From: Nitrosopumilus sp.
GTDB taxonomy: Archaea; Thermoproteota; Nitrososphaeria; Nitrososphaerales; Nitrosopumilaceae
Assembly: GCF_025699125.1 (NCBI RefSeq)
Contig: NZ_JAILWC010000003.1
Span: 124,001-188,000 of the forward strand
Reading direction: 5' to 3'
Length of the DNA: 64,000 bases
This document shows positions 1 to 64,000 of the stretch, piece by piece. The notes under the pieces were generated by a model that searched no databases, was not told where the DNA came from, and saw only the letters and a list, made by a program, of their open reading frames with translations. Made by a program: the position numbers and the translations under genes. Position 1 is the stretch's first letter. The number at the start of each line of letters is the position of its first letter.

Positions 1-290
1 TTTTAGAAACAAATGAACAATTCAAGAGAAATAAATTATAATTTTTCAAAATCTCTAACTTCAAATTCATATATCCTAAAATAATTAGTTACAAAATAAT
101 CACTAATAGAAAATACACTTTCATTTTGATAATTTTTCAAAATTCAAATTTTTTGAATATTTTATTTGTAATTTAAAATATTTGTACACCAATTTTGTCA
201 AAACTTATTGAAATATTGTAGAAAAATTCGCAATTAAAAATTATATTATAAAATCATTTTTTGATAATAACTATTCTATAAAATCTAATC
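1..290. other. AT-rich non-coding left edge
   Basis: This stretch before the first gene is very AT-rich, with long T and A runs. I see no convincing reading frame, tRNA or repeat. It lies beyond the 3' end of the leftward flavin reductase gene and may hold that gene's terminator and part of a gene cut off by the window edge. Confidence 0.5.
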
Positions 291-815
291 CTATCGTAAT
301 TTAGATCCCATCTCTAAAGTTTCATCCACCATCTCTTTTAGTCTATTTTGTGCATCTGCATCTAGCATGTTATTTTCCTTAACTGAATCTGTAGTTAAAA
401 ATACCGCCTTTGGATTCGTTATTACTCTAAAATATGATAATAACTGAGTTATCGATGTCTGAACGTCTATAAAACCAATACTTCCAGAAGCTAAAATTGT
501 CATTCCTGCAACTTTTCCAGCCGTTTTTTTATAATTGATATATTCAAATAAATTTTTCAATGACGAACTAAAAAATGAATTATAGATTGGTGATCCAATT
601 AACCACACATCTGCATCCATTATGTCATTTGCTGCGGTCTTTGTAGCTTCATTATATTCTTCATCTGGTCCTCTGTAACATTCAATCTGACCTTCTGATA
701 AATTAATTAATTTTGTTTCTTGATTTTTTGATTTTGTATAATCATAAACATATTTCATAACAATTTGTGTATTAGCATTCTTTCTTGGACTGCCAGAAAT
801 AACTACAACCTTCAT
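291..815 (-). CDS. NADPH-dependent FMN reductase / flavodoxin-fold protein
   Basis: The 174-residue protein opens with a beta strand and the phosphate-binding loop SGSPRKNANT (residues 7-16), typical of NADPH-dependent FMN reductases and NAD(P)H:quinone reductases of the flavodoxin fold. The segment GSPIYNSFFSSSLKNLFE matches the second conserved block that lines the flavin. Such enzymes transfer electrons from NAD(P)H through FMN to flavins, quinones or metals in the cytoplasm; the substrate cannot be told from sequence. It stands alone, next to a tRNA gene and a second flavin-type enzyme. Length is normal for the family. The ATG start is supported by the immediate start of the first strand (KVVVISGS). 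Confidence 0.85.
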   Translation of the reverse strand: MKVVVISGSPRKNANTQIVMKYVYDYTKSKNQETKLINLSEGQIECYRGPDEEYNEATKTAANDIMDADVWLIGSPIYNSFFSSSLKNLFEYINYKKTAGKVAGMTILASGSIGFIDVQTSITQLLSYFRVITNPKAVFLTTDSVKENNMLDADAQNRLKEMVDETLEMGSKLR

Positions 816-866
816 GTATCAAGAAATTTGTTTCTGTATTTAAGTTTCCATTAATTTTTAATTAAG

Positions 867-959
867 CGGGCTTGGAGGGCTTCGATCCCTCGACCTGTAA
901 CTTAGGAGGCTACTGCGCTATCCATGTTGCGCGTCAAATTGACTCTGCGCCACAAGCCC
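867..959 (-). tRNA. tRNA-Arg (anticodon CCT) with D-loop insertion
   Basis: Read leftward, the acceptor strands GGGCTTG and CAAGCCC pair fully, followed by discriminator G and no encoded CCA. The anticodon arm is GTAGC-CTCCTAA-GTTAC, giving anticodon CCT (Arg, AGG codons), and the T arm is GAGGG-ATCGAAG-CCCTC. The gene is 93 nt, 18 nt longer than the 75-nt cloverleaf. The excess lies in the D loop between GCGCAG and CATGGATA. The extra segment contains GTCAA and TTGAC, which can fold into a hairpin. Archaea remove tRNA introns at bulge-helix-bulge motifs, including non-canonical positions, so this is probably a D-loop intron. The exact splice register is ambiguous because GCGCA occurs on both sides. 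Confidence 0.85.
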
Positions 960-983
960 AGCAAAAAAAATACTCTTAATTAT

Positions 984-1694
984 TTAAGCGTAATCAAGAT
1001 TATCCTTGATCATTTTTTGAATATTTTTCCAATTGTTATTTTCTTTATCATTCCATTTTTCAAAATATACAACATCTTTCAATTCTAGTCTTGGTAACCA
1101 TCCAGCAGTTTCAAGATCTGGTTTTTCTGCAAAATCATCAACATAACCTAAACACAAGTATGCAACAGGAATTACATGTTCGGGCAACTCTAAAACTTCT
1201 TTTAGAGTTTCATTTGATAGTATGCTTACCCAACCAAGGCCTACTCCTTCAGTTCTTGCTGATAACCATAAATTCTGAATTGCACAGCACACACTGTAAA
1301 GACCTGCCTCAGGAATACTTGATCTACCAATAACAAATGGTCCAAATTTTGTGGGATCATATGTTACACACAAATTTACGGGAGATTCTGAAATTCCCTC
1401 TAACTTGAATGAAAGATATTTTGATCTTTTCGGCTCTTCAATCAATTGTGATGAACGTTTTTTTTCATCCTGAAAAGATTCTTTTATTTTCTTTTTTGTT
1501 TGATCATCTTTAATTAAAATAAAATTCCATGGTTGTGAAAACCCAACTGATGGAGCATGATGTGCAGCATGAAGAATTTTTGATAAAATCTCATCTTCTA
1601 TAGGTTTGGAGGTAAAATGAGATCTTACATCTCGTCTTGAATAAATTGCCTTATAGAAGCCTCGTTTTTCATCTTCGGTAAAATCATCTGTCAA
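984..1694 (-). CDS. bluB: BluB-like 5,6-dimethylbenzimidazole synthase / nitroreductase family
   Basis: This 236-residue nitroreductase-fold protein has the N-terminal SRRDVRSHF block (residues 19-27) and HAPSVGFSQPWNF (46-58), which match BluB, the oxygen-dependent enzyme that cleaves reduced FMN to make 5,6-dimethylbenzimidazole, the lower ligand of cobalamin. The central GLGWVSIL block is also typical. Ammonia-oxidising archaea are known cobalamin producers, so the assignment fits. No other cobalamin gene is adjacent, so an ordinary FMN-dependent nitroreductase remains the alternative. It lies between two tRNA genes on the opposite strand to the second one. Confidence 0.75.
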   Translation of the reverse strand: MTDDFTEDEKRGFYKAIYSRRDVRSHFTSKPIEDEILSKILHAAHHAPSVGFSQPWNFILIKDDQTKKKIKESFQDEKKRSSQLIEEPKRSKYLSFKLEGISESPVNLCVTYDPTKFGPFVIGRSSIPEAGLYSVCCAIQNLWLSARTEGVGLGWVSILSNETLKEVLELPEHVIPVAYLCLGYVDDFAEKPDLETAGWLPRLELKDVVYFEKWNDKENNNWKNIQKMIKDNLDYA

Positions 1695-1761
1695 TATATT
1701 TCTCCTTTATTCTTCTTTTGTTAAACGTTAATAATGTCAATCTTTAGTTTTGTACTTCATT

Positions 1762-1835
1762 GGGCCGGTAGTCTAGCTGGTTAGGATACCGCCTCGACAC
1801 GGCGGTGATCGTGAGTTCGAATCTCACTCGGCCCA
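1762..1835 (+). tRNA. tRNA-Val (anticodon GAC), apparent C33
   Basis: A 74-nt cloverleaf with acceptor GGGCCGG/TCGGCCC (one G-T pair), D arm GTCT/GGAT, anticodon arm CCGCC-TCGACAC-GGCGG, variable loop TGATC and T arm GTGAG-TTCGAAT-CTCAC. The discriminator is A and CCA is not encoded. With a 7-nt anticodon loop the anticodon is GAC (Val). The base before it (position 33) is C instead of the near-universal U. The A discriminator favours Val over Asp. It ends 2 nt before the stop of the convergent LEA14-like gene. Confidence 0.88.
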
Positions 1836-1837
1836 TT

Positions 1838-2332
1838 TTAATAACCAGTTTTGAATTCTTTCTGTGCTTCGCTCCAAGAAGATTGAGTAGTGATACTTCC
1901 TTCAGCACTAAAACTAGTGATTTTATTATCTATTATTGCTTCATAAATTTCTGTATTAACATCGTCCTTACTTAAAACAAATGTATTTTTCAAAGGAATT
2001 TCGGCACCTGAACTAAACAGCGCCCTTCCAGGCAATGCAATATCTGCCGTAGAATAAATTCCAGAACCTAATAATGTTTCATCCCCATAAAGATTGTATT
2101 CTATTACTGAAACTGTAAATGTTTTATCACTTGGATTTTTTACTAGAAATGTCACTTCAAATTTTGCTTGATTATTTATTGAACTAACATCTATCAATTC
2201 TACATTTGTTAATTCAATCTCAACTTGATCAAGATCTACATTATCAAGACTAGCGTAATAAACAATTCCTCCCATTAATCCTAAAACTCCAACTACTGCT
2301 GCATAAACTGTCATCTTGCTTTGAAGAGCCAT
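1838..2332 (-). CDS. Single-TM protein with LEA14-like extracytoplasmic domain
   Basis: The 164-residue protein has an uncleaved N-terminal membrane anchor (about residues 8-28) and a beta-rich domain. The segment VTFLVKNPSDKTFTVSVIEY resembles the LEA14/'water stress and hypersensitive response' fold, where NPS/NPN sits in an Ig-like strand turn. A second protein of the same plan is encoded at 30070-30627 and shares the order anchor, VELIDVS-type strand, NPs turn, 'YNLY/YQLF' strand. The function is unknown; a cell-envelope role is inferred from the anchor. It shares an 81-nt divergent promoter region with the membrane protein at 2414. Confidence 0.7.
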   Translation of the reverse strand: MALQSKMTVYAAVVGVLGLMGGIVYYASLDNVDLDQVEIELTNVELIDVSSINNQAKFEVTFLVKNPSDKTFTVSVIEYNLYGDETLLGSGIYSTADIALPGRALFSSGAEIPLKNTFVLSKDDVNTEIYEAIIDNKITSFSAEGSITTQSSWSEAQKEFKTGY

Positions 2333-2413
2333 TCCACTGTCTCAGATTATAGATAACTAAAAAACGTTATCAAGATCCAAATACATAATATTTAATCAGA
2401 AATATCATTATCT

Positions 2414-2911
2414 ATGACTGCCTTAGAACAAGCAATTCTTACATGGATACATCTTGTTTCAGCTGCAATATGGGTAGGTGGTTCACTTTTCATTGGAATT
2501 GTTTTTTCTCCACTTCTAAAAACTATGACTAGTTCTCTTGAAGAAAGAATGCAAATTATGATTCGTGTAGGAAGACGATTTAACAAAATTGCTGTTCCCT
2601 CATTAATTATTTTGATGGCTACTGGATTATACAGTTCGCATATGTTACTTGGTAAACCTGATTTACTTGCTGCAACAAGCTATGGAACATTTCTTGTTAT
2701 TAAAATAATTCTTGTTATTGCGTTAATAATTACATATGCAATACATGTTAGAGTAATTCGTAAAGACATTGAAGAAAAAATAATGTCAAACCAAATGCCT
2801 GAATCTCAAATTCAAAAATTAAGAAAAAAAATTATTATTCTTGGAGAAATTACTGTAGTGTTGTCAGTGGCAATTTTATTTTTTGCATCTTTACTTGATG
2901 CTGGAGTTTGA
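2414..2911 (+). CDS. CopD-like four-helix membrane protein
   Basis: The 165-residue protein has about four membrane helices. The first carries WIHLVSAAIWVGGSLF (residues 12-27), a pattern of the CopD/DUF2269-like membrane domain where a His and the WxGG motif recur. The loop VGRRFNKIAVPSLIILMATG also fits. CopD domains are linked to copper handling, but this stand-alone version lacks a CopC partner, so the substrate is unproven. A TATA-like box lies near 2380-2392, about 27 nt before the start. Its 3' end overlaps the convergent rtcA by 21 nt. Confidence 0.65.
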   Translation: MTALEQAILTWIHLVSAAIWVGGSLFIGIVFSPLLKTMTSSLEERMQIMIRVGRRFNKIAVPSLIILMATGLYSSHMLLGKPDLLAATSYGTFLVIKIILVIALIITYAIHVRVIRKDIEEKIMSNQMPESQIQKLRKKIIILGEITVVLSVAILFFASLLDAGV

Positions 2912-3916
2912 TATTCCCTCGATAATTACTTCAAAACCATTAGTTAACTTCCCGACCCCATATTTACAACCTGTAATTTTTGACGTCACAAACAAATTTG
3001 TCTCCAAATGTTTTGTAATGTCTTTTATCAAAAATGTAGTTTTTCTAGGACCTAGGCTTGCAGGAACTACAAGCATATCTGCTAAATTTTCATCCACGCT
3101 TTGTAAATTATTAATAAATTTATCAAAATCCAAATCAAAACTTTGTGTTTTTTTATTAAATAATGAATCTACTCCAATAATGGAATTTTCATCAATACTG
3201 TAAATTAATAATGATGCACCCGAATCTATTGCATCTTCATTTTTAGTTTCTGTTTCTACATTAAAATTTTCATCTGATAACTTTTTTTTGATTCGTTTAA
3301 TTTCATTTCTAATTATTTCAATCGGGATTTTTGAGAATGTACAAATTAATTTTACATTATTTGTTTTTCTTTTTGAAAATAATATTGATTTCAAACGAGA
3401 AGGATATACTTGTAATTTTACTTCTCCACCTCCTTTGGGATAATAACCTCGTTTAATTAATTGAAGAGAAAATTCTATACCCATTCTTGAATATGCTTCT
3501 TTTAGAATATGCTGTGTATACTCAAAAGAAGGGCTCCACGGAACATCTGTGCCTCCCTTAATTGTTAAACTTAATTTTTTTTGGGATATTGCAACTACCG
3601 GAATTAGTACTTGTAAAATTAAAGTAATACTTCCAGCAGTACCTATATCTTCACTTAATTCTAAATTATCAAGATCTCTTGGAATGAATTTTAATTCTGT
3701 AGAACCTATTTCTGCTCCAATTACTTTTGCATTTGAAATTTTTTGAAGAATTTTAACAGCTGTTAGATGTTGTGGTCTTAATCCAGGAACTTTTCTGTTT
3801 TTTCTTATATTTTCTAAATGAATTGATTGTTTTGTAATGCATGCAAGTGTAATTGCAGAACGTATTATTTGGCCTCCTCCTTCACCAAATTCTCCATTAA
3901 TTTTCAAAAAACTCAT
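2891..3916 (-). CDS. rtcA: RNA 3'-terminal phosphate cyclase
   Basis: RtcA converts an RNA 3'-phosphate to a 2',3'-cyclic phosphate using ATP through an enzyme-AMP intermediate. The 341-residue protein starts with NGEFGEGGGQIIRSA, the family signature, has EDIGTAGSITLILQ and PKGGGEV in the middle, and near the C-terminus TKHLETN, whose His (about residue 303) corresponds to the adenylated His. Family length is about 340. I chose the ATG at 3916 because the catalytic domain begins at once; a GTG five codons upstream (3931) is possible. It is divergent from the NMN adenylyltransferase gene. Archaeal rtcA genes often stand alone, as here. Confidence 0.92.
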   Translation of the reverse strand: MSFLKINGEFGEGGGQIIRSAITLACITKQSIHLENIRKNRKVPGLRPQHLTAVKILQKISNAKVIGAEIGSTELKFIPRDLDNLELSEDIGTAGSITLILQVLIPVVAISQKKLSLTIKGGTDVPWSPSFEYTQHILKEAYSRMGIEFSLQLIKRGYYPKGGGEVKLQVYPSRLKSILFSKRKTNNVKLICTFSKIPIEIIRNEIKRIKKKLSDENFNVETETKNEDAIDSGASLLIYSIDENSIIGVDSLFNKKTQSFDLDFDKFINNLQSVDENLADMLVVPASLGPRKTTFLIKDITKHLETNLFVTSKITGCKYGVGKLTNGFEVIIEGISNSSIK

Positions 3917-3979
3917 AGTTTTTTTCACCAAGTACTCTTTATGATACTTTTTTTACAAAGAAATTTTCTATATTTCTGT

Positions 3980-4474
3980 ATGAATGGATTGTTAATAGGA
4001 CGTTTCCAACCTTTCCATTTGGGTCATCTTGAGGCATTACGATTTGCATTATCTAAAGTGGATAGATTATGGATAGGTTTGGGTAGCTCAAACAAGCCTA
4101 CAGAAAAAAGCAATCCATTTTCTGCCGAAGAACGAAAAGAAATGATTCTTTCATCAATTAATGATTCTATGAAAAAGAGAATTTCAATTTATTTTATTCC
4201 TGATTTGGATAATCATGTTAAATGGATTGAGAAAATAGATACTATTGTACCTAAATTTGATATAGTTTTTTCTAATGATGAATTAACAAATCATCTGTAT
4301 TCTAAAAGAACCGTCAAAGTAGTTCCAATTCCATTTTTGAAAAGAAATGAATTATCTGGAACCAATATTAGAGATTTGATAATTAGCGATCAAAAATGGG
4401 ATCATCTTGTTCCTGAAGGGACAAAAAATTTTTTGATAAACACTAGTGCCAATGATCGTTTAAAAAATCTCTAA
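3980..4474 (+). CDS. nadM: Nicotinamide-nucleotide adenylyltransferase (archaeal NadM type)
   Basis: The 164-residue enzyme joins NMN and ATP to form NAD. It has GRFQPFHLGH at residues 7-16 (the HxGH nucleotidyltransferase motif), GSSNKP after the second strand, and SGTNIR at 126-131, the ISSTxxR-type motif. Length fits archaeal NMNAT (about 165-180). The frame is open upstream to 3827, but that extension runs into the divergent rtcA and has no family similarity. The ATG at 3980 places the first strand MNGLLIGRF at the N-terminus, as in the family. Confidence 0.93.
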   Translation: MNGLLIGRFQPFHLGHLEALRFALSKVDRLWIGLGSSNKPTEKSNPFSAEERKEMILSSINDSMKKRISIYFIPDLDNHVKWIEKIDTIVPKFDIVFSNDELTNHLYSKRTVKVVPIPFLKRNELSGTNIRDLIISDQKWDHLVPEGTKNFLINTSANDRLKNL

Positions 4475-4513
4475 TTATAAATAAACCCCATAACACACTG
4501 TGATAGATAACAT

Positions 4514-5659
4514 ATGGAATATCTTTCAATGCTCCCAGGTCCAACAAATGTACCTAATAGAGTAATGAGAGCAATGCTTGCACCTATTATTAATCACAGA
4601 AGTGATGATTTTGTTGAATTATACACTGATGTAGTAGGAAAAACTCAACAAGTATTTGAAACACAAAATGATATTGTTGCTTTATCTGCATCTGGAACTG
4701 GTGCTGTTGAAGCTGGTGTTGTAAATTTGGTTAAAAAAGATGATAAAATCATAATTCCTGTAAATGGAGAATTTAGTAATAGATTAGCACAACTAATTGA
4801 AGGACAAGGAGCTAATGTTGTTAAACTACAAACTCCGCCTGGAGAAAATGCAACTTTTGATCAAGTAAAAGAAGCATTTGATAATAATAAAGATGTTAAA
4901 GCATTCTATGTTGTTCACAATGAAACTTCTACTGGTACAATGGTAAATTATCTTGATAAAGTATCTGATTTGACATCTAGAAATGATGCATTCTATGTTG
5001 TAGATTCTGTTTCATTGCTTGGTGGTGCTCAATTACCAGTGGATAAATGGAATATTGATGTATGTATGACTGGTGCACAAAAAGCAATTGCAGCTCCGCC
5101 AGGTATTTCACCAATATCTGTTAGTGCTAAAGCCAAAAAATACATGATAGAAAATCCACCATCTACAATGTATTTCAATCTAGCTAGATATTTCAAATAT
5201 TATGATGAAGAGAAACATACTCCTTTCACACCTGCACTTCCCTTACTTTATGCATATAGAGAAGCATTGTCAATAATGCTAGAAGAGGGATTACAAAATG
5301 TCTTTAATCGCCATAAAATTTGTTCAGATGCATTATACTCTGGATTAAGTGCAATGGGTCTTACTCCATTTGCAAAAGAAGAAGACCGTTCAATTTCAAT
5401 TGTTGCATTAAATTACTTGGAAGGACTTGAAGACAAAACTTTCAGAAATACACTAGCTGATAAATTCAAAGTGTTAGTTGCAGGCGGATTTGGTAATCTT
5501 AAAGGTAAAGTGTTTCGAGTTGGATGTATGGGAGAAGTTAGTCCATATCATGTAATGAGAACCATCTCTGCAATTTCATCTACATTAGCAATGATGGGAT
5601 ATGATGTAGATGCTCAAGCAGGACTAAAAACTGCGGAAGAAAAACTGAAAGCTCTCTAA
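4514..5659 (+). CDS. Class V aminotransferase (alanine/serine-glyoxylate aminotransferase family)
   Basis: The 381-residue PLP enzyme begins with LPGPTNVPNRVMRAML, the N-terminal signature of alanine-glyoxylate and serine-glyoxylate/pyruvate aminotransferases. It has SASGTGAVEAG (phosphate-binding turn), VVDSVSLLGG with the pyridine-N aspartate at residue 164, and TGAQKAIAAPPG with the PLP-binding lysine at 190. It transfers an amino group between a small amino acid and glyoxylate or pyruvate; the true substrate pair cannot be read off. It follows nadM by 39 nt and precedes the FKBP gene by 41 nt, so it may be its own unit. Confidence 0.85.
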   Translation: MEYLSMLPGPTNVPNRVMRAMLAPIINHRSDDFVELYTDVVGKTQQVFETQNDIVALSASGTGAVEAGVVNLVKKDDKIIIPVNGEFSNRLAQLIEGQGANVVKLQTPPGENATFDQVKEAFDNNKDVKAFYVVHNETSTGTMVNYLDKVSDLTSRNDAFYVVDSVSLLGGAQLPVDKWNIDVCMTGAQKAIAAPPGISPISVSAKAKKYMIENPPSTMYFNLARYFKYYDEEKHTPFTPALPLLYAYREALSIMLEEGLQNVFNRHKICSDALYSGLSAMGLTPFAKEEDRSISIVALNYLEGLEDKTFRNTLADKFKVLVAGGFGNLKGKVFRVGCMGEVSPYHVMRTISAISSTLAMMGYDVDAQAGLKTAEEKLKAL

Positions 5660-5700
5660 ATCCTGTTAACTTAATATAAGGAAATTCGAGACCGATCACA

Positions 5701-6459
5701 TTGACTTTCGATAAAGGATCATTAATTTTAGTAGACTATACTGCAAAAGTAAAAGACACTGAAGAAATATTTGATACCACTATTGAAGAAGATGCAAAAA
5801 AACATTCTATCTATGAAGAAAATGTAAAATATCAACCAAAATTGGTTTCAATTGGAGAAGTTAGTTATCCTGTTCTAAAAGGATTAGATGAAGCACTTGC
5901 AAAAACATCAGCTGGTGACAAACTAACAGTTGAAGTTACACCTGACAAAGGTTTCGGTGAAAGAGATTCTGGAAAAGTTAGAATGATTCCACTTAGAAAA
6001 CTAGGTGAAGATGCAGAGAAAGTCTCCGTTGGTGATACAATAGAAGTTGATAATAAAAGAGGAATTATCCGTTTTATTGGATCTGGTAGAGTGCAAATAG
6101 ACTACAACCACAGATACGCAGGAAAAACTATCTTATTTGATGTAAATGTAATAAAGTCTCTTGATTCTCCAAATGACAAAATTGATGGAATTCTTAAAAA
6201 CAGATTACCTGTTGAAGATACAAAAATTTCATTTGTCTTAAAGGATAAAGAAGTGAACATCACAATTCCTGAAGAAATTTTACGTGCTGATGGATTACAA
6301 ATCATGAAACATTTCATTCAATTAGATATTTTCAAGTTTGTTCCAACATTGGAAAAAGTGAACTTCATTGAAACCCATATAAACAAACAAACTCAGGCGA
6401 AGAATCCAGAAAAAACTCCTGAAAAAATAGAAAAAACACCTGAACAAAAAACAGCTTAA
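5701..6459 (+). CDS. FKBP-type peptidyl-prolyl isomerase, long archaeal form
   Basis: The 252-residue protein starts at TTG with GSLILVDYTAKVKDTEEIFDT, the first strands of SlyD/archaeal FKBPs. VLKGLDEALAKTSAGDKLTV and PDKGFGERD form the prolyl isomerase core, with an inserted IF-type chaperone flap (GDTIEVDNKRG to YNHRYAGKTILFDV). The YNHRLAGK-like motif is diagnostic of the SlyD-like class. About 90 residues follow, then a low-complexity tail rich in Pro, Glu and Lys (PEKTPEKIEKTPEQ). It helps fold proteins by Pro cis/trans isomerisation. The stop overlaps the convergent egsA by 4 nt. Confidence 0.9.
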   Translation: MTFDKGSLILVDYTAKVKDTEEIFDTTIEEDAKKHSIYEENVKYQPKLVSIGEVSYPVLKGLDEALAKTSAGDKLTVEVTPDKGFGERDSGKVRMIPLRKLGEDAEKVSVGDTIEVDNKRGIIRFIGSGRVQIDYNHRYAGKTILFDVNVIKSLDSPNDKIDGILKNRLPVEDTKISFVLKDKEVNITIPEEILRADGLQIMKHFIQLDIFKFVPTLEKVNFIETHINKQTQAKNPEKTPEKIEKTPEQKTA

Positions 6460-7520
6460 ATTACTTTAGTACTCTTTGCAAGATTCATTGCTTTTCTTTC
6501 TGTCATTTCAATCTCTTTGAGAATTGTGTATCTCTCAGGTCTTAATTCTTGTGCAATTATTAGTGCATCAATGATTTGTTCTTCTTTCAAACCGATTTGT
6601 CTTGCAGTTGTAGGAGCACCAAGATCTTTGAGAGCCTTTGCAATTTTTCTCCAATCCTGTCCTTGAAGTTTTGAAATCATGATTGAACCCAATCCACATT
6701 TTTCGCCATGTAATCCTTTTCCTGGTGCAATCTTATCTAATGCATGAGAAAAAAGATGCTCTGCACCAGAACATGGTCTACTGCTACCTGCAATACATGA
6801 TGCAACTCCTGCACTAATCAGAGCTTCTACAATCACTCTTGCATCTAATCCATTTTTGGCATATTTCCTTGAATTTTCTATCACAATATTTGCACTCATT
6901 AATGCTAAATCTGCTGAATATCTACCATAATATTCACCAGTTTTTTCATGACCTAATTGCCAATCCTTTACTGCAATTATGTTTGCAATCAAATCACCGC
7001 ATCCACTTGAAAGCAATCTGGTAGGTGCTTTTTTTATAATATCAATATCTACAAAAACTCCCAAAGGTGCGCTGGCAACAATTGAATGTGGTTTATCTGT
7101 TTTTACTGAAACAAATGGGCTTGCCATTCCGTCATGTGATGCTGCAGTTGGTACGCTGACAAATGGAATGTCTAAATTAAAAGAAACCATTTTTGCAGCA
7201 TCTACAGAGCGACCTCCTCCAATTCCAGCAACTATATCGGAATGATCTTTTTTGACATCTTTTTCAATTTTTTTTAGACTAGAAATTTGATTATCTTTTG
7301 ATAAATGCCATACGAATTGAATTTTTTTTGATTTTAGTGATTTTTCAATTTTTTCTTTAAGAATTTTTTTTACATGACTTCCTGAAATCAGTGATACTTT
7401 CTTTGGTTTAGTGAGGTTATGGAGAAAACCCCCAAATTCAGAGATATTTTTTTCACCTACAACAATTTGTCTTGGCAATTCCATAGTATGTGATTGCATG
7501 CGATCCTGATTTTTTGTCAT
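6456..7520 (-). CDS. egsA: NAD(P)-dependent glycerol-1-phosphate dehydrogenase
   Basis: This enzyme makes sn-glycerol-1-phosphate from DHAP, the stereospecific backbone of archaeal ether lipids. The 354-residue protein has the NAD-binding GIGGGRSVDAAKM, the SVPTAASHDGMASP block, GSSRPCSGAEHLFSHALD with a Zn-ligand His, and HGEKCGLG with another. Length matches archaeal G1PDH. ATG start; an A/T-rich box lies just upstream. It is divergent from psmB with about 76 nt between. The gene is a strong indicator that the genome is archaeal. Confidence 0.95.
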   Translation of the reverse strand: MTKNQDRMQSHTMELPRQIVVGEKNISEFGGFLHNLTKPKKVSLISGSHVKKILKEKIEKSLKSKKIQFVWHLSKDNQISSLKKIEKDVKKDHSDIVAGIGGGRSVDAAKMVSFNLDIPFVSVPTAASHDGMASPFVSVKTDKPHSIVASAPLGVFVDIDIIKKAPTRLLSSGCGDLIANIIAVKDWQLGHEKTGEYYGRYSADLALMSANIVIENSRKYAKNGLDARVIVEALISAGVASCIAGSSRPCSGAEHLFSHALDKIAPGKGLHGEKCGLGSIMISKLQGQDWRKIAKALKDLGAPTTARQIGLKEEQIIDALIIAQELRPERYTILKEIEMTERKAMNLAKSTKVI

Positions 7521-7596
7521 TATTTATGATTTCAAGTGATCAAAAAGTTATTTAAAAGGGTGAGATGCCATTCACTTTATCTTAAAAGGTGTATTT

Positions 7597-8229
7597 TTGT
7601 CAAATAATGTTGAAGAAAAAATTCTGCACGGGACTACCACTGTAGGTATCAAGGCTAAAGACGGCGTTGTCTTATGTGCTGATATGAGAGCCAGTGCAGG
7701 CTATTTTATTGCAAATAACAATACCATGAAAATCCAAAAAATTGACTTACATGCAGGATTGACTCTCGCTGGTGGCGTTGCAGATGCTCAAAACATTGTT
7801 GATATTTTACGTTATCATGCAAATCTTCACAGAGTTGAAAAACAAGGCCCAATTTCTATTCATTCACTTTCTAGACTTTGTTCATTGATATTTCATCAAA
7901 ATAGAGGCTATCCATTTATGGCTGACATTTTAGTTGGTGGTTATGATGCAAATGGTCCTGCTTTATTTAATATTGATATGTTTGGTTCAGTTGAAGAAAA
8001 ATCATATGTTACAACTGGTAGCGGCTCACCAGTAGCTTATGGTTTGCTTGAAGAAGAATATAGAGAAGATCTCACAGTTGAAGAAGCTAAAAAAATAGCT
8101 CTACGAGCTGTTAAAGCCGCAATTGTTAGAAACATTGGAACAGGCGATGGAATTAACATCGCAATAATGGATAAAGACGGATTCCGTCTTTTGACCGATG
8201 AACAAAAGAAAGCAGTTATCGAACTTTAG
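7597..8229 (+). CDS. psmB: Proteasome beta subunit
   Basis: A 210-residue Ntn hydrolase that lines the 20S proteasome cavity. The short propeptide ends with HG before TTTVGIKAKDG, so autocleavage exposes Thr13 as the catalytic Thr1. Asp29 and Lys45 stand at the positions of mature Asp17 and Lys33, so the subunit looks active. GSGSPVAYGLLEE and RNIGTGDGINIAI are typical later blocks. The start is TTG. A TTTAAAAGG box lies upstream near 7551-7559. Its 3' end overlaps the long version of the aCPSF1 start, suggesting co-transcription. Confidence 0.95.
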   Translation: MSNNVEEKILHGTTTVGIKAKDGVVLCADMRASAGYFIANNNTMKIQKIDLHAGLTLAGGVADAQNIVDILRYHANLHRVEKQGPISIHSLSRLCSLIFHQNRGYPFMADILVGGYDANGPALFNIDMFGSVEEKSYVTTGSGSPVAYGLLEEEYREDLTVEEAKKIALRAVKAAIVRNIGTGDGINIAIMDKDGFRLLTDEQKKAVIEL

Positions 8230-10177
8230 TGATTTAATGCAAAGAAAACAACAACAAAAAGAATTACCTCCTAGTAGCCAGAATATAATGGCAACCATAC
8301 TGCAAAGTATACCAAAAGAGGCAAGTGTAACAAAAATCGAATACGAAGGACCACGAATTGCTCTTTATACAAATGCTCCTAGATATCTTATGGAAAATAA
8401 TGAAACAATTTCAAACCTTGTAAATATTATCAAAAAAAGGATTGTTGTAAGAACTGATGAGTCAATTAGAAAACCTGAAGATGAAGCTAGACGAATTATA
8501 GCAGAATGTGTTCCAGAAGAAGCAAAACTACAAGGAACAATCTTTGATACTGCAACCGGCGAAGTTTCAGTTGAAGCAAAGAGACCATGGTTACTACAAA
8601 GAAACGCAAAAGAGTTCAATCATGCTGAAGTCACCGAAAAAATGGGCTGGAAATTGCGTATTAGAAAAGCAACTACTATACCTTCAAGAACAATTCAAAC
8701 AATCAATGCAACTCTGAAGCAATCTTCTGCTGAGAGAAGCAAACAACTCAAACAAGTAGGAGATGAAATTTTTAGACCTAGGCTGTCTCAAAGAACTGAA
8801 GTTTCACTTTATACTTTAGGTGGATTTGGCCAAGTTGGAAGATCCTCCTTATTACTATCTACTCCCGAAAGTAAGATCTTAATTGATTGTGGAATTAATC
8901 CTGGTGCTCGCTCTCCAATGGATGCTTTTCCTAGACTGGATTCTCTAGATATTACCCTTGATGATCTTGATGCAATAGTAATTGGACATGCACACTTGGA
9001 TCATACAGGATTTTTACCGGCTTTATGCAAATATGGCTATAAAGGTCCAATCTATTGTACTGAACCAACTCTTCCTATGATGAATCTCATTCAATTAGAT
9101 GCAATCAAAGTAGCTTCTGCTCAAGGCAGAACTCCAATTTATTCAGAAAGAGATGTAAAACAAATAATGAGACAGACTATCACTCTACCTTATGGAACTG
9201 TAACTGATATTTCTCCTGATATCAAATTAGTTCTGGCAAATGCAGGCCATATACTTGGTTCTGCTTTATGTCATTTTCATATTGGAAATGGTGATCATAA
9301 CTTTGTTTATTCCGGTGATATCAAATTTGGAAAAAGTATTTTGTTTGAAGCTGCTAGTTGGAATTTCCCAAGAGTAGAAACATTATTGATTGAAAGTACA
9401 TACGGACTAAAAGAAGACATACAACCAACCAGACAAGAGGTAGAATCCGCTTTCATTAATGCAGTTAACAATACATTAGCTGATGGAGGCAAAGTTCTAA
9501 TTCCAATTCCTGCTGTTGGACGTGCCCAAGAGATAATGATGGTAATTGATCATTATATGAAATCAGGAGAAATGATTGAAGCTCCAGTATTTACAGAAGG
9601 AATGATCTCTGAGGCATCTGCAATTCATGAATCATATCCCGAATATCTTGCAAAAGAACTAAAACAAAAGATCTTAGAGACTGATGACAATCCATTTGAT
9701 TCAGAATATTTCACTAATATTGAACACGGAGATGCAAGAGAGGAACCAATGAGAGAAAATTCACCATGTATTATTTTAGCAACATCAGGAATGCTAGAAG
9801 GTGGACCTGTTTTAGAATATTTCAAAAATATTGCACCTGACAAGAAAAATAAAGTATTATTTGTTTCATATCAAGTTAATGGAACTTTAGGAAGAAGAGT
9901 TCTTGATGGCTCCAAACAAGCAACTATGTTGGGAAAAGAAGGTAAAGTTGAAGTTGTTACAATCAATTGTGGTGTAGAAAAACTAGATGGTTTCAGTGGT
10001 CATAGTGATTATAATCAATTAATGTCATTTGTACAAAGGTTGAGACCAAAACTTCGAAGAGTCCTTGTTAATCACGGAGAACGCAAGAAATCAGAAAATC
10101 TTGCAATGAATATTAGGCGAATGTACAGAGTGCCTGCCCATTATCCTCAAATTCAAGAAGCAATTAAATTATTTTAA
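8198..10177 (+). CDS. fttA: aCPSF1/FttA: KH-domain beta-CASP ribonuclease and transcription termination factor
   Basis: The protein has two N-terminal KH-like domains (roughly residues 20-185) with GPRIALYTNAPRYL and RKPEDEARRII, then a metallo-beta-lactamase domain with HAHLDHTGFLP and GHILGSALCHF, the beta-CASP insert, and a C-terminal DGFSGHSDYNQL and VNHGERKKSE. This is the layout of archaeal CPSF73 homologs that cleave nascent RNA and act as termination factors (shown in Methanococcus and Thermococcus). The ATG at 8198 lies inside psmB. A second in-frame ATG at 8237, 7 nt after the psmB stop, gives 646 residues and may be the true start. Either way it is linked to the proteasome gene. 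Confidence 0.92.
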   Translation: MNKRKQLSNFSDLMQRKQQQKELPPSSQNIMATILQSIPKEASVTKIEYEGPRIALYTNAPRYLMENNETISNLVNIIKKRIVVRTDESIRKPEDEARRIIAECVPEEAKLQGTIFDTATGEVSVEAKRPWLLQRNAKEFNHAEVTEKMGWKLRIRKATTIPSRTIQTINATLKQSSAERSKQLKQVGDEIFRPRLSQRTEVSLYTLGGFGQVGRSSLLLSTPESKILIDCGINPGARSPMDAFPRLDSLDITLDDLDAIVIGHAHLDHTGFLPALCKYGYKGPIYCTEPTLPMMNLIQLDAIKVASAQGRTPIYSERDVKQIMRQTITLPYGTVTDISPDIKLVLANAGHILGSALCHFHIGNGDHNFVYSGDIKFGKSILFEAASWNFPRVETLLIESTYGLKEDIQPTRQEVESAFINAVNNTLADGGKVLIPIPAVGRAQEIMMVIDHYMKSGEMIEAPVFTEGMISEASAIHESYPEYLAKELKQKILETDDNPFDSEYFTNIEHGDAREEPMRENSPCIILATSGMLEGGPVLEYFKNIAPDKKNKVLFVSYQVNGTLGRRVLDGSKQATMLGKEGKVEVVTINCGVEKLDGFSGHSDYNQLMSFVQRLRPKLRRVLVNHGERKKSENLAMNIRRMYRVPAHYPQIQEAIKLF

Positions 10178-10447
10178 ATCGTATTCTGGTTTCCAAATTT
10201 TTATGTTAGATGGAGCAACAATAATTCTTTCTTCTCCCAATCTTGCAATATCTGCATCAGCAGCTTTTGCAATAGAATACAATTCTTCAACAACCTTTCT
10301 TAGTTGCTCTACATCTTTCTGAGCTAATGGTGTAACTCTCAAAATCAAAATCATTTCTTTTTTGATGTCTTCTTTTATGGAATGAACATCACTGATGTCT
10401 CTAATGGTTATAGCCTTTAGATATGTGGGGCTTTCTTGCTTTTGCAT
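10169..10447 (-). CDS. sepF: SepF-like cell division protein (DUF552)
   Basis: The 92-residue protein has a short N-terminus (MQKQESPTYLKAITI), a conserved strand-helix core with EMILILRVTPLAQKD and helix VEQLRKVVEELYSIAKA, and the final strands RLGEERIIVAPSNIKIW. This is the SepF/DUF552 fold, where the last TPxNV-like strand is seen as APSNIKI. In archaea with FtsZ, SepF anchors FtsZ to the membrane through its N-terminal tip. Thaumarchaea divide mainly with Cdv proteins yet often keep FtsZ, so the role here is open. The 3' end overlaps aCPSF1 convergently by 9 nt. Confidence 0.75.
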   Translation of the reverse strand: MQKQESPTYLKAITIRDISDVHSIKEDIKKEMILILRVTPLAQKDVEQLRKVVEELYSIAKAADADIARLGEERIIVAPSNIKIWKPEYDLK

Positions 10448-10521
10448 CCTTATTGAAAATGGCGATCTACTCCCTCAAAAACTCTTCCTTAGTTCTAACT
10501 AATTTTTAAAAAAATTCACGC

Positions 10522-11580
10522 CTACATTCTGAATTTAATATAGGATTGCTCTTCTGCACATTGGGAATTAATTTCCTCAGTTAAATTCTCATTTTTCACA
10601 GTTACAATACAATCTTGATTTTTTGGCGCGTCTGAATATCTTAGTGTTACAGATGCTGCGAATTCTACATGATCTTTTGCATTTTTGCCACGTAAAATTG
10701 AAATGGGTCCTAGATGATCTTTGGCTTCAAGCAAAATATCTCCTGGTAATGCAATTGCTTTGATCATTTCATTTTCATCTTTGTTTCTTCCAACAACGAA
10801 TTTTGTTTCTTCATCTAATCTAAAATGTCTTCCAATTTTCAACAAATCAATATCGTTGATTGTTGGAGTTTCAACATGTTCAAACAAATCCTTAGCTTTA
10901 ATTCCAAATTGTGGTTCTGTTAACAAACAACCTCCACCTGCATTAGGTGGATTTTCAATTCCATATTTTTTTGCCATTTCTAATTGATTTCTTCTTGTTC
11001 TACCTTTTATCATTCCAAGATTTTCTCTTTTGATCAATCCTTCTTTTTCAGGATCTGTTTCTGGAAGTAATCCCGCAGAAAGTGGTCTTACTATTTTTCC
11101 AATCAATCCTGATTCTTTTTCAATAATTCTTAATGCAGGTGCGTGTTGACTCATTGGACGTTGTCCTAAAACTTCTCCGGATATGATAAATTCTGCACCG
11201 ATCTCCTCCATGTGTTTTTTTGCAGCATCAAACATCATAGTTCTACAATCAACACATGGATTAAAACCCGCACCAATTCCATGTTTTGGGTGTTTTAACA
11301 TCTCAATGTATTCATCACCAAGATAAACCGTCTTTAAATTAACATTTAGATCATCAGCTCTTTCTCTAATTTCAAAACCACACCCTCTTCCACAATCAAA
11401 ATCACAAAAAGGAGTCTTTATTGCAACAGCTGAAACATCAAATCCTTGCTCTTGCATCATACGCACTGCAAGCTGGCTATCTAGACCTCCAGATAACAAA
11501 GCAACTACTTTTTTCTTTTCTTTTTCTTCTGTCACAGCGATCAAACTTAATTTTCCATATACAAACTTTACATCATACAT
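10522..11580 (-). CDS. ThiI/MnmA-like PP-loop tRNA thiolation protein
   Basis: The core has the PP-loop ATP motif VVALLSGGLDSQLAV, a cysteine-rich stretch FCDFDCGRGCGFE, then GFNPCVDCRTMMF with a CxxC, and ISGEVLGQRPMSQ, which match thaumarchaeal ThiI/MnmA-related adenylating sulfur-transfer proteins. These activate a tRNA uridine with ATP and replace oxygen by sulfur. The frame extends upstream to 11664, which would overlap the divergent M24 gene. I prefer the ATG at 11580 (MYDVKF); a GTG at 11535 (VTEEKEKKK) just before the PP-loop is also possible. Which tRNA position is modified cannot be seen. Confidence 0.78.
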   Translation of the reverse strand: MYDVKFVYGKLSLIAVTEEKEKKKVVALLSGGLDSQLAVRMMQEQGFDVSAVAIKTPFCDFDCGRGCGFEIRERADDLNVNLKTVYLGDEYIEMLKHPKHGIGAGFNPCVDCRTMMFDAAKKHMEEIGAEFIISGEVLGQRPMSQHAPALRIIEKESGLIGKIVRPLSAGLLPETDPEKEGLIKRENLGMIKGRTRRNQLEMAKKYGIENPPNAGGGCLLTEPQFGIKAKDLFEHVETPTINDIDLLKIGRHFRLDEETKFVVGRNKDENEMIKAIALPGDILLEAKDHLGPISILRGKNAKDHVEFAASVTLRYSDAPKNQDCIVTVKNENLTEEINSQCAEEQSYIKFRM

Positions 11581-11606
11581 AAATTGAGAATGTGTGATAT
11601 TTTTGT

Positions 11607-12671
11607 ATGAAGCAACGAAGAAAAAATCTTTTAAAATTCGCTCAAAAAATTGATTGTGATACACTAGTTACATTTGAGCCTGAAAATCTGTTCTATATGA
11701 CTGGCTTTTGGGGAGAAGCAATAGGGTTGCTAGAGAAAAATGGTAAAACTACGATAATTGCTCCAGAATTAGAAGTAGGTAGAGCACAAGAAGAATCTGA
11801 AGACTGTGATGTAATCACAGCAGAAAGAGGCACTGGTTTGATATCCTCTTTAATTGAAAAAATCAAAAAAAATCAAGTTTGTACTGATTGCCAAAATTAC
11901 TCTGTTATGATGTCTCTGAAAAAATCCATTCCAAAGATTACATCATCTACAGAACCATTTTATGATTCACGTATAATCAAAGACGAAAAAGAAATCCAAA
12001 TTCTCAAAAAAGCATCTAAAATAATAGATGAAATGTTCAATCTATGCTCAAAAAAGATGAAAGTAGGTCAAAAGGAATCCGAATTGCAAACAATTCTGAT
12101 GACATATGCAATGGAACAAGAAATGTTTGACACTGGTTACAAATCTACATTAAATCCTCTGATAATAGCTGGAGGTCCAAATGGTGCACTTCCTCATGCA
12201 CAAGTAACACAAAGAAAATTCAAAAACGGTGATTTGATAGTGACTGATCTTACTTTACGATACAAAGGATATGTTTCTGATGCGACTAGAACATTTGCAA
12301 TTGGGAAAATTTCACAACAAGCAAATGAAGCATATGAAATTGTCAAGGAATCACAAAAACTTGGCATTAAAGCTGTAAAACCTAATGCATACTGTAAAGA
12401 TGTTGATTTTGCTTGTAGAAAATACATTGAAGAAAAAAATTATGGTCAATACTTTATTCATTCTACTGGTCATGGAATTGGATTAGAAGTTCATGAGCTT
12501 CCAACAATTTCTTACAGAAGTGAAACAAAATTACAAAAGAATATGGCAATTACTGTTGAACCTGGAATATATATTAAAAATAAATTCGGAATTCGTATAG
12601 AAGATTCATTGATAGTAAATGAAAAACCAATTGTAATGCATAAATTTACTAAAGATTTAGTACAAATTTGA
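11607..12671 (+). CDS. M24 family Xaa-Pro aminopeptidase
   Basis: The 354-residue protein has a creatinase-like N-terminal domain (FEPENLFYMTGFWGEAIG) and a pita-bread catalytic domain. The five metal ligands appear in VTDLTLRYKGYVSDATR (two Asp), HSTGHGIGLEVHE (His), TVEPGIYI (Glu) and IRIEDS (Glu). It removes N-terminal residues before proline in the cytoplasm. Length and order are normal for PepQ/Xaa-Pro peptidases. It is divergently paired with the ThiI-like gene over only about 26 nt and converges with the hypothetical gene at 12674. Confidence 0.92.
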   Translation: MKQRRKNLLKFAQKIDCDTLVTFEPENLFYMTGFWGEAIGLLEKNGKTTIIAPELEVGRAQEESEDCDVITAERGTGLISSLIEKIKKNQVCTDCQNYSVMMSLKKSIPKITSSTEPFYDSRIIKDEKEIQILKKASKIIDEMFNLCSKKMKVGQKESELQTILMTYAMEQEMFDTGYKSTLNPLIIAGGPNGALPHAQVTQRKFKNGDLIVTDLTLRYKGYVSDATRTFAIGKISQQANEAYEIVKESQKLGIKAVKPNAYCKDVDFACRKYIEEKNYGQYFIHSTGHGIGLEVHELPTISYRSETKLQKNMAITVEPGIYIKNKFGIRIEDSLIVNEKPIVMHKFTKDLVQI

Positions 12672-12673
12672 GT

Positions 12674-13156
12674 CTAATCATAAAAATCTACTAAATCAAT
12701 AATATGTTTTGAATCTTGATTGTTAGATGTAATTTTCCCTGAAATCTTATTTACATTCCAATCATAATTTAATTCACCTTTGTATGATTCAAAATCTAAG
12801 ATAAAATGATATTCTTCATCATTTACTTTTGAGACTGATAATTCAACTATGGTTTTTTTATTATCAAAAATTTTTTCATCTGGATATTCTTCACTAATTT
12901 TGTTTGTTATTGCCTCCATTACTGTTAGTCCTGATTCATTTGGTCCGTTGTAGTTCATCAATATATCAACAACCTGTTTTTGTTCCGATGTGAGTTCAGG
13001 AAATCTACTTTGAAGATCACTCTTTGTTAATTCTGGAATAGCAAAGATTACAAAGATTGTAATAATTGCAAGATAAATTGGTGCTCTTTTACGAAGAAAT
13101 GATTTGAAATCATTCTTTTTTGGTTTTTCTTCTTTTTTCTTGTTATTTTTTACCAT
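12674..13156 (-). CDS. Hypothetical protein with single N-terminal membrane anchor
   Basis: I do not recognise this 160-residue protein. It has a very basic cytoplasmic N-terminus (MVKNNKKKEEKPKKND), one membrane helix at about residues 31-46 (IYLAIITIFVIFAIPEL) and an acidic, strand-rich outer domain. It lies 15 nt downstream of the methyltransferase gene on the same strand and could be the last gene of the CoA operon. Positive-inside topology predicts the C-terminal domain outside the cell. Confidence 0.6.
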   Translation of the reverse strand: MVKNNKKKEEKPKKNDFKSFLRKRAPIYLAIITIFVIFAIPELTKSDLQSRFPELTSEQKQVVDILMNYNGPNESGLTVMEAITNKISEEYPDEKIFDNKKTIVELSVSKVNDEEYHFILDFESYKGELNYDWNVNKISGKITSNNQDSKHIIDLVDFYD

Positions 13157-13171
13157 TACTTTTCCTAAATT

Positions 13172-14017
13172 CTAGTGTTTTGCAGTTAAAATTAAAACTT
13201 GCCAAGGAAATAGAATTTCTCCATTTTTCTTTGTATATTGTAATGTCTTCTCTTTTACAACCTGTTTCAATTCTTTTCTTTTTGAATAATCTAATTCATT
13301 TAACTTCTCTTTTAGTGGTTTTGCGATGTATTTGATATAATTATTCCAATAATCTGTAAATTTCCCAGGACTGTAATGAAAAATAAATTCTTTAACTGAA
13401 ATTTTTGAGAACCCTGCCTTACTAATTTCTGTGCTTAATGCAGATTTTGTGCCATATCTATCAAGATCTGGGGATCCTGGTGGAACATATTCAGGGATGA
13501 ATTCTTTTACTGAATCTAAAATACTGCTAAAAAATGGAACTTTATCTCCCCTACCATGAACGGATATTCCTATTTTCCCTGATTCTTTGAGGCTATTTTT
13601 CATATTTTTTAATGCTTTATCGGCATTTGGAAAGAAAAACAATGCATACTGACATGTAATGATATCAAATTTCTTTGAAAAGTTAAAATTTTCCGCATCA
13701 ATATTTAGAAAATCTACATTTGATTTTTTTCCACTCCATTTTTCTGCAATTTTGATTGCAGTGCTTGAAGTATCTGCACCTACTACATATCCTGAATTTC
13801 CTACTTTTTTTCTAATATCTTTTGTAACAACACCAGTTCCACATGCTATATCAAGTACTGAATCTCCTTTGTTAATTTCAACTAATTCTATTAATTTAGT
13901 TGTACTTTGGAATGGTCCTTTACTAACACTTGCCCATCTTTTATGGTAACGTGGTGCTACTTCATTCCATACTGTAATGTTTCTTTTTTTGTACTCAAGT
14001 GATTTTAACAAAGACAA
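13172..14017 (-). CDS. Class I SAM-dependent methyltransferase (UbiE/COQ5-like)
   Basis: The 281-residue protein has the SAM-binding motif I VLDIACGTGVVTKD (about residues 53-66), the acidic motif II VVGADTSS, and motif IV FDIITCQYALFFFPN. These define the UbiE-like Rossmann methyltransferases acting on quinones or other small molecules. The substrate is not determinable. It starts 2 nt after the stop of a 57-aa gene that itself overlaps coaBC, so it is likely co-transcribed with the CoA pathway. Confidence 0.8.
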   Translation of the reverse strand: MSLLKSLEYKKRNITVWNEVAPRYHKRWASVSKGPFQSTTKLIELVEINKGDSVLDIACGTGVVTKDIRKKVGNSGYVVGADTSSTAIKIAEKWSGKKSNVDFLNIDAENFNFSKKFDIITCQYALFFFPNADKALKNMKNSLKESGKIGISVHGRGDKVPFFSSILDSVKEFIPEYVPPGSPDLDRYGTKSALSTEISKAGFSKISVKEFIFHYSPGKFTDYWNNYIKYIAKPLKEKLNELDYSKRKELKQVVKEKTLQYTKKNGEILFPWQVLILTAKH

Positions 14018-14019
14018 CT

Positions 14020-14193
14020 TTAGATTAATTCCCCCAGATCTGATTTTAATTTTCTTCCTGTCTCATGAAAATATCTATGTTCAATTATCTTTAGAGTTTC
14101 TGAAATTTTAAAACTATTTGCATGTTTCTTTTCCTTTTTTTCTTTAAGTTCTTTATATTGTGATATTAATTTTTTAAGCTCAGAATTTTTCAT
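14020..14193 (-). CDS. 57-aa charged protein coupled to coaBC
   Basis: Reading leftward from the ATG at 14193 gives MKNSELKKLISQYKELKEK and 38 more residues, ending with a TAA at 14020. The start overlaps the coaBC stop as ATGA, and the methyltransferase start follows 2 nt after its stop, so the whole gap is occupied. The sequence is a Lys/Glu-rich, probably helical N-terminal half followed by ISETLKIIEHRYFHETGRKL. No family recognised. The tight packing on both sides is the main argument that it is real. Confidence 0.7.
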   Translation of the reverse strand: MKNSELKKLISQYKELKEKKEKKHANSFKISETLKIIEHRYFHETGRKLKSDLGELI

Positions 14194-15446
14194 TTTAGTT
14201 TCTGTTCAATTTCTTTTCTAATTAATTTAGCAATCTTTTCTTTTTGCTTCCAACCTGATGATTTTATTTTATTATTATCTATAATTAAGATCTGATTACG
14301 ATCAGGATTTTTTTGATATTTACTACCAATATCATTTGCAATCATAATGTCGGCATTAGCATCTCTCATCTTTTTTTGAGCCGATTTGATTAATGCACTT
14401 TTTGTTATATTGGATTCTGCTTTGAATCCAACCAACAGTGTATCTTTTTGCAATTTTTTTACTTGTTCAATTATTTTAGGCACTTTTTTGAGCCTAATTG
14501 TAAGGAATTTTTTATCACTTTTAATTTTGGATTTTGATACACTTTCTGGAGTATAGTCTGATACAGCTGCTGCCATAATAACAACATCAAATTTTTTCTT
14601 TAATTCTTTTTTAGTTATATCTAACATCTCTTTACTTGTTGTAACGTTGATAACTTTTGCACCTTTAGAAGGTTTTTCATTTCCTGGTCCGTAAATAATA
14701 GTGACTTTTGCTCCAGCAGAAATCAATTCAGATGCTAAAAGAATTCCAGTTTTTCCTGAACTAATATTTGTAATTACTCTTACAGGATCAATGTATTCTA
14801 ATGTAGGACCTGCAGTAATCAGTACTTTTTTATTTTTTAAAATTGACGAGAATCCAAATTTTTTCAACACAATCTCTAAAACATCCTCTGGTTCTGGTGC
14901 TTTTGCTTTTCCTTCAATCATTTGGGGACTAATGAATTGAATTTTATTTTTTAGAAATTCAATATTTTTCTTAACTGCTAAGTTATCATACATTGATTCA
15001 TGCATTGCTAAACACATCAGAATTGGAATTTTGGATCCAAATCCTACAGTAAGCACTGTTGAAACTGGAGTATCATCAATTCCATTTGCAAGTTTACCAA
15101 GTGTATTTGCTGTTGCAGGATATACAATCACTAAATCTGATTGTTTATAATCTGCTAATCTAATATGTTCTAATTCACCAGTAAGTTTTGTTATTACTTC
15201 ATTTCCAGTAGCCCATTTAAAATAATCTGGTTGTATCAATTTAGTTACCGCATTACTTGTAACACATGTTACATCAGCACCATGTCTCATTAGTAATCTT
15301 GCTAATTCAATTGCTTTGTATGCTGCAACACTACCTGCCACACAAAGAACTATTTTTTTCCCTATAATCTCAACACCTTTTGAAGTAACTATATCAAGTG
15401 ATGGATGATCTTTTTTCTTTGCTTTCTTAACTGCCAATTTGCTCAC
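14190..15446 (-). CDS. coaBC: Bifunctional phosphopantothenoylcysteine decarboxylase / phosphopantothenate-cysteine ligase
   Basis: The 418-residue fusion carries the CoaC flavoprotein first: KIVLCVAGSVAAYKAIELAR (about 31-50), VYPATANTLGKLANGIDD and the CLAMHESM block. The CoaB ligase follows with VLITAGPTLEYIDPVRVI and ISSGKTG (about 205-230) and MAAAVSDYTPE. It ligates cysteine to 4'-phosphopantothenate and decarboxylates the product to phosphopantetheine in CoA synthesis. It overlaps panB by 20 nt and the 57-aa gene by 4 nt, consistent with one transcript. The first 25 residues are a basic extension, so an internal start is possible. Confidence 0.95.
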   Translation of the reverse strand: MSKLAVKKAKKKDHPSLDIVTSKGVEIIGKKIVLCVAGSVAAYKAIELARLLMRHGADVTCVTSNAVTKLIQPDYFKWATGNEVITKLTGELEHIRLADYKQSDLVIVYPATANTLGKLANGIDDTPVSTVLTVGFGSKIPILMCLAMHESMYDNLAVKKNIEFLKNKIQFISPQMIEGKAKAPEPEDVLEIVLKKFGFSSILKNKKVLITAGPTLEYIDPVRVITNISSGKTGILLASELISAGAKVTIIYGPGNEKPSKGAKVINVTTSKEMLDITKKELKKKFDVVIMAAAVSDYTPESVSKSKIKSDKKFLTIRLKKVPKIIEQVKKLQKDTLLVGFKAESNITKSALIKSAQKKMRDANADIMIANDIGSKYQKNPDRNQILIIDNNKIKSSGWKQKEKIAKLIRKEIEQKLK

Positions 15447-16275
15447 GTAGTTTTTTCAACTCTTCATCATCCATAGAAAACCAGTTTTCTTCTGCAGGAA
15501 ACGCTCCTGAATTTACATCTTTTTTGTAATCTTCAAGGGATTTTACAATATCTTCAGATAAATTCATGTATCTTTTAGCAAATTTTGGTTTAATTTTATC
15601 ATACATTCCAAGTAAATCTTGAACAACTAGAACTTGTCCATCACAACCAATACCTGAACCAATTCCAATTGTAGGAACACTAACTGTTTGAGATATTATC
15701 TCAGCAACTTCATGGCTAACCATTTCTAATACAATACTGAATACACCTGCTCCTTCAAGCTCTTTTGCATCTTCAATTAACTTCATTGCAGATTCTTTTG
15801 TTTTACCTTGAACTTTGTATCCTTCTGAAAGCATTGTTGTTTGTGGCTGTAATCCAATGTGTCCCATTACTGGAATTCCAATGTCAACTATGGCACTAAT
15901 TGTTTCAGTCATTATTGAACCTCCTTCAAGCTTTACTGCATCAGCTCCTGCTTTGATTAATTTTCCTGAATTATTAATCGCGTCTTCTATACTAGATTGG
16001 TATGACATAAATGGTAAATCTGATATTAAGAGTGCATTTTTTCTTGCTCTGCTGACTGCTTCTGTAAACATACACATTTGATCCATTGTCACAGGAATTG
16101 TATTTTCATATCCTAACATTACCATTCCTGCACTGTCTCCGACTAAGAGTACATCAATTCCTGCTTTATCACAAAGTGATGCTAAAGTGTAATCATAACT
16201 TGTAATGACAGAAATTTTTTTCTTTTCTTTTTTCATTTTTAAAATATCTAATACTGATTTATGCAATCTTAGCAC
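15427..16275 (-). CDS. panB: 3-methyl-2-oxobutanoate hydroxymethyltransferase
   Basis: PanB transfers a hydroxymethyl group from methylene-tetrahydrofolate/pterin to 2-oxoisovalerate, giving ketopantoate. The 282-residue protein has ISVITSYDYTLASLCDKAG, VLLVGDSAGMVMLGYENT (metal-binding Asp), DAVKLEGG, GHIGLQPQTT and GIGSGIGCDGQVLVVQDLLG, all highly conserved. It overlaps the upstream phosphopantothenate synthetase gene by 17 nt and coaBC by 20 nt, so the four CoA genes form one operon. Length is typical. Confidence 0.96.
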   Translation of the reverse strand: MLRLHKSVLDILKMKKEKKKISVITSYDYTLASLCDKAGIDVLLVGDSAGMVMLGYENTIPVTMDQMCMFTEAVSRARKNALLISDLPFMSYQSSIEDAINNSGKLIKAGADAVKLEGGSIMTETISAIVDIGIPVMGHIGLQPQTTMLSEGYKVQGKTKESAMKLIEDAKELEGAGVFSIVLEMVSHEVAEIISQTVSVPTIGIGSGIGCDGQVLVVQDLLGMYDKIKPKFAKRYMNLSEDIVKSLEDYKKDVNSGAFPAEENWFSMDDEELKKLREQIGS

Positions 16276-17023
16276 CTCTTGTTAGATTTTTTCTAATCTC
16301 AAGTATGTTTTCTGAAAGATTTTTTTTATTGTCAAAATCATCAACTATTTTTCTAAGTGAACTGTGATTTTTTTTAGATAATTTCTTTGAGTCATATATT
16401 AGTAAATCAATTGCGCGTGTTACATTATCTACAATTGTAATATTTGCAGTTTGGGAAGTTCTAGAAAGAGGATTTAGATCAAATGTAATGACTATTTTTC
16501 CTGCTTTTCTTAGAGCTATTGTTCTATCTCCATCTTCTAATGGTACTACTACAACATCTGCAGCAAAAATTCCATTTTTATCAACTATTCTTCTTGCTGA
16601 ATCAATTCCAGGTAATTTTGTAGATGTACTGAGATTTGAACCTAAAATCATCTTTGCACCTGATTTTTTGAGAGTCTTGATGATTGCCTGTTTTCTATTT
16701 TTGTTAGTATAAAACAGATTTACCTCAAGTTTAGCCTTGGTTTGCTTTGATAGTTTTACAATTTCTTTAGGGCACAACGCAGCTATATTTCCATTGACAG
16801 ATATTACTGGTCTTTCTGCTAAAAGAATCTGAGCTGCAGCAGCTCTTATTGCCTTTTTTGCAGAGTTTGTTGTTTTCTCACCTAATAGATAATCAAAAGC
16901 TTCACCTCTGCCTTGTGCTAGCAACCCTTCTTTTGCAACTAAACCATTATCAAATCCTTTCACAAGTTTCTCTCTAATAAGTAATGATTTAGCTCTTGGA
17001 TGTGATTTAGGAATTAGTGACAT
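16259..17023 (-). CDS. 4-phosphopantoate-beta-alanine ligase (archaeal phosphopantothenate synthetase)
   Basis: The 254-residue protein matches the archaea-specific phosphopantothenate synthetase (DUF137): IPKSHPRAKSLLIREKLV at the N-terminus, a conserved GLLAQGRGEAFDYLLGE, SVNGNIAALCP, and a nucleotide-binding half with VVVPLEDGDRTIALRKAGK and DLNPLSRTSQTA. It condenses 4-phosphopantoate and beta-alanine with ATP, replacing bacterial PanC/CoaA in most archaea. It lies 10 nt downstream of the pantoate kinase gene, which supplies its substrate. Confidence 0.93.
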   Translation of the reverse strand: MSLIPKSHPRAKSLLIREKLVKGFDNGLVAKEGLLAQGRGEAFDYLLGEKTTNSAKKAIRAAAAQILLAERPVISVNGNIAALCPKEIVKLSKQTKAKLEVNLFYTNKNRKQAIIKTLKKSGAKMILGSNLSTSTKLPGIDSARRIVDKNGIFAADVVVVPLEDGDRTIALRKAGKIVITFDLNPLSRTSQTANITIVDNVTRAIDLLIYDSKKLSKKNHSSLRKIVDDFDNKKNLSENILEIRKNLTRGAKIA

Positions 17024-17033
17024 GTAATTTCAA

Positions 17034-17945
17034 TCAATTAAAAAGAACTCTGGCTCCTTGATCATCTAATTCTGATTTTATTATTGAACCATCAGAATAT
17101 TTATGTAAAATTTCTAAAACATCATTTTCTTTCTCTTTTGGAATCATTGTAAAAACTGTTTCACCAAATAATGCAATTCCACATTTGATATTCTTTTGTG
17201 ATAACTCATCAACCAATTTTTGCATTCTTGGTGTCATAACATCTACATATTTTGCAAATTCTAAAGACATATCTTGAAAATGTTCATAATTTTTTGATTC
17301 TAATAACTTTTTTACCATTTTCCCACCTATGCCATTAATCTGTGATAAACGTTCTCTGATGAACTTATTTGTAGAAATTGGAGAGAAACATATCATCAAT
17401 ATAGTAATTTTATCTGTGAAAATTTTTTCAACACTCCCAATTCCAGGCGCACCTGGTTTAACACGAATTTCAAATCCTCCATGATATGAAGCTAAAACAT
17501 CTCCTAGTCCTGTTTTACAATTTACCTCTGCGTTATGTGCAATTTGTCCAATTCTTGTTTTATCCAATTTAGTATCAAGAGCTTGATCTAGTGCATAAGA
17601 TAACGATAAAGCAACAGCACTACTAGAACCTAAACCATACCCAACTGGAATCAAAATTTCATGTTCAATATCAAAAAATGTATCTGAAAATTCTCCAAGC
17701 TTTAAAAATTCATTTAAAACATATTCTGATACATCGGTTTTATCTGATTGATATCCTTTTGTTGTAATATGAAAATTTGATTGCTGATTATTTTTTGTAT
17801 TAATTTTTACTTTTGTAGTTACGCCATGTTTAATTGAAAATCCAGCGCCCATCGAACCTAAATTTTCTAAATTATTTTGAGAGTCCTCTAAATGAGCCTT
17901 GAAAAAACCTGTAATGTGGGCAGGACAAAATGCCTTAGCTTCCAT
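17034..17945 (-). CDS. Pantoate kinase (GHMP family)
   Basis: The 303-residue GHMP kinase has AFCPAHITGFFKAH at the N-terminus, the ATP-binding PVGYGLGSSSAVALSLSYAL (about residues 101-120), and NCKTGLGDVLASYHGGFEIR. These match archaeal pantoate kinase, which phosphorylates pantoate before ligation to beta-alanine. The first gene of the leftward CoA operon, it is followed by the synthetase, panB and coaBC, which supports the assignment over other GHMP kinases. Its start region faces the PhoU-like gene across about 65 nt with A/T boxes. Confidence 0.9.
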   Translation of the reverse strand: MEAKAFCPAHITGFFKAHLEDSQNNLENLGSMGAGFSIKHGVTTKVKINTKNNQQSNFHITTKGYQSDKTDVSEYVLNEFLKLGEFSDTFFDIEHEILIPVGYGLGSSSAVALSLSYALDQALDTKLDKTRIGQIAHNAEVNCKTGLGDVLASYHGGFEIRVKPGAPGIGSVEKIFTDKITILMICFSPISTNKFIRERLSQINGIGGKMVKKLLESKNYEHFQDMSLEFAKYVDVMTPRMQKLVDELSQKNIKCGIALFGETVFTMIPKEKENDVLEILHKYSDGSIIKSELDDQGARVLFN

Positions 17946-18010
17946 TGATCTCAGTTTAAATTTTACACAAAATATAAGAATATGGTTTAAATTAATTAAA
18001 TTAGTATAAA

Positions 18011-18991
18011 TTGACTAAATTTATTCGACGCCTACAAAAAATTGGAAGCACCATCCTAGTGTCATTGCCAAAAGAATGGATTGATGCAAACAATCTAGAT
18101 AAATCCAGTCAGGTTGAGATTGAAACTGGACATGATAGCATTTCAATATCTCTAAACAAAGAATCACGTACAACAAAAGAACTAGTTATTTCATATCCAT
18201 TACCAAAAGAGGAAAACATAGTAGCTGACATTACAGGTGCTTACCTTTTAGGATATGATGTATTCAAAATAAATTCCAAATCCAGCATACCAGGAGAAGA
18301 TAGAGAAAAAATTCGTAATTCAATGAGAAGATTAGTAGGTATGGAAATCATTGAAGAGGATGCATCTCATATCAATATGCAATTTCTTTTAGATGCAACA
18401 ACACTTGATCCAGAAAAAATTCTAAAGAGAATGAGTTCAATTGCACTTGGAATGTATGATGACGCATCAAAAGGATTAATTTCAGATGATAAATCTAATT
18501 TAGAAACATTATCAAAACGTGATGTCGAAGTGAATCGACAATATTTTTTGTTAGTTCGTTTAATCCGAAGTGCGCTTGTTGATAAAAAATTAGCTAATGC
18601 ATTTAATTTAGAAAATATTGATGTACTTGATTATAGGGTTGCAGCAAATCTTCTTGAAAATGCTGGTGATTCTATAGTTGAACTTTCAAATTTTATTTAC
18701 AAATCAACTTTATCACAAGAGCATTCAAAAAAGATTTTTGATATGGTAAAAGATTTTAGCATACTTGCAGAAAAATCAATTGATGCATTTACAAAACCTG
18801 ATAGACTTTTAGCAATTGAAGCAATATCATTACATAAAAAATATGAACAAAATTTAAGTAAATTAAGAATTGCATTAGGAAATAAAAAACAAATTCCAAT
18901 TGAATTTCTTGATTTAGTCTATATGTATGAAAAAATTGCACAATCTTGGGCCGACGTTGCAGATCTTGTTAAACCAATCTATAATGAATGA
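18011..18991 (+). CDS. PhoU-like phosphate regulator with N-terminal AbrB domain
   Basis: The 326-residue protein starts at TTG with an AbrB/SpoVT swapped-hairpin domain (RRLQKIGSTILVSLPKEWID, residues 5-24), followed by two all-helical PhoU repeats. Archaeal proteins of this layout are linked to phosphate uptake control; the AbrB domain suggests DNA or protein binding. No pst transporter genes are adjacent here. The TATA-like AAATTAATTAAATT stretch lies directly upstream. It converges with the Nudix gene with no gap. Confidence 0.85.
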   Translation: MTKFIRRLQKIGSTILVSLPKEWIDANNLDKSSQVEIETGHDSISISLNKESRTTKELVISYPLPKEENIVADITGAYLLGYDVFKINSKSSIPGEDREKIRNSMRRLVGMEIIEEDASHINMQFLLDATTLDPEKILKRMSSIALGMYDDASKGLISDDKSNLETLSKRDVEVNRQYFLLVRLIRSALVDKKLANAFNLENIDVLDYRVAANLLENAGDSIVELSNFIYKSTLSQEHSKKIFDMVKDFSILAEKSIDAFTKPDRLLAIEAISLHKKYEQNLSKLRIALGNKKQIPIEFLDLVYMYEKIAQSWADVADLVKPIYNE

Positions 18992-19507
18992 TTAGTAAAG
19001 TTTCTTTTTGGCTGCATAAGTCAAAACCGCACATATTGTTTTTGAATCTTGAATTTTTCCAGATTTAATTAATTTCAATAGTTTCTTCAAATCCATTTTT
19101 ATAACTGACAAAATCTCATCTTCATCTAGTTTCAAATCTGCAATTTTCTTTAATCCTGAGGCTACAAAACAATGAATTATCTCTGTGTTATAACCTATAG
19201 ATGGATAATATGTAATGAGGGGCGTCATCTTTTTTGCTCTATATCCAGTCTCTTCTTCTAATTCTCTGTGGGCACATTTTATTGGTTCTTCTTTTTTTTC
19301 TAAAGTTCCTGCAGGGATTTCTAATACGTATCCATGAGGAAATCTATGTTGTTTTACAAGAATGATCTTTTCTTCATCATCAAAGGCAAGCATTGCAGCA
19401 GCTCCTCTATGTTCTATCATTTCACGTTTTACTTTCCTTCCTTCTATTTTACCATCATAAACACTAAGGCCTAAAATTTTTCCTTCATAGATCTTCTTTT
19501 TCTTCAT
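18992..19507 (-). CDS. Nudix hydrolase, ADP-ribose pyrophosphatase type
   Basis: The 171-residue protein contains the Nudix box: G at the start of GTLEKKEEP, then RELEEETGY, fitting Gx5Ex7RExxEExG (about residues 66-88). Upstream GAAAMLAFDDEEKIILVKQH and the PHGYVLEIPAGT loop are typical of ADP-ribose pyrophosphatases (NudF group), which cleave ADP-ribose into AMP and ribose 5-phosphate. The downstream YYPSIGYNTEIIHCFVA loop agrees. It stands alone, leftward, with the Lrp-like regulator gene just upstream on the same strand (26 nt). Confidence 0.88.
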   Translation of the reverse strand: MKKKKIYEGKILGLSVYDGKIEGRKVKREMIEHRGAAAMLAFDDEEKIILVKQHRFPHGYVLEIPAGTLEKKEEPIKCAHRELEEETGYRAKKMTPLITYYPSIGYNTEIIHCFVASGLKKIADLKLDEDEILSVIKMDLKKLLKLIKSGKIQDSKTICAVLTYAAKKKLY

Positions 19508-19532
19508 CTAAAATCTTAGAAATTATTATTAT

Positions 19533-20435
19533 TTAATTTGTTTGATAAGTTAGATGTAATTTTGATGATTTCTTAAAATCTTTAATAGCTTTTTCTAACC
19601 ATTTGATATGAAATGAAATTTTCTTAGGAATAAACAAGTCTGCTGATTTTACATTCTTAACAGTTCTAACTTTTTGTGTTATTTCATCCATTTTGAAAAT
19701 ATTATCACTATACATAAACAAAACTATTTGATTTTTAGCAATAAATGGAATTTGTAAATATGATTTTGAAAATATTCTGTTCATATTTTCTATTGTTTCT
19801 TTAAGATCTCCATCTATCCAAGTTAATATGGCATGAGGAATATATCTTTCAATTTTTTTTGGATCATAAATCACTGTAAACTGAACTCCATCATTTTCTT
19901 GTAGTTTTTCAATGCATCTGGTAATTGTTTTTGTGGACATGTTTGTCTTTTCTGCAATTGTTTCAATTTTCGCTATGGGGTTTTTGATTAATTTATCTAG
20001 TATCTCTAAATCTGTTTTAGTAAGATTTGAATTAAATCCAGGATTCTCTGCTTCAAAAATAGACAAAACTCTAACATCTTTCATCAATTTATTTGCAAGT
20101 TGAATTTTTTGTTCCATGTTATCTTTTACAACAATACTACAAACAGTAATTCCACCTACACATGGAACAACAAAAAATGGTTCCCCTACAAGGACTATCT
20201 GATCTAAAATTTCATTAATATCTTCACCTGATACTACAAAATACAAAACACCATATCCCAAAACAGGAGGTTCAACTTTAATGAAAAATTCTTCAATAAT
20301 TTTCATTTCTTCCATTTTTCGAATTCTTGCACGCACTGCTCCTCCAGAAATCCCTAATTCCATTCCAATTTGTCTATCTGACTCTCTACAATTATTCAAT
20401 AATCTGCTTAGAATTTTCATATCTAAATTGTCCAT
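19533..20435 (-). CDS. Lrp/AsnC-family regulator with two HTH domains
   Basis: The 300-residue protein starts with DNLDMKILSRLLNNCRESDR and GISGGAVRARIRKMEEMKII, an Lrp/AsnC winged helix at residues 2-47. A second HTH lies near residues 140-185 (KTDLEILDKLIKNPIAKIET and MSTKTITRCIEKL), each followed by an alpha-beta domain. Duplicated Lrp-type proteins are common in thaumarchaea. It is divergent from the ABC permease gene, which makes that exporter operon a plausible target, but this is only positional. Confidence 0.82.
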   Translation of the reverse strand: MDNLDMKILSRLLNNCRESDRQIGMELGISGGAVRARIRKMEEMKIIEEFFIKVEPPVLGYGVLYFVVSGEDINEILDQIVLVGEPFFVVPCVGGITVCSIVVKDNMEQKIQLANKLMKDVRVLSIFEAENPGFNSNLTKTDLEILDKLIKNPIAKIETIAEKTNMSTKTITRCIEKLQENDGVQFTVIYDPKKIERYIPHAILTWIDGDLKETIENMNRIFSKSYLQIPFIAKNQIVLFMYSDNIFKMDEITQKVRTVKNVKSADLFIPKKISFHIKWLEKAIKDFKKSSKLHLTYQTN

Positions 20436-20550
20436 TATATCACCTAGACCAACTCAATAAAATAAAAAACCAACTAATATGATATAAAACTGTCTATTTT
20501 GTTAGCAGATATATCAAATATATTAAATATCAGACTATTTTATAATTTTT

Positions 20551-21738
20551 GTGGAATATAGGTTACGATTAGCAAAACGAATGCTGTTCAACAAAAAAGG
20601 CAGTTTGATTGGAGCAGTATTGGCAGTAACGATTGGAATTTTAGTAATTCATGTAAACTTTGTAATTTTTCAGGGACTCTTTGATGCAATTGTTAGGGAT
20701 ATCAGTGATTATCGAAATGGTGATATTCTTGTCACTGATGATGCAGATTTTATTGATAAATCTGATTTGTCTCTTGTGAATTGGTTTGAAAGAATTCCCT
20801 ATGTTGAAGCTGCAACTCCGCGGCTTTCATCGACGGCAGAAATGAATATGACTAAAAGTGGAAAATTAGTAGAAGAAACCAGAGTTCCTATTGTAGGTGT
20901 TGATCCATTCAGGGATATTCTTGCATCAACTGTTGCCCAAACTGTTACAGATGGTTCCTATGTTTTCTCTAGAAATTCTATAGTATTAGGATCAAATGTT
21001 GCAAGAGATCTTGGTGGAGCTCAAGTTGGTGATAGTGTTAAAGTTCTCATAGTTGATAGATATGGACAAGATCAAATTCGAAGATTTACCGTATCTGGAA
21101 TTGCTCAATCACCCGGTGGCCAAGGATTTGATTATACTGCTGTAGTACATATTGATACTTTACGTGATATGATGAATAGACATGGTGACACAGGATCTCT
21201 AATAGTAAAACTTAATGATCCATCAAAGGCATTTGAAGTAAAAGAGTTCTTCTTAAGATCATTCCCAAATGATGATTTTATTGCAGAAACCATAGAAGAA
21301 TCAGCTGAACAACAATTAGCTGGTTTTAGATCAGGTATTGCAATGATTAACATGATTGGATATTTTGGAATGATGTCATCAGCATTTGCAATTGTTACAA
21401 TTCAAATGATGTTAGTAAATGGTAAAACAAGAGAAATTGGAGTAATGAGAGCAATAGGAGCTAAACGAAAAGATATTTTGATAATTTTTATTTTCCAAGG
21501 AATGATTATTGGAGCAATAGGAGCTGGTGTGGGTACTGCGGCAGGATTGGGCTACACATTTTATGCCAAGGAAACAAAAATGTCTTTTAATAACAGTCTA
21601 CCTCTTGAAGTAAGCTATAACTGGGAAAAAATTATACAAACAGCATTAACGTCATTTGTTTTGGCAATTATTGCATCATTATATCCCTCATATAGAGCAA
21701 CAAAATTGTTACCAGTGGAGGCGATGAGAACTGTCTAA
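20551..21738 (+). CDS. ABC transporter permease, MacB/FtsX (LolC/E-like) family
   Basis: The 395-residue protein starts at GTG. It has one N-terminal helix (about 18-40), a large extracytoplasmic domain (about 41-265) and three C-terminal helices, with GKTREIGVMRAIGAKRKDIL between helices 2 and 3, the FtsX/MacB signature that contacts the ATPase. YPSYRATKLLPVEAMRTV is the standard C-terminus. It is a type VII 'mechanotransmission' permease rather than a channel. The ATPase gene overlaps its 3' end and a surface protein gene follows, forming a three-gene operon. Substrate unknown. Confidence 0.9.
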   Translation: MEYRLRLAKRMLFNKKGSLIGAVLAVTIGILVIHVNFVIFQGLFDAIVRDISDYRNGDILVTDDADFIDKSDLSLVNWFERIPYVEAATPRLSSTAEMNMTKSGKLVEETRVPIVGVDPFRDILASTVAQTVTDGSYVFSRNSIVLGSNVARDLGGAQVGDSVKVLIVDRYGQDQIRRFTVSGIAQSPGGQGFDYTAVVHIDTLRDMMNRHGDTGSLIVKLNDPSKAFEVKEFFLRSFPNDDFIAETIEESAEQQLAGFRSGIAMINMIGYFGMMSSAFAIVTIQMMLVNGKTREIGVMRAIGAKRKDILIIFIFQGMIIGAIGAGVGTAAGLGYTFYAKETKMSFNNSLPLEVSYNWEKIIQTALTSFVLAIIASLYPSYRATKLLPVEAMRTV

Positions 21739-22435
21739 AGTACTTGAAATAAGTAATCTAAGTAAGATTTACGGTGAAGGAGAAAACAAAGTAAAAGCTC
21801 TTGATGATGTATCATTTTCAATTGAGAAAGGAGAAATTGTTCTAATTGTGGGAAGTTCTGGTTCTGGTAAATCTACTTTGCTTAACATGATTGGATTATT
21901 AGATCGTCCTACAAACGGAAAAATTTTCATTGATAACATTGATACTACAACCCTTGATGACAACAACGTTTCATCATTTAGAAATAAAAAATTAGGATTC
22001 ATCTTCCAATTTTCAAATTTATTAAGTGATCTTACAGTTTTAGAAAACATTTTGTTACCAAGGCAAATTGCTGGAACCAATCATACATCAGAAAAAGATG
22101 CAAGAGATTTACTAAAGGCCGTGGGACTAGAGGATCAAATGAATAAACGAGCAAACAAAATTTCTGGTGGACAAGCTCAAAGAGTAGCAATTGCTAGAGG
22201 ATTAATCAATAAACCCTCAATTGTTTTAGCAGATGAACCAACTGGTAACCTTGATTCTGTAACTTCAGAAACCATAGTTCAATTAATGAAATCAATGGCA
22301 AAAAAACTAAATCAAACATTTGTTATAGTCACTCACGATAGACAGCATTTTGGTGATGTAGACAAAGTAATCACTATCAAAGATGGTAGAGCATTCGAAG
22401 GTGATCACCCCTCAAAAATGGAAGTAACTGCATAA
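21731..22435 (+). CDS. ABC transporter ATPase, LolD/MacB type, probable CTG start
   Basis: The conserved protein begins LSKVLEISNLSKIYGEGE, standard for LolD-type ATPases, with Walker A GSSGSGKST, signature ISGGQAQRVAIARG, Walker B IVLADEPTGNLDS and switch His THDR. An in-frame TGA at 21725 limits the start. Between it and Walker A there is no ATG or TTG; the only GTG (21848) lies in Walker A itself and would delete the nucleotide site. The best start is CTG at 21731 (234 residues, 8-nt overlap with the permease); ATA at 21746 is another option. A base error or a non-canonical start are both possible. Confidence 0.85.
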   Translation: MSKVLEISNLSKIYGEGENKVKALDDVSFSIEKGEIVLIVGSSGSGKSTLLNMIGLLDRPTNGKIFIDNIDTTTLDDNNVSSFRNKKLGFIFQFSNLLSDLTVLENILLPRQIAGTNHTSEKDARDLLKAVGLEDQMNKRANKISGGQAQRVAIARGLINKPSIVLADEPTGNLDSVTSETIVQLMKSMAKKLNQTFVIVTHDRQHFGDVDKVITIKDGRAFEGDHPSKMEVTA

Positions 22436-23739
22436 TGATTCTAAAGATTATGTTTGCATTATTTGTAATTGGACTTGTGCCATTTATTTTTGAAAACTCT
22501 TATGCTCAAATAAAATCAGGCGGTTTTGGTGATTCTCCATTTGAAAGAGATTTTGGCGATGTAAAATTTTTAGATGCTTATTTTGGAACAATAAATGAGA
22601 AAATTGAAGTAGACTCAGGAGATAGTAACGTTCCATTTACAGTAGTATTTGCAAATGTGGGCACACAGGATATTACAGGTATTAGAGGCCAGTTGTCATT
22701 ACCATTAGGTTTCTCTGCATCTGATGGTCCCGGCTCAATAATCCGTGCTGATAGCGATTCTAATTCTTTGGCTGGAGAAAATTTCTATCTCACATTTTTT
22801 GTAAATCTTGATAAAAATATAAGAATTCAACAGTATCCTGGAACTGTAAAAGTTGATTATTCTAGATTAAGAGAATCTGGAGTTAGAACAGCATTTGCAG
22901 ATTTTGATTTCAAAGTAACTGGCGATAGTGTGATCAATGTAAAAGCAATAGAGCCATTTCTTACTTCATTAAGAACCAATGACGTAGTTATTGAAATTTC
23001 AAATAATGGAACTGCACCAATTTCTGGTGTAGATATAACTGCAACTAACACACAAACCGAATTGGCTTCTACATCATCATCAATTACCAATATAGAAAAT
23101 GTTGTAATTTTAGAATCAAGCTGGGATATTGGAAACATTGATCCGAAATCTGTAAGATATCTTACAGCAACAGTTTATGTTCCAGAATCACTTAGAGGAG
23201 ATACACTAAGACTTCCTTTGTCTATCTCATACTTTAATACCCATGGAGATGAAAAAGTCATTTCAAAAATTGTAGACTTTTACATTAAAGGATTAATTGA
23301 TCTTACTATTTTCAACATAGATGTAATTGATTTGTCTGGTAAACAAATGGTTATTGGAGAAATAATTAATGAAGGAAATGAAGATGGATTATTTGGTTTT
23401 GTAACAATTGAACCTCGTGGTAATTCTAATATCAAATCAAGTACTCAATTCATTGATGAGATTGAAGTTGACGCACCAGTACCATTTAATGTTCCGATAG
23501 AATTTGATGGAGAGCCCAGATATGGAGAACATGACATTACTATAACTATAAGATACAAAGACAGTACTAGAGATGAAGTATTTTTAACACATGATGCAAC
23601 CATCCTTGTTAAAGAACCATCAAATGATAATAGTGGTAACCTTGATTCAACTTTGATCGTCATTCCAATTATTCTGGCAGTTGGTGCTGGAATCTTTATT
23701 GTTCGTAGGCGTAAAAAAGCCAAAATTGAGACTAATTAA
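22435..23739 (+). CDS. Secreted S-layer-like (COG1361-type) protein of the ABC operon
   Basis: The 434-residue protein starts inside the ATPase stop (TAATG), so the two are translationally coupled. It has a signal peptide (about 1-24), repeated Ig/CARDB-like beta domains with phrases such as GTAPISGVDITATN and GEIINEGNEDGLFGFV, and a C-terminal membrane helix followed by VRRRKKAKIETN. This layout (COG1361) is common for archaeal surface proteins. Coupling to a MacB-like permease and ATPase suggests it is the extracytoplasmic partner, but this is inferred from gene order only. Confidence 0.78.
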   Translation: MILKIMFALFVIGLVPFIFENSYAQIKSGGFGDSPFERDFGDVKFLDAYFGTINEKIEVDSGDSNVPFTVVFANVGTQDITGIRGQLSLPLGFSASDGPGSIIRADSDSNSLAGENFYLTFFVNLDKNIRIQQYPGTVKVDYSRLRESGVRTAFADFDFKVTGDSVINVKAIEPFLTSLRTNDVVIEISNNGTAPISGVDITATNTQTELASTSSSITNIENVVILESSWDIGNIDPKSVRYLTATVYVPESLRGDTLRLPLSISYFNTHGDEKVISKIVDFYIKGLIDLTIFNIDVIDLSGKQMVIGEIINEGNEDGLFGFVTIEPRGNSNIKSSTQFIDEIEVDAPVPFNVPIEFDGEPRYGEHDITITIRYKDSTRDEVFLTHDATILVKEPSNDNSGNLDSTLIVIPIILAVGAGIFIVRRRKKAKIETN

Positions 23740-23782
23740 AGATTAATTTTTAATCCGAATTGTATACTTAAGGTTAGTTAAA

Positions 23783-24115
23783 TTGAGATCAAGTATTGTT
23801 ATTTTAATTGCAGTTGTAGTTGTGGGAAGTGTAGTGATAATTCTTGGATTTTTAACAAACCAAGAGTATGTAGAAATTTCTGAAATATCTAATCAATATG
23901 AAAAATTAGAAAATTACAAAAATGAATTAGAAAAAATGAATCAATACCATCAACAAATTCTAGAAGATTTAGAAAAACAAATCAAAAATTCTGATGATTC
24001 ATCCTTAGAACAAATTCGTAAAGAAATTGATATAGTGAAACGTGTTATTAACGACAATAAAGTAGAGCTCGAAAAAGTAATTGAAAGGCTATCTCAAACA
24101 GAATCTGCTCCATGA
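23783..24115 (+). CDS. Small membrane-anchored coiled-coil protein
   Basis: The 110-residue protein starts at TTG. One N-terminal membrane helix (about 4-24, SIVILIAVVVVGSVVIILGF) is followed by a long, charged heptad-like helix (ENYKNELEKMNQYHQQILED and onwards) up to the C-terminus. No family recognised. It lies 43 nt after the surface protein gene and may belong to the same operon. Confidence 0.65.
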   Translation: MRSSIVILIAVVVVGSVVIILGFLTNQEYVEISEISNQYEKLENYKNELEKMNQYHQQILEDLEKQIKNSDDSSLEQIRKEIDIVKRVINDNKVELEKVIERLSQTESAP

Positions 24116-24186
24116 ATTATTATTGATTCCATTTTTGGGAAATTTACATCATAATTATATCAAATCTAACAAAATTATAACTGGGT

Positions 24187-24255
24187 ATGGCAAAGGGTGT
24201 ATTTCTGTTTCTAGTAGGTAGTGTAGTTGGATTTATCACAACTCCTCTTCTTTGA
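24187..24255 (+). CDS. Possible 22-aa hydrophobic microprotein
   Basis: An ATG at 24187 opens MAKGVFLFLVGSVVGFITTP plus two Leu and a TGA. It is one membrane span. An A/T box (AATTATATC, 24153-24161) is centred about 29 nt before the ATG, as in many genes of this window. Very short frames arise by chance, so this is a candidate only. Confidence 0.3.
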   Translation: MAKGVFLFLVGSVVGFITTPLL

Positions 24256-24306
24256 ATATTCTTATTTTTTCTAAATTCATATTAGTTATTATCATTCTTT
24301 TTCTTA

Positions 24307-24495
24307 TTGGAAACTCATCACAAATTAACAATAATTGGTGTAGTTTTGTTGATTCTCACTTTTCTGATAAATAATTACCATCAGGAAGTTCATCCTGATG
24401 ATGAAATTAATTATGCTTATGTCACAGGTATTGGAATGTTAATTGCATTTTCAATTAGTTTTGTAATGTTTACAAAAGATCGATTAAAATCTTAA
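24307..24495 (+). CDS. Small two-helix membrane protein
   Basis: The 62-residue protein starts at TTG and has two membrane helices (about 8-23 and 42-55) joined by a short acidic loop (HPDDEINYAYVTG). The C-terminus KDRLKS is basic, so both ends are probably cytoplasmic. No family recognised. It stands between the coiled-coil protein and an unrelated 127-aa gene; the following 240 nt hold no gene I can support except the promoter of the next one. Confidence 0.55.
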   Translation: METHHKLTIIGVVLLILTFLINNYHQEVHPDDEINYAYVTGIGMLIAFSISFVMFTKDRLKS

Positions 24496-24706
24496 AATTA
24501 TTTTTACCTTTGATAGATTGAATAATACCGTTTTAGGGAAAAACCTCTCTATCCTACTATTTGATACAAACATGTTAAATTTGAATATTATATTCTCGTA
24601 GAAATTATTAATTAGATCTAAATACTAATTTGTAAAATTTTTGTCTAATCGTTACCAAAGCATAATTCATTTCTGGTCTTAGATTTAGGCACTTTGAATA
24701 CCGTAA

Positions 24707-24716
24707 GATTATAAGC
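24707..24716 (+). promoter_or_regulatory. TATA-like box before 24737
   Basis: GATTATAAGC is centred about 26 nt before the ATG of the 127-aa gene, the spacing expected for a leaderless archaeal transcript. Confidence 0.5.
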
Positions 24717-24736
24717 AATTACTAGATCTTGCGATT

Positions 24737-25120
24737 ATGCCTGGGGATGAGATTGAAGTCCCAAAGGAATTAAGAGAATTCATGCTTGAAGGAGCAGAAG
24801 AAACATTCCTTGGACAAAAAAATGGAGCAAAAAAACAATATCGTTATGGTAATTTACACATTAGAGAATATGATGAGAAATTTCTTCTTCATACTGATAA
24901 AATTGATCCAAGAAAAGATCCTATTGGACATTTAGTTCATGATGCCCCTGAAATTTTGGTTGGTCTTGCATGTGCAATCTTTGGTGGTTCACAAGTCACA
25001 AAAAAAATTCTTAATAACAACTCAAAAAAGAAATCTTTTGCTTCTGGTTTACTTTCATCAATTATTATTGGATATCTGGGATATTCTGCAACTAAAAAAA
25101 TTAAAAATTATTGGGAATGA
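24737..25120 (+). CDS. Conserved-looking membrane-associated protein next to ABC1 kinase
   Basis: The 127-residue protein has an acidic N-terminus (MPGDEIEVPKELREFMLEGA), a strand region (KQYRYGNLHIREYDEKFLLH), then two short hydrophobic stretches (LVGLACAIFGGSQ and GLLSSIIIGYLGYSA). No family is recognised. It ends 3 nt before the ABC1 kinase start, so the two are very likely co-transcribed and may act together on a membrane lipid or quinone process; that link is inferred. Confidence 0.65.
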   Translation: MPGDEIEVPKELREFMLEGAEETFLGQKNGAKKQYRYGNLHIREYDEKFLLHTDKIDPRKDPIGHLVHDAPEILVGLACAIFGGSQVTKKILNNNSKKKSFASGLLSSIIIGYLGYSATKKIKNYWE

Positions 25121-25123
25121 ATA

Positions 25124-26677
25124 ATGTCTACGACCAGAACGATTTATGTCCTCATCAAACTTTTCCCATCAATTCTTGCATTACGAAAAGATAGGAAAAA
25201 ATGGATTTACCATGAAGGAAATGAAATAGATTTAGAACAATTTAGAAAAAATGCTCGTAAAGCACTTGATACATTCATCTCATTAGGACCTGTCTATATT
25301 AAATTAGGACAATGGCTTTCTTCAAGAGCAGACATTTTACCTCAACCATATTTGGAAGAACTTTCAAAACTTCAGGACAGTGTTCCAGCTGCACCTTTTG
25401 ATCAAGCAAAATCAGTCATTGAAAAAGATCTTGGTCCAATTAATGAAACATTTGATCAAATAGATCCGAATTCTATTTCTGGTGCATCATTAGGACAAGT
25501 TTACAGAGGTTCCATTTCTGGTAAACAAATAGTCATTAAAGTAAAAAGACCTGGAATTGAAAAAATTGTTGCAGAAGATATTAGGGTTTTAAAAAAAATT
25601 CTTCCATTAGCATTAAGATTTGTTGATCCAAACTTACGTTATTCAGCAAGAGCGATGCTTTCTCAATTTATTGAAACAATACATGAAGAAATGGATTATA
25701 CCAACGAATCAGAAAATCTCAAAAAAATTAAACATGATTTAGAAAATAATAACAAAGTTGTAGTCCCTTCAGTATACGATGAATATTCATCAAAAAATGT
25801 CCTCACAATGGAATACCTTCCGGGCATTAAAATTACTAATATTGAAGCCCTAAATGAAAAGGGAATTGATAGACAAAAACTGGTAATTGACGTTCATAAG
25901 GTCTTCTTTACTATGCTTCTCAAACACTCAATATTTCACGCAGATCCTCATCCAGGAAACATTTCAGTTACTGATGATGGAAAATTGATTTTGTATGATT
26001 ATGGGATGGTTGGAAGACTAGATGACGAAACTAGACTAAGATTGATCCGTCTATATCTTGCATTAGTAGAAAAAGATCCTCCAAGAACTGTTAATGCAAT
26101 GTATGATCTTGGAATGCTTACACCCGATTTTAATCGCTCAGTAATTGAGAAAGGAATTGAACTAACTGTTCGTGCAATGCACGGTAAAAAACCAGATGAG
26201 ATGGAAGTTGAAAGTTTGATGGAACTTGCCAATAAAACTATGAGTAAATTTCCCTTTATTCTTCCAAAAAATTTGGCTCTGTATATGAGAATGGCATCAA
26301 TTATTGAAGGCATTTACAAAACACACAAAGTAAATTTTAAGTTTGTAAAAATTCTAAGAGAAATTTTAGAAGAAGAGAGCCTAATCAAAGATGCATACAT
26401 TGAAGAAATAAAGCATTCATTTGAACGATTTGCAAAATCAATTGATGCTACAATTTCTATAGCACCAGAACTCAAAAAATATCTTGATGACAACAGATCA
26501 TTGAATCTCTTAAATACAAAACCGAAATCTAATATTTTACTTTCTGGCAGTATTCTTTCTGCTGCAATTTTTATTGGCTCTTCATTTTTGTATACTACAA
26601 ATGAATTAATTGGAATTACTGGAATGATTGGTTCATTAGTTATTATGAGTATTTTTACAATATTTAGAAAACGATAA
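25124..26677 (+). CDS. ABC1/UbiB (AarF) family atypical kinase
   Basis: The 517-residue protein has the hallmark KLGQWLSSRADILPQPY (KxGQ motif, about 61-77), the Ala-rich nucleotide loop SGASLGQVYRG, VIKVKRPG with the catalytic-type Lys, FHADPHPGN and YDYGMVG (the DFG equivalent). Two C-terminal membrane helices follow (about 470-515). UbiB-family proteins support isoprenoid quinone synthesis in bacteria and mitochondria; in archaea the target is unknown, though thaumarchaea do use quinones. The stop is directly followed by the convergent Hsp20 stop. Confidence 0.9.
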   Translation: MSTTRTIYVLIKLFPSILALRKDRKKWIYHEGNEIDLEQFRKNARKALDTFISLGPVYIKLGQWLSSRADILPQPYLEELSKLQDSVPAAPFDQAKSVIEKDLGPINETFDQIDPNSISGASLGQVYRGSISGKQIVIKVKRPGIEKIVAEDIRVLKKILPLALRFVDPNLRYSARAMLSQFIETIHEEMDYTNESENLKKIKHDLENNNKVVVPSVYDEYSSKNVLTMEYLPGIKITNIEALNEKGIDRQKLVIDVHKVFFTMLLKHSIFHADPHPGNISVTDDGKLILYDYGMVGRLDDETRLRLIRLYLALVEKDPPRTVNAMYDLGMLTPDFNRSVIEKGIELTVRAMHGKKPDEMEVESLMELANKTMSKFPFILPKNLALYMRMASIIEGIYKTHKVNFKFVKILREILEEESLIKDAYIEEIKHSFERFAKSIDATISIAPELKKYLDDNRSLNLLNTKPKSNILLSGSILSAAIFIGSSFLYTTNELIGITGMIGSLVIMSIFTIFRKR

Positions 26678-27070
26678 CTATTCTATTTTGATATCTTTCC
26701 CATGTTTTTGGACAGGAACAATAATTGTCAAAACTCCTTGCTCGTATTTTGCAGAATTAACTGATTCTTCTCCCTCCTTTAACTCAATAGGCAATCTTAT
26801 TTTCTTATCAATTATGTTTGGTCTCTGATTACAAATCATATTGTGCTTGTCTTGTTCAGAAATTTCTTTGCATGCTTGAATTGATAAAATATTTCCATTG
26901 ATAGATAACTTGATATCTTTTTTTTCAAATCCTGGCATGTCGACTAATAATGTTAATTTATCCTCATCAAGATACATATCAACTGGAGGTAAAACAAACT
27001 CATAAAATTCTCTTGATTTATTTCCAATTTCTTTTATCATTTCATTTGCCATAGATTTTACTAATCCCAT
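26678..27070 (-). CDS. Small heat shock protein, Hsp20/alpha-crystallin family
   Basis: The protein has the alpha-crystallin domain with VDMYLDEDKLTLLVDMPGF, KDIKLSINGNILSIQA, and YEQGVLTIIVPVQK, followed by an IEI-less basic tail. It holds unfolding proteins in the cytoplasm. The frame can begin at TTG 27088, but I chose ATG 27070 (130 residues) because GGTTTATAACC at 27094-27104 is centred 29 nt before it, as in other leaderless genes here. Confidence 0.88.
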   Translation of the reverse strand: MGLVKSMANEMIKEIGNKSREFYEFVLPPVDMYLDEDKLTLLVDMPGFEKKDIKLSINGNILSIQACKEISEQDKHNMICNQRPNIIDKKIRLPIELKEGEESVNSAKYEQGVLTIIVPVQKHGKDIKIE

Positions 27071-27147
27071 TTTGAGATATATGCTCAATTTTTGGTTATA
27101 AACCTTGATAGATTTTTAATCAATTAATTTCACATCTTTGATAACTT

Positions 27148-27729
27148 ATGATTATTGTAATAGAAGGTGGAGATCAAGCAGGAAAATTAACTCAGTCAAC
27201 TCTTTTGGAAAAAGCTCTAAAAAAAAGAAAGATCAAAACTAAGTTATTTCATTTTCCTGATTACAACACCCCAATAGGACAAGAAATAAGAAAGTATTTG
27301 GATGGAAAACGAAAATTCCCCCCACAAGTAATTCACTGTTTATTATCTGCAAATAGATGGGAAAAACTCGATGAAATAATATCAGCACAAGAAAAAAATT
27401 CAATTCTCATAATGAACCGATATTATCATTCAAATCTAATTTATGGAATTGCAAATGGTTTGAATCCAAAATGGCTTGAGAATCTTGATGCCGGTCTACC
27501 AAAGGCTGATCTTGTAATTTTACTTGATGTATCACAAAAAGAATCCTTTGATAGACAAAAAACTCATCGCGACAAATTTGAAAAAAATGAAGAATTTTTA
27601 AGAAAAATTTCTAAAATCTACAGAACTATTGCAAAGAAAAAAAATTGGAAAATAATTGATGCATCAAAATCTAAACAAGAAGTACATGAAGAAATAATAA
27701 AAACATTTTCGAAGAAAATAGGATTATGA
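27148..27729 (+). CDS. tmk: Thymidylate kinase
   Basis: The 193-residue kinase phosphorylates dTMP to dTDP. It has the P-loop IEGGDQAGKLTQS (residues 5-17), FPDYNTPIGQEIRKYLDG (the DR-like substrate block seen as PDYN), MNRYYHSNLIYGIANG, and LLDVSQKESFDRQ. The residue after the P-loop lysine is Leu rather than the usual Ser/Thr, although the next residue is Thr. It starts the Tmk-HD-PyrH operon with a 4-nt overlap into the HD gene. Confidence 0.88.
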   Translation: MIIVIEGGDQAGKLTQSTLLEKALKKRKIKTKLFHFPDYNTPIGQEIRKYLDGKRKFPPQVIHCLLSANRWEKLDEIISAQEKNSILIMNRYYHSNLIYGIANGLNPKWLENLDAGLPKADLVILLDVSQKESFDRQKTHRDKFEKNEEFLRKISKIYRTIAKKKNWKIIDASKSKQEVHEEIIKTFSKKIGL

Positions 27730-28961
27730 AAAAAAATTATCTCGATATAATTGATCCTATTCATGATTTTATCCGTGTTTATGAACATGAATTATCAATA
27801 ATTGATAATCCTATTTTTCAAAGATTAAGACGAATAAGACAACTTTCAGGGGCTCATTTAACTTATCCTGCAGCTCAACATACAAGATTTGAGCATTCAC
27901 TAGGTGTAATGCATATTGCAAGTCAAGCAGGTAATGCATTAAATGAAAAAGGGATTTTGAAATCTGATGACATTGAAATTCTAAGATTGTCTGGGCTCTT
28001 ACATGATATAGGGCATGGTCCATTTTCTCATCTATTTGAGGAAATAATACAAGAAAAAAAATTTTCACATGAAGACTTTGGTAAAAAAATTATTCTAAAA
28101 TCTGAAATTGGAGATAATTTATCAAAAAATGGATATGACAAAAAACTTGTTACAAAAATCGCTTTTGGGGATTCTAAATTTCAATACCTAAATGAAATTG
28201 TTTCAGGTGCACTTAGTGCGGATATGATGGATTATTTACTTAGAGATGGTTATTTTACGGGAGCAGAACATGCAAAAATTGATCATAAAAGAATTACTCA
28301 ATCCCTTGATGTTCATAAAAAAAAATTATCTTTAGAACGCTCCGCATTGTATTCTTTTGAATCAATGATGCATTCAAGATATCAAATGTTTAAGGCCGTT
28401 TATTTTCATAAAACTGTACGAGCGGCAGAAGTAATGTTGCTTGAAGCCCTTAGATTATCTGATGATGAATTTGGTTTTACAACTTTTAATCTAACTGAAT
28501 TTGTTAACCTTACAGATGAATATATTTTATCTACTTTAATCTCATCCAAATCTATGAAATTAAAACGTGCTAGACAATTTGCTCAAGATTACCAAAATCG
28601 AAAATTGCTAAAATGTGTATTTGAAAGAATATTGACTAGTCATATTGATCTGAAAAAAACAAGAACCGATGAACTAAGATCAACAATTTCTAAAAAATCT
28701 AAAGTTGAAGAAAACGAAATCTTTGTTGATAGTTCTGTTACTCCGTCAATTCCTCTTGCACCATCAAAAAATGAATCTAAATCTATAATTTTAATCTCAA
28801 ATGAAAATGGAAAATCATCGGCAAAAGAAATGCCAATTTCTGAAATTCCAGTCGTTTCAGCAATTTCAGGCTTTATGAATATTCTTAGAATTTATACTCA
28901 TCAAAAGAACAGAAAGAAAGTTGAAATTGCCGCAAAATCGATTATTGGTGATCTAAAATGA
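27726..28961 (+). CDS. HD-domain phosphohydrolase (SAMHD1/dGTPase-like)
   Basis: The 411-residue protein has the metal-binding HD motifs: [14 protein letters not shown] (first His), [14 protein letters not shown] (HD pair) and [15 protein letters not shown] (last Asp). The opening [20 protein letters not shown] is typical of the SAMHD1-like group that hydrolyses nucleoside triphosphates. A Ser/Lys-rich linker follows near residue 315. It overlaps tmk and pyrH by 4 nt on each side (ATGA), so it is translated with two nucleotide kinases, which supports a role in balancing nucleotide pools. Confidence 0.87.
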
Positions 28962-29641
28962 AAAAAAGAATTGTCATAAAATTATCTGGTAAAATTTTTG
29001 GAATGGACAATGTCAAAGTACTAAAAGATTATGCAGAATTTCTAGTAAAAATTAGTAATATTTGTCAGCCAATAGTTATTGCTGGGGGTGGAAATATTGC
29101 ACGACATTACATTTCTCATGCAAGATCTTCAGGCGCTGATGAATCAACTCTTGATGAATTAGGTATTGAAATATCAAGACTCAATGCAAAGTTATTGATT
29201 TATGCTCTAAAAAATAAAGCATATTCACATCCACCAACTACATTACAGGAAGTTAGACATGCAGTTGATGATGGATTAATCGTTGTAGCTGGCGGTTTAC
29301 ATCCTGGACAGAGCACTAATGGTACTGCAGCTTTGATTGCAGAAAAAGTACAAGCAGAACAATTTCTTAATGCAACTGATGTTGATGGCGTTTATGACAA
29401 GGATCCAAATAAATACAAAAATGCAAAAAAATTTAGACGTATTGAACTTAAGAATTTAAAAAATATGCTTATCCATGAAGATTCTGTTGCTGGAGGTTAT
29501 GATCTGATGGATATTGTGGCTCTAAAAATTATAGAACGTTCTAAAATTAAAACCAGGATTCTAAAGGCTACTCCAAAAAATATTGAAAGTGCTATTAAAG
29601 GTGTTAATGTAGGCACAGAAATTGTTCTTGGTTCAAAATAA
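28958..29641 (+). CDS. pyrH: UMP kinase
   Basis: The 227-residue amino-acid-kinase-fold enzyme makes UDP from UMP. It has [10 protein letters not shown] (residues 5-14), [33 protein letters not shown] and [16 protein letters not shown], all typical of archaeal PyrH. Length is normal. It is the last gene of the Tmk-HD-PyrH operon and converges with the hypothetical gene at 29642 without a gap. Confidence 0.95.
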
Positions 29642-29998
29642 TTATTCAGATTTTTCATTTTGAATTGTCTGTCTTGTTTCAGACCAAATTTGAATCTCCT
29701 TCTCTGGATATTCTTGCATTCCTGCATCTAGAAGTTTTTTGAAAATTGAAATAGCTTCATCTTTTTTTAAAGCCTTTGATTGAGCCTTTGTAAATCCATC
29801 TTTATCTACAATAACTGCTACATATCCATCTGGAGAATTAATAACTGCTGTAAATTCTTCTTCTCCCACTGGATGAAATTTCCCATCAATTTTTTTGGTA
29901 GTTAACGTTAACATTGCAAATCCAGCTACATCAAACATCTTCATTTGTGATTTACTTGCTCGTAATTTTCCTTGTTGAACTGCTTGAAAATACTGCAT
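29642..29998 (-). CDS. Hypothetical protein, 118 aa
   Basis: I do not recognise a family. The protein is soluble, with an N-terminal MQYFQAVQQGKLRASKSQMK helix-like segment, central strands (DVAGFAMLTLTTKKIDGKF, GYVAVIVDKDGF) and a helical C-terminus (DEAISIFKKLLDAGMQEYP). It is divergent from the LEA14-like gene at 30070. Confidence 0.6.
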   Translation of the reverse strand: MQYFQAVQQGKLRASKSQMKMFDVAGFAMLTLTTKKIDGKFHPVGEEEFTAVINSPDGYVAVIVDKDGFTKAQSKALKKDEAISIFKKLLDAGMQEYPEKEIQIWSETRQTIQNEKSE

Positions 29999-30069
29999 AA
30001 TTCTTTTCTACCTCCAATGGTATAATAACTATCTTAACATTTAAGACATCAAGAGGAAATGAAAAAATA

Positions 30070-30627
30070 ATGAATCCTAAAATTTTTGTTGGTGTTGCAG
30101 TTGCAGCACTTGCTTTGATATTAGGTGGGATTCTTTTAGTAGGACCAACGATGGTGATTTCATCTCAGGATGATTCTTTAGCTGCAACCCCAATTGTTCA
30201 GCAAGTAAAACCCTTAGAAATTGAATTAGAAGATATTTCAGTGGCAAAAATTTCAGAACGTTCAGCAACAATTGATATTGCCTTCAAAATTTCTAATCCT
30301 AACCCACGTTCTGTAATAGTTCAAACTATGGATTATCAATTATTTGAAACAGGCTATTCAGATTTTGAGCAAATCTCAGGTGGTGAAATTGGCAGTAGAC
30401 CAGAGGGAATGGTGGAATTTGGCTCAAATTACTATACTCTTCTTGGTGAAAATTCTATTATTCTAAGAGATAAAGTTGTGTTGAGAAACACTGGTAATAC
30501 TCCTGATTTGTGGAAAGCCTTTGAGGATGGTACGAATACTTGGCGAGTTTCTGGTGATGTCTTTTACAATCTCAGCTCAATGACTAGTGGCCAAGAAAAT
30601 GAGCTTCATTTCGAATTTACAAGGTAA
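30070..30627 (+). CDS. Single-TM LEA14-like envelope protein
   Basis: The 185-residue protein has an N-terminal anchor (about residues 5-31) and an outer beta domain with ELEDISVAKISERSATIDIA and FKISNPNPRSVIVQTMDYQL. The NPNP turn marks the LEA14/WHy fold. It is the second protein in this window with this plan (see 1838-2332); both have an anchor, a related strand order and similar length, so they are likely paralogs. Function unknown. Confidence 0.68.
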   Translation: MNPKIFVGVAVAALALILGGILLVGPTMVISSQDDSLAATPIVQQVKPLEIELEDISVAKISERSATIDIAFKISNPNPRSVIVQTMDYQLFETGYSDFEQISGGEIGSRPEGMVEFGSNYYTLLGENSIILRDKVVLRNTGNTPDLWKAFEDGTNTWRVSGDVFYNLSSMTSGQENELHFEFTR

Positions 30628-30694
30628 ATTCCTATAGTATCATAGAATTCAAAAATTATGATATTTTGTTTTTAGAGAAAAAATATTGGCAAAG

Positions 30695-30703
30695 TTATAA
30701 AAG
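30695..30703 (+). promoter_or_regulatory. TATA box of the 36-aa microprotein
   Basis: TTATAAAAG is centred 28 nt before the ATG at 30727, predicting transcription starting at or just before the start codon. It is one of the clearest archaeal TATA boxes in the window. Confidence 0.7.
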
Positions 30704-30726
30704 CTCGTAAAGTGGGTTTTTATCAA

Positions 30727-30837
30727 ATGGCAGAAGCAGGTATGGCCGCGTTTGGCGCAGCAGCAGGAGTCGCAATAGCACTAGCAGTAGTGACATTCGC
30801 TCTTCGTGGTAAAGGACACCCAGAACCACTCGATTAA
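30727..30837 (+). CDS. 36-aa membrane microprotein
   Basis: The ATG at 30727 gives a 36-residue protein: a short MAEAGM N-terminus, one Ala-rich membrane span (AAFGAAAGVAIALAVVTFAL), then RGKGHPEPLD. A strong TATA box sits 28 nt upstream and a stem-loop with a T-rich tail starts 4 nt after the stop, so it forms a complete single-gene unit. Its codons are more GC-rich than those of neighbouring hypothetical genes and resemble those of Amt, a likely highly expressed gene. No family recognised; a small subunit of a membrane complex is a reasonable guess only. Confidence 0.75.
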   Translation: MAEAGMAAFGAAAGVAIALAVVTFALRGKGHPEPLD

Positions 30838-30840
30838 CCA

Positions 30841-30868
30841 AAAGGAATTTTTCCTTTACAATATTTTT
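30841..30868 (+). terminator. Stem-loop terminator after the microprotein
   Basis: AAAGGAA and TTCCTTT form a 7-bp stem around a TTT loop (30841-30857), followed by a T-rich stretch. It lies 4 nt after the TAA of the 36-aa gene. The symmetry could also serve the convergent Cas4-like gene. Confidence 0.6.
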
Positions 30869-30875
30869 AATTCAT

Positions 30876-31523
30876 CTAATTATTGTCGCCCATTCCTAAC
30901 ATTTCTGCTAGAGATATCTGCTTGGAATTCTTCTTTTTCATAAAACATCTTTCATAATATTGACATTCAGAGCATTCAGTTGATGGCTCTAAGATTGGAA
31001 TTTTTTGTTCTTTTAGAAGATCATTTAGAACTCTTACTCTTCTAATTACTTCCTCAAACATCTTTTTGTTTCGTGTTAATGAGAATGTTGTCTCTTTTCT
31101 ATCTCCTGAAATATATACAACAACTCCATCATTTTTGTCATAAATCCACATACATGCATTAAGATACAAAACATCATTTGCTTGAGGACTTTCTAATTCA
31201 ACAGGTGCTGGTCTGAATAAAAGAATAGTGTCATCTACTATCATATCGACTTGGCCTTTTAGCCTAATGTCATCTATGGCAAATTCTTTTGGTTCACTTC
31301 CATACTCTAGTTTTCTTAGTAATCCTGAGAGAAGCTCATTGAATCCTCGTCTTTCAATTTCTTGAGGATCTACTCTATCATAGTAAGAGCGTCTAAGACA
31401 TTGAACTACTTCATGAAGATGTATAGTTTGAATATCCTTTGAATCTATTTGAACCTCTAACTCTTTTCCAATAGATTTAACAGCACTTTGAATAATTTTT
31501 CGAAAATCTCTATCTCCCATCAT
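30876..31523 (-). CDS. Cas4-like PD-(D/E)XK nuclease with Fe-S cysteines
   Basis: The 215-residue protein has HLHEVVQCLRRSYYDRVDP (first Cys and the RecB-type 'SxxxxCpRk' block), DIRLKGQVDMIVDD (GxxD motif), and PVELESPQANDVLYLNACMW (the ExK-like segment appears as ELES, so the canonical Lys is not obvious). Its C-terminal CSECQYYERCFMKK supplies three cysteines of the Fe-S cluster. This is the Cas4/Dna2 nuclease domain. No CRISPR array or other cas gene is in the window, so a repair or replication role is more likely than CRISPR adaptation. Confidence 0.78.
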   Translation of the reverse strand: MMGDRDFRKIIQSAVKSIGKELEVQIDSKDIQTIHLHEVVQCLRRSYYDRVDPQEIERRGFNELLSGLLRKLEYGSEPKEFAIDDIRLKGQVDMIVDDTILLFRPAPVELESPQANDVLYLNACMWIYDKNDGVVVYISGDRKETTFSLTRNKKMFEEVIRRVRVLNDLLKEQKIPILEPSTECSECQYYERCFMKKKNSKQISLAEMLGMGDNN

Positions 31524-31556
31524 GACAATTTACCTTCTTTTATGATCCCTTTTAGT

Positions 31557-31793
31557 TTAGCTCATGATTTTGGTTATAATTTTCGAAATTCTTCCTGAAA
31601 ATGCTAATATCACAAAATGGACACCAAAACCAATAACCGCCCCCATGATAAGCTCGCCTGTGAAATAGTAAATTCCTAGAAATAATCCCAACGGAGGTAA
31701 TGTGAAAATCATTGCTAAGAATGAACTCACCCAAATGAATCTGATTAGAACTTCTGTAGAAATTTCTGTTTTTTTCTTTGGAAAATTAAACAT
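31557..31793 (-). CDS. Two-helix membrane protein downstream of ATP synthase subunit C
   Basis: The 78-residue protein has a basic N-terminus (MFNFPKKKTE) and two to three hydrophobic stretches (FIWVSSFLAMIFTLPPLGLF and LIMGAVIGFGVHFVILAFSG). It starts 10 nt after the subunit C stop, so both are probably one transcript. A role in ATP synthase assembly is suggested by position only. No family recognised. Confidence 0.6.
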   Translation of the reverse strand: MFNFPKKKTEISTEVLIRFIWVSSFLAMIFTLPPLGLFLGIYYFTGELIMGAVIGFGVHFVILAFSGRISKIITKIMS

Positions 31794-31803
31794 GTTATAA
31801 TTC

Positions 31804-32841
31804 CTATTCTTCTTCTAGGATCAACTTTGACATTGTAATGTCAGTTGGAATTTTTTGTTCAACTGCAAAAGCAATAGCTGCAAGATTTCTAATTTCAAAT
31901 GAAGTCAATTTAGTAATTCCAACAATGGTTGCAAAACTAAACATCTTAGTGAATGATCTCAGTGATGCACTGTATATTGCCATCTCAAATGCTCTTTCAA
32001 ATTCTGCAATAGCATCCAATTCATTTTCTACTTGAGGAACTAAATCCTTGTATTTGGTGCTGGATAATTCATTAAATGCATCTCTGGCTGTTGCTGCTGC
32101 CATCATTCTTCCAAGCAATTCTCTTGCAGGTGGACTTGTACTAATAACTAGATCTTGGATTTGTTCTTCTTTCAATCCCCAAAACTTTCCTCTGATTACA
32201 CTCAAAATATTATAAAAATCAATATCCATCGAAACTAGTTTTGTAGCTTCCTTATCAGAATAATTTTTCATTGCACCTGCTAGATGTTGATATAATATTT
32301 TATCAAAATATGTATCAAAGATTTGCACATTCTTTTTTTCATTGTATAATGCTGCAGCCTTTGCAATCTCTTCTCCAAATTTAACTGAATTTAAGCTTGC
32401 AACTGCTTCTTCAAGATCTTTTGAAACTAGAGCTTTGATTACAATATCTCTTTGTTTGATTAATTCTTCTGCATGAAGATTTACGTGAGTTTCAATCTCT
32501 TCTTGAGATTTACCTAGTACTTTGCCTTTAAGAATTAATTTTAGATTTGATATGATAAATTTCATGTAATATGCGTCTAATACACCCGAATTTCCTGATG
32601 TCTTTGCAATGGAATAATGAATATCTGCCAGTTTGCTTCTTAGGGCTGATTCGATATTTTGTGAAGTATATGGTTTTTGAACATCTGCTACAGAATCAGC
32701 ATAAACTGTATTCTTAATTCTGGTCATTAATTCTTCTAAATCTCTTGATTCGGCAAGTGTTTGAAAATCAGCCTTTGTCAATAATTTACCTCTTTTACTA
32801 TACGCTTTAACTGAGGCATAGACATTCTTTGAACCGCCCAT
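31804..32841 (-). CDS. atpC: A-type ATP synthase subunit C
   Basis: Subunit C links the rotating central stalk to the membrane ring. The 345-residue, all-helical protein has YASVKAYSKRGKLLTKADFQ at the N-terminus and the repeated helix-rich architecture of subunits C/d, ending with LTSFEIRNLAAIAFAVEQ, the recognisable C-terminal block. The ATG at 32841 fits a TATA-like TTAAAATC about 27 nt upstream; a TTG at 32850 is possible. It is separated from the main ATP synthase cluster by about 4 kb containing Amt and other genes. Confidence 0.88.
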   Translation of the reverse strand: MGGSKNVYASVKAYSKRGKLLTKADFQTLAESRDLEELMTRIKNTVYADSVADVQKPYTSQNIESALRSKLADIHYSIAKTSGNSGVLDAYYMKFIISNLKLILKGKVLGKSQEEIETHVNLHAEELIKQRDIVIKALVSKDLEEAVASLNSVKFGEEIAKAAALYNEKKNVQIFDTYFDKILYQHLAGAMKNYSDKEATKLVSMDIDFYNILSVIRGKFWGLKEEQIQDLVISTSPPARELLGRMMAAATARDAFNELSSTKYKDLVPQVENELDAIAEFERAFEMAIYSASLRSFTKMFSFATIVGITKLTSFEIRNLAAIAFAVEQKIPTDITMSKLILEEE

Positions 32842-32903
32842 TTCGATCAATCTCTATAGACAACTGATTTTAATGTTTGGCGAACTATTCCTAAGAACTA
32901 ATC

Positions 32904-33572
32904 TTAGGTAATTTTATCTAAGAATATTATGGCCTCACCTTTTTCTTGCTTTGAGAGTTTTAAAAAGGCTAGTAGAATCTCTTTCTGAATTATTAATGAT
33001 TCATCTGAAATATCCTTCAATTTTGATAGATCCAAGGGGAGTAACTCTTCAATTTTATTCTCACAAAACGCCTTGACATATTTTTGAAAAATTGAATAAG
33101 TAAAATTTGGACTTATTTTTAACAGACTTGTTAAAATTTTCTCAAATTCCTTTTCAGAGGATTCGGCCTTTGCGAAAAACTCTTTTAGTAATTCTTCTCT
33201 GTTTTTAATTTCACTTAATGATAGTGCTATCAAAATACCTTTTTTTGTTAAATGATAATATGGAATTCCCTTTTCTTGTAGTGCTTTTGGACCTCTTTTT
33301 AGGGGTAATCTACCATCTTCTTCTGCAATCTCCATAGGAAGCAAAATTTCATCAAGATCCCGAAATATCCCTGAATAGATATTCTTCCAAGATATCCCAT
33401 GTTTTTTTGCTATTCTCTGAGAAATACCAGTACGTGTTCTTTCAGCAGCATTTGCATTACTTCCAAGTATTGTAATAATTGATCTTTGTCTATTTGCTTC
33501 TCCTGTCAAATCATCTCCTTTAGTCTTGAATGTATCAAAAATTGCAAGTTTAGTGTTTGATTTAATCTTCAT
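32904..33572 (-). CDS. Hypothetical protein, possible winged-helix N-terminus
   Basis: The 222-residue protein contains NAAERTRTGISQRIAKKHGI and YYHLTKKGILIALSLSEI, phrases reminiscent of winged-helix proteins, followed by a helical C-terminal half. No firm family. It lies between atpC and the amt promoter, divergent from amt, so an amt regulator is conceivable but unsupported beyond position. Confidence 0.6.
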   Translation of the reverse strand: MKIKSNTKLAIFDTFKTKGDDLTGEANRQRSIITILGSNANAAERTRTGISQRIAKKHGISWKNIYSGIFRDLDEILLPMEIAEEDGRLPLKRGPKALQEKGIPYYHLTKKGILIALSLSEIKNREELLKEFFAKAESSEKEFEKILTSLLKISPNFTYSIFQKYVKAFCENKIEELLPLDLSKLKDISDESLIIQKEILLAFLKLSKQEKGEAIIFLDKIT

Positions 33573-33670
33573 TTATTACACCTTGACATAATTTTCATAT
33601 TTTATGTTATTATCAGAATATACTAAAATATAATAATTTACTTTTTCACAGTCTTTCGAGTCTCCAATGC

Positions 33671-33680
33671 TTAAATAATT
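33671..33680 (+). promoter_or_regulatory. TATA box of amt
   Basis: TTAAATAATT is centred about 25 nt before the amt ATG at 33700. This places the transcription start at or next to the start codon (leaderless mRNA). A purine-poor CCAATGC precedes it. Confidence 0.65.
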
Positions 33681-33699
33681 TTCAATTTCGATAAATTTA

Positions 33700-35259
33700 A
33701 TGAATTCTAGGAACTACAAGTATGCTCTATTACTTGTAGCCGCAGTATCCATCACAGCAGCAGGTGCAATGTCACAGGCATATGCACAACAAGTTACTGA
33801 TGGTATGGACGGATATGTAAAGGGAACCAGTGGAATTTACACAGGTAACCCTAACGAATGTTGGTATGAAGAAGATGGCGGCATGCTACCTTGTAAAATT
33901 GATACAGGTGATACAGCATGGATGCTAACTGCAACTTCATTAGTACTCTTCATGTCCCCAGGTGTCGGTTTCTTTTATGGCGGATTGGCCAGATCAAAGA
34001 ACATCGTCAATGTACTTGGTATGACCTTAATTGTAATGGGTCTAATGTCAGTACAATGGGTTCTATGGGGATACTCACTAGCATTTGGCGGAATTGATTC
34101 AGATGCAAACTTATTCATGGGAAATCTAGATTACGCCGGATTTAACATGGTTTCACCATATGCACCATTAGGTGAAGCAGGTCCTTGTGGAGACACTTGG
34201 TCAGCAGCTTATCAAATGAATGCGATGGTTGAAGGTGATGTTTGTAGTCAAGGTTGGCCTGGTACAGTACCACACCAACTATTTGCAATGTTCCAAGCAA
34301 CATTCGCTATCATTACACCAGTTCTAATTATTGGTGGATTGATTGACAGAATCAAATTCAGCGCATTAGTAATATTCGTACTCTTATGGGGAACCTTCGT
34401 TTATGATCCAATAGCACACTGGGTCTGGGGAGGAGGATACATAGGAGGAGGTTCACTAGACCTCGATCCAGACTTATCTCCATCATATGCATTAGACTTT
34501 GCTGGTGGTACTGTAGTACACATATCTTCAGGATTCGCTGCATTGGCAGGTGCCTTAGTCCTTGGTAGACGACTTGGATATGGCAAAGTTCCAATGGAGC
34601 CACACAACATCCCAATGGTAGTCCTCGGCGCAGGAATTCTATGGTTTGGATGGTTTGGCTTCAACGCAGGAAGTGAAGTTATGGTAGACGGCATTACCGT
34701 CAGCGCATGGACTGTTACAAATACAGCAACTGGTATGGCTGCAGTCACTTGGGTGCTCATGTCTTGGGCACATACAGGAAAACCAAGTGTCGTAGGAGCT
34801 GCATCAGGAGCAGTAGCAGGATTGGTAGCAATCACACCAGCCTCTGGTTGGGTAGGTCCAATGGCTGCGATTATAATCGGTATTGCAGCTGGTACAATTT
34901 GTTATGCAGCAATTGCATTCAAGAGTGCACGCAAATGGGACGACGCATTAGATGTATGGGGAGTACACGGAATGGGTGGTCTTACAGGTGCAATTTTGAC
35001 TGGTACATTGGCTAGCCCACACATTTGGGATACTGGAGACGGTATCGGTGCATGGACTGGAACTGCAGAAGGAATGGAACAGCAAGCAATCAGCATCATT
35101 GGTGCTGCAATATCAATAGGCTATGCCTTTGGTGTTACAATTGTAATCCTCAAAGTAATGGATGCCGTATGGCCTGGCGGAATCAGAGTCACTCCAAAAG
35201 AAGAGGAGATTGGCCTCGATTTAGCACAGCACGGAGAAAGAGCATACGTAAACGAATAA
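33700..35259 (+). CDS. amt: Ammonium transporter Amt
   Basis: The 519-residue protein has a signal-peptide-like first segment (ending AQAYAQ-like near residue 29), an outside loop with paired cysteines, and about eleven membrane helices. VYDPIAHWVWGGG carries the conserved Asp and the first pore His; DVWGVHGMGGLTGA carries the second pore His. FYGGLARSKN and GFFYGG are typical. It brings ammonium/ammonia into the cell, central for an ammonia oxidiser. Codon use is richer in G and C than most neighbours, as expected for high expression. A strong promoter and stem-loop terminator frame it as a single-gene unit. Confidence 0.96.
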   Translation: MNSRNYKYALLLVAAVSITAAGAMSQAYAQQVTDGMDGYVKGTSGIYTGNPNECWYEEDGGMLPCKIDTGDTAWMLTATSLVLFMSPGVGFFYGGLARSKNIVNVLGMTLIVMGLMSVQWVLWGYSLAFGGIDSDANLFMGNLDYAGFNMVSPYAPLGEAGPCGDTWSAAYQMNAMVEGDVCSQGWPGTVPHQLFAMFQATFAIITPVLIIGGLIDRIKFSALVIFVLLWGTFVYDPIAHWVWGGGYIGGGSLDLDPDLSPSYALDFAGGTVVHISSGFAALAGALVLGRRLGYGKVPMEPHNIPMVVLGAGILWFGWFGFNAGSEVMVDGITVSAWTVTNTATGMAAVTWVLMSWAHTGKPSVVGAASGAVAGLVAITPASGWVGPMAAIIIGIAAGTICYAAIAFKSARKWDDALDVWGVHGMGGLTGAILTGTLASPHIWDTGDGIGAWTGTAEGMEQQAISIIGAAISIGYAFGVTIVILKVMDAVWPGGIRVTPKEEEIGLDLAQHGERAYVNE

Positions 35260-35290
35260 GAAAAACCCTTTTCTTTTCTTCTTTTTATTA
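35258..35290 (+). terminator. Stem-loop and T-tract after amt
   Basis: AAGAAAA and TTTTCTT form a 7-bp stem around ACCC, starting within the amt stop codon, followed by a run rich in T (TTCTTCTTTTTATTATT). This resembles the unit after the 36-aa gene. Confidence 0.6.
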
Positions 35291-35332
35291 TTCAATCCAA
35301 ATCAATTTAGATTTGATCATTTTATCCAAATT

Positions 35333-36109
35333 ATGCTAATCACCACAGCCGATCTTAATTCAATTATCAATGATCCTAATGTTATAATTGCTGACACTCG
35401 TTCTTTCAAGGAATATTCTGAAGAACATATTCCAGGATCTGTACATTTGGACTTGTTTGCATTTCATTGGATTGATACAACAAAACAAGGAATTGAGAAT
35501 TTCAATAATCAAACCAAAAATCTTCTTTCATTCCTTGGAGTTACTCCAGAAAAAAAAATCATCTTTTATGATTCTGTTTCTGGAATGCTTGCCGCAAGAG
35601 GTGTTTGGATGCTGATGTATTTTTCACATGAAAATACATCCATGCTTGATGGCGGAATTACAAAATGGAAAAAAGAAAATCTTCCACTAGAAACAAAACC
35701 TAATGGATTCAAACCATCTAATTTTTCAGGAAAAATTAATCCAGAAATTATTTCAGGGTTTGAATACATTAGAGATAATCTGAAAAACGTAAAAATCCTT
35801 GACGCCCGCTCACCTGGAGAATTTGACGGAAGTATAGTCCGTGCTGCTCAGTCTGGTCATATTCCAAATTCAATCAATATTGACTGGAATCAAAATCTCA
35901 ATGAAGATGGTACTTTCAAAAATGATAAGCAATTATTACAAATGTACAATTATCCAAAAGATACTGAAATCATTACCTATTGTCAAGGAGCATATCGAGC
36001 TGCAAATTCCTTTTTGGTTTTAAAAAAATTAGGATTCAAAAATGTCAAAGTGTATCTTGGGTCTTGGGGAGAATGGGGAAATAAACTAGAACTTCCAGTA
36101 GAAAAATAA
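35333..36109 (+). CDS. Thiosulfate/3-mercaptopyruvate sulfurtransferase (tandem rhodanese)
   Basis: The 258-residue protein has two rhodanese domains. The N-terminal one (about 1-115) has IADTRSFKEYSEEHIPGSVH but no catalytic Cys. The C-terminal one has LDARSPGEFDGS and the active-site loop TYCQGAYRAA (Cys near residue 219). This is the two-domain SseA layout; it moves sulfane sulfur to cyanide or other acceptors. Possible supplier for the sulfur-transfer protein at 10522, though not linked in position. Confidence 0.9.
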   Translation: MLITTADLNSIINDPNVIIADTRSFKEYSEEHIPGSVHLDLFAFHWIDTTKQGIENFNNQTKNLLSFLGVTPEKKIIFYDSVSGMLAARGVWMLMYFSHENTSMLDGGITKWKKENLPLETKPNGFKPSNFSGKINPEIISGFEYIRDNLKNVKILDARSPGEFDGSIVRAAQSGHIPNSINIDWNQNLNEDGTFKNDKQLLQMYNYPKDTEIITYCQGAYRAANSFLVLKKLGFKNVKVYLGSWGEWGNKLELPVEK

Positions 36110-36217
36110 TTTCTCTAAAAATAATTCGAGCCTCTTGGAACTTGAATCTCTTAAATTTGCATCATTCCTAAATTTTCCTATATACATAAATCTCAAATCC
36201 TATTTTGATTAAAAATC

Positions 36218-37012
36218 ATGAAAAAAATTCTTTACATTGCACTTCCAATACTTGCATTTTTACTAATATTTGCTAATACATTTTTTGGCCATTTAATTTT
36301 TTCATCAGAAACCCAACAGGTAATAAACAAATATTCAGTGTATGTTCATTTATTGTCAGAATGGCAAAGTGATTCAAAGAATATTATTTTTGACGTAACA
36401 AACTCTTGGTATAAATCAGATCAAATCAATGATGAAGATCATGTGTTTAATGCTAAATCCAAAGAATACAATACAAATCAACTTCAAGAAATCAACGGCA
36501 AATCATATGTTGAATTAAAACATGAATTTAGTGAGTGCCATGAAGAATGGCAACCGATGCTCTATAGAAAAGCAGTAGATACTGTAAGACATGAGATTGA
36601 ATATATCCAAGGAAAGCAACTAAGTACTGATCCAGGCATCTCTGTGTATCCTGACATTGAGAATAGAAACTACGATAATTCAGAACAACAATCAAAAATC
36701 AAAAGTGGTTATATCCAATTTGTCCCTATTTGTACATCTAAAGAAATTACATCATATGATTATAGTGTCAAAATTGATAACAAAGATTTAGGTTTTGATG
36801 TGTATTTTGTTTCATCATCTAAACAGCGTGAAAACTTTGGAAGTTCTGACTTTGATTCTTACACAGAATCAGGATGCTTCGGACAAAACAAACAAAGCTA
36901 TAGTGGAACGTGTAAAAACATAAAAAAAGATGGTGGATTATTATTAGTATTTCCTGATGAACTCAAACCATGGACTACAAAAGTTACAATAAACCTTTAT
37001 GAAATAGATTAA
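36218..37012 (+). CDS. Hypothetical protein with N-terminal membrane anchor
   Basis: The 264-residue protein has an N-terminal hydrophobic segment (about 5-24, LYIALPILAFLLIFANTFFG) and a soluble outer domain with scattered cysteines (SECHEEW, VPICTSKE, SGCFGQNK and GTCKN), which could form disulfides. A TATA-like CTATATACATAAATC at 36179-36193 lies about 30 nt upstream. No family recognised. It converges with atpI over 5 nt. Confidence 0.6.
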   Translation: MKKILYIALPILAFLLIFANTFFGHLIFSSETQQVINKYSVYVHLLSEWQSDSKNIIFDVTNSWYKSDQINDEDHVFNAKSKEYNTNQLQEINGKSYVELKHEFSECHEEWQPMLYRKAVDTVRHEIEYIQGKQLSTDPGISVYPDIENRNYDNSEQQSKIKSGYIQFVPICTSKEITSYDYSVKIDNKDLGFDVYFVSSSKQRENFGSSDFDSYTESGCFGQNKQSYSGTCKNIKKDGGLLLVFPDELKPWTTKVTINLYEID

Positions 37013-37017
37013 AGATT

Positions 37018-39117
37018 CTATTTTCTTTTCCAGATAAATTGATTGTAAATCAATTCTGGTCTAATTTGTCTAAATGATTGTGAACCGCCAACATACCATT
37101 TTGTAAAAAATTCGTACAAGTGCAATCTGAGAGACTGGATGTATACAATTAATCCTTCAATCATCATAATTCCCAAGTTACCGCCAATGATCATTGCCAT
37201 TGCTCCACCTGATTCTACACCGCCTAATGATGAAAATGCATTATTTACTGTCAACAGCAAAGCTGCATGCACCAGTAACATGATTCCAAGTCGAGCGTAA
37301 CTAATTGTATGAGCTAAACTTTCAACTGTTTTTCCTAAGAGAACTTCCATTATGACACTTGCAGGATCTGCTCCATCTTCTGGATGCTTCTTTGCATGCA
37401 TTACACCTCCAACCATCATGATAACCATTGATGCAATAACAATAACAACTGCAATTCTTGTAATAATCCAAACTTGTGCCCAATCACCTAGAAACATTGT
37501 TACCCAAGGGACTGCTTCTGTGTGGACTTTTGAATACATATTCATTACATCATACTGTGAGCCAATTGCACACATCATAATAACTACGATTCCTCCATAA
37601 AGTGTGATGTTTGGAATTGCTTCAGTAAACACTACTAGTTTGTGTCCGTCTTTCAATAATCTGATTACACGTAGAGTCATTGCCCAAACTAAATGAACAA
37701 TTCCGATGAATAATGATACTTTGAGAATATTAATCACTTGTTCAAATGTTAATTCTGCAACACTGAGAATTCCAACTATCCAACTAACAGAATGTAACGC
37801 TCCACCTTCTTCCAGTAATCCTTCAAATGGACCCATATGATCAAGATGATATCCAAACGCTTCTCCTGCACCAACCCCTGCTATAGCTGCAGAAGCACCA
37901 GAAATTGCAATAAGCATTCCCCATTTAGAAAGTTCTCCTTGTCCTTTGAATTTGAATAATAAACCAAGTGCCATAAGTAACAATCCGTGACCCATATCTG
38001 CAAACATAAGTCCATAGAAAATTGGCCACATTAGAGCAATCATCGGAGTTGGATCTGGTTCTCCTGCTTTTGGTATTCCTTGACTTTTTGTAATTACTTC
38101 AAATGTTTTAACGAATTTTTTATTATCAAATAAAGTTGGAATTTCTTCTTTTAGTTTAGGATCTGTAATGTCTTCTACAACTGACATCCATTGTTTTGTT
38201 GACTCTATGAATTTTGATTCCATTTTTTGGGGAATAAAACCCTGAATTACTGCAAAATGTTTTGTTCCACCAGGCTTTCTCAAAGTCTCAAGTACATCTT
38301 TTGCAACTAGAGCCTTTTCATGTAAAGCTAGAATGTCTCGTCTAATCTTTTTTGTTAATCCTGCTAATTCTTTTTTGATTGATGCTTGTTTTGCAGTTAA
38401 TTCTTTAATTTTTGATTCTGCAAGTTCATATGCTTCACTAGGAATCTGTGGAAATCCTTCTGGAATTTTAAAAGTATTGGAATTGAAACTTCTTAATACT
38501 TTTAGAACCTTCTCAGAATCTGCAGTATCTGAAATTACTAAAATTGCAGATTTTTCCTTGTTTTCTAAATCATATTTGTAAATTGTAATTCCCTCAAGAG
38601 AGCGACTTATCTCATCAAAATCGGCAGAATTGATAACAAAAAGATTTGTAAAAAAATACTTCATTAAACCAAATCCTGAAAGATCCATCTTCATCTTTCT
38701 GATAACTTCTAATGTATCTTTGAGTGACTTGTATTCCTCAATTGAAAGTCTAGTATTTGCAGCATTTTCTAATAATTTTGCAGGCTCATCAATAATTGAA
38801 GGGGCTTCTTTACTTAATTGCTCTACCATCTCTTCAATTTCATTAATCTCATAATCTTTTTTCTTGATAACAGTTCCCTTGAATAAAATCTCCATAATTC
38901 CTACGACTAGAGGAATTCCCATTCCCTTGATGACATCATCAATTGATTGGTACGTTTGCTGAGCCTTTAGTAGAAGATCATCAATTTCTGGAGTGACCAA
39001 ATCACTAGGGGAATCAATTTTGTGATACCACTCAAATTCTGTTAACCTCGAAATTGCTTTAGGAGATTCACTTCTTGGTAAAATGACTGTTCCTAGTTTT
39101 AGATCGGCTGTTCCCAA
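37018..39117 (-). CDS. atpI: A-type ATP synthase subunit I (a subunit)
   Basis: The 699-residue protein is the membrane stator of the A-type ATP synthase. The first ~360 residues form the cytoplasmic stalk-binding domain with coiled coils; then about eight membrane helices follow, with PTPMIALMWPIFYGLMFADM GHG-type entry, VESLAHTISYARLGIMLLVHA (the essential half-channel Arg in SYARL) and GLIVYIQSLRLHLYEFFTKW. These are highly conserved. TTG start. It is divergent from atpE, whose product holds the peripheral stalk. Confidence 0.95.
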   Translation of the reverse strand: MGTADLKLGTVILPRSESPKAISRLTEFEWYHKIDSPSDLVTPEIDDLLLKAQQTYQSIDDVIKGMGIPLVVGIMEILFKGTVIKKKDYEINEIEEMVEQLSKEAPSIIDEPAKLLENAANTRLSIEEYKSLKDTLEVIRKMKMDLSGFGLMKYFFTNLFVINSADFDEISRSLEGITIYKYDLENKEKSAILVISDTADSEKVLKVLRSFNSNTFKIPEGFPQIPSEAYELAESKIKELTAKQASIKKELAGLTKKIRRDILALHEKALVAKDVLETLRKPGGTKHFAVIQGFIPQKMESKFIESTKQWMSVVEDITDPKLKEEIPTLFDNKKFVKTFEVITKSQGIPKAGEPDPTPMIALMWPIFYGLMFADMGHGLLLMALGLLFKFKGQGELSKWGMLIAISGASAAIAGVGAGEAFGYHLDHMGPFEGLLEEGGALHSVSWIVGILSVAELTFEQVINILKVSLFIGIVHLVWAMTLRVIRLLKDGHKLVVFTEAIPNITLYGGIVVIMMCAIGSQYDVMNMYSKVHTEAVPWVTMFLGDWAQVWIITRIAVVIVIASMVIMMVGGVMHAKKHPEDGADPASVIMEVLLGKTVESLAHTISYARLGIMLLVHAALLLTVNNAFSSLGGVESGGAMAMIIGGNLGIMMIEGLIVYIQSLRLHLYEFFTKWYVGGSQSFRQIRPELIYNQFIWKRK

Positions 39118-39189
39118 GACAAATTTTGGGTATTTTCATTGAGTTTAATATCTTTCTGATTGCTTCTCTCCCAAACATTAAAATCCATT

Positions 39190-39807
39190 ATGGGTCAACG
39201 GCACCCATTGACATCTAATTCAGCATTAGAAACTACGATTGACAAAATTCTAAACAACACTGAAAAAGATATTCTTTCAAACATCAAATCTACTCTTGTT
39301 GAATCTCAACAAAAATTAGATGATTCTGTACAAAAATTAGAGAGCGAATATGATAAAATTATTTCAGATGGCAAAAAAGAGGCAGATAAGATCGAAAAAC
39401 AGATCATTGGAAGTTCAGATATTGAGGCTAGAAATAAGCAACTTATGCTATTAGAGGAAGCAGTTGCTAAGGTCTTTTCAAAAGCACTCGATCAAATTGC
39501 AAATACTGACAAAAGTGGTGATTATTCAAATTTGATTAAAACTCTAATAGACGAATCAACTCAAGTTTTAGGTACCAGTGAAATTACTGTTTTTACAAGT
39601 GCAAAAGATAGAGATGTAGTTCAATCCACATTATCACAATTCTCAGGAGCTGAGTTAGCATCTGATACAATCGATTGTCTTGGTGGAATTGTAGCAAAAT
39701 CAAAAGATGGAGCAATGACATTTGATAATACAATTGATGCAAGAATTGAACGCCTGAAGCCTTTAATAAGGAAAGACATTGCATCAAAATTCGGAGTAGG
39801 AAATTAA
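39190..39807 (+). CDS. atpE: A-type ATP synthase subunit E
   Basis: Subunit E forms the peripheral stalk. The 205-residue protein has a long helical N-terminal half ([20 protein letters not shown]) and an alpha-beta C-terminal domain with [12 protein letters not shown] and [20 protein letters not shown], the signature end of archaeal subunit E. I chose ATG 39190 over an in-frame TTG at 39160. The atpA start follows 1 nt after the stop. Confidence 0.9.
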
Positions 39808-39808
39808 G

Positions 39809-41587
39809 ATGGCAGCTCAAGGTAGAATTGTTTGGGTAAGTGGCCCGGCTGTAAGAGCAGACGGGATGTCTGATGCAAAAATGTATGAGACAGTAACTGT
39901 TGGTAATTCAAAATTAGTCGGAGAAGTAATTCGTTTAACTGGGGATGTAGCATTTATTCAAGTTTATGAGTCAACAAGTGGATTAAAACCAGGCGAACCT
40001 GTTGTAGGTACTGGAAACCCCCTTAGTGTATTATTAGGTCCTGGAATTATTGGACAACTTTATGATGGAATTCAAAGACCATTAAGAGAACTATCAAAAG
40101 CTTCTGGTTCATTCATTGGCAGAGGCATTACGACAACTCCAGTAGACATGACAAAAAAATATCATTTCGTTCCAACTGTTTCTAATGGCGATGTAGTTCA
40201 TCCAGGATTTGTAATTGGTACTGTTCAAGAAACTGAACTTATTGAACACTCCATTATGGTTCCACCAGATCATCCGGGTGGAGTTATCTCAAACTTAGTG
40301 TCTGAAGGAGATTATGATTTAGAAACTCCGTTAGCTTCTACCGAGAAAGATGGTCAAAATACTCCTATCAAGATGTATCACAGATGGCCTGTAAGAAAAC
40401 CACGTCCATATCAAAAAAGATACGATCCTACTGTTCCGTTACTTACTGGCCAACGCGTAATTGATACATTCTTCCCAATCGCAAAAGGAGGAACTGGTTC
40501 AATTCCGGGTGCATTTGGAACAGGAAAGACTGTTACATTACACCAAATTGCAAAATGGGCTGATTCCCAAGTTGTAGTCTACATTGGTTGTGGTGAAAGA
40601 GGAAATGAAATGACTGAAGTTCTCGTAGAATTTCCACACCTCAAAGATCCACGTAGTGGAAAACCACTCATGGATAGAACTGTCCTTGTTGCAAATACTA
40701 GTAACATGCCAGTAGCAGCAAGAGAAGCAAGTATCTACACTGGTGTAACAATTGCAGAATATTATAGAGATATGGGCAAAGATGTTGTACTTGTAGCAGA
40801 TTCTACAAGTAGATGGGCTGAAGCACTCAGAGAGATGAGCGGTAGATTAGAAGAGATGCCAGCCGAAGAAGGATATCCATCATATCTTGCATCAAGATTA
40901 GCAGAATTTTATGAAAGAGCAGGTCGTGTAAAAGCAACCGGAAGTCCTGACCGTGATGGTTCAGTAACATTGATTGGCGCTGTATCTCCCTCTGGCGGTG
41001 ACTTTACAGAACCAGTTACAACTCACACAATGAGATTTATCAAAACTTTCTGGGCTTTGGATGCAAAACTTGCATACTCTAGACATTACCCATCAATTAA
41101 CTGGATGAACAGCTATTCTGGTTATCTTGCAGATATTGCAAAATGGTGGAGTCAAAACATTAGTGAAGATTGGTTTAGCATTAGAAGTGAAACCTATGGT
41201 ATTTTACAAAGAGAAGACACATTAAAAGAAATTGTCAGACTCTTAGGTCCTGAAGCACTACCTGATGAAGAAAAATTAATTCTTGAAGTTGCAAGAATGG
41301 TAAAGATTGCTTTGTTACAACAAAACTCATTTGATGACGTTGATACTTATTGCAGTCCAGAAAAACAATTCAAATTAATGAAATTATTAGTTGACTTTTA
41401 CAAAAAAGGACAACAAGCACTCAAAGAAGGTGCAACATTATCTGACATTCGAGCATTAGATGTAGTATCGAGTATACTCAAGGCAAGAATGGATATCAAA
41501 GATGATGAGATGCCAAAACTTGATCAATTAGATAAAGACATGCAAAATCAATTCAAATCAATTACAGGAGTTAAAGTTACAAATTGA
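39809..41587 (+). CDS. atpA: A-type ATP synthase catalytic subunit A
   Basis: The 592-residue subunit contains the Walker A loop [13 protein letters not shown] (about residues 231-243), the non-homologous insert typical of A/V-type A subunits, [31 protein letters not shown] and [11 protein letters not shown]. It binds and makes ATP. Length is normal. Gene B starts with a TTG that overlaps its stop by 4 nt. Confidence 0.97.
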
Positions 41588-42969
41588 CAACACAAGGCGG
41601 AGTTCAATACAGTAAGATTGCAGAAATTAAAGGCCCATTAGTTATTGTAGATGATGTTGAAAATGCAGCATTTGATGAACTCGTTGAAATTGAAACTACT
41701 GATGGAGAACGAAGATTAGGCAAAGTTCTCGAAGTAGGAAATGGTAAAGCAATCGTCCAAGTCTTTGAGGGAACAACTGGATTATCAATTTCAGGAACTA
41801 ATGCAAAATTTGTAGGTAAAGTTATGGAAATGCCAGTATCCAAAGAGGTACTGGGTAGAGTATTTGATGGATTAGGCAGACCAAAAGACGGACTACCAGA
41901 TCCAATTGCTGATAAATTTATTGACATTAATGGTGAACCAATGAATCCAGAGCAACGTGAATATCCAAAAGATTTCATTCAAACTGGTGTATCTGTAATT
42001 GATGGATTGATGACTCTAGTTAGAGGACAAAAACTTCCAATCTTCTCAGGTTCTGGTATGTCTCACAATCTTTTGGCAGCACAAATCGCAAGACAAGCAA
42101 GTGTTATTGGTACAAGTGATGACTTTGCCGTAGTCTTTGCAGCAATTGGTGTGCAATACAGTGAAGCAGAATATTTCAGACGAAGTCTTGAAGAATCTGG
42201 TGCACTAAAGAGAAGTGTTCTATTTCTAAATACAGCAGATGATCCTGCAATTGAGAGAATCATTACACCTCGTGTAGCATTAACTGTTGCAGAATATCTT
42301 GCATTTGAATTAGGAATGCACGTTTTAGTTGTAATTACAGACATGACAAACTATGCAGAAGCACTAAGAGAGATTAGTGCAGCAAGAGAGGAAGTCCCTG
42401 GAAGAAAAGGATATCCTGGTTATCTTTACACTGACCTTTCAACAATTTATGAAAGAGCAGGAAAACTCAATGGCAAAAAAGGAAGTGTTACCCAAGTTCC
42501 AATTTTATCAATGCCATCTGATGATATTACTCACCCGATACCTGATCTTACTGGTTACATTACTGAAGGACAAATAGTAGTTGGTAGGGATTTGTTCAGA
42601 CAAGGAGTTTATCCGCCAATCAATATTTTGATGAGTCTTAGTAGACTTATGAAAGACGGAATTGGTGAAGGCAGTACCAGAGCTGATCATAGTGAAGTTG
42701 CTAACCAAGTTTATGATGCATATTCTAGAGCACAAGAAGTAAGAGCACTTGCAGGAATTGTAGGCAAAGCAGGATTAACTGAAATTGATCTCAAATACAT
42801 GGATGTCGGAGATACTTTTGAAAAAGAATTCCTTACACAAGCAACTGATGAGAACAGAACAATTGAAGAAACTCTTGCTCTTATGTGGAAGATTGTATCA
42901 AAATTACCAAAGAATGAGATTACTAAAATCAAAGACAAGTACGTAGAACAATATTACAAGGAAGAGTAA
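41584..42969 (+). CDS. atpB: A-type ATP synthase subunit B
   Basis: The 461-residue regulatory subunit has [20 protein letters not shown] where the catalytic subunit would have a P-loop, showing the non-catalytic form, plus [20 protein letters not shown] and [18 protein letters not shown]. It starts at TTG, coupled to atpA by a 4-nt overlap. It alternates with A in the hexameric head. Confidence 0.97.
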
Positions 42970-42973
42970 CTGG

Positions 42974-43606
42974 ATGTCATTTGGACAAAACGTTGCAGCA
43001 ACAAAAATTGAGCTTTTTAAATATAAAAAATCGACTCAAATCGCTGTAATGGTTCAGCAAATTTTAGATGATAAACGTAAAGTTCTCTTAAAAAATATTG
43101 AAGAGATGATTCAAGAGGCATCTAAAGCAAGGGGTGGAATTTGGGAACCATTACAAGATATTTACAAATCAGTTAACGAAGCATATCTGGCATTAGGTAC
43201 TAACACTGTTGATTCTGTTGCAGAATCAACACCACCGGTAATGGAAGTAGAACTTCATGTTAGAAGAGTCGTTGATGTAAAAATTCCTGCACTTACAGTT
43301 ACTGAAAAAGATACAAAATCAATGCCTTATGGATTTGCAGACACCAATTCTTCAATTGACAGAGCATCAAAACAAATCAAAGAATTGATGCCAAAAATTT
43401 GTAAAGCAGCAGAATATGAAAATTCAATTTTTAGTCTTGCAAAAGCATTAGAAAAGACTCAAAAATTATTAAATGCGCTTGAAAACGTCATTGTTCCTCA
43501 ATACAAAGAAAATATCCGATTTATTCTCTCTACTCTAGAGGAAAGAGAAAGAGAAGAATTCGCAAAGTTAAAAAAAGTGAAAGAAAAGATGGAAAGTGGA
43601 AAATAA
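42974..43606 (+). CDS. atpD: A-type ATP synthase subunit D
   Basis: The 210-residue central-shaft subunit has two long helices around a middle domain: TKIELFKYKKSTQIAVMVQQ at the N-terminus and PQYKENIRFILSTLEERERE at the C-terminus, both standard for subunit D. It starts 4 nt after atpB. Its stop overlaps a 43-aa frame by 1 nt (TAATG). Confidence 0.93.
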   Translation: MSFGQNVAATKIELFKYKKSTQIAVMVQQILDDKRKVLLKNIEEMIQEASKARGGIWEPLQDIYKSVNEAYLALGTNTVDSVAESTPPVMEVELHVRRVVDVKIPALTVTEKDTKSMPYGFADTNSSIDRASKQIKELMPKICKAAEYENSIFSLAKALEKTQKLLNALENVIVPQYKENIRFILSTLEEREREEFAKLKKVKEKMESGK

Positions 43607-43737
43607 TGGCGAAGGAAGAAATTAAAAAATTACTTGAAAATTCAAAAAAAGAATTAGATGCAGATTATGATAATTTTGTTACATCTGTCAAAGATGATCT
43701 GAACTTTTTCAAAAAGAAAGCACTAGATCGAATTTGA
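43606..43737 (+). CDS. 43-aa helical protein between atpD and atpK
   Basis: The ATG overlaps the atpD stop (TAATG) and reads MAKEEIKKLLENSKKELDAD plus 23 more residues, ending KKKALDRI. It is highly charged and predicted helical. Its position between subunits D and K, with translational coupling to D, suggests a small ATP synthase subunit. Canonical F (about 100 aa) and H (about 100 aa) are not found in the cluster, so it might be a reduced H-like stalk piece, but no similarity can be shown by eye. Confidence 0.72.
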   Translation: MAKEEIKKLLENSKKELDADYDNFVTSVKDDLNFFKKKALDRI

Positions 43738-43755
43738 ATAAATTATCTCATCATG

Positions 43756-43778
43756 ATTTAAATATGGACCTAAAGGAG
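43756..43778 (+). promoter_or_regulatory. A/T box and Shine-Dalgarno before atpK
   Basis: ATTTAAATAT (43756-43765) is TATA-like, and AAGGAG (43773-43778) lies 11 nt before the atpK ATG. This is one of the few good Shine-Dalgarno sites seen, consistent with extra translation of the ring subunit, needed in many copies. Confidence 0.55.
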
Positions 43779-43789
43779 CCACAACATAA

Positions 43790-44095
43790 ATGAAAACTAT
43801 CGTCATGTTACTTTTGGCAGCATCAGCAATTTCGATTCTAGGTTCAACTGGAGTTGCATTTGCTCAAGAAGATGGTGCGTCTAATGGCGACTCTATGAAA
43901 CTCCTCGGTGCTGGTTTAGCATTTGGTATTGCAGCAGGTGGAGCCGGAATAGGTCTTGGTCAAGTAGGTGCAGCAGGTCTTGCAGTCATTAGTGAGAACC
44001 CAGCTTTACAATCTAAGGTGTTCATCTTCGTAGGTATGGTCGAATCAATCGCAATCTACGGTATAGTTATGATGTTTATCATCTTAGGACAATAG
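43790..44095 (+). CDS. atpK: A-type ATP synthase subunit K (proteolipid ring)
   Basis: The 101-residue protein has a likely cleavable signal peptide (about 1-25, ending VAFAQ) followed by a two-helix hairpin: GLAFGIAAGGAGIGLGQVGA and FVGMVESIAIYGIVMMFII. The carboxylate in VGMVES is the ion-binding residue. The mature hairpin of about 75 residues is the classic single-hairpin c subunit. A/T box plus AAGGAG upstream suggest its own promoter and strong translation. Confidence 0.94.
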   Translation: MKTIVMLLLAASAISILGSTGVAFAQEDGASNGDSMKLLGAGLAFGIAAGGAGIGLGQVGAAGLAVISENPALQSKVFIFVGMVESIAIYGIVMMFIILGQ

Positions 44096-44132
44096 TCCTA
44101 CAACATCTTTTTCAAATTTTTAAATTTTTCAA

Positions 44133-44594
44133 TTAATTGTATTTTAGCTTGTTTACATCCAAAACTCGTGCACAATATCTGCATTTGAGTACTCTGCCTT
44201 CTTTGTCAATAACATCCATAATTGATTCAATGTGCTCTGTACTATTTGTAATGCAATCAGGATTGGAACAACGAAATATTCTATCTATTTCATTTGGAAG
44301 TGAAACTCTTCTTTTCTCAACAAGCTTGAAATCTTTTATCATGTTGATGGTAGCTTTTGGAGCAATAACGGCTAGCTTGTTTGTATCGTCATCTTTTAGG
44401 AATTTGTTTTCTATTTTTATGATGTCTTTTTTCTTAAATTTGCCACTTGGAACATTAAGTGCTATGGTAATTAATTCCCCATCTCTACCATCAATTCTTA
44501 AAGCGCTGAGTACCTGAAGGCCCTTACCTCCATCAATATGGTCAATTACAGTGCCTTCTTTGATTCGTCGAACCATAAGTTCGGACTGTTCCAT
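44133..44594 (-). CDS. pyrI: Aspartate carbamoyltransferase regulatory chain
   Basis: PyrI binds nucleotide effectors and the PyrB trimers. The protein has LMVRRIKEGTVIDHIDGGKG at the N-terminus (allosteric domain), and a zinc domain with CSNPDC and CRYC giving four cysteines. The frame extends to 44615, but ATG 44594 (153 residues) fits the family and a TATATATTATT box at 44617-44630 about 28 nt upstream. It is divergent from pyrB, unlike the usual pyrBI operon order. Confidence 0.93.
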   Translation of the reverse strand: MEQSELMVRRIKEGTVIDHIDGGKGLQVLSALRIDGRDGELITIALNVPSGKFKKKDIIKIENKFLKDDDTNKLAVIAPKATINMIKDFKLVEKRRVSLPNEIDRIFRCSNPDCITNSTEHIESIMDVIDKEGRVLKCRYCARVLDVNKLKYN

Positions 44595-44635
44595 CAGAAT
44601 ACTTTGTATAGTCACCTGTATATATTATTGAAAGA

Positions 44636-45565
44636 ATGAACCAATTCTATCAAAAAGATATAATCTCGATTAAGGATTTTGACAAAAATTCACTAGAAAC
44701 AATATTTTCAGCAACTGACAAAATCATGCAGCTAGATCCATCTGACAGACGAGAAATTTGCAAGGGAAAGACTTTGGGATATTTGTTTTATGAACCTAGT
44801 ACTCGAACTCGTCTCAGTTTTGATGCTGCTATGGCATCTGTTGGTGGAAATTCATTGGGCATCTCAAATATGTCCTCATCTTCTACTCAAAAAGGTGAAA
44901 GCCTAGCTGATACTGTACGAGTAATGTCGATTTATTCTGATGTTCTTGTATTGAGACATACTCTTGATGGTTCAAGCAGATTTGCAGCCGAAGTTTCTGA
45001 GAAACCTGTAATCAATGCTGGTAGCGGAACAGAAGAGCATCCTACTCAAGCAATTCAAGACTTGTTTACAATAAAAAAAGAAAAGAGAAAGATTGATGGT
45101 CTCAAGATAGGAATTGTTGGTGATCTAAAGTATGGTAGAACCGTTTACTCTTTGCTTTATGGACTTGGAAACTATAATGTTGATGTCCACCTAATTTCTC
45201 CTGAGTCATTAAAAATTAGATCTGACTCTGTCTATGAAATTAAAAAGAGGTTAGACTTTACTGAATCAACTGACATTACAGAGACAATAGATGAATTTGA
45301 TGTTCTTTATGTTACAAGAATTCAAAAAGAAAGATTTCCTGATGAAGAGGAATATCTCAAAGTTAAAGGAAGCTATGTAGTTGGATTAGACTTGATAAAA
45401 CAGATGAAAGATGATGCAATAATTTTACATCCACTTCCAAGAATAGATGAAATCTCAGCGGATGTTGATAAGACAAAAAATGCAAAGTACTTTGAGCAAG
45501 CAGAATATGGAAAATACACACGCGCAGCAATTTTAGGCTTGATTCTAAATGACAATGGATTTTAA
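44636..45565 (+). CDS. pyrB: Aspartate carbamoyltransferase catalytic chain
   Basis: The 309-residue enzyme joins carbamoyl phosphate and aspartate in pyrimidine synthesis. It has EPSTRTRLSFDAAMASVGG (carbamoyl-phosphate loop), EEHPTQAIQDLFTI, and HPLPRIDEI, all diagnostic. The divergent pyrI provides its regulatory partner; the two share the short region between them. Length is normal. Confidence 0.97.
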   Translation: MNQFYQKDIISIKDFDKNSLETIFSATDKIMQLDPSDRREICKGKTLGYLFYEPSTRTRLSFDAAMASVGGNSLGISNMSSSSTQKGESLADTVRVMSIYSDVLVLRHTLDGSSRFAAEVSEKPVINAGSGTEEHPTQAIQDLFTIKKEKRKIDGLKIGIVGDLKYGRTVYSLLYGLGNYNVDVHLISPESLKIRSDSVYEIKKRLDFTESTDITETIDEFDVLYVTRIQKERFPDEEEYLKVKGSYVVGLDLIKQMKDDAIILHPLPRIDEISADVDKTKNAKYFEQAEYGKYTRAAILGLILNDNGF

Positions 45566-45616
45566 ATCATTTTAAAATTCGTATTCCATATATCTAGAGA
45601 CATTTCAATACAACTG

Positions 45617-46327
45617 TTGACACAAACAAAAGTGATCCCTATCTTTCCATTAGATTTAGTATTATTTCCACGGCAAGAACTACCTCTACGAATTTTTGAG
45701 CCACGTTACAAACAGTTAGTTGACGATTGTATGATAGGTGATGGCCAATTTGGTGTTTGCTTGCTTGATGAAAATAATACTGTAAAAGGTTGGAATTCTC
45801 CTAAATTAGTTGGAACAATTGCCAAGATTACAAAATGTGAAGACATTGAACTTGATGGATTGCAACTACACATTGAAACTATAGGAAGAAATTCATTTAA
45901 AATAAAAAAAATTATTCCGCCATCAATTTCACAACCTGAAAACTATGATCCATTATCAGTTGAAGGACATAAGGAAATATCTGATATTCATGAAAAGATT
46001 GGAACGGAAGAGAAAATGTACATTCAAGCAGAAGTTGAAATGATTCCGGAAATTGATGAAAACATTTCATTAGAAAAATGGGAGAGGTTAGTTGAATTAT
46101 GGAAAAAGAAAATTGTTAAACAGGCATTACCTCAAGTTGTAGAACCACACGCTTTGGATCATGTTTTAGAGCAATACTATCTAACTACTGATACTCCGAC
46201 AATTGATTACATCTACTCATTATCTGCACTTGGTGCAAAAGATCCAAATGAGCTTCAACCAATTTTAGAAGCAACAACCATGAGTGACTTGATTCAAAAA
46301 GTTGAAGAATTACTTACAGTGAAATAA
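45617..46327 (+). CDS. Lon N-terminal (LAN) domain protein
   Basis: The 236-residue protein starts at TTG with IPIFPLDLVLFPRQELPLRI (residues 8-27), then PRYKQLVDDCM and QFGVCLLDEN, the N-terminal substrate-binding domain of Lon protease. No ATPase or protease domain follows; a helical region of about 100 residues ends the protein. Stand-alone LON-domain proteins are widespread, with an unclear role. Confidence 0.87.
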   Translation: MTQTKVIPIFPLDLVLFPRQELPLRIFEPRYKQLVDDCMIGDGQFGVCLLDENNTVKGWNSPKLVGTIAKITKCEDIELDGLQLHIETIGRNSFKIKKIIPPSISQPENYDPLSVEGHKEISDIHEKIGTEEKMYIQAEVEMIPEIDENISLEKWERLVELWKKKIVKQALPQVVEPHALDHVLEQYYLTTDTPTIDYIYSLSALGAKDPNELQPILEATTMSDLIQKVEELLTVK

Positions 46328-46349
46328 CCCCTTATGAATTAAAATAATA

Positions 46350-47705
46350 ATGTCTATTAGAAAATACGGCATCTTAGTCTTTTTAGCATATTTAGTATTT
46401 CCAGCAAGTAATGTCTATGGACATGGGTTCGGGATTGATACAATTTCATCCATAGATATTCAGGGAAAAGAATTATCGATTTCTGTAGAAATGCCAATGT
46501 ATTTTGAAAATACACAGGAACAAATTACAATCACTGCAACTGAAAAAGAAACAAAAGAAAATGCAAAAAATGTAACATTTCTAATTGGGTTGTTTCATGA
46601 GAATGAAATGATTTTTAGAAATTATTTTTTTGCTGATAATGGAATTTTACAAATTAAGGTAACGCCAACACAAGAAGAAAAAATTACAATTCATGGAGAA
46701 CAAGACTCTTTACTTGGAGCTTGGCATGGAACTGAATCTAATCCTATAGAAATCACTGGTCCATTATTTGATTCAGGAGGTCTATACAATTTTGAAATTG
46801 AGGTTAGAACTATTGATGAACCCACAAACATCATAGAGAATTCTGGTATCTATAATGCTGATTTGAGTTTAATTGAGATTATCTCTTTTATTCAAAAGGA
46901 TTCTGAAAACAATGATGTAGAATTTCGTTCAAAGTCATATTTTGATACAGTTTCTAATTTCAAGTATGATTTTGTGGCTAAAGAGGTTACATTTGAAATG
47001 CCATTTGATTGGAGTGAAAAACAAATATCTCACATACCTGTAGTTCATGTAGAAACTCATCTACCAAAAGATTTTGTAGAATTTCTTTCTCCCAGCTATT
47101 CTGCATATGTAAATGGTGTCGAACTATTCAAGTCCTCAATATCTGTTGATGATTATACAGAGGATGATGAAAGAATAATTCATCTTGTTTTATTACAAGA
47201 TCATTTAAGATATTTGAAAAATGAAATGAAAAAATTAGATGAACCAATAACAGAAAATATGGCATTTAGAATATCTGCTAGTGAGAATACTGCATTTCCG
47301 TTAGAAGCGTATACAAAAAGTGAGGACTTTAAGGTAAATCTTTCGTGGGATCCGTTAAAAGTAGAACCTGGAATTGACACAAATTTTATTTTCACTATTA
47401 GGGACGGTAGAACAAATGATCCTTTACGAAGTTCTGATTATACATTTGTCCTAATTCAAAATGGTAAAGAGATTCATCGTGTATCTGGAACTGCTCAAAT
47501 AGGTGGAGAATTTGAAAAATTTATGTTTGCTGAAGATCAAACAGGTCCTACAATAATTAAATTTGAAAACATTAGAAATACGGGACAAGAAACTGAATTT
47601 GCACTAGTTGTCGTACCAGAATTTGGAACTATTACATTATTGATATTAGTAATTTCAATAATGAGTATTGTTTTTGTTAGTAGAAGAAATCCATTAACAA
47701 TCTAA
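46350..47705 (+). CDS. Secreted N-terminal-His family protein with PEFG-CTERM tail
   Basis: The first of four related secreted proteins here. A signal peptide (1-24, ending NVYG) is followed by His25 (HGFGID). Shared with the paralogs at 55991, 57942 and 61893 are GPLFDSGGLY, YFDTVSNF, MPFDW (218-221), VVHVE (His233) and RIIHLV (His278). The C-terminus is VPEFGTITLLILVISIM followed by basic SRRN, the PEFG-CTERM signal for archaeosortase processing and surface attachment; the other three paralogs carry WIKNNAxWW-type repeats instead. 451 residues. Function unknown; three conserved histidines suggest metal binding. Confidence 0.8.
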   Translation: MSIRKYGILVFLAYLVFPASNVYGHGFGIDTISSIDIQGKELSISVEMPMYFENTQEQITITATEKETKENAKNVTFLIGLFHENEMIFRNYFFADNGILQIKVTPTQEEKITIHGEQDSLLGAWHGTESNPIEITGPLFDSGGLYNFEIEVRTIDEPTNIIENSGIYNADLSLIEIISFIQKDSENNDVEFRSKSYFDTVSNFKYDFVAKEVTFEMPFDWSEKQISHIPVVHVETHLPKDFVEFLSPSYSAYVNGVELFKSSISVDDYTEDDERIIHLVLLQDHLRYLKNEMKKLDEPITENMAFRISASENTAFPLEAYTKSEDFKVNLSWDPLKVEPGIDTNFIFTIRDGRTNDPLRSSDYTFVLIQNGKEIHRVSGTAQIGGEFEKFMFAEDQTGPTIIKFENIRNTGQETEFALVVVPEFGTITLLILVISIMSIVFVSRRNPLTI

Positions 47706-48085
47706 AGTGCTACTAGTTTTACAGTATCCATGTTTTTGTTAGTCTGAAAATCTTTTGTAATTGTAGAGACCTTTTCTGCATCACCATTGATCAAAAAGAG
47801 TTCCATACATTTTTCTTTCTCAATTTTACTATGAAGATGTGTTGTGATTAAATCTTCAAAATTATGTGTTATTCCTGAAACCACATGATCAAATTCATCA
47901 TTATGTACAACCAAAAGAATTGCGTGAATGTTTCCAGATAAATCGGCTTTTTGTTTTTCTTCAGAAACAAATGATCTGATTCCAGCTCTGATTGCCTCTG
48001 ATCTTCCGGAAAACCCCATAGTTGTTTGTAGCTTGTCTAGTTCTGAGAGAATTTCATCGTTTAGGGAGATTGAAACTATTGGCAT
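47702..48085 (-). CDS. NikR-like ribbon-helix-helix metal-responsive regulator
   Basis: The 127-residue protein has an N-terminal RHH DNA-binding segment (VSISLNDEILSELDKLQTTM, then GRSEAIRAGIRSFV) and a C-terminal ACT-like domain with THLHSKIEKEKCMELFLING. The HxH and Cys match NikR metal ligands, and ITHNFED may provide the fourth. It is divergent from a zinc/manganese-type ABC importer, so the metal may be Zn, Mn or Ni. Its own TATA (TTATAAG, about 48108) is about 27 nt before the ATG. The 3' end overlaps the preceding gene by 4 nt. Confidence 0.87.
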   Translation of the reverse strand: MPIVSISLNDEILSELDKLQTTMGFSGRSEAIRAGIRSFVSEEKQKADLSGNIHAILLVVHNDEFDHVVSGITHNFEDLITTHLHSKIEKEKCMELFLINGDAEKVSTITKDFQTNKNMDTVKLVAL

Positions 48086-48128
48086 ATGTATAATGTTATT
48101 AATTATCTTATAAGTTTAGCAATTAATC

Positions 48129-48157
48129 TTATTAATATTTTATAGATTTATTAATAA
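48129..48157. promoter_or_regulatory. 29-bp palindrome, candidate metal-regulator operator
   Basis: TTATTAATA and TATTAATAA are perfect 9-bp inverted repeats separated by 11 nt (48129-48137 and 48149-48157). The right half falls where the TATA box of the importer gene (GTG at 48176) should be, so binding would block transcription. A further half-site TTATTAAT occurs at 48096-48103 near the regulator gene. RHH proteins of the NikR type bind spaced palindromes. Confidence 0.65.
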
Positions 48158-48175
48158 TCCATAAAGAATTACTGC

Positions 48176-49075
48176 GTGAATATTCAGATAAAAATGGCAA
48201 TAATTGCAATTGCAATAATAATTCCATTAAGCTCACTTGTAGTGTATGGAACTGATTCAAAACTGCAATTATCAAATACCAATAATTCAAAACTGCAAGT
48301 AATTTCATCATTTAACCCACTTTACGAATTTTCACAAAATGTAGGGCAAGAAAAAGTTGATGTTACATTACTCATTCCAGTAGGAGTTGAGCCACATGAT
48401 TGGGAACCAACCGTTAAAGATGTTCAAAGAATGCAAAATGCAGATCTAATCATTATCAATGGAATTGGATTTGAAAACTGGGTTGATAATTTGGAAGAGG
48501 CAGGTTACTCTGGTGAGATCATTGATACAAGTAATGGGATTTTAATCAAAACTAATGAAATTTCTTCAGTCTCTGGAGACCCACATATTTGGTTAAATCC
48601 TGTTTATGCAAAAATTCAAGTACAGAATATTGCAAATGCGTTTTCTAGTTCTGATCCTACCAATGAACAATATTATCAATCAAATGCTGCAAAATACATC
48701 GAAGAATTAGATCTACTTGACTCAAAAATTCGAAATGAATTATCTGATTGTAATAATAACTTTATAGCTTTTCATGATGCATTTTCATATTTTGCAGATG
48801 AATACAATCTAAATCAACACACAATAATTTCATCCAATGATTCACATGGAGAAGCTACTGCAAAAACATTAGAAAATATTATTTCCACCGCTAAAAACCT
48901 TAACATTAACGTAATTTTTGCAGAAGAACGTGTAGACACTAGAACATCCACAATAATTGCAAATGAGATAGGTGGCAAAGTTTTAGTTCTGTCTCCCCTT
49001 GAAGTTGTAACTGATGGGACTTACATTTCTCGTATGACTGAAAATCTTGAAAATCTAAAGGAGGCATTATGTTGA
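48176..49075 (+). CDS. znuA: Zn/Mn ABC transporter substrate-binding protein (ZnuA/TroA family)
   Basis: The 299-residue protein starts at GTG with an N-terminal signal/anchor. It has the cluster A-1 fold with metal ligands in GVEPHDWEPT, SGDPHIWLNP and AFHDAFSYFA, plus an acidic ligand near FAEERVDTRT. A His-rich loop typical of some ZnuA proteins is absent, so zinc and manganese cannot be separated. It overlaps the ATPase gene by 7 nt. Confidence 0.9.
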   Translation: MNIQIKMAIIAIAIIIPLSSLVVYGTDSKLQLSNTNNSKLQVISSFNPLYEFSQNVGQEKVDVTLLIPVGVEPHDWEPTVKDVQRMQNADLIIINGIGFENWVDNLEEAGYSGEIIDTSNGILIKTNEISSVSGDPHIWLNPVYAKIQVQNIANAFSSSDPTNEQYYQSNAAKYIEELDLLDSKIRNELSDCNNNFIAFHDAFSYFADEYNLNQHTIISSNDSHGEATAKTLENIISTAKNLNINVIFAEERVDTRTSTIIANEIGGKVLVLSPLEVVTDGTYISRMTENLENLKEALC

Positions 49076-49791
49076 AAATAGTTGAGATTGAAAATCTAAC
49101 TGTTCAATATCCCGATGTTAAAGCATTAGATGATGTTAGCTTTGAGGTAAATCAGGGAGATTTTCTAGGCATAATTGGTCCTAACGGGGCAGGAAAATCC
49201 ACGCTTTTTGATGCTATGCTAGGATTAAATACAAAATACAAAGGAACCATCAAATTTTTTGGTGAAGATATTAGAAAATCAAAAGAATATCTTAAAGAAA
49301 TTGGATATGTTCCACAAAAACCAATTTTTGAAAAAAATTTTCCAGTTACAGTAACTGATGTTGTAAGAATGGGACTAAGAAATGAAACAGATGAAAATAA
49401 GATTGATGAAGTTTTACAGCAATTATGGATTCATGAATTAAGAAATAGAAGAATTGGTGAGCTATCTGAAGGTCAACAACAACGAGTTTTCATTGCAAAA
49501 GCTTTGATTACAAATCCAAAAATTCTGATATTAGATGAACCTGTTACAGGAATTGATCAACAAAACATTGATTTGTTTTACAGTATTCTTCGAGAATTAA
49601 ACTCTAAACAGAAAATTACTATAATTTGGTCATCACATGATTTGGATGCAGTAAATCAACTAGCAAATCATGTAGCATGCCTAAACAGAACTCTATTTTA
49701 CCATGGAGAATCAGAGAAATTCTTTTCAAATGATGAACTAATCAAACAATATTCTGAAGCATCGATGCAGGAACACATGCATCACCATTAA
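49069..49791 (+). CDS. znuC: Zn/Mn ABC transporter ATPase (ZnuC-like)
   Basis: The 240-residue ATPase has Walker A IIGPNGAGKSTLFDAM, signature LSEGQQQRVFIAKAL (SEGQ instead of SGGQ), Walker B ILILDEPVTGID and switch His WSSHDLD. The C-terminus ends with EHMHHH, which could bind metal and sense cytoplasmic zinc. It lies between the binding protein (7-nt overlap) and the permease (2-nt gap). Confidence 0.92.
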   Translation: MLKIVEIENLTVQYPDVKALDDVSFEVNQGDFLGIIGPNGAGKSTLFDAMLGLNTKYKGTIKFFGEDIRKSKEYLKEIGYVPQKPIFEKNFPVTVTDVVRMGLRNETDENKIDEVLQQLWIHELRNRRIGELSEGQQQRVFIAKALITNPKILILDEPVTGIDQQNIDLFYSILRELNSKQKITIIWSSHDLDAVNQLANHVACLNRTLFYHGESEKFFSNDELIKQYSEASMQEHMHHH

Positions 49792-49793
49792 TC

Positions 49794-50612
49794 ATGTCTT
49801 TAGAAATCCTAACCTTTAGTTTTATGCACAGAGCACTAATTTCTGGGATTGCAATAGCAATTCTTTGCTCAGTTGTTGGATTGTTCCTAGTTTTGAGACG
49901 TTATTCATTATTTGGGGATGCCATAGCTCATTCGTCATTTGGTGGAATTGCACTAGGATTGCTAGCTGGCATTTATCCATTATGGACAGCATATGGAGTT
50001 TCAATTGCGAGCGCATTAGTTATTACAAAAATTAAAAATCGATACAATATTTCGGGTGATGCATCAATTGCAGTTCTTTTATCATCAGGCATTGCAGTTG
50101 GTCTTGTAATTATTGGATTGTCAGGTGGTTTTACAATTGATATCTTTAGTTTCCTGTTTGGAAGCATTTTGCTAGTTAGTGTAGATGATACTGTTCTAAT
50201 TCTGGCATTAACTGGAGGAATTTTAATTGTAATTTTATTACTTTATCGTCAAATTCTTTATTCAACATTTGATGAAGAACAGGCCAAAGTAAGCGGAATT
50301 CCAGTTGAGAAAATAAACTATCTCATTGTCTTTATGGCAGGAATTACTGTAGTTACATCAATACAACTTGTAGGTGTACTGCTAATTTCAGCTCTATTTG
50401 TAATTCCAAATGTTACTGCAATTATGTATGGCAAAGGATTCAAACAGACTGCAATAATTTCTATGAGTTTTTCTATATTTTCTGTAGTTGTAGGAATTTT
50501 ATTGTCTTACATATTTGATATAACTCCTGCAGGAACTATTGTTTTATTGGCAATTAGTTTACTTGCAGGAACTATGGGAATAAAATCTTCTGGATTGTTA
50601 TCTAAGAATTGA
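49794..50612 (+). CDS. znuB: Zn/Mn ABC transporter permease (ZnuB-like)
   Basis: The 272-residue protein has seven to eight membrane helices. FMHRALISGIAIAILCSVVG and GDAIAHSSFGGIALG are family blocks, and YSTFDEEQAKVSGIPVEKIN is the coupling loop. It completes the metal importer operon. Its stop region overlaps the convergent CopC-CopD fusion gene by 11 nt. Confidence 0.92.
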   Translation: MSLEILTFSFMHRALISGIAIAILCSVVGLFLVLRRYSLFGDAIAHSSFGGIALGLLAGIYPLWTAYGVSIASALVITKIKNRYNISGDASIAVLLSSGIAVGLVIIGLSGGFTIDIFSFLFGSILLVSVDDTVLILALTGGILIVILLLYRQILYSTFDEEQAKVSGIPVEKINYLIVFMAGITVVTSIQLVGVLLISALFVIPNVTAIMYGKGFKQTAIISMSFSIFSVVVGILLSYIFDITPAGTIVLLAISLLAGTMGIKSSGLLSKN

Positions 50613-53385
50613 TCAAAGAATTTAATCTTCTTTTATCTTGTATGCTTTTTACATAAAATAATGACGTTGCGATAATTCCTAATGCAATAAGCGGTGATGC
50701 AATTTCTGTGTATTTTAATTCTAATCCACCTGTTGTTTGTATTTGTGATGCAATAATAGGAATTTCTGTAGTTTTCACTGTCCCTATTTTGTTTGCTTGT
50801 TGTTCAACAAACCACACATTATCATCTCCATCTGATGTCATGAATTGAACAAATGTTGTTTCAGTTGGTATTGGAACTTCAATCAAATTATTGTTGTCTG
50901 GATCATATACTCCAATCTTGTCTACTGTATGCTGTGCAAACCAAATATTTCCATATTTATCCAATGTCATTCCAAATGGTAATGCTTCTTCATCAGGAAC
51001 TGAAATTCTATCAAATGTTTCCAAAACTGGATTAAATCTGGCAATGCCTAATCCTGTATGCTCTGCTATCCAGAGATTTCCATCATCATCAAAGAGCAAA
51101 GCCTCAGGACCCTGTAATGGGGGTTCAGCTGAGAATTCTGTTATTTTATTAGTTTTAGGCTCAATATATCCAATTTTTCCTGCACCTGTTGTTGAATACC
51201 ATATTTTCCCATCATTATCAATTGTCAATGCAAACGGCAATGATTCTCTTTGAGATAAGACAATTTCTTCAAACTCATCAGTTTCTGGGGAATATTTTAC
51301 AATTCTGTCTTTGTTAATTATAGTAATCCAGATGTTTCCGTCAAAATCTCCCTTGATAAATAGTGGTGTATTATCTGAAATTACAGGATCAAGTTTTGGA
51401 ATTGTTTTTGTTGTGATTTGTTTGGTTTGAGGATCTATGAATCCAATTTGATTTCTAGGCGGATCTACAAACCAAATTCTTCCTTTATTATCTTGTGTGA
51501 GGAATGTTGTAACAAGTCCATCAAATGAATATGATGAAAATTCATTAGTTTCAAGTGAAAACTCCCATAAACGGGGGGCAGAAGCATCACTAACCCAAAT
51601 TGAATTATGACCATCATAGATTGGGAATAATGGCTTTGCATTTTCTGGTAGCGGATATTCAATAATTTGTGTTTGAATGTCTCCAAGTCTTGGTTTTACA
51701 AGTAAATTCAAAAGCTTTGATTCACTTGCATTCTCTGTTCTTTGAGCTTCAATCTCTACTAGCCATTCTCCTGAAAATCCAAATGTTAATTCTCCCTGGA
51801 ATTCTAATGATTTACCTTCATTTTGTTTTATTAATTCCATAGGAACTTCAATTGGGGAAATAGCCTTAGACGGATTTGAAACCTTTACTTTGAGTTGATT
51901 TGAGTCATATAGTTGGTTTCCTTCAAAGTCACTAACTTTAACTAGAATTGTGTTTACTCCACTTGAAAATGGAGAAATATCAATATCAAATTTTGCATTT
52001 TCAGTAAATTCGATTGTCTTAAATCCATATACTGCCTCTTGAGCGTCAACTTTTTGAATTTCACCAGCAGGTAATGTTCCATTAGCTAAAAGTGCAACTA
52101 CTCCAAGAAGAACAATTCCCAAGGTCATATCAACCTTAAGTGATCTTTTTAGTTTTCTGTGAACTGAAATCTTTCCTGACTGAAAATTCTTTTCCGCATT
52201 TTTTTGAACTTTAAACTGGAAAAACCCTCCCAATCCAATCATCATTGCAGCAATTGTAATTTTAAGAATGATCAATTGACCATATACTGATTCTGTGATT
52301 AATCCTACATCACTTTCTAAGAACCACATCAAAGTTGGTCCTGTTATTATGACAATTCCTACTGAAATTATGAATGCTATTGAAAATCTAGGAATTAACA
52401 AAAGACTCATCTTCTCTCGATTTTTTTCTTGTAACTGAGAAAATGTTGGAAGCAGCGCAAATACAAAATAGAAAATTCCTCCTATCCACACTGCTGCAAC
52501 CAGATTGTGAATGTAATCTAATACCAGCGGTGCCATTTGGCCAGTTGCTGCACCATGACCAATCAAACTTGTCGTTGAAATTAATCCCAAAGAAACTATT
52601 AGCATTGGAATTTGATTTTTCTTTGATAGAGTTTTTCTTTTATCCATTCCAAACCAAATACCAAGTAAAATTATTGTAATGATCATTCTAGCTAGCCATG
52701 TTGTTCCAAAATCCGTTTCTATCACAACTATTGGTGATATCTCTAGTCTGATAGTTTGAATTGCTAACATGAGAATATCTGAAATGAAAACAAGCATTAA
52801 TCCAATTCCGGTAATAAACATGAATTTTCCATGATGAAAGTTTTCTATTTTTTCTAATTCTTCTTTGATTAGTTGTTTGTTTTGTGTTCCCCAAATCATT
52901 AGTGATGCAATAACTGCACCTAAAACAATAGTTTGACCTAGAATTCCTGGAAATCTTGCACCTGCTTCTGGTAAAAATATAAGCTCTGATGGTCTTTCTT
53001 GATCAAACAAAGAAGGATCAATTTCAACATCTCCTACTGCAAACAAAAATGCATTCGGAACAAGATGTCCGTCAACTTTGGATAGAACTTTGGTAGATGC
53101 AGTGTAAATCCCATCTTCCAGAGGTGGAGTTGTAACAATTAAAGACAATTCTCCTTCATGGTAACTGGTATCCTTATTGTCAATTTGATTCCCTTCGCTA
53201 TCAAATACTTTGATTTCACTAAAATCAATATCAACTGGTTCTGAAAAATATACAATTACTTTTGTAGTTCCTGCAGGCGAACTTGATACTAAACTAGGAA
53301 TTGTTTCTTCTGTGAATGGGTGTGCATACACAAATGGAATAGATGCTGATGATAAAATTAGTAAAATAATTGCAATTTTTTTCAT
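50602..53385 (-). CDS. CopC-CopD-beta-propeller fusion protein
   Basis: The 927-residue protein starts with a signal peptide (1-21, ending VYA) so that His22 becomes the N-terminus of a CopC domain (about 22-120); VDGH supplies Asp105 and His107, matching the CopC Cu(II) site. An eight-helix CopD domain follows (about 148-460), then Ig-like strands, then about six Vgb/NHL-type propeller blades (about 590-890) with phrases such as GKIWYSTTGAGKIGYIEP and GNIWFAQHTVDKIGVYDP, and a final membrane helix. It is likely a copper binding/import protein with a sensor- or lyase-like propeller outside the cell. Confidence 0.88.
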   Translation of the reverse strand: MKKIAIILLILSSASIPFVYAHPFTEETIPSLVSSSPAGTTKVIVYFSEPVDIDFSEIKVFDSEGNQIDNKDTSYHEGELSLIVTTPPLEDGIYTASTKVLSKVDGHLVPNAFLFAVGDVEIDPSLFDQERPSELIFLPEAGARFPGILGQTIVLGAVIASLMIWGTQNKQLIKEELEKIENFHHGKFMFITGIGLMLVFISDILMLAIQTIRLEISPIVVIETDFGTTWLARMIITIILLGIWFGMDKRKTLSKKNQIPMLIVSLGLISTTSLIGHGAATGQMAPLVLDYIHNLVAAVWIGGIFYFVFALLPTFSQLQEKNREKMSLLLIPRFSIAFIISVGIVIITGPTLMWFLESDVGLITESVYGQLIILKITIAAMMIGLGGFFQFKVQKNAEKNFQSGKISVHRKLKRSLKVDMTLGIVLLGVVALLANGTLPAGEIQKVDAQEAVYGFKTIEFTENAKFDIDISPFSSGVNTILVKVSDFEGNQLYDSNQLKVKVSNPSKAISPIEVPMELIKQNEGKSLEFQGELTFGFSGEWLVEIEAQRTENASESKLLNLLVKPRLGDIQTQIIEYPLPENAKPLFPIYDGHNSIWVSDASAPRLWEFSLETNEFSSYSFDGLVTTFLTQDNKGRIWFVDPPRNQIGFIDPQTKQITTKTIPKLDPVISDNTPLFIKGDFDGNIWITIINKDRIVKYSPETDEFEEIVLSQRESLPFALTIDNDGKIWYSTTGAGKIGYIEPKTNKITEFSAEPPLQGPEALLFDDDGNLWIAEHTGLGIARFNPVLETFDRISVPDEEALPFGMTLDKYGNIWFAQHTVDKIGVYDPDNNNLIEVPIPTETTFVQFMTSDGDDNVWFVEQQANKIGTVKTTEIPIIASQIQTTGGLELKYTEIASPLIALGIIATSLFYVKSIQDKRRLNSLINS

Positions 53386-53406
53386 TTACTCTTAAGATCA
53401 TTATTC

Positions 53407-53419
53407 ATAATTTAAACAG
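53407..53419. promoter_or_regulatory. Shared divergent TATA region
   Basis: ATAATTTAAACAG reads as TTTAAATTAT on the minus strand, centred about 27 nt before the CopC-CopD ATG at 53385. The same A/T block is the only clear box for the rightward gene. Both genes may compete for one promoter core. Confidence 0.5.
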
Positions 53420-53478
53420 TTTTCATGTGTTCGTCATTTGTACCAATTCACGTAAAGATAATAACTTGTAAATGTCCT

Positions 53479-54117
53479 ATGATATCTGTGAAGCTAGTAA
53501 TCTTTGGATTTATTGGATTGTTGTTTAGCATTGGAATGATTAGTGCTTCATTTGCACATACCTCTGTAGAAGTAGAACAATACCATATCGAAGTAGGATG
53601 GGGAATTGAACCACCAGTTGTAGGAATTAGAAACGACATTGTCTTTAAAATCACTGAACCTGGAGAAACTGAGGGTTCCTACAAGGGAGTCACCAATGTA
53701 TTCAAAAATGTAGTGGCTACAGTAATGTATGGCGGAGCCGCCAAAAAAATCGATATTAATTCTGATCCAAGACCTGGATATTATTTCTCACCCATAATTC
53801 CAACTAAAACTGGAAGTTACATTATGAATCTGCAAGGAGATATTCGTGGTACTATTATTGATATCAAAATTCCAATTGAGGATGTAGAATCTACTGCAAT
53901 CTTGGATTTTCCTCCTACAAGTAGTGAAGGCACTGCAGACATTACTGCACTAAAAAATGCATTATCCTCACTTCAGCAAGATGTTTCTAAACTAAAGTCT
54001 GGCGAGACTTCTGTATCTTCTGATGGTGGAGCAGCTTATGACTTTGCAATATTTGGATTATCAATTGCAGCAGCAGCTATTGTCTTGGCAATTATTGCTT
54101 TAGTAAAAAGAAAATAG
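53479..54117 (+). CDS. Secreted N-terminal-His protein with C-terminal membrane anchor
   Basis: From ATG 53479 the protein has a signal peptide (1-26, ending ASFA) and mature N-terminal His27 (HTSVEVEQYHIEVGWGIEPP), a beta-rich domain, a coiled segment (DITALKNALSSLQQDVSKLK) and a C-terminal membrane helix ending KRK. The frame is open to ATG 53425, which would add a Cys-rich 18-residue prefix with no signal character. Divergent from the CopC-CopD fusion and next to a copper protein, it is probably in copper handling; His27 and His36 are candidate ligands. Confidence 0.72.
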   Translation: MISVKLVIFGFIGLLFSIGMISASFAHTSVEVEQYHIEVGWGIEPPVVGIRNDIVFKITEPGETEGSYKGVTNVFKNVVATVMYGGAAKKIDINSDPRPGYYFSPIIPTKTGSYIMNLQGDIRGTIIDIKIPIEDVESTAILDFPPTSSEGTADITALKNALSSLQQDVSKLKSGETSVSSDGGAAYDFAIFGLSIAAAAIVLAIIALVKRK

Positions 54118-54129
54118 AAAAGAGGATTC

Positions 54130-55008
54130 CTAAAATCTTGGAATGACTCTAGATTTTGCAGTTACTGCAACAATGCTTATGATTGCAACAGCTAGTACCA
54201 TCATTGCAATTGTACCAAATTCTGGTACAACATTTGAGAATACTACTTCTTCACCAATTGGTCCTGTTTTAGGATCTTCAACACCATAACCTTGGAAGGT
54301 AATAGTGATGTCTACTGGATCAGAAGAACTTAATGGTGCTGTTGTATGCATACCTGTACCTTCATGATGATGTGCGCCTTCATCCATCAAAACTTCTACA
54401 CCGTTTTGTGTTACCATCATATCGTGATTAACATGTTCTGCATCTTCAAATTCAATGGAAATCTCCATTGCTTCGCCTGCAGTTGGTGTTGAAGTCCAAA
54501 TAGAAACCATTGTGCCGTCAGATAACATTCCAGTTGCAGTTGCTGCACCTTCCATGTCCATCATTTCGTCATCATGTTCGTCAGTATGTTCATCCATAGC
54601 TTCTTCTGCTTCGACTTCTTGTACTACAATCAATCCTTGCATCCAAGGATGAACCATACAGAAGTAAGGAACTTCACCAATTGTGTCAGGAGACCATTCA
54701 AATGAATTTCCTGCCATTAACAATCCGGTATCAAATTCGCCACTTGGACCATCTTCAGGAGTTCCTGCTGTGAATGTATGTGCTGCTGTATCAGTATTTG
54801 ACATGATTACTTTTCCACCTACATCAACGGTTGCAGTACTTGGAATGTAACATCCCTCTGCAGTGTCTTCACATCCTGGAGCTCCAGAACCTAGTGCTGT
54901 CTCAATTGTGACTTCTGAGTGATCTGCAAAAGCAGCTGGTGTTGTTGCAACTATGCCAGCTACAATAGCAAATAGTACGAAGAAAGAGCAAATTGCTTTA
55001 GTCTTCAT
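54130..55008 (-). CDS. Type 1 copper (plastocyanin-like) protein with PEFG-CTERM tail
   Basis: The 292-residue protein has a signal peptide (1-28, ending AFA), a cupredoxin domain with TAAHTFTAG (first Cu His) and YFCMVHPWMQG (Cys, His, Met ligands), a His/Met/Asp-rich linker (DEHTDEHDDEMMDME), a second beta domain, and VPEFGTIAMMVLAVAII with a basic end, the PEFG-CTERM sorting tail. Cupredoxins carry electrons in the ammonia oxidation and respiration of these archaea, which replace cytochrome c with them. A TATA-like TTTTTATGT is 27 nt before the start. Confidence 0.93.
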   Translation of the reverse strand: MKTKAICSFFVLFAIVAGIVATTPAAFADHSEVTIETALGSGAPGCEDTAEGCYIPSTATVDVGGKVIMSNTDTAAHTFTAGTPEDGPSGEFDTGLLMAGNSFEWSPDTIGEVPYFCMVHPWMQGLIVVQEVEAEEAMDEHTDEHDDEMMDMEGAATATGMLSDGTMVSIWTSTPTAGEAMEISIEFEDAEHVNHDMMVTQNGVEVLMDEGAHHHEGTGMHTTAPLSSSDPVDITITFQGYGVEDPKTGPIGEEVVFSNVVPEFGTIAMMVLAVAIISIVAVTAKSRVIPRF

Positions 55009-55030
55009 TAGATTGAATACTAGTCCGGAT

Positions 55031-55040
55031 ACATAAAAAC
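55031..55040 (-). promoter_or_regulatory. TATA-like box of the cupredoxin gene
   Basis: On the minus strand GTTTTTATGT is centred about 27 nt before the ATG at 55008, giving a leaderless mRNA. Confidence 0.55.
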
Positions 55041-55065
55041 CTCACTGGAATTTCCAGAACTAGAA

Positions 55066-55881
55066 CTAGTCTTTTCTAAGCTGGTACAACTTTAGAATTC
55101 CAAATACTGGAATTCCTGCATACATTACAATGTTTAGTAGAACTATAGAGATCCCATATCCTAACATCTCTTCTTCTGAATTAATGCTTGCGTGATTCAA
55201 TAAAGATAATGATGTCAACATTGGAGTAAGTGATATCTTCATAATTTCTTTAAAAATTGGTTGTTCTCTCTCAAAGTCTGCAACTGCTGGTGAAAATGAG
55301 TAATAGAATTGATTGAAACCTGTCATAAATGCAGTTCCAGATTTAGTTGCTAAAATAGTATTATCTCTGAGTTCTCTTAATTGTTGGACTTGTAATGAAA
55401 GCTCAGAGCCATATGTTGCAGTAGCAATTAGACAACCACCATTTTCTCCATTAACTGTGTTTTCAGGAGGAGTTGTAGGTTGAGCTTGAGCTTCACCTAC
55501 TACAATATCAAAAGAGACAGCTTCTGCTGGAATTGGTTGGAATAAAATTCCTTCAATATTAAAATTCATAGTGTATACTCCTTCACCAAGATTGAATTCA
55601 ATTGGAATCTTTACAGAACCTAATGACGTATGTGTTAATGGAATTGGACCAAATACAGTCTCACCATCTTTTGAAACTGATACTGTATAATCAATATGCT
55701 CTTGGATTTTTTGTGTTTGAGGATTGATAAAATCAATATTTATTTTTGTTTGAATATTTGGAACTATCTCATCATATGTTAATTTAACATCTAGTGTTCC
55801 TTTCTCAGTTGGGAGTATTTGTGATTCTGCAAATGCTGGAATTATTAATAATGGAATTAGTAATACAAATAGAATTTTCAT
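55066..55881 (-). CDS. Secreted protein with CFI-box-like C-terminal domain
   Basis: The 271-residue protein has a signal peptide (about 1-17), an Ig-like outer domain, a short linker (TTPPENTVNGENGG) and then CLIATATYGSELSLQVQQLR followed by ELRD, the CFI-box type domain found at the C-termini of many archaeal and bacterial secreted proteins. Several hydrophobic segments close the protein (about 225-265). Its role is unknown; position next to the copper protein suggests the cell surface. Confidence 0.75.
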   Translation of the reverse strand: MKILFVLLIPLLIIPAFAESQILPTEKGTLDVKLTYDEIVPNIQTKINIDFINPQTQKIQEHIDYTVSVSKDGETVFGPIPLTHTSLGSVKIPIEFNLGEGVYTMNFNIEGILFQPIPAEAVSFDIVVGEAQAQPTTPPENTVNGENGGCLIATATYGSELSLQVQQLRELRDNTILATKSGTAFMTGFNQFYYSFSPAVADFEREQPIFKEIMKISLTPMLTSLSLLNHASINSEEEMLGYGISIVLLNIVMYAGIPVFGILKLYQLRKD

Positions 55882-55963
55882 ACCTATTTTCTAATAATCA
55901 TAAATAAAAGTTGTACTCTATTTTTTACAAAAAAATTCTCATAGGTAACAATCCTATACCATC

Positions 55964-55973
55964 TTTAAATATG
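55964..55973 (+). promoter_or_regulatory. TATA box before 55991
   Basis: TTTAAATATG is centred about 23 nt before the ATG at 55991, near the common spacing of leaderless genes in this window. Confidence 0.6.
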
Positions 55974-55990
55974 GATTTAATTGAATTCTA

Positions 55991-57700
55991 ATGTTGTACC
56001 ATAAACTTGCGTTATCGATGATAATTATTGGTGTTTTCGCAATTCCTGCTATTCTTCCTAATGTCTTTGCACATGGACTTGGAGGAGATCAAGCTCCACC
56101 AATTAGCTTTGGTGGTATGGAGGTCACTGTACGTACACAACTAAGTCCATCAGACATTACTGTTGGTGACATTGATTCAGCTAACATGCAAGTACGCTTT
56201 TTTGATACGCTAACTGATAAGAATCTTGACAAAGTTACTTACAGAGTTGAGATTTGGCAAAGTGGAGAACTTTTAGCTAGAAATCTATTTTATGACTTGG
56301 ATGGTCGACTAGATGTTAAAATCAAACCACAACCTAATTGCAATGAAGAACATCTTGAAGAATGCTCCATTTACGGTGGTTCAGAACATGTCAGCGCACC
56401 AGGTGCACTGTTTGTTCAGGGAGCTGAATGTACTGATGATAATTTAGATATTTGTGCAAGACCCTCAATTACAGGCCCAATTTTTGTAAAGGGCGGATTA
56501 TACAAGATTAGAGTTGACATTGAAGCAGCTACCAGTCCAAAAACTGTATTGGCTAATTTGCTGAGTTATGAAACTTTTGTCAGTGTTGCACAAGAACAAG
56601 ACTTTTTTATCAAAACTGCTAATGCTGAAGAAGTTCCAGTTGTTGTAAAAACATACTATGATGATGTTGATAATTTTAAATTTGATACATCTGATAATTC
56701 AATTTCTTTTGATATGCCCTTTGATTGGAGTCCATCTTATGTTGATTTAGTGCAGGTTGTACATGAAGAAGTTAGAGTTCCAAAAACATTTACTCCTTAT
56801 GCAGAGGGAAAACAATTCAAAGGATATGTTAATGGTGTAGAAATTGATCAGAGAGCATTACTAAATGATCCCTATTCATATGAAGATACCAACATTATAC
56901 ATTTTCTAATTACAAAAAATGAATTGCAAAAAATCAATGAAAAATTAGGCGCCGACAATTACAATAATCCAAAAATGGATTTAAAACTAGTTCCATTATC
57001 TGAAGCTTCAAAAAGCTCTACAGAATTTTATCTAGTTGATACTACAAACTATGAGCAAGTTCCAACCACTGTGAAAATTTCATGGGATGGGAAATATGGT
57101 GCAAATCAAGAAATTCCATTCGAGTTTACATTCTTCAATGAAAATAGGGAACTCATAAAAGATATCAAATATGCATACTTTGTTTTTGATGAATTTGATC
57201 AAGAAATAGCTAGTAATGTTGGTGATGACACATCAAGTCTTGGAATTTCTTCTACTGAAGGAATTGACGTTCAAAGAATTTTTGTGCCATCTCAAGGTCA
57301 AATTAGAGTTGACGTTAAAGTTTTAGGAACAGGATTGGATTACAATCCAAAGTATGCCGGAATTGGTTCGGCAATTATTGAAATAGGTCCAGGTGCTCCT
57401 GTTTCTACATCTGTACCTGAGAAAGCAGTAATTCCAGCATGGATTAAAAACAATGCTGAGTGGTGGGCAGCAGGACAAATAGATGATGATTCATTCATTC
57501 AAGGAATTCAATTTTTGATTAAAGAAAATATCCTGAAAATTCCTCCAACTACACAAGGCTCCAGTTCAGTCTCAAATGAAATTCCTAGTTGGATCAAAAA
57601 CAATGCTGAGTGGTGGGCAGCAGGACAAATAGATGATGATTCATTCATTCAAGGAATTCAATTTTTGATTAAAGAAGGAATTATGAGGATTCAATCATAG
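55991..57700 (+). CDS. Secreted N-terminal-His family protein with two WIKNNAxWW repeats
   Basis: The 569-residue paralog has a signal peptide (1-27, ending NVFA) and His28 ([10 protein letters not shown]). Family blocks are [23 protein letters not shown] (243-246), VVHEE (His258), GYVNGVE and NIIHFL (His304). It alone carries an extra Cys-rich insert (about 117-156, CNEEHLEEC and CTDDNLDIC), possibly two disulfides. The C-terminus has two 50-residue repeats, [20 protein letters not shown] and LIKE, joined by a TTQGSSSVS linker. Function unknown. Confidence 0.8.
57431..57697 (+). repeat. Tandem 150-nt coding repeat with 81-nt perfect identity
   Basis: The two WIKNNAEWW units start at 57431 and 57581, 150 nt apart. 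Positions 57446-57526 and 57596-57676 are identical at the DNA level (81 nt), including third codon positions, which points to recent duplication or gene conversion. Confidence 0.9.
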
Positions 57701-57702
57701 GT

Positions 57703-57714
57703 TTTTAAATAAAT
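57703..57714 (+). promoter_or_regulatory. TATA-like box before 57734
   Basis: TTTTTAAATAAA is centred about 26 nt before the ATG at 57734. Confidence 0.6.
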
Positions 57715-57733
57715 TCTACCAAGTGATAGTATT

Positions 57734-57940
57734 ATGAAAGACATCAATGACATTATGCCTAAAATTCCAAACATGAAATGGGGCGCCTTGATGAATACCC
57801 CACCAACTAATGACAAGGTTGACGAGATGAACAAAATTTTTCCAAGTAACGGTAAATGGCATACCGTCTTTGAAGAAAAAGATCTTATTACAATTGACGG
57901 AAAAGAGATTCGTAAAAAAGATCCCGAAAAGTGGACCTAG
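57734..57940 (+). CDS. Hypothetical 68-aa protein
   Basis: The protein reads MKDINDIMPKIPNMKWGALM at the start and ends GKEIRKKDPEKWT. It has no signal peptide or membrane helix, so it is probably cytoplasmic. A clear TATA box precedes it, and the next gene (TTG at 57942) begins 1 nt after its stop, so it probably leads a two-gene unit with a family member. No family recognised. Confidence 0.65.
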   Translation: MKDINDIMPKIPNMKWGALMNTPPTNDKVDEMNKIFPSNGKWHTVFEEKDLITIDGKEIRKKDPEKWT

Positions 57941-57941
57941 A

Positions 57942-59498
57942 TTGAGAAACTCTTTACTGATTTTAACTCTAATACTATCAGTTGTTCTTGTATTGGCATT
58001 TGATAATGTGTATGGTCATGGAGTTGGAAGTGAAACTTTTCCTCCTGTAGAATTAGATGGAAGATTAGTTACATTGGAAGTTTCATCTTCAACAAGTGAT
58101 CCTGGCACTACTGATGACCAACAAATATCAATTTCATTAATTGATTTTGATTCAAAAGTTACTCTACGAGATGTTACTTTTCTGATTAAATCACAACGTG
58201 GTGAACAATTTCTATTTGAACAAGAATTCAAAGCTGATAATGGATTCATAGTTTTTAATTTTGTATCTGAACAAACTAATTCTATAATTATTGAAGAAGA
58301 TCATGGAGGTAATCTATTTGGTTCATTACTTGGACTTGATAGCAGAATGGTTCATGTAAAAGGACCAAAACTTAGTGAAGGCGGACTATACAAATTTGAT
58401 GTTACTATACTTACCGCAGATGGGTATTCTAAAAAACTAGTAACCCCTCTAGTTTTTAATGCCGGAATCTCTATTGCACAAACTACACAATTTGATTTTA
58501 TTGATCCAAACTTTGGGGATCAATATATACAAGTAATATCATATTATGATAAAATTTCGAATTTCAAATATCAACCTGATTTAAGAGAAATTAGTTATTC
58601 GATGCCTTTTGAATGGAGCCAATCCAACATTAATCAAACATCTGTTGTTCATCAGGAACTTGTAATTCCAAAAAATTTTGGTGATTTGTTAGTGTCGGGA
58701 TTTTCAATGTATATTAATTTTGTAAAGATCTCAGATGATGTTGTAAACATTGATGATTTTTTTTCAGATCAACGTGTAGTTCATTTTATAATATATCAAA
58801 AGGAACTACAAAATGTATTTCATTTTAATCCCAATCAAAACGGAATGGATTTCATAATAAAACCGGACCGTGACTATTCTCATTTAAGCTCAGTCACTGA
58901 AAATGGACAATTTAGAATTCTAGTATCTTGGGAACCTGAGAATCTAAAATCTAATTCTAATGCAAAAATAATTTTTGATATTACAGATATTTTCTTAAAG
59001 AATAGACCTGTTGCTACAAGTTATGAATTTTCAGTTACACAAAATGACAAAATAATTTTTGAACAAAGTGGAATTAGTAGTGATTCAAAAGAACAACGCA
59101 ATGTTGCAGAATTTCTGATTCCTCAGGATATAACAGGCGTTGTAAATCTAAATTTTAAAAATTTAGACAATAACAATCTTGCAAAAACAACAATTCCAAT
59201 TGTTATTGATAGAATTTCAGATCAAAAAGATGAATTCATTCCTGATTGGATTCGAAATAATGCATTATGGTGGTCTGAAGAACAGATTGATGATAATACA
59301 TTCATTCAAGGAATTGAATATCTAATTAAAAACAAAATCATAATTATTCCAGAAACTCAAAAAGAATCCTCAGATTCCCACGAAATTCCATCATGGATTC
59401 GAAATAATGCATCTTGGTGGGCAGCAGGACAAATTGATGATAAAACATTTGTTCAGGGATTGGAATTTTTAATTCAAAGAGGAATTATTCATGTTTGA
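57942..59498 (+). CDS. Secreted N-terminal-His family protein with two WIRNNAxWW repeats
   Basis: I start this 518-residue paralog at TTG 57942, right after the previous stop, because this gives a clean signal peptide (1-25, ending NVYG) before His26 (HGVGSETFPP). The frame is open to 57870 but that part overlaps the 68-aa gene. Family blocks: GPKLSEGGLY, YYDKISNF, MPFEW (222-225), VVHQE (His237) and RVVHFI (His281). Two C-terminal repeats (WIRNNALWWSEEQIDD and [16 protein letters not shown]) end the protein. Confidence 0.8.
   Translation: MRNSLLILTLILSVVLVLAFDNVYGHGVGSETFPPVELDGRLVTLEVSSSTSDPGTTDDQQISISLIDFDSKVTLRDVTFLIKSQRGEQFLFEQEFKADNGFIVFNFVSEQTNSIIIEEDHGGNLFGSLLGLDSRMVHVKGPKLSEGGLYKFDVTILTADGYSKKLVTPLVFNAGISIAQTTQFDFIDPNFGDQYIQVISYYDKISNFKYQPDLREISYSMPFEWSQSNINQTSVVHQELVIPKNFGDLLVSGFSMYINFVKISDDVVNIDDFFSDQRVVHFIIYQKELQNVFHFNPNQNGMDFIIKPDRDYSHLSSVTENGQFRILVSWEPENLKSNSNAKIIFDITDIFLKNRPVATSYEFSVTQNDKIIFEQSGISSDSKEQRNVAEFLIPQDITGVVNLNFKNLDNNNLAKTTIPIVIDRISDQKDEFIPDWIRNNALWWSEEQIDDNTFIQGIEYLIKNKIIIIPETQKESSDSHEIPSWIRNNASWWAAGQIDDKTFVQGLEFLIQRGIIHV
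59238..59495 (+). repeat. Tandem WIRNNAxWW coding repeats
   Basis: Two units begin at 59238 and 59385 (147 nt apart). They are conserved in protein sequence but have diverged at many codon positions, unlike those in the 55991 and 61893 genes. Confidence 0.85.
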
Positions 59499-59552
59499 TC
59501 GATTCTTGTTCGAAAAATGAACCAGTCGCTTTAAATCTTAAAAATTTTAATT

Positions 59553-59954
59553 TTGATCACTTTGTTTAGGCCTGAAAGAATAGTTGAGAGAAAATCAACT
59601 CTATTTTCAATTGTAGTTACTGGTGTTATTGCAATTCTTGCTTTGCCAATAATTATTCCACATCTTTTACATGGATATCATCTTGTACACATTTTCCTGC
59701 ATATTGGAGGAATTACACTTGCAGTCTTCATTTCAACACTTGCAGGAGCTGCATACTACAGATTAAGAACAAAAAGACTTTTGCTAAGTGCTGCAGCATT
59801 TACTAATTTTATTGCAGCTGAAGTTGTTTTGCTATTTGATGCCACATGGCCAAATATCTATAATCTAGGCGGAATGTCATTTCCCGAAGTTGGGCATTTG
59901 TTGACTTTTATTACATTGGGACTATTAGCTTTAGGAGTGTTTAGAAATGACTGA
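59553..59954 (+). CDS. Small multi-helix membrane protein paired with a regulator
   Basis: The 133-residue protein starts at TTG and has four membrane helices. The loop HLLHGYHLVHIFLHIGG is rich in histidine, four to five within or near the membrane, and could bind a metal or heme. A CTTTAAAT box lies about 22 nt upstream. Its end overlaps the HTH gene by 8 nt, the arrangement of a membrane sensor or anti-regulator with its DNA-binding partner; that role is inferred. Confidence 0.68.
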   Translation: MITLFRPERIVERKSTLFSIVVTGVIAILALPIIIPHLLHGYHLVHIFLHIGGITLAVFISTLAGAAYYRLRTKRLLLSAAAFTNFIAAEVVLLFDATWPNIYNLGGMSFPEVGHLLTFITLGLLALGVFRND

Positions 59955-60447
59955 TAGAGACTCACAATTACAGCAAATCATTGAAGAAAATCCTGGAATT
60001 CAATTCCGTGAAATAATGCGTTCATCTGGATTAAAAAATGGTGTACTCAGTCATTATCTAGGAAAATTAGAAAAAAGTGGAATAATCAAAGTTATTCGTG
60101 GTCCACGGCAAGCCAGATTCTATCCACCTAGAATAACCGAAAACGAATCTATTGTTATCAAAGCTCTAAGAAAAGAAACTCCACGTGATTTGTTACTTGC
60201 ACTAATCAAAGAAGATGGATTAGAATTTAGTCACCTAGTAAAAGAAGTTGGGAAATCACCATCAACTGTTTCGCTTTATCTTTCCCAGATAGTTGATGAT
60301 GGACTAGTTGAAATAAAACTAGTTCAACTCAAAAAGAGATATTATATTAAAGCAAGAGATCTCATAGATAAATTAGTTGAAGAATATAGACCAGGCTTAC
60401 TTGAAAAACCAACATCCGGATTTGAAGATATCATTAACTCTTTCTAA
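59947..60447 (+). CDS. Transcriptional regulator with two winged-helix domains
   Basis: The 166-residue protein has a first wHTH (about 5-60, GIQFREIMRSSGLKNGVLSH, with wing RGPRQARFYPP) and a second (about 75-140, FSHLVKEVGKSPSTVSLYLS, with wing KLVQLKKRYYI). Double wHTH proteins of this kind are common in archaea. It is translationally linked to the His-rich membrane protein before it and to the repeat protein after it, so it may control the local surface-protein genes. Confidence 0.82.
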   Translation: MTDRDSQLQQIIEENPGIQFREIMRSSGLKNGVLSHYLGKLEKSGIIKVIRGPRQARFYPPRITENESIVIKALRKETPRDLLLALIKEDGLEFSHLVKEVGKSPSTVSLYLSQIVDDGLVEIKLVQLKKRYYIKARDLIDKLVEEYRPGLLEKPTSGFEDIINSF

Positions 60448-61666
60448 TTCAACTCTTTATATTTCTGCAATTGTATATTTTTGTCTTGTTTTATTTTCTC
60501 CAGTTGCTCATGCTGATGTTTTCATCCCTGATAATGAATATCATGGTTATTACGATTTTGAAGGAATTTACACTGTTGTTGGTAATGTTAAAAATCAAAA
60601 TGATTTTGCATTAATTCCAACAATCACAATATCTGTAATTGACGATGAAACAAAAATTACCAAGACACTTAACCATGTTCCAATTCCTCCAATGGTTGAC
60701 ATTCCATTCAAACTAAAATTCCCAGAAATTCATGGTCAAAATCCTGTTGTACTAAAAGCAGAACTAAAATATGTAAAGACCGAAAAACCCCCCATTCCCA
60801 TCCAGATTATCTATGATAAAACTTTGATAACTTATGATGATGGTCATGTTACCGGCAGAATCAAAAACATTGGAAATCAAACTGTATACAATCCCAAAAT
60901 CTTTGCAATTGTGCATGGTTATGAAAAATACATCTTAGATGTGGCTCAAAACATTGATCGTATTGAAAAAATTGAACCAGGAGAAATTCTAAACTTTACG
61001 ATATATCCTGATCCATCTGTTTCTGAACCTGTTCGCTTTTATTCTTGTTTTGCACCTGTGGATACTACAGTAATTCCTCTTACTACAAAAAAGAATAATG
61101 GCGATTTTGATTTCAGATATGATTCCGGAGCGTGGTATTATGCTGCAAAATTTGACGAAAAGGGAACTACATTAAGCATTAAAGGATACAACAGCTACCC
61201 ATTAGAGACTTATGCAAACTTTGAGTTTCCTCCAATTTCAGGAAATGAAAAATTTACAGTTACGCTAAATGATGAGCCTATAGAATTTATTCAAAGTGTA
61301 GATGAGATGGGCTTTTGGCATGTGGCTTTCAAAGTAGAGCCTAGATCACAGGGAGTCTTGAAAATTTCTGGTTTTGAGAAAGGATTGCCTCCTGAACTAC
61401 CAAAAATCCCACAATGGATTAAGGTTAATGCAGAATGGTGGATAACAGACCAAATATCTGATTTAGAATTTCTTGAAGGAATAGATTATTTGTTTGAAAA
61501 ACAAATAATCTCTGTTCCTGAACGAGAGGTAATTGCTGAATCTCAATGGAAGATTCCTGAATGGGTAAAAATTTCTGCTGAATGGTGGTATGAAGAAAAA
61601 ATCTCTGATGATGACTTTCTAAATACAATTGAAAATCTTGTTAAGCGAAAAATAATCATAGTTTAA
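60422..61666 (+). CDS. Secreted protein with two degenerate WIKxNAEWW repeats
   Basis: I place the start at TTG 60422 (MKISLTL...), inside the regulator gene end, because it gives a signal peptide ending in VAHA; the frame is open to 60377. The mature part begins DVFIPDNEYHGYYDFEG and has CARDB/Ig-like strands (VVGNVKNQNDFALIPTITIS). The C-terminus has WIKVNAEWWITDQISDLEF and WVKISAEWWYEEKISDDDF. It lacks the HGxG start and the VVHxE/MPFDW blocks, so it shares only the anchor repeats with the neighbouring family. Confidence 0.75.
   Translation: MKISLTLSNSTLYISAIVYFCLVLFSPVAHADVFIPDNEYHGYYDFEGIYTVVGNVKNQNDFALIPTITISVIDDETKITKTLNHVPIPPMVDIPFKLKFPEIHGQNPVVLKAELKYVKTEKPPIPIQIIYDKTLITYDDGHVTGRIKNIGNQTVYNPKIFAIVHGYEKYILDVAQNIDRIEKIEPGEILNFTIYPDPSVSEPVRFYSCFAPVDTTVIPLTTKKNNGDFDFRYDSGAWYYAAKFDEKGTTLSIKGYNSYPLETYANFEFPPISGNEKFTVTLNDEPIEFIQSVDEMGFWHVAFKVEPRSQGVLKISGFEKGLPPELPKIPQWIKVNAEWWITDQISDLEFLEGIDYLFEKQIISVPEREVIAESQWKIPEWVKISAEWWYEEKISDDDFLNTIENLVKRKIIIV
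61406..61663 (+). repeat. Degenerate WIKxNAEWW coding repeats
   Basis: Units begin at 61406 and 61553 (147 nt apart). The Trp-Trp pair and the hydrophobic LIEK-type end are kept, the rest has drifted. Confidence 0.75.
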
Positions 61667-61892
61667 GAAAATTAGATAATCATTTTATATCTACCATAAA
61701 TTATGTAAGCATATATTAATCATAAAATAATTTTTTGGTTTTCACCAATACAACTAATGACTCCTCCATTTCTCACCTAACCATGACCATATAGTGTTGA
61801 TAATGAAGAATCGATAAAACAGATTGTATATTAGTTTCTTACCTTTTTTATTTCATGAAATTTTAATAGCAGAAATTCCAAGCAATAAAATC
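61667..61892. other. Intergenic region before the last family member
   Basis: About 225 nt of AT-rich sequence. A TTTTAATA box near 61858-61869 fits the TTG start at 61893. An alternative TTG start at 61824 has a CATATAG box about 30 nt upstream. No RNA gene is evident. Confidence 0.45.
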
Positions 61893-63458
61893 TTGAAAAT
61901 TTTAGCCTCAATAATTGTAATTTGCATTATATTTTCATTTGCAATAATTCCAAATGTGTTTGGACATGGATTAGGTGGAGAAGTTTTACCACCCATAATC
62001 ATTGACAATAAACAAGCTTCACTTTCAATTAGTATAACGCCATCAGTTTTTGATGAAAATCCTGAAAAGTACATCTCACTTAGACTCTTTGATTCAAACA
62101 CTGATGCAATAATTGAACATGTTACATTTGAATTTGAATTAAAAAAAGACGGGAAACAAATTTTCAAAGATATTTTTCATGATGAACTAGGAAATCTCAA
62201 CATCAAAGTATTAACAGATAATTCAAACGATATTACAATAGAGGGAATCAAAGAACCAGTTTTGGGAGGTTGGATGAAAAGTGATTCTAATCCATTAACT
62301 CTTAGAGGTCCAGCTTTTACTTCTGGTGGATTGTATGAATATACTGTAAAAATTCTATCAATTAATTCTGATTCTAATATAATTAATGAAGAAATAATAT
62401 TAGATGGTGGAATTAGCATTGCTCAAACAAATTATTTCAATGTAAATGATTACCTAAATGAAGAAAAAACACTCCAAGTAATATCTTATTTTGATACTAT
62501 AAACAACTTTAATTTTGAATCAAATACAATAGAATTTTCAATGCCATTTGATTGGAATCAAGATCTTGAACAACTAAGTGTGGTTCATCAAGAAATTAGG
62601 GTGCCAAATACTTTTGGAGATTTTCTTTCAACAAGATATGATTCAACAGTCAATGGAATTCTACTACCAGATGAATCTGTAACAATTGATGATTATTCTT
62701 TTGAAGACAGGACAATCCACATAGTTGTAAATCAGGAATTAATCAAACAAATCCAAAATGAGGCAATACAGATATCTGACACAATAATGAATTTTCACCT
62801 ACGACCAAGTGAAATTGTCAAATTTCCCCTAGAATTTGTAACTCCTGATTTAAGATACAAAGTATTTTTGTCATGGGAGCCTGAAATTATCCACACAGAA
62901 GACGAAATTACGTTTTTTGTTGCTTTTGAGGAGATTTTTTCAGATAAATCAAAAAAACTCGTAGAATATGATCTATCGATAATACAAAAAAATAACGAAA
63001 TATTTTCAAAACATCTAGCAGGAAATGTAAATTCTGAAAAACCAAATTCACACAAAATCACATTTAGTGATGAACAATCTGGCACTGCAAATTTTGTTTT
63101 ATCTAACATAGGCGGAAATTCATTATCTAAAGGAAATTTTATTCTAGTTATTCAACCACCTAGTGATATTCAAAATGATTCATCAACAATTCCAGAATGG
63201 ATTAAAAATAACGCAGCATGGTGGTCTGAAGGTACAATTGATGACGACTCATTTATTCAAGGAATTCAGTTTCTCATAAAAGAAGGCATTTTGCAAATAC
63301 CTTATACTACACAAGGTAGCAGTTCGACCTCAAATCAAATTCCAGAATGGATTAAAAATAACGCAGCATGGTGGTCTGAAGGTACAATTGATGACGACTC
63401 ATTTATTCAAGGAATTCAGTTTCTCATAAAAGAAGGAATTTTACAAATAACAAGCTGA
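61893..63458 (+). CDS. Secreted N-terminal-His family protein with two identical WIKNNAAWW repeats
   Basis: From TTG 61893 the 521-residue paralog has a signal peptide (1-24, ending NVFG) and His25 (HGLGGEVLPP). The frame is open to TTG 61824, which would add 23 residues before the signal. Family blocks: GPAFTSGGLY, YFDTINNF, MPFDW (218-221), VVHQE (His232) and RTIHIV (His276). The C-terminus has two repeats with WIKNNAAWWSEGTIDDDSF, joined by the TTQGSSSTS linker shared with the 55991 gene. Function unknown. Confidence 0.8.
   Translation: MKILASIIVICIIFSFAIIPNVFGHGLGGEVLPPIIIDNKQASLSISITPSVFDENPEKYISLRLFDSNTDAIIEHVTFEFELKKDGKQIFKDIFHDELGNLNIKVLTDNSNDITIEGIKEPVLGGWMKSDSNPLTLRGPAFTSGGLYEYTVKILSINSDSNIINEEIILDGGISIAQTNYFNVNDYLNEEKTLQVISYFDTINNFNFESNTIEFSMPFDWNQDLEQLSVVHQEIRVPNTFGDFLSTRYDSTVNGILLPDESVTIDDYSFEDRTIHIVVNQELIKQIQNEAIQISDTIMNFHLRPSEIVKFPLEFVTPDLRYKVFLSWEPEIIHTEDEITFFVAFEEIFSDKSKKLVEYDLSIIQKNNEIFSKHLAGNVNSEKPNSHKITFSDEQSGTANFVLSNIGGNSLSKGNFILVIQPPSDIQNDSSTIPEWIKNNAAWWSEGTIDDDSFIQGIQFLIKEGILQIPYTTQGSSSTSNQIPEWIKNNAAWWSEGTIDDDSFIQGIQFLIKEGILQITS
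63188..63436 (+). repeat. Tandem 150-nt coding repeat with 99-nt perfect identity
   Basis: Positions 63188-63286 and 63338-63436 are identical (99 nt) and offset by exactly 150 nt, encoding the WIKNNAAWW unit. Identity at silent sites shows recent homogenisation. Confidence 0.92.
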
Positions 63459-63498
63459 ATAATGTTATTATACAAATTTTAATCAAATAAAATCACAA

Positions 63499-64000
63499 AT
63501 GCTTCCATTAAGAGATGAAAATCCACATCCACCAGGATTCAAACCAACTGTAACTTATGCATTAATCATAATCAATGTAATTGTATTTTTTATTGAAGTT
63601 ACATTTACCGGTCAATTCTTTGACTTTACAAATCAGAATGCATTTAATTTATTCTACAACTGGGGTGCTGTTCCAAGTTGCGTTACTGGTGGAACTGTTG
63701 TAAACGTTGATTTTGGTGCAGGTCCACTACGTGTGTCTTGTCCTGACGCACCATATTTCTCGTTACTAAGTTCAATCTTTTTGCATGGAGGTTTGATGCA
63801 TCTTGGAGGAAACATGTTGTTTTTGTGGATCTTCGGCGATAACATTGAACACAAATTTGGAAAAATAAAATATCTTGGAATTTATTTGCTGTGGGGAATT
63901 CTTGCAGGACTAATTCATATTTACGGTGATGCTAGCAGTCCAATTCCTGCAGTTGGCGCATCAGGTGCAATCTCTGGCGTACTAGGAGCTTATCTTGTGA
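63499..64000 (+). CDS. Rhomboid family intramembrane serine protease (partial, right edge)
   Basis: The gene starts at ATG 63499 (MLPLRDENPHPPGFKPTVTY) and runs off the window, with 167 residues visible. It has several membrane helices, the LHGGLMHLGGNMLFLWIFGD block (His/Asn of helix 2) and AVGASGAISGVLGAYL, where the Ser in GASG is the catalytic residue. Rhomboids cut membrane proteins within the bilayer. Adjacent anchored surface proteins could be substrates, but this is only positional. Confidence 0.92.
   Translation, partial: MLPLRDENPHPPGFKPTVTYALIIINVIVFFIEVTFTGQFFDFTNQNAFNLFYNWGAVPSCVTGGTVVNVDFGAGPLRVSCPDAPYFSLLSSIFLHGGLMHLGGNMLFLWIFGDNIEHKFGKIKYLGIYLLWGILAGLIHIYGDASSPIPAVGASGAISGVLGAYLV

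Follow-up and report, generated by a model that had tools for sequence, protein, structure and literature searches.

The window analysed in this work, 64,000 nucleotides in length, covers positions 124001–188000 of contig C3 in a 1.85-Mb archaeal genome (G000), and the relatives that carry a name in the collection searched belong to Nitrosopumilus and other genera of the Nitrosopumilaceae. The gene at 46350–47705 (+ strand) encodes a secreted Ig-like protein of 451 amino acids, a member of what we call family F, which ends with a PEFG-CTERM tail (47610–47696, residues 421–449; TIGR04296, 44.2 bits at a cut-off of 25). Three other members of this family, all on the + strand, are homologous to it over the full length up to the tail (27–32% identity, 45 invariant columns), and each of them carries two units of the WIKNNAxWW repeat instead. 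The protein encoded at 55991–57700 (569 amino acids) is composed of a signal peptide, Ig-like domains, a disordered linker and repeat units at 57431–57544 and 57581–57691, 87% identical in DNA. In the gene at 57870–59498 the units occupy 59238–59351 and 59385–59495, while that at 61824–63458 ends with two almost identical ones (63189–63302 and 63339–63449, 96% identity in DNA). The same repeats close a secreted protein unrelated to family F (60377–61666, + strand, start probably at 60422; units at 61406–61519 and 61553–61663), which belongs to a separate cluster of 24 relatives, all with repeats. This arrangement, one PEFG-tailed protein, three repeat-tailed homologues and one unrelated carrier, had been described in an earlier note made from the letters of the window, and profile matches together with the family alignment confirm it. 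The units are not chance resemblances, with E-values mostly between 1e-13 and 1e-22 per unit in searches with a hidden Markov model (HMM) built from 18 units. Foldseek matches of family F to complement and macroglobulin (TM-score below 0.2) signify merely several Ig-like domains.

Other types of tail are found between these genes. The secreted protein at 53425–54117 (+ strand) has a C-terminal transmembrane (TM) tail, in place of which L002, a paralogue encoded in another part of this genome, bears two repeat units. On the – strand, a cupredoxin-like protein (54130–55008) ends with a PEFG tail (TIGR04296 match), whereas L015, another copper-binding protein of this genome, has a single repeat unit after its signal peptide. 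The PEFG motif, TM segment and basic C-terminus that characterise PEFG-CTERM are present in the products of 46350–47705 and 54130–55008 and in no repeat protein. A gene of the archaeosortase family is encoded in the same genome (TIGR04178; G000:C1:816494-816775; 47 bits, cut-off 23). Adjoining the PEFG cupredoxin is a protein with a CFI-box-CTERM and a TM segment (55066–55881, – strand, profile match); this tail is a further exchangeable module of the lineage.

In the whole genome, profile searches combined with retrieved stretches gave about 39 repeat units on about 20 proteins. The unit is about 37 residues long and the two units of a pair are spaced 48–50 residues in about 98% of cases. Among 66 units with less than 60% mutual identity the strongest positions are Pro2 (98%), Trp4 (97%), Lys/Arg6 (95%) and Trp12 (95%), followed by Ala9, Trp11, Gly15, Ile17, Asp/Glu19, Phe22 and Leu/Met29, and the double Asn of WIKNNAxWW is frequent and not essential. 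We collected 277 distinct complete repeat ORFs, of which 257 have two units, 19 one (PstS, PhnD and cupredoxin are among them) and a single one three. The repeat is C-terminal in 232, internal in 23 and near the N-terminus in 22, in the last case mostly right after the signal peptide, hence the earlier description is refined: the repeat need not be C-terminal. Pairs are acidic, with a mean net charge of –5.3. AlphaFold2, run on 42 tails from the window and the database, predicts with confidence (pLDDT 89.7, pTM 0.78) four helices, two per unit; in the full-length model of the 55991 protein (pLDDT 82) several beta domains are followed by a linker (471–479, below 50) and four helices (483–561). 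Units share 71% of amino acids within a protein and 56–58% between proteins, which, together with the DNA identity of the pair in 61824, implies that they are homogenised or duplicated locally.

The repeat was compared with Pfam, NCBIfam and PDB sequences, and no match above cut-off or otherwise credible was obtained. Foldseek searches of PDB and viral folds also gave no credible relative; the best of 37 PDB matches of a model with pLDDT 90 had an E-value of 3.2, although relatives of such short helical models are easily missed in this way. The string WIKNNAxWW was not found in the literature searched. We predict that the repeat is a previously undescribed small two-helix module, of which two copies in tandem usually follow a flexible linker.

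Its distribution is restricted. The repeat was present in all 63 sampled genomes of the Nitrosopumilaceae (this one and 62 more; genome group f1 was taken as this family from its named relatives), while 11 other members of the order and about 324 further genomes of the phylum had none. In a second sampling of the order it was found in 24/24 genomes of the family, with 17–46 units each, and outside the family in 1 of 97 genomes, as one weak match (E 0.009). PEFG is the older of the two, or in any case the more widespread, as it exceeds the TIGR04296 threshold in four of the order's families. Two bacterial carriers, L065 (Proteobacteria) and L075 (Phycisphaerales), were rejected, as both have the same gene cluster as the archaea and their contigs have probably been misbinned. 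A viral origin was rejected as well, because none of 50,697 phage records matched and the sole IMG/VR match, L127 (IMGVR_UViG_3300006340_000718), is probably a chimera, or host gene capture. Alongside phage structural genes this contig, listed as viral, has an ABC operon for phosphonate, the binding protein of which bears two repeat units.

A hydropathy scan placed a signal peptide on essentially all 277 ORFs. The scan flagged 14 ORFs. Those flagged for a missing N-terminal hydrophobic stretch were truncated at a contig end, contained N-masked sequence, had been extended too far upstream (in GC-rich genomes) or fell slightly short of the threshold despite a clear signal peptide, the exception being L259, where the start is not clear. 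After allowing for the repeats themselves, none of the 277 has a PEFG-type tail or a C-terminal membrane helix. Neither of the two findings named in the earlier note as contrary to its proposal, many proteins with the two modules together and cytoplasmic proteins bearing repeats, was thus encountered. At the same loci a C-terminal membrane segment is present in 96 of 180 comparable repeat-free secreted proteins versus 0 of 163 with repeats (gene-level Fisher p about 6e-35, a value inflated by relatedness of the genes and given no weight here). Counted per protein family, the numbers are 7/53 repeat-free families anchored versus 0/17 repeat families (p about 0.13, by hand); by this count the exclusion of anchors outside family F is weak and alone is not a proof.

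Within family F the exclusion is strict. Its 202 members from many genomes include 146 with the repeat, 51 with PEFG or PEFP and none with both, while about 37 would be expected with both if the tails were independent; the remaining tails include a Lys-rich one (L232), CFI-box with TM (L135) and a PEFG-like PELG (L201). At least six switches between repeat and PEF tails are required by a tree inferred from 84 tail-free cores, on which well-supported branches force at least seven changes of the repeat label. The sister proteins L210 (PEFG) and L211 (repeats), from one genus, are near-identical as far as the start of their tails. The mutual exclusion in homologous proteins that was proposed for the window therefore holds across the family. 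In L225 (G000:C1:732623-734305) and its relatives, PEFP stands in place of PEFG with a weak TIGR04296 match, and it is possible that this is a variant archaeosortase signal.

Carriers with recognised domains include PstS, the phosphonate-binding protein PhnD (PF12974, with a unit directly behind the signal peptide), glucose/sorbosone dehydrogenase, a matrixin with TPR, polysaccharide deacetylase, cupredoxin, FN3, Calx-beta/TSP3 and BNR proteins. PstS (PF12849) binds phosphate for an ABC transporter and must remain close to the permease. Across Nitrosopumilaceae it has one repeat unit in 12 of the compared lineages and two in L296, and in other lineages the place of the repeat is taken by PEFG (L302, L304, L310, L311), by CFI-box-CTERM with TM, as on the 55066–55881 protein (L291, L298, L300, of other genera), by a plain TM (L109, L299), by a Lys-rich tail (L116, L295, L297) or by an acidic helical tail (L307, L308). 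None of the compared PstS proteins has two tail types, and their tree requires at least eight tail changes. The earlier suggestion that the repeat does the same job as PEFG is supported in that a second family, this time of known function, swaps the same module. The Lys-rich tails are of low complexity (DTKKKDTKKK, KKTDKKK, DAKKAADAKK) and replace the repeat both on the three PstS proteins and on L232 of family F; in genus g2 both of these unrelated families use one. Possibly they are electrostatic membrane tethers. The acidic helical tail of L307 and L308 (DEIDQSTFLNMI...GGQITNNELHDAL) is repeat-like without Trp and may be a diverged repeat unit or a SHOCT-like hairpin.

Among known systems PEFG-CTERM with its archaeosortase (TIGR04296, TIGR04178) shares with the repeat the place on the same proteins; PEFG is however a short motif with a TM segment and a basic end, and the repeat is folded, devoid of TM and found at any position. 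The earlier note had likened the repeat to bacterial SLH domains. As a functional analogy this stands, since both are tandem small modules, found at either end of unrelated secreted proteins, that would hold them non-covalently on the surface. Homology is not supported and we rejected the repeat as an SLH domain: the PF00395 profile has no match in the whole genome at E ≤ 10, despite 39 repeat units there, and no SLH entry is among the 37 Foldseek matches, with the same reservation about short helical models. We know of no SLH-type cell wall polymer in these archaea. The architecture differs too, SLH units being about 55 residues long and arranged in threes (PMC12175726), in contrast to pairs of about 37 residues. 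The repeat also resembles SHOCT (PF09851), a short helical hairpin, often C-terminal, with a G-x-I-[ST]-x-x-[EF] turn, but this candidate was discarded, as the profile matches five other places of the genome and no repeat. Pseudomurein-binding and other archaeal wall-binding repeats are examples of repeat-based, non-covalent surface retention in archaea. The WIKNNAxWW repeat matches none of the Pfam families above cut-off, and archaea of the Nitrosopumilaceae type have an S-layer, not pseudomurein. Another mode of attachment is that of NmPin, a secreted AOA protein that a lysine patch, rather than a TM segment or a lipid, keeps at the external side of the membrane (PMC4922055). The repeat pair is acidic and thus unlike this basic electrostatic patch; the Lys-rich tails might act in its manner.

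Taken together, these data make it quite probable that the WIKNNAxWW module keeps secreted proteins of Nitrosopumilaceae at the cell surface by non-covalent binding, functionally like the other tails. As is expected of a surface-retention module, its carriers are exported, and it replaces known anchors on homologues without coexisting with them. The argument draws on computed observations, namely export signals, modularity, exclusion of anchors, repeated swapping in two families and the confident helical fold. From them we infer that the repeat binds, that its binding retains the protein, and which partner may be involved. A carrier would be exported via its signal peptide, and the module would then dock on a partner at the outer membrane face or on the S-layer above, taking over the job done on related proteins by a C-terminal membrane helix, an archaeosortase tail or a Lys-rich tail; the carriers are thus presumably located at the cell surface. 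A folded domain that is position-independent, borne on a linker, attached to many unrelated domains and interchangeable with tethers is what one expects of non-covalent retention. If instead the module only joined secreted proteins in a shared extracellular complex, with the exclusion of anchors as a by-product, its small helical build and pairing in 257/277 proteins would be well accounted for, as would the acidic pair, which is no simple electrostatic lipid binder. Such an assembly domain should nevertheless coexist with anchors at times, which never happens in the 277 ORFs, and on PstS and family F it should not stand in for PEFG, TM and Lys-rich tails while the other domains stay unchanged, so we regard this explanation as unlikely. 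Still less probable is an export sorting or processing signal, possibly cut off, like PEFG, PEP-CTERM or the CTD of type 9 secretion: the C-terminal position in 232 ORFs and the exchange with PEFG would agree with it, but the position-independence of the repeat, placed directly behind the signal peptide or between domains in 45 ORFs, speaks against a cleaved signal, as do the lack of a hydrophobic membrane segment or basic end and the predicted folded pair of hairpins. We give the least credence to neutral exchange of tails by recombination between repeated DNA. The closer likeness of units within proteins does point to local gene conversion or duplication; the exchanged partners (PEFG, TM, Lys-rich) are however non-homologous and never occur with the repeat, and family F is almost never tailless.

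If the module does retain proteins, its partner may equally well be a membrane-proximal receptor as not, and the S-layer lattice or its glycans are a tenable though more tentative candidate; the former is somewhat more likely, because every tail for which the repeat substitutes resembles a membrane tether. No conserved receptor came to light. A receptor would be dispensable if the Trp-rich unit were itself an amphipathic anchor inserted at the membrane interface. The three conserved Trp residues, hydrophobic helices and substitution for membrane tethers would suit such insertion, yet the repeat is net acidic, its Trp pattern would rather fit residues buried inside a folded unit, and it is missing from other AOA families whose membrane is similar; we consider this version of retention rather doubtful. 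A retention module might, with about even chances, serve as a lineage-specific, general surface dock, in which a membrane or S-layer receptor displays 20 or so enzymes, binding proteins and adhesins via the acidic Trp-rich pair, alongside and interchangeably with archaeosortase, TM and Lys-rich tethers.

Few archaea of the ocean are as abundant as the Nitrosopumilaceae, and the repeat would bear on how they hold extracytoplasmic proteins in place. In N. maritimus the anchoring of the S-layer itself is not settled (PMC11153153). Provided that the repeat acts in retention, it would define a large part of the surface proteome, given the 20 or so carriers in each genome, among them the binding proteins of phosphate and phosphonate uptake; it would also help to find the receptor and let many proteins now called hypothetical be annotated as held at the surface.

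In these genomes many secreted proteins have neither anchor nor repeat, and a clade of tandem PstS paralogues has no tail, hence an anchor is not obligatory. In L302, L304, L306 and L310 this tailless clade adjoins the PEFG-tailed one as tandem paralogues, and one of the two PstS copies may be released, or may be in complex with the other.
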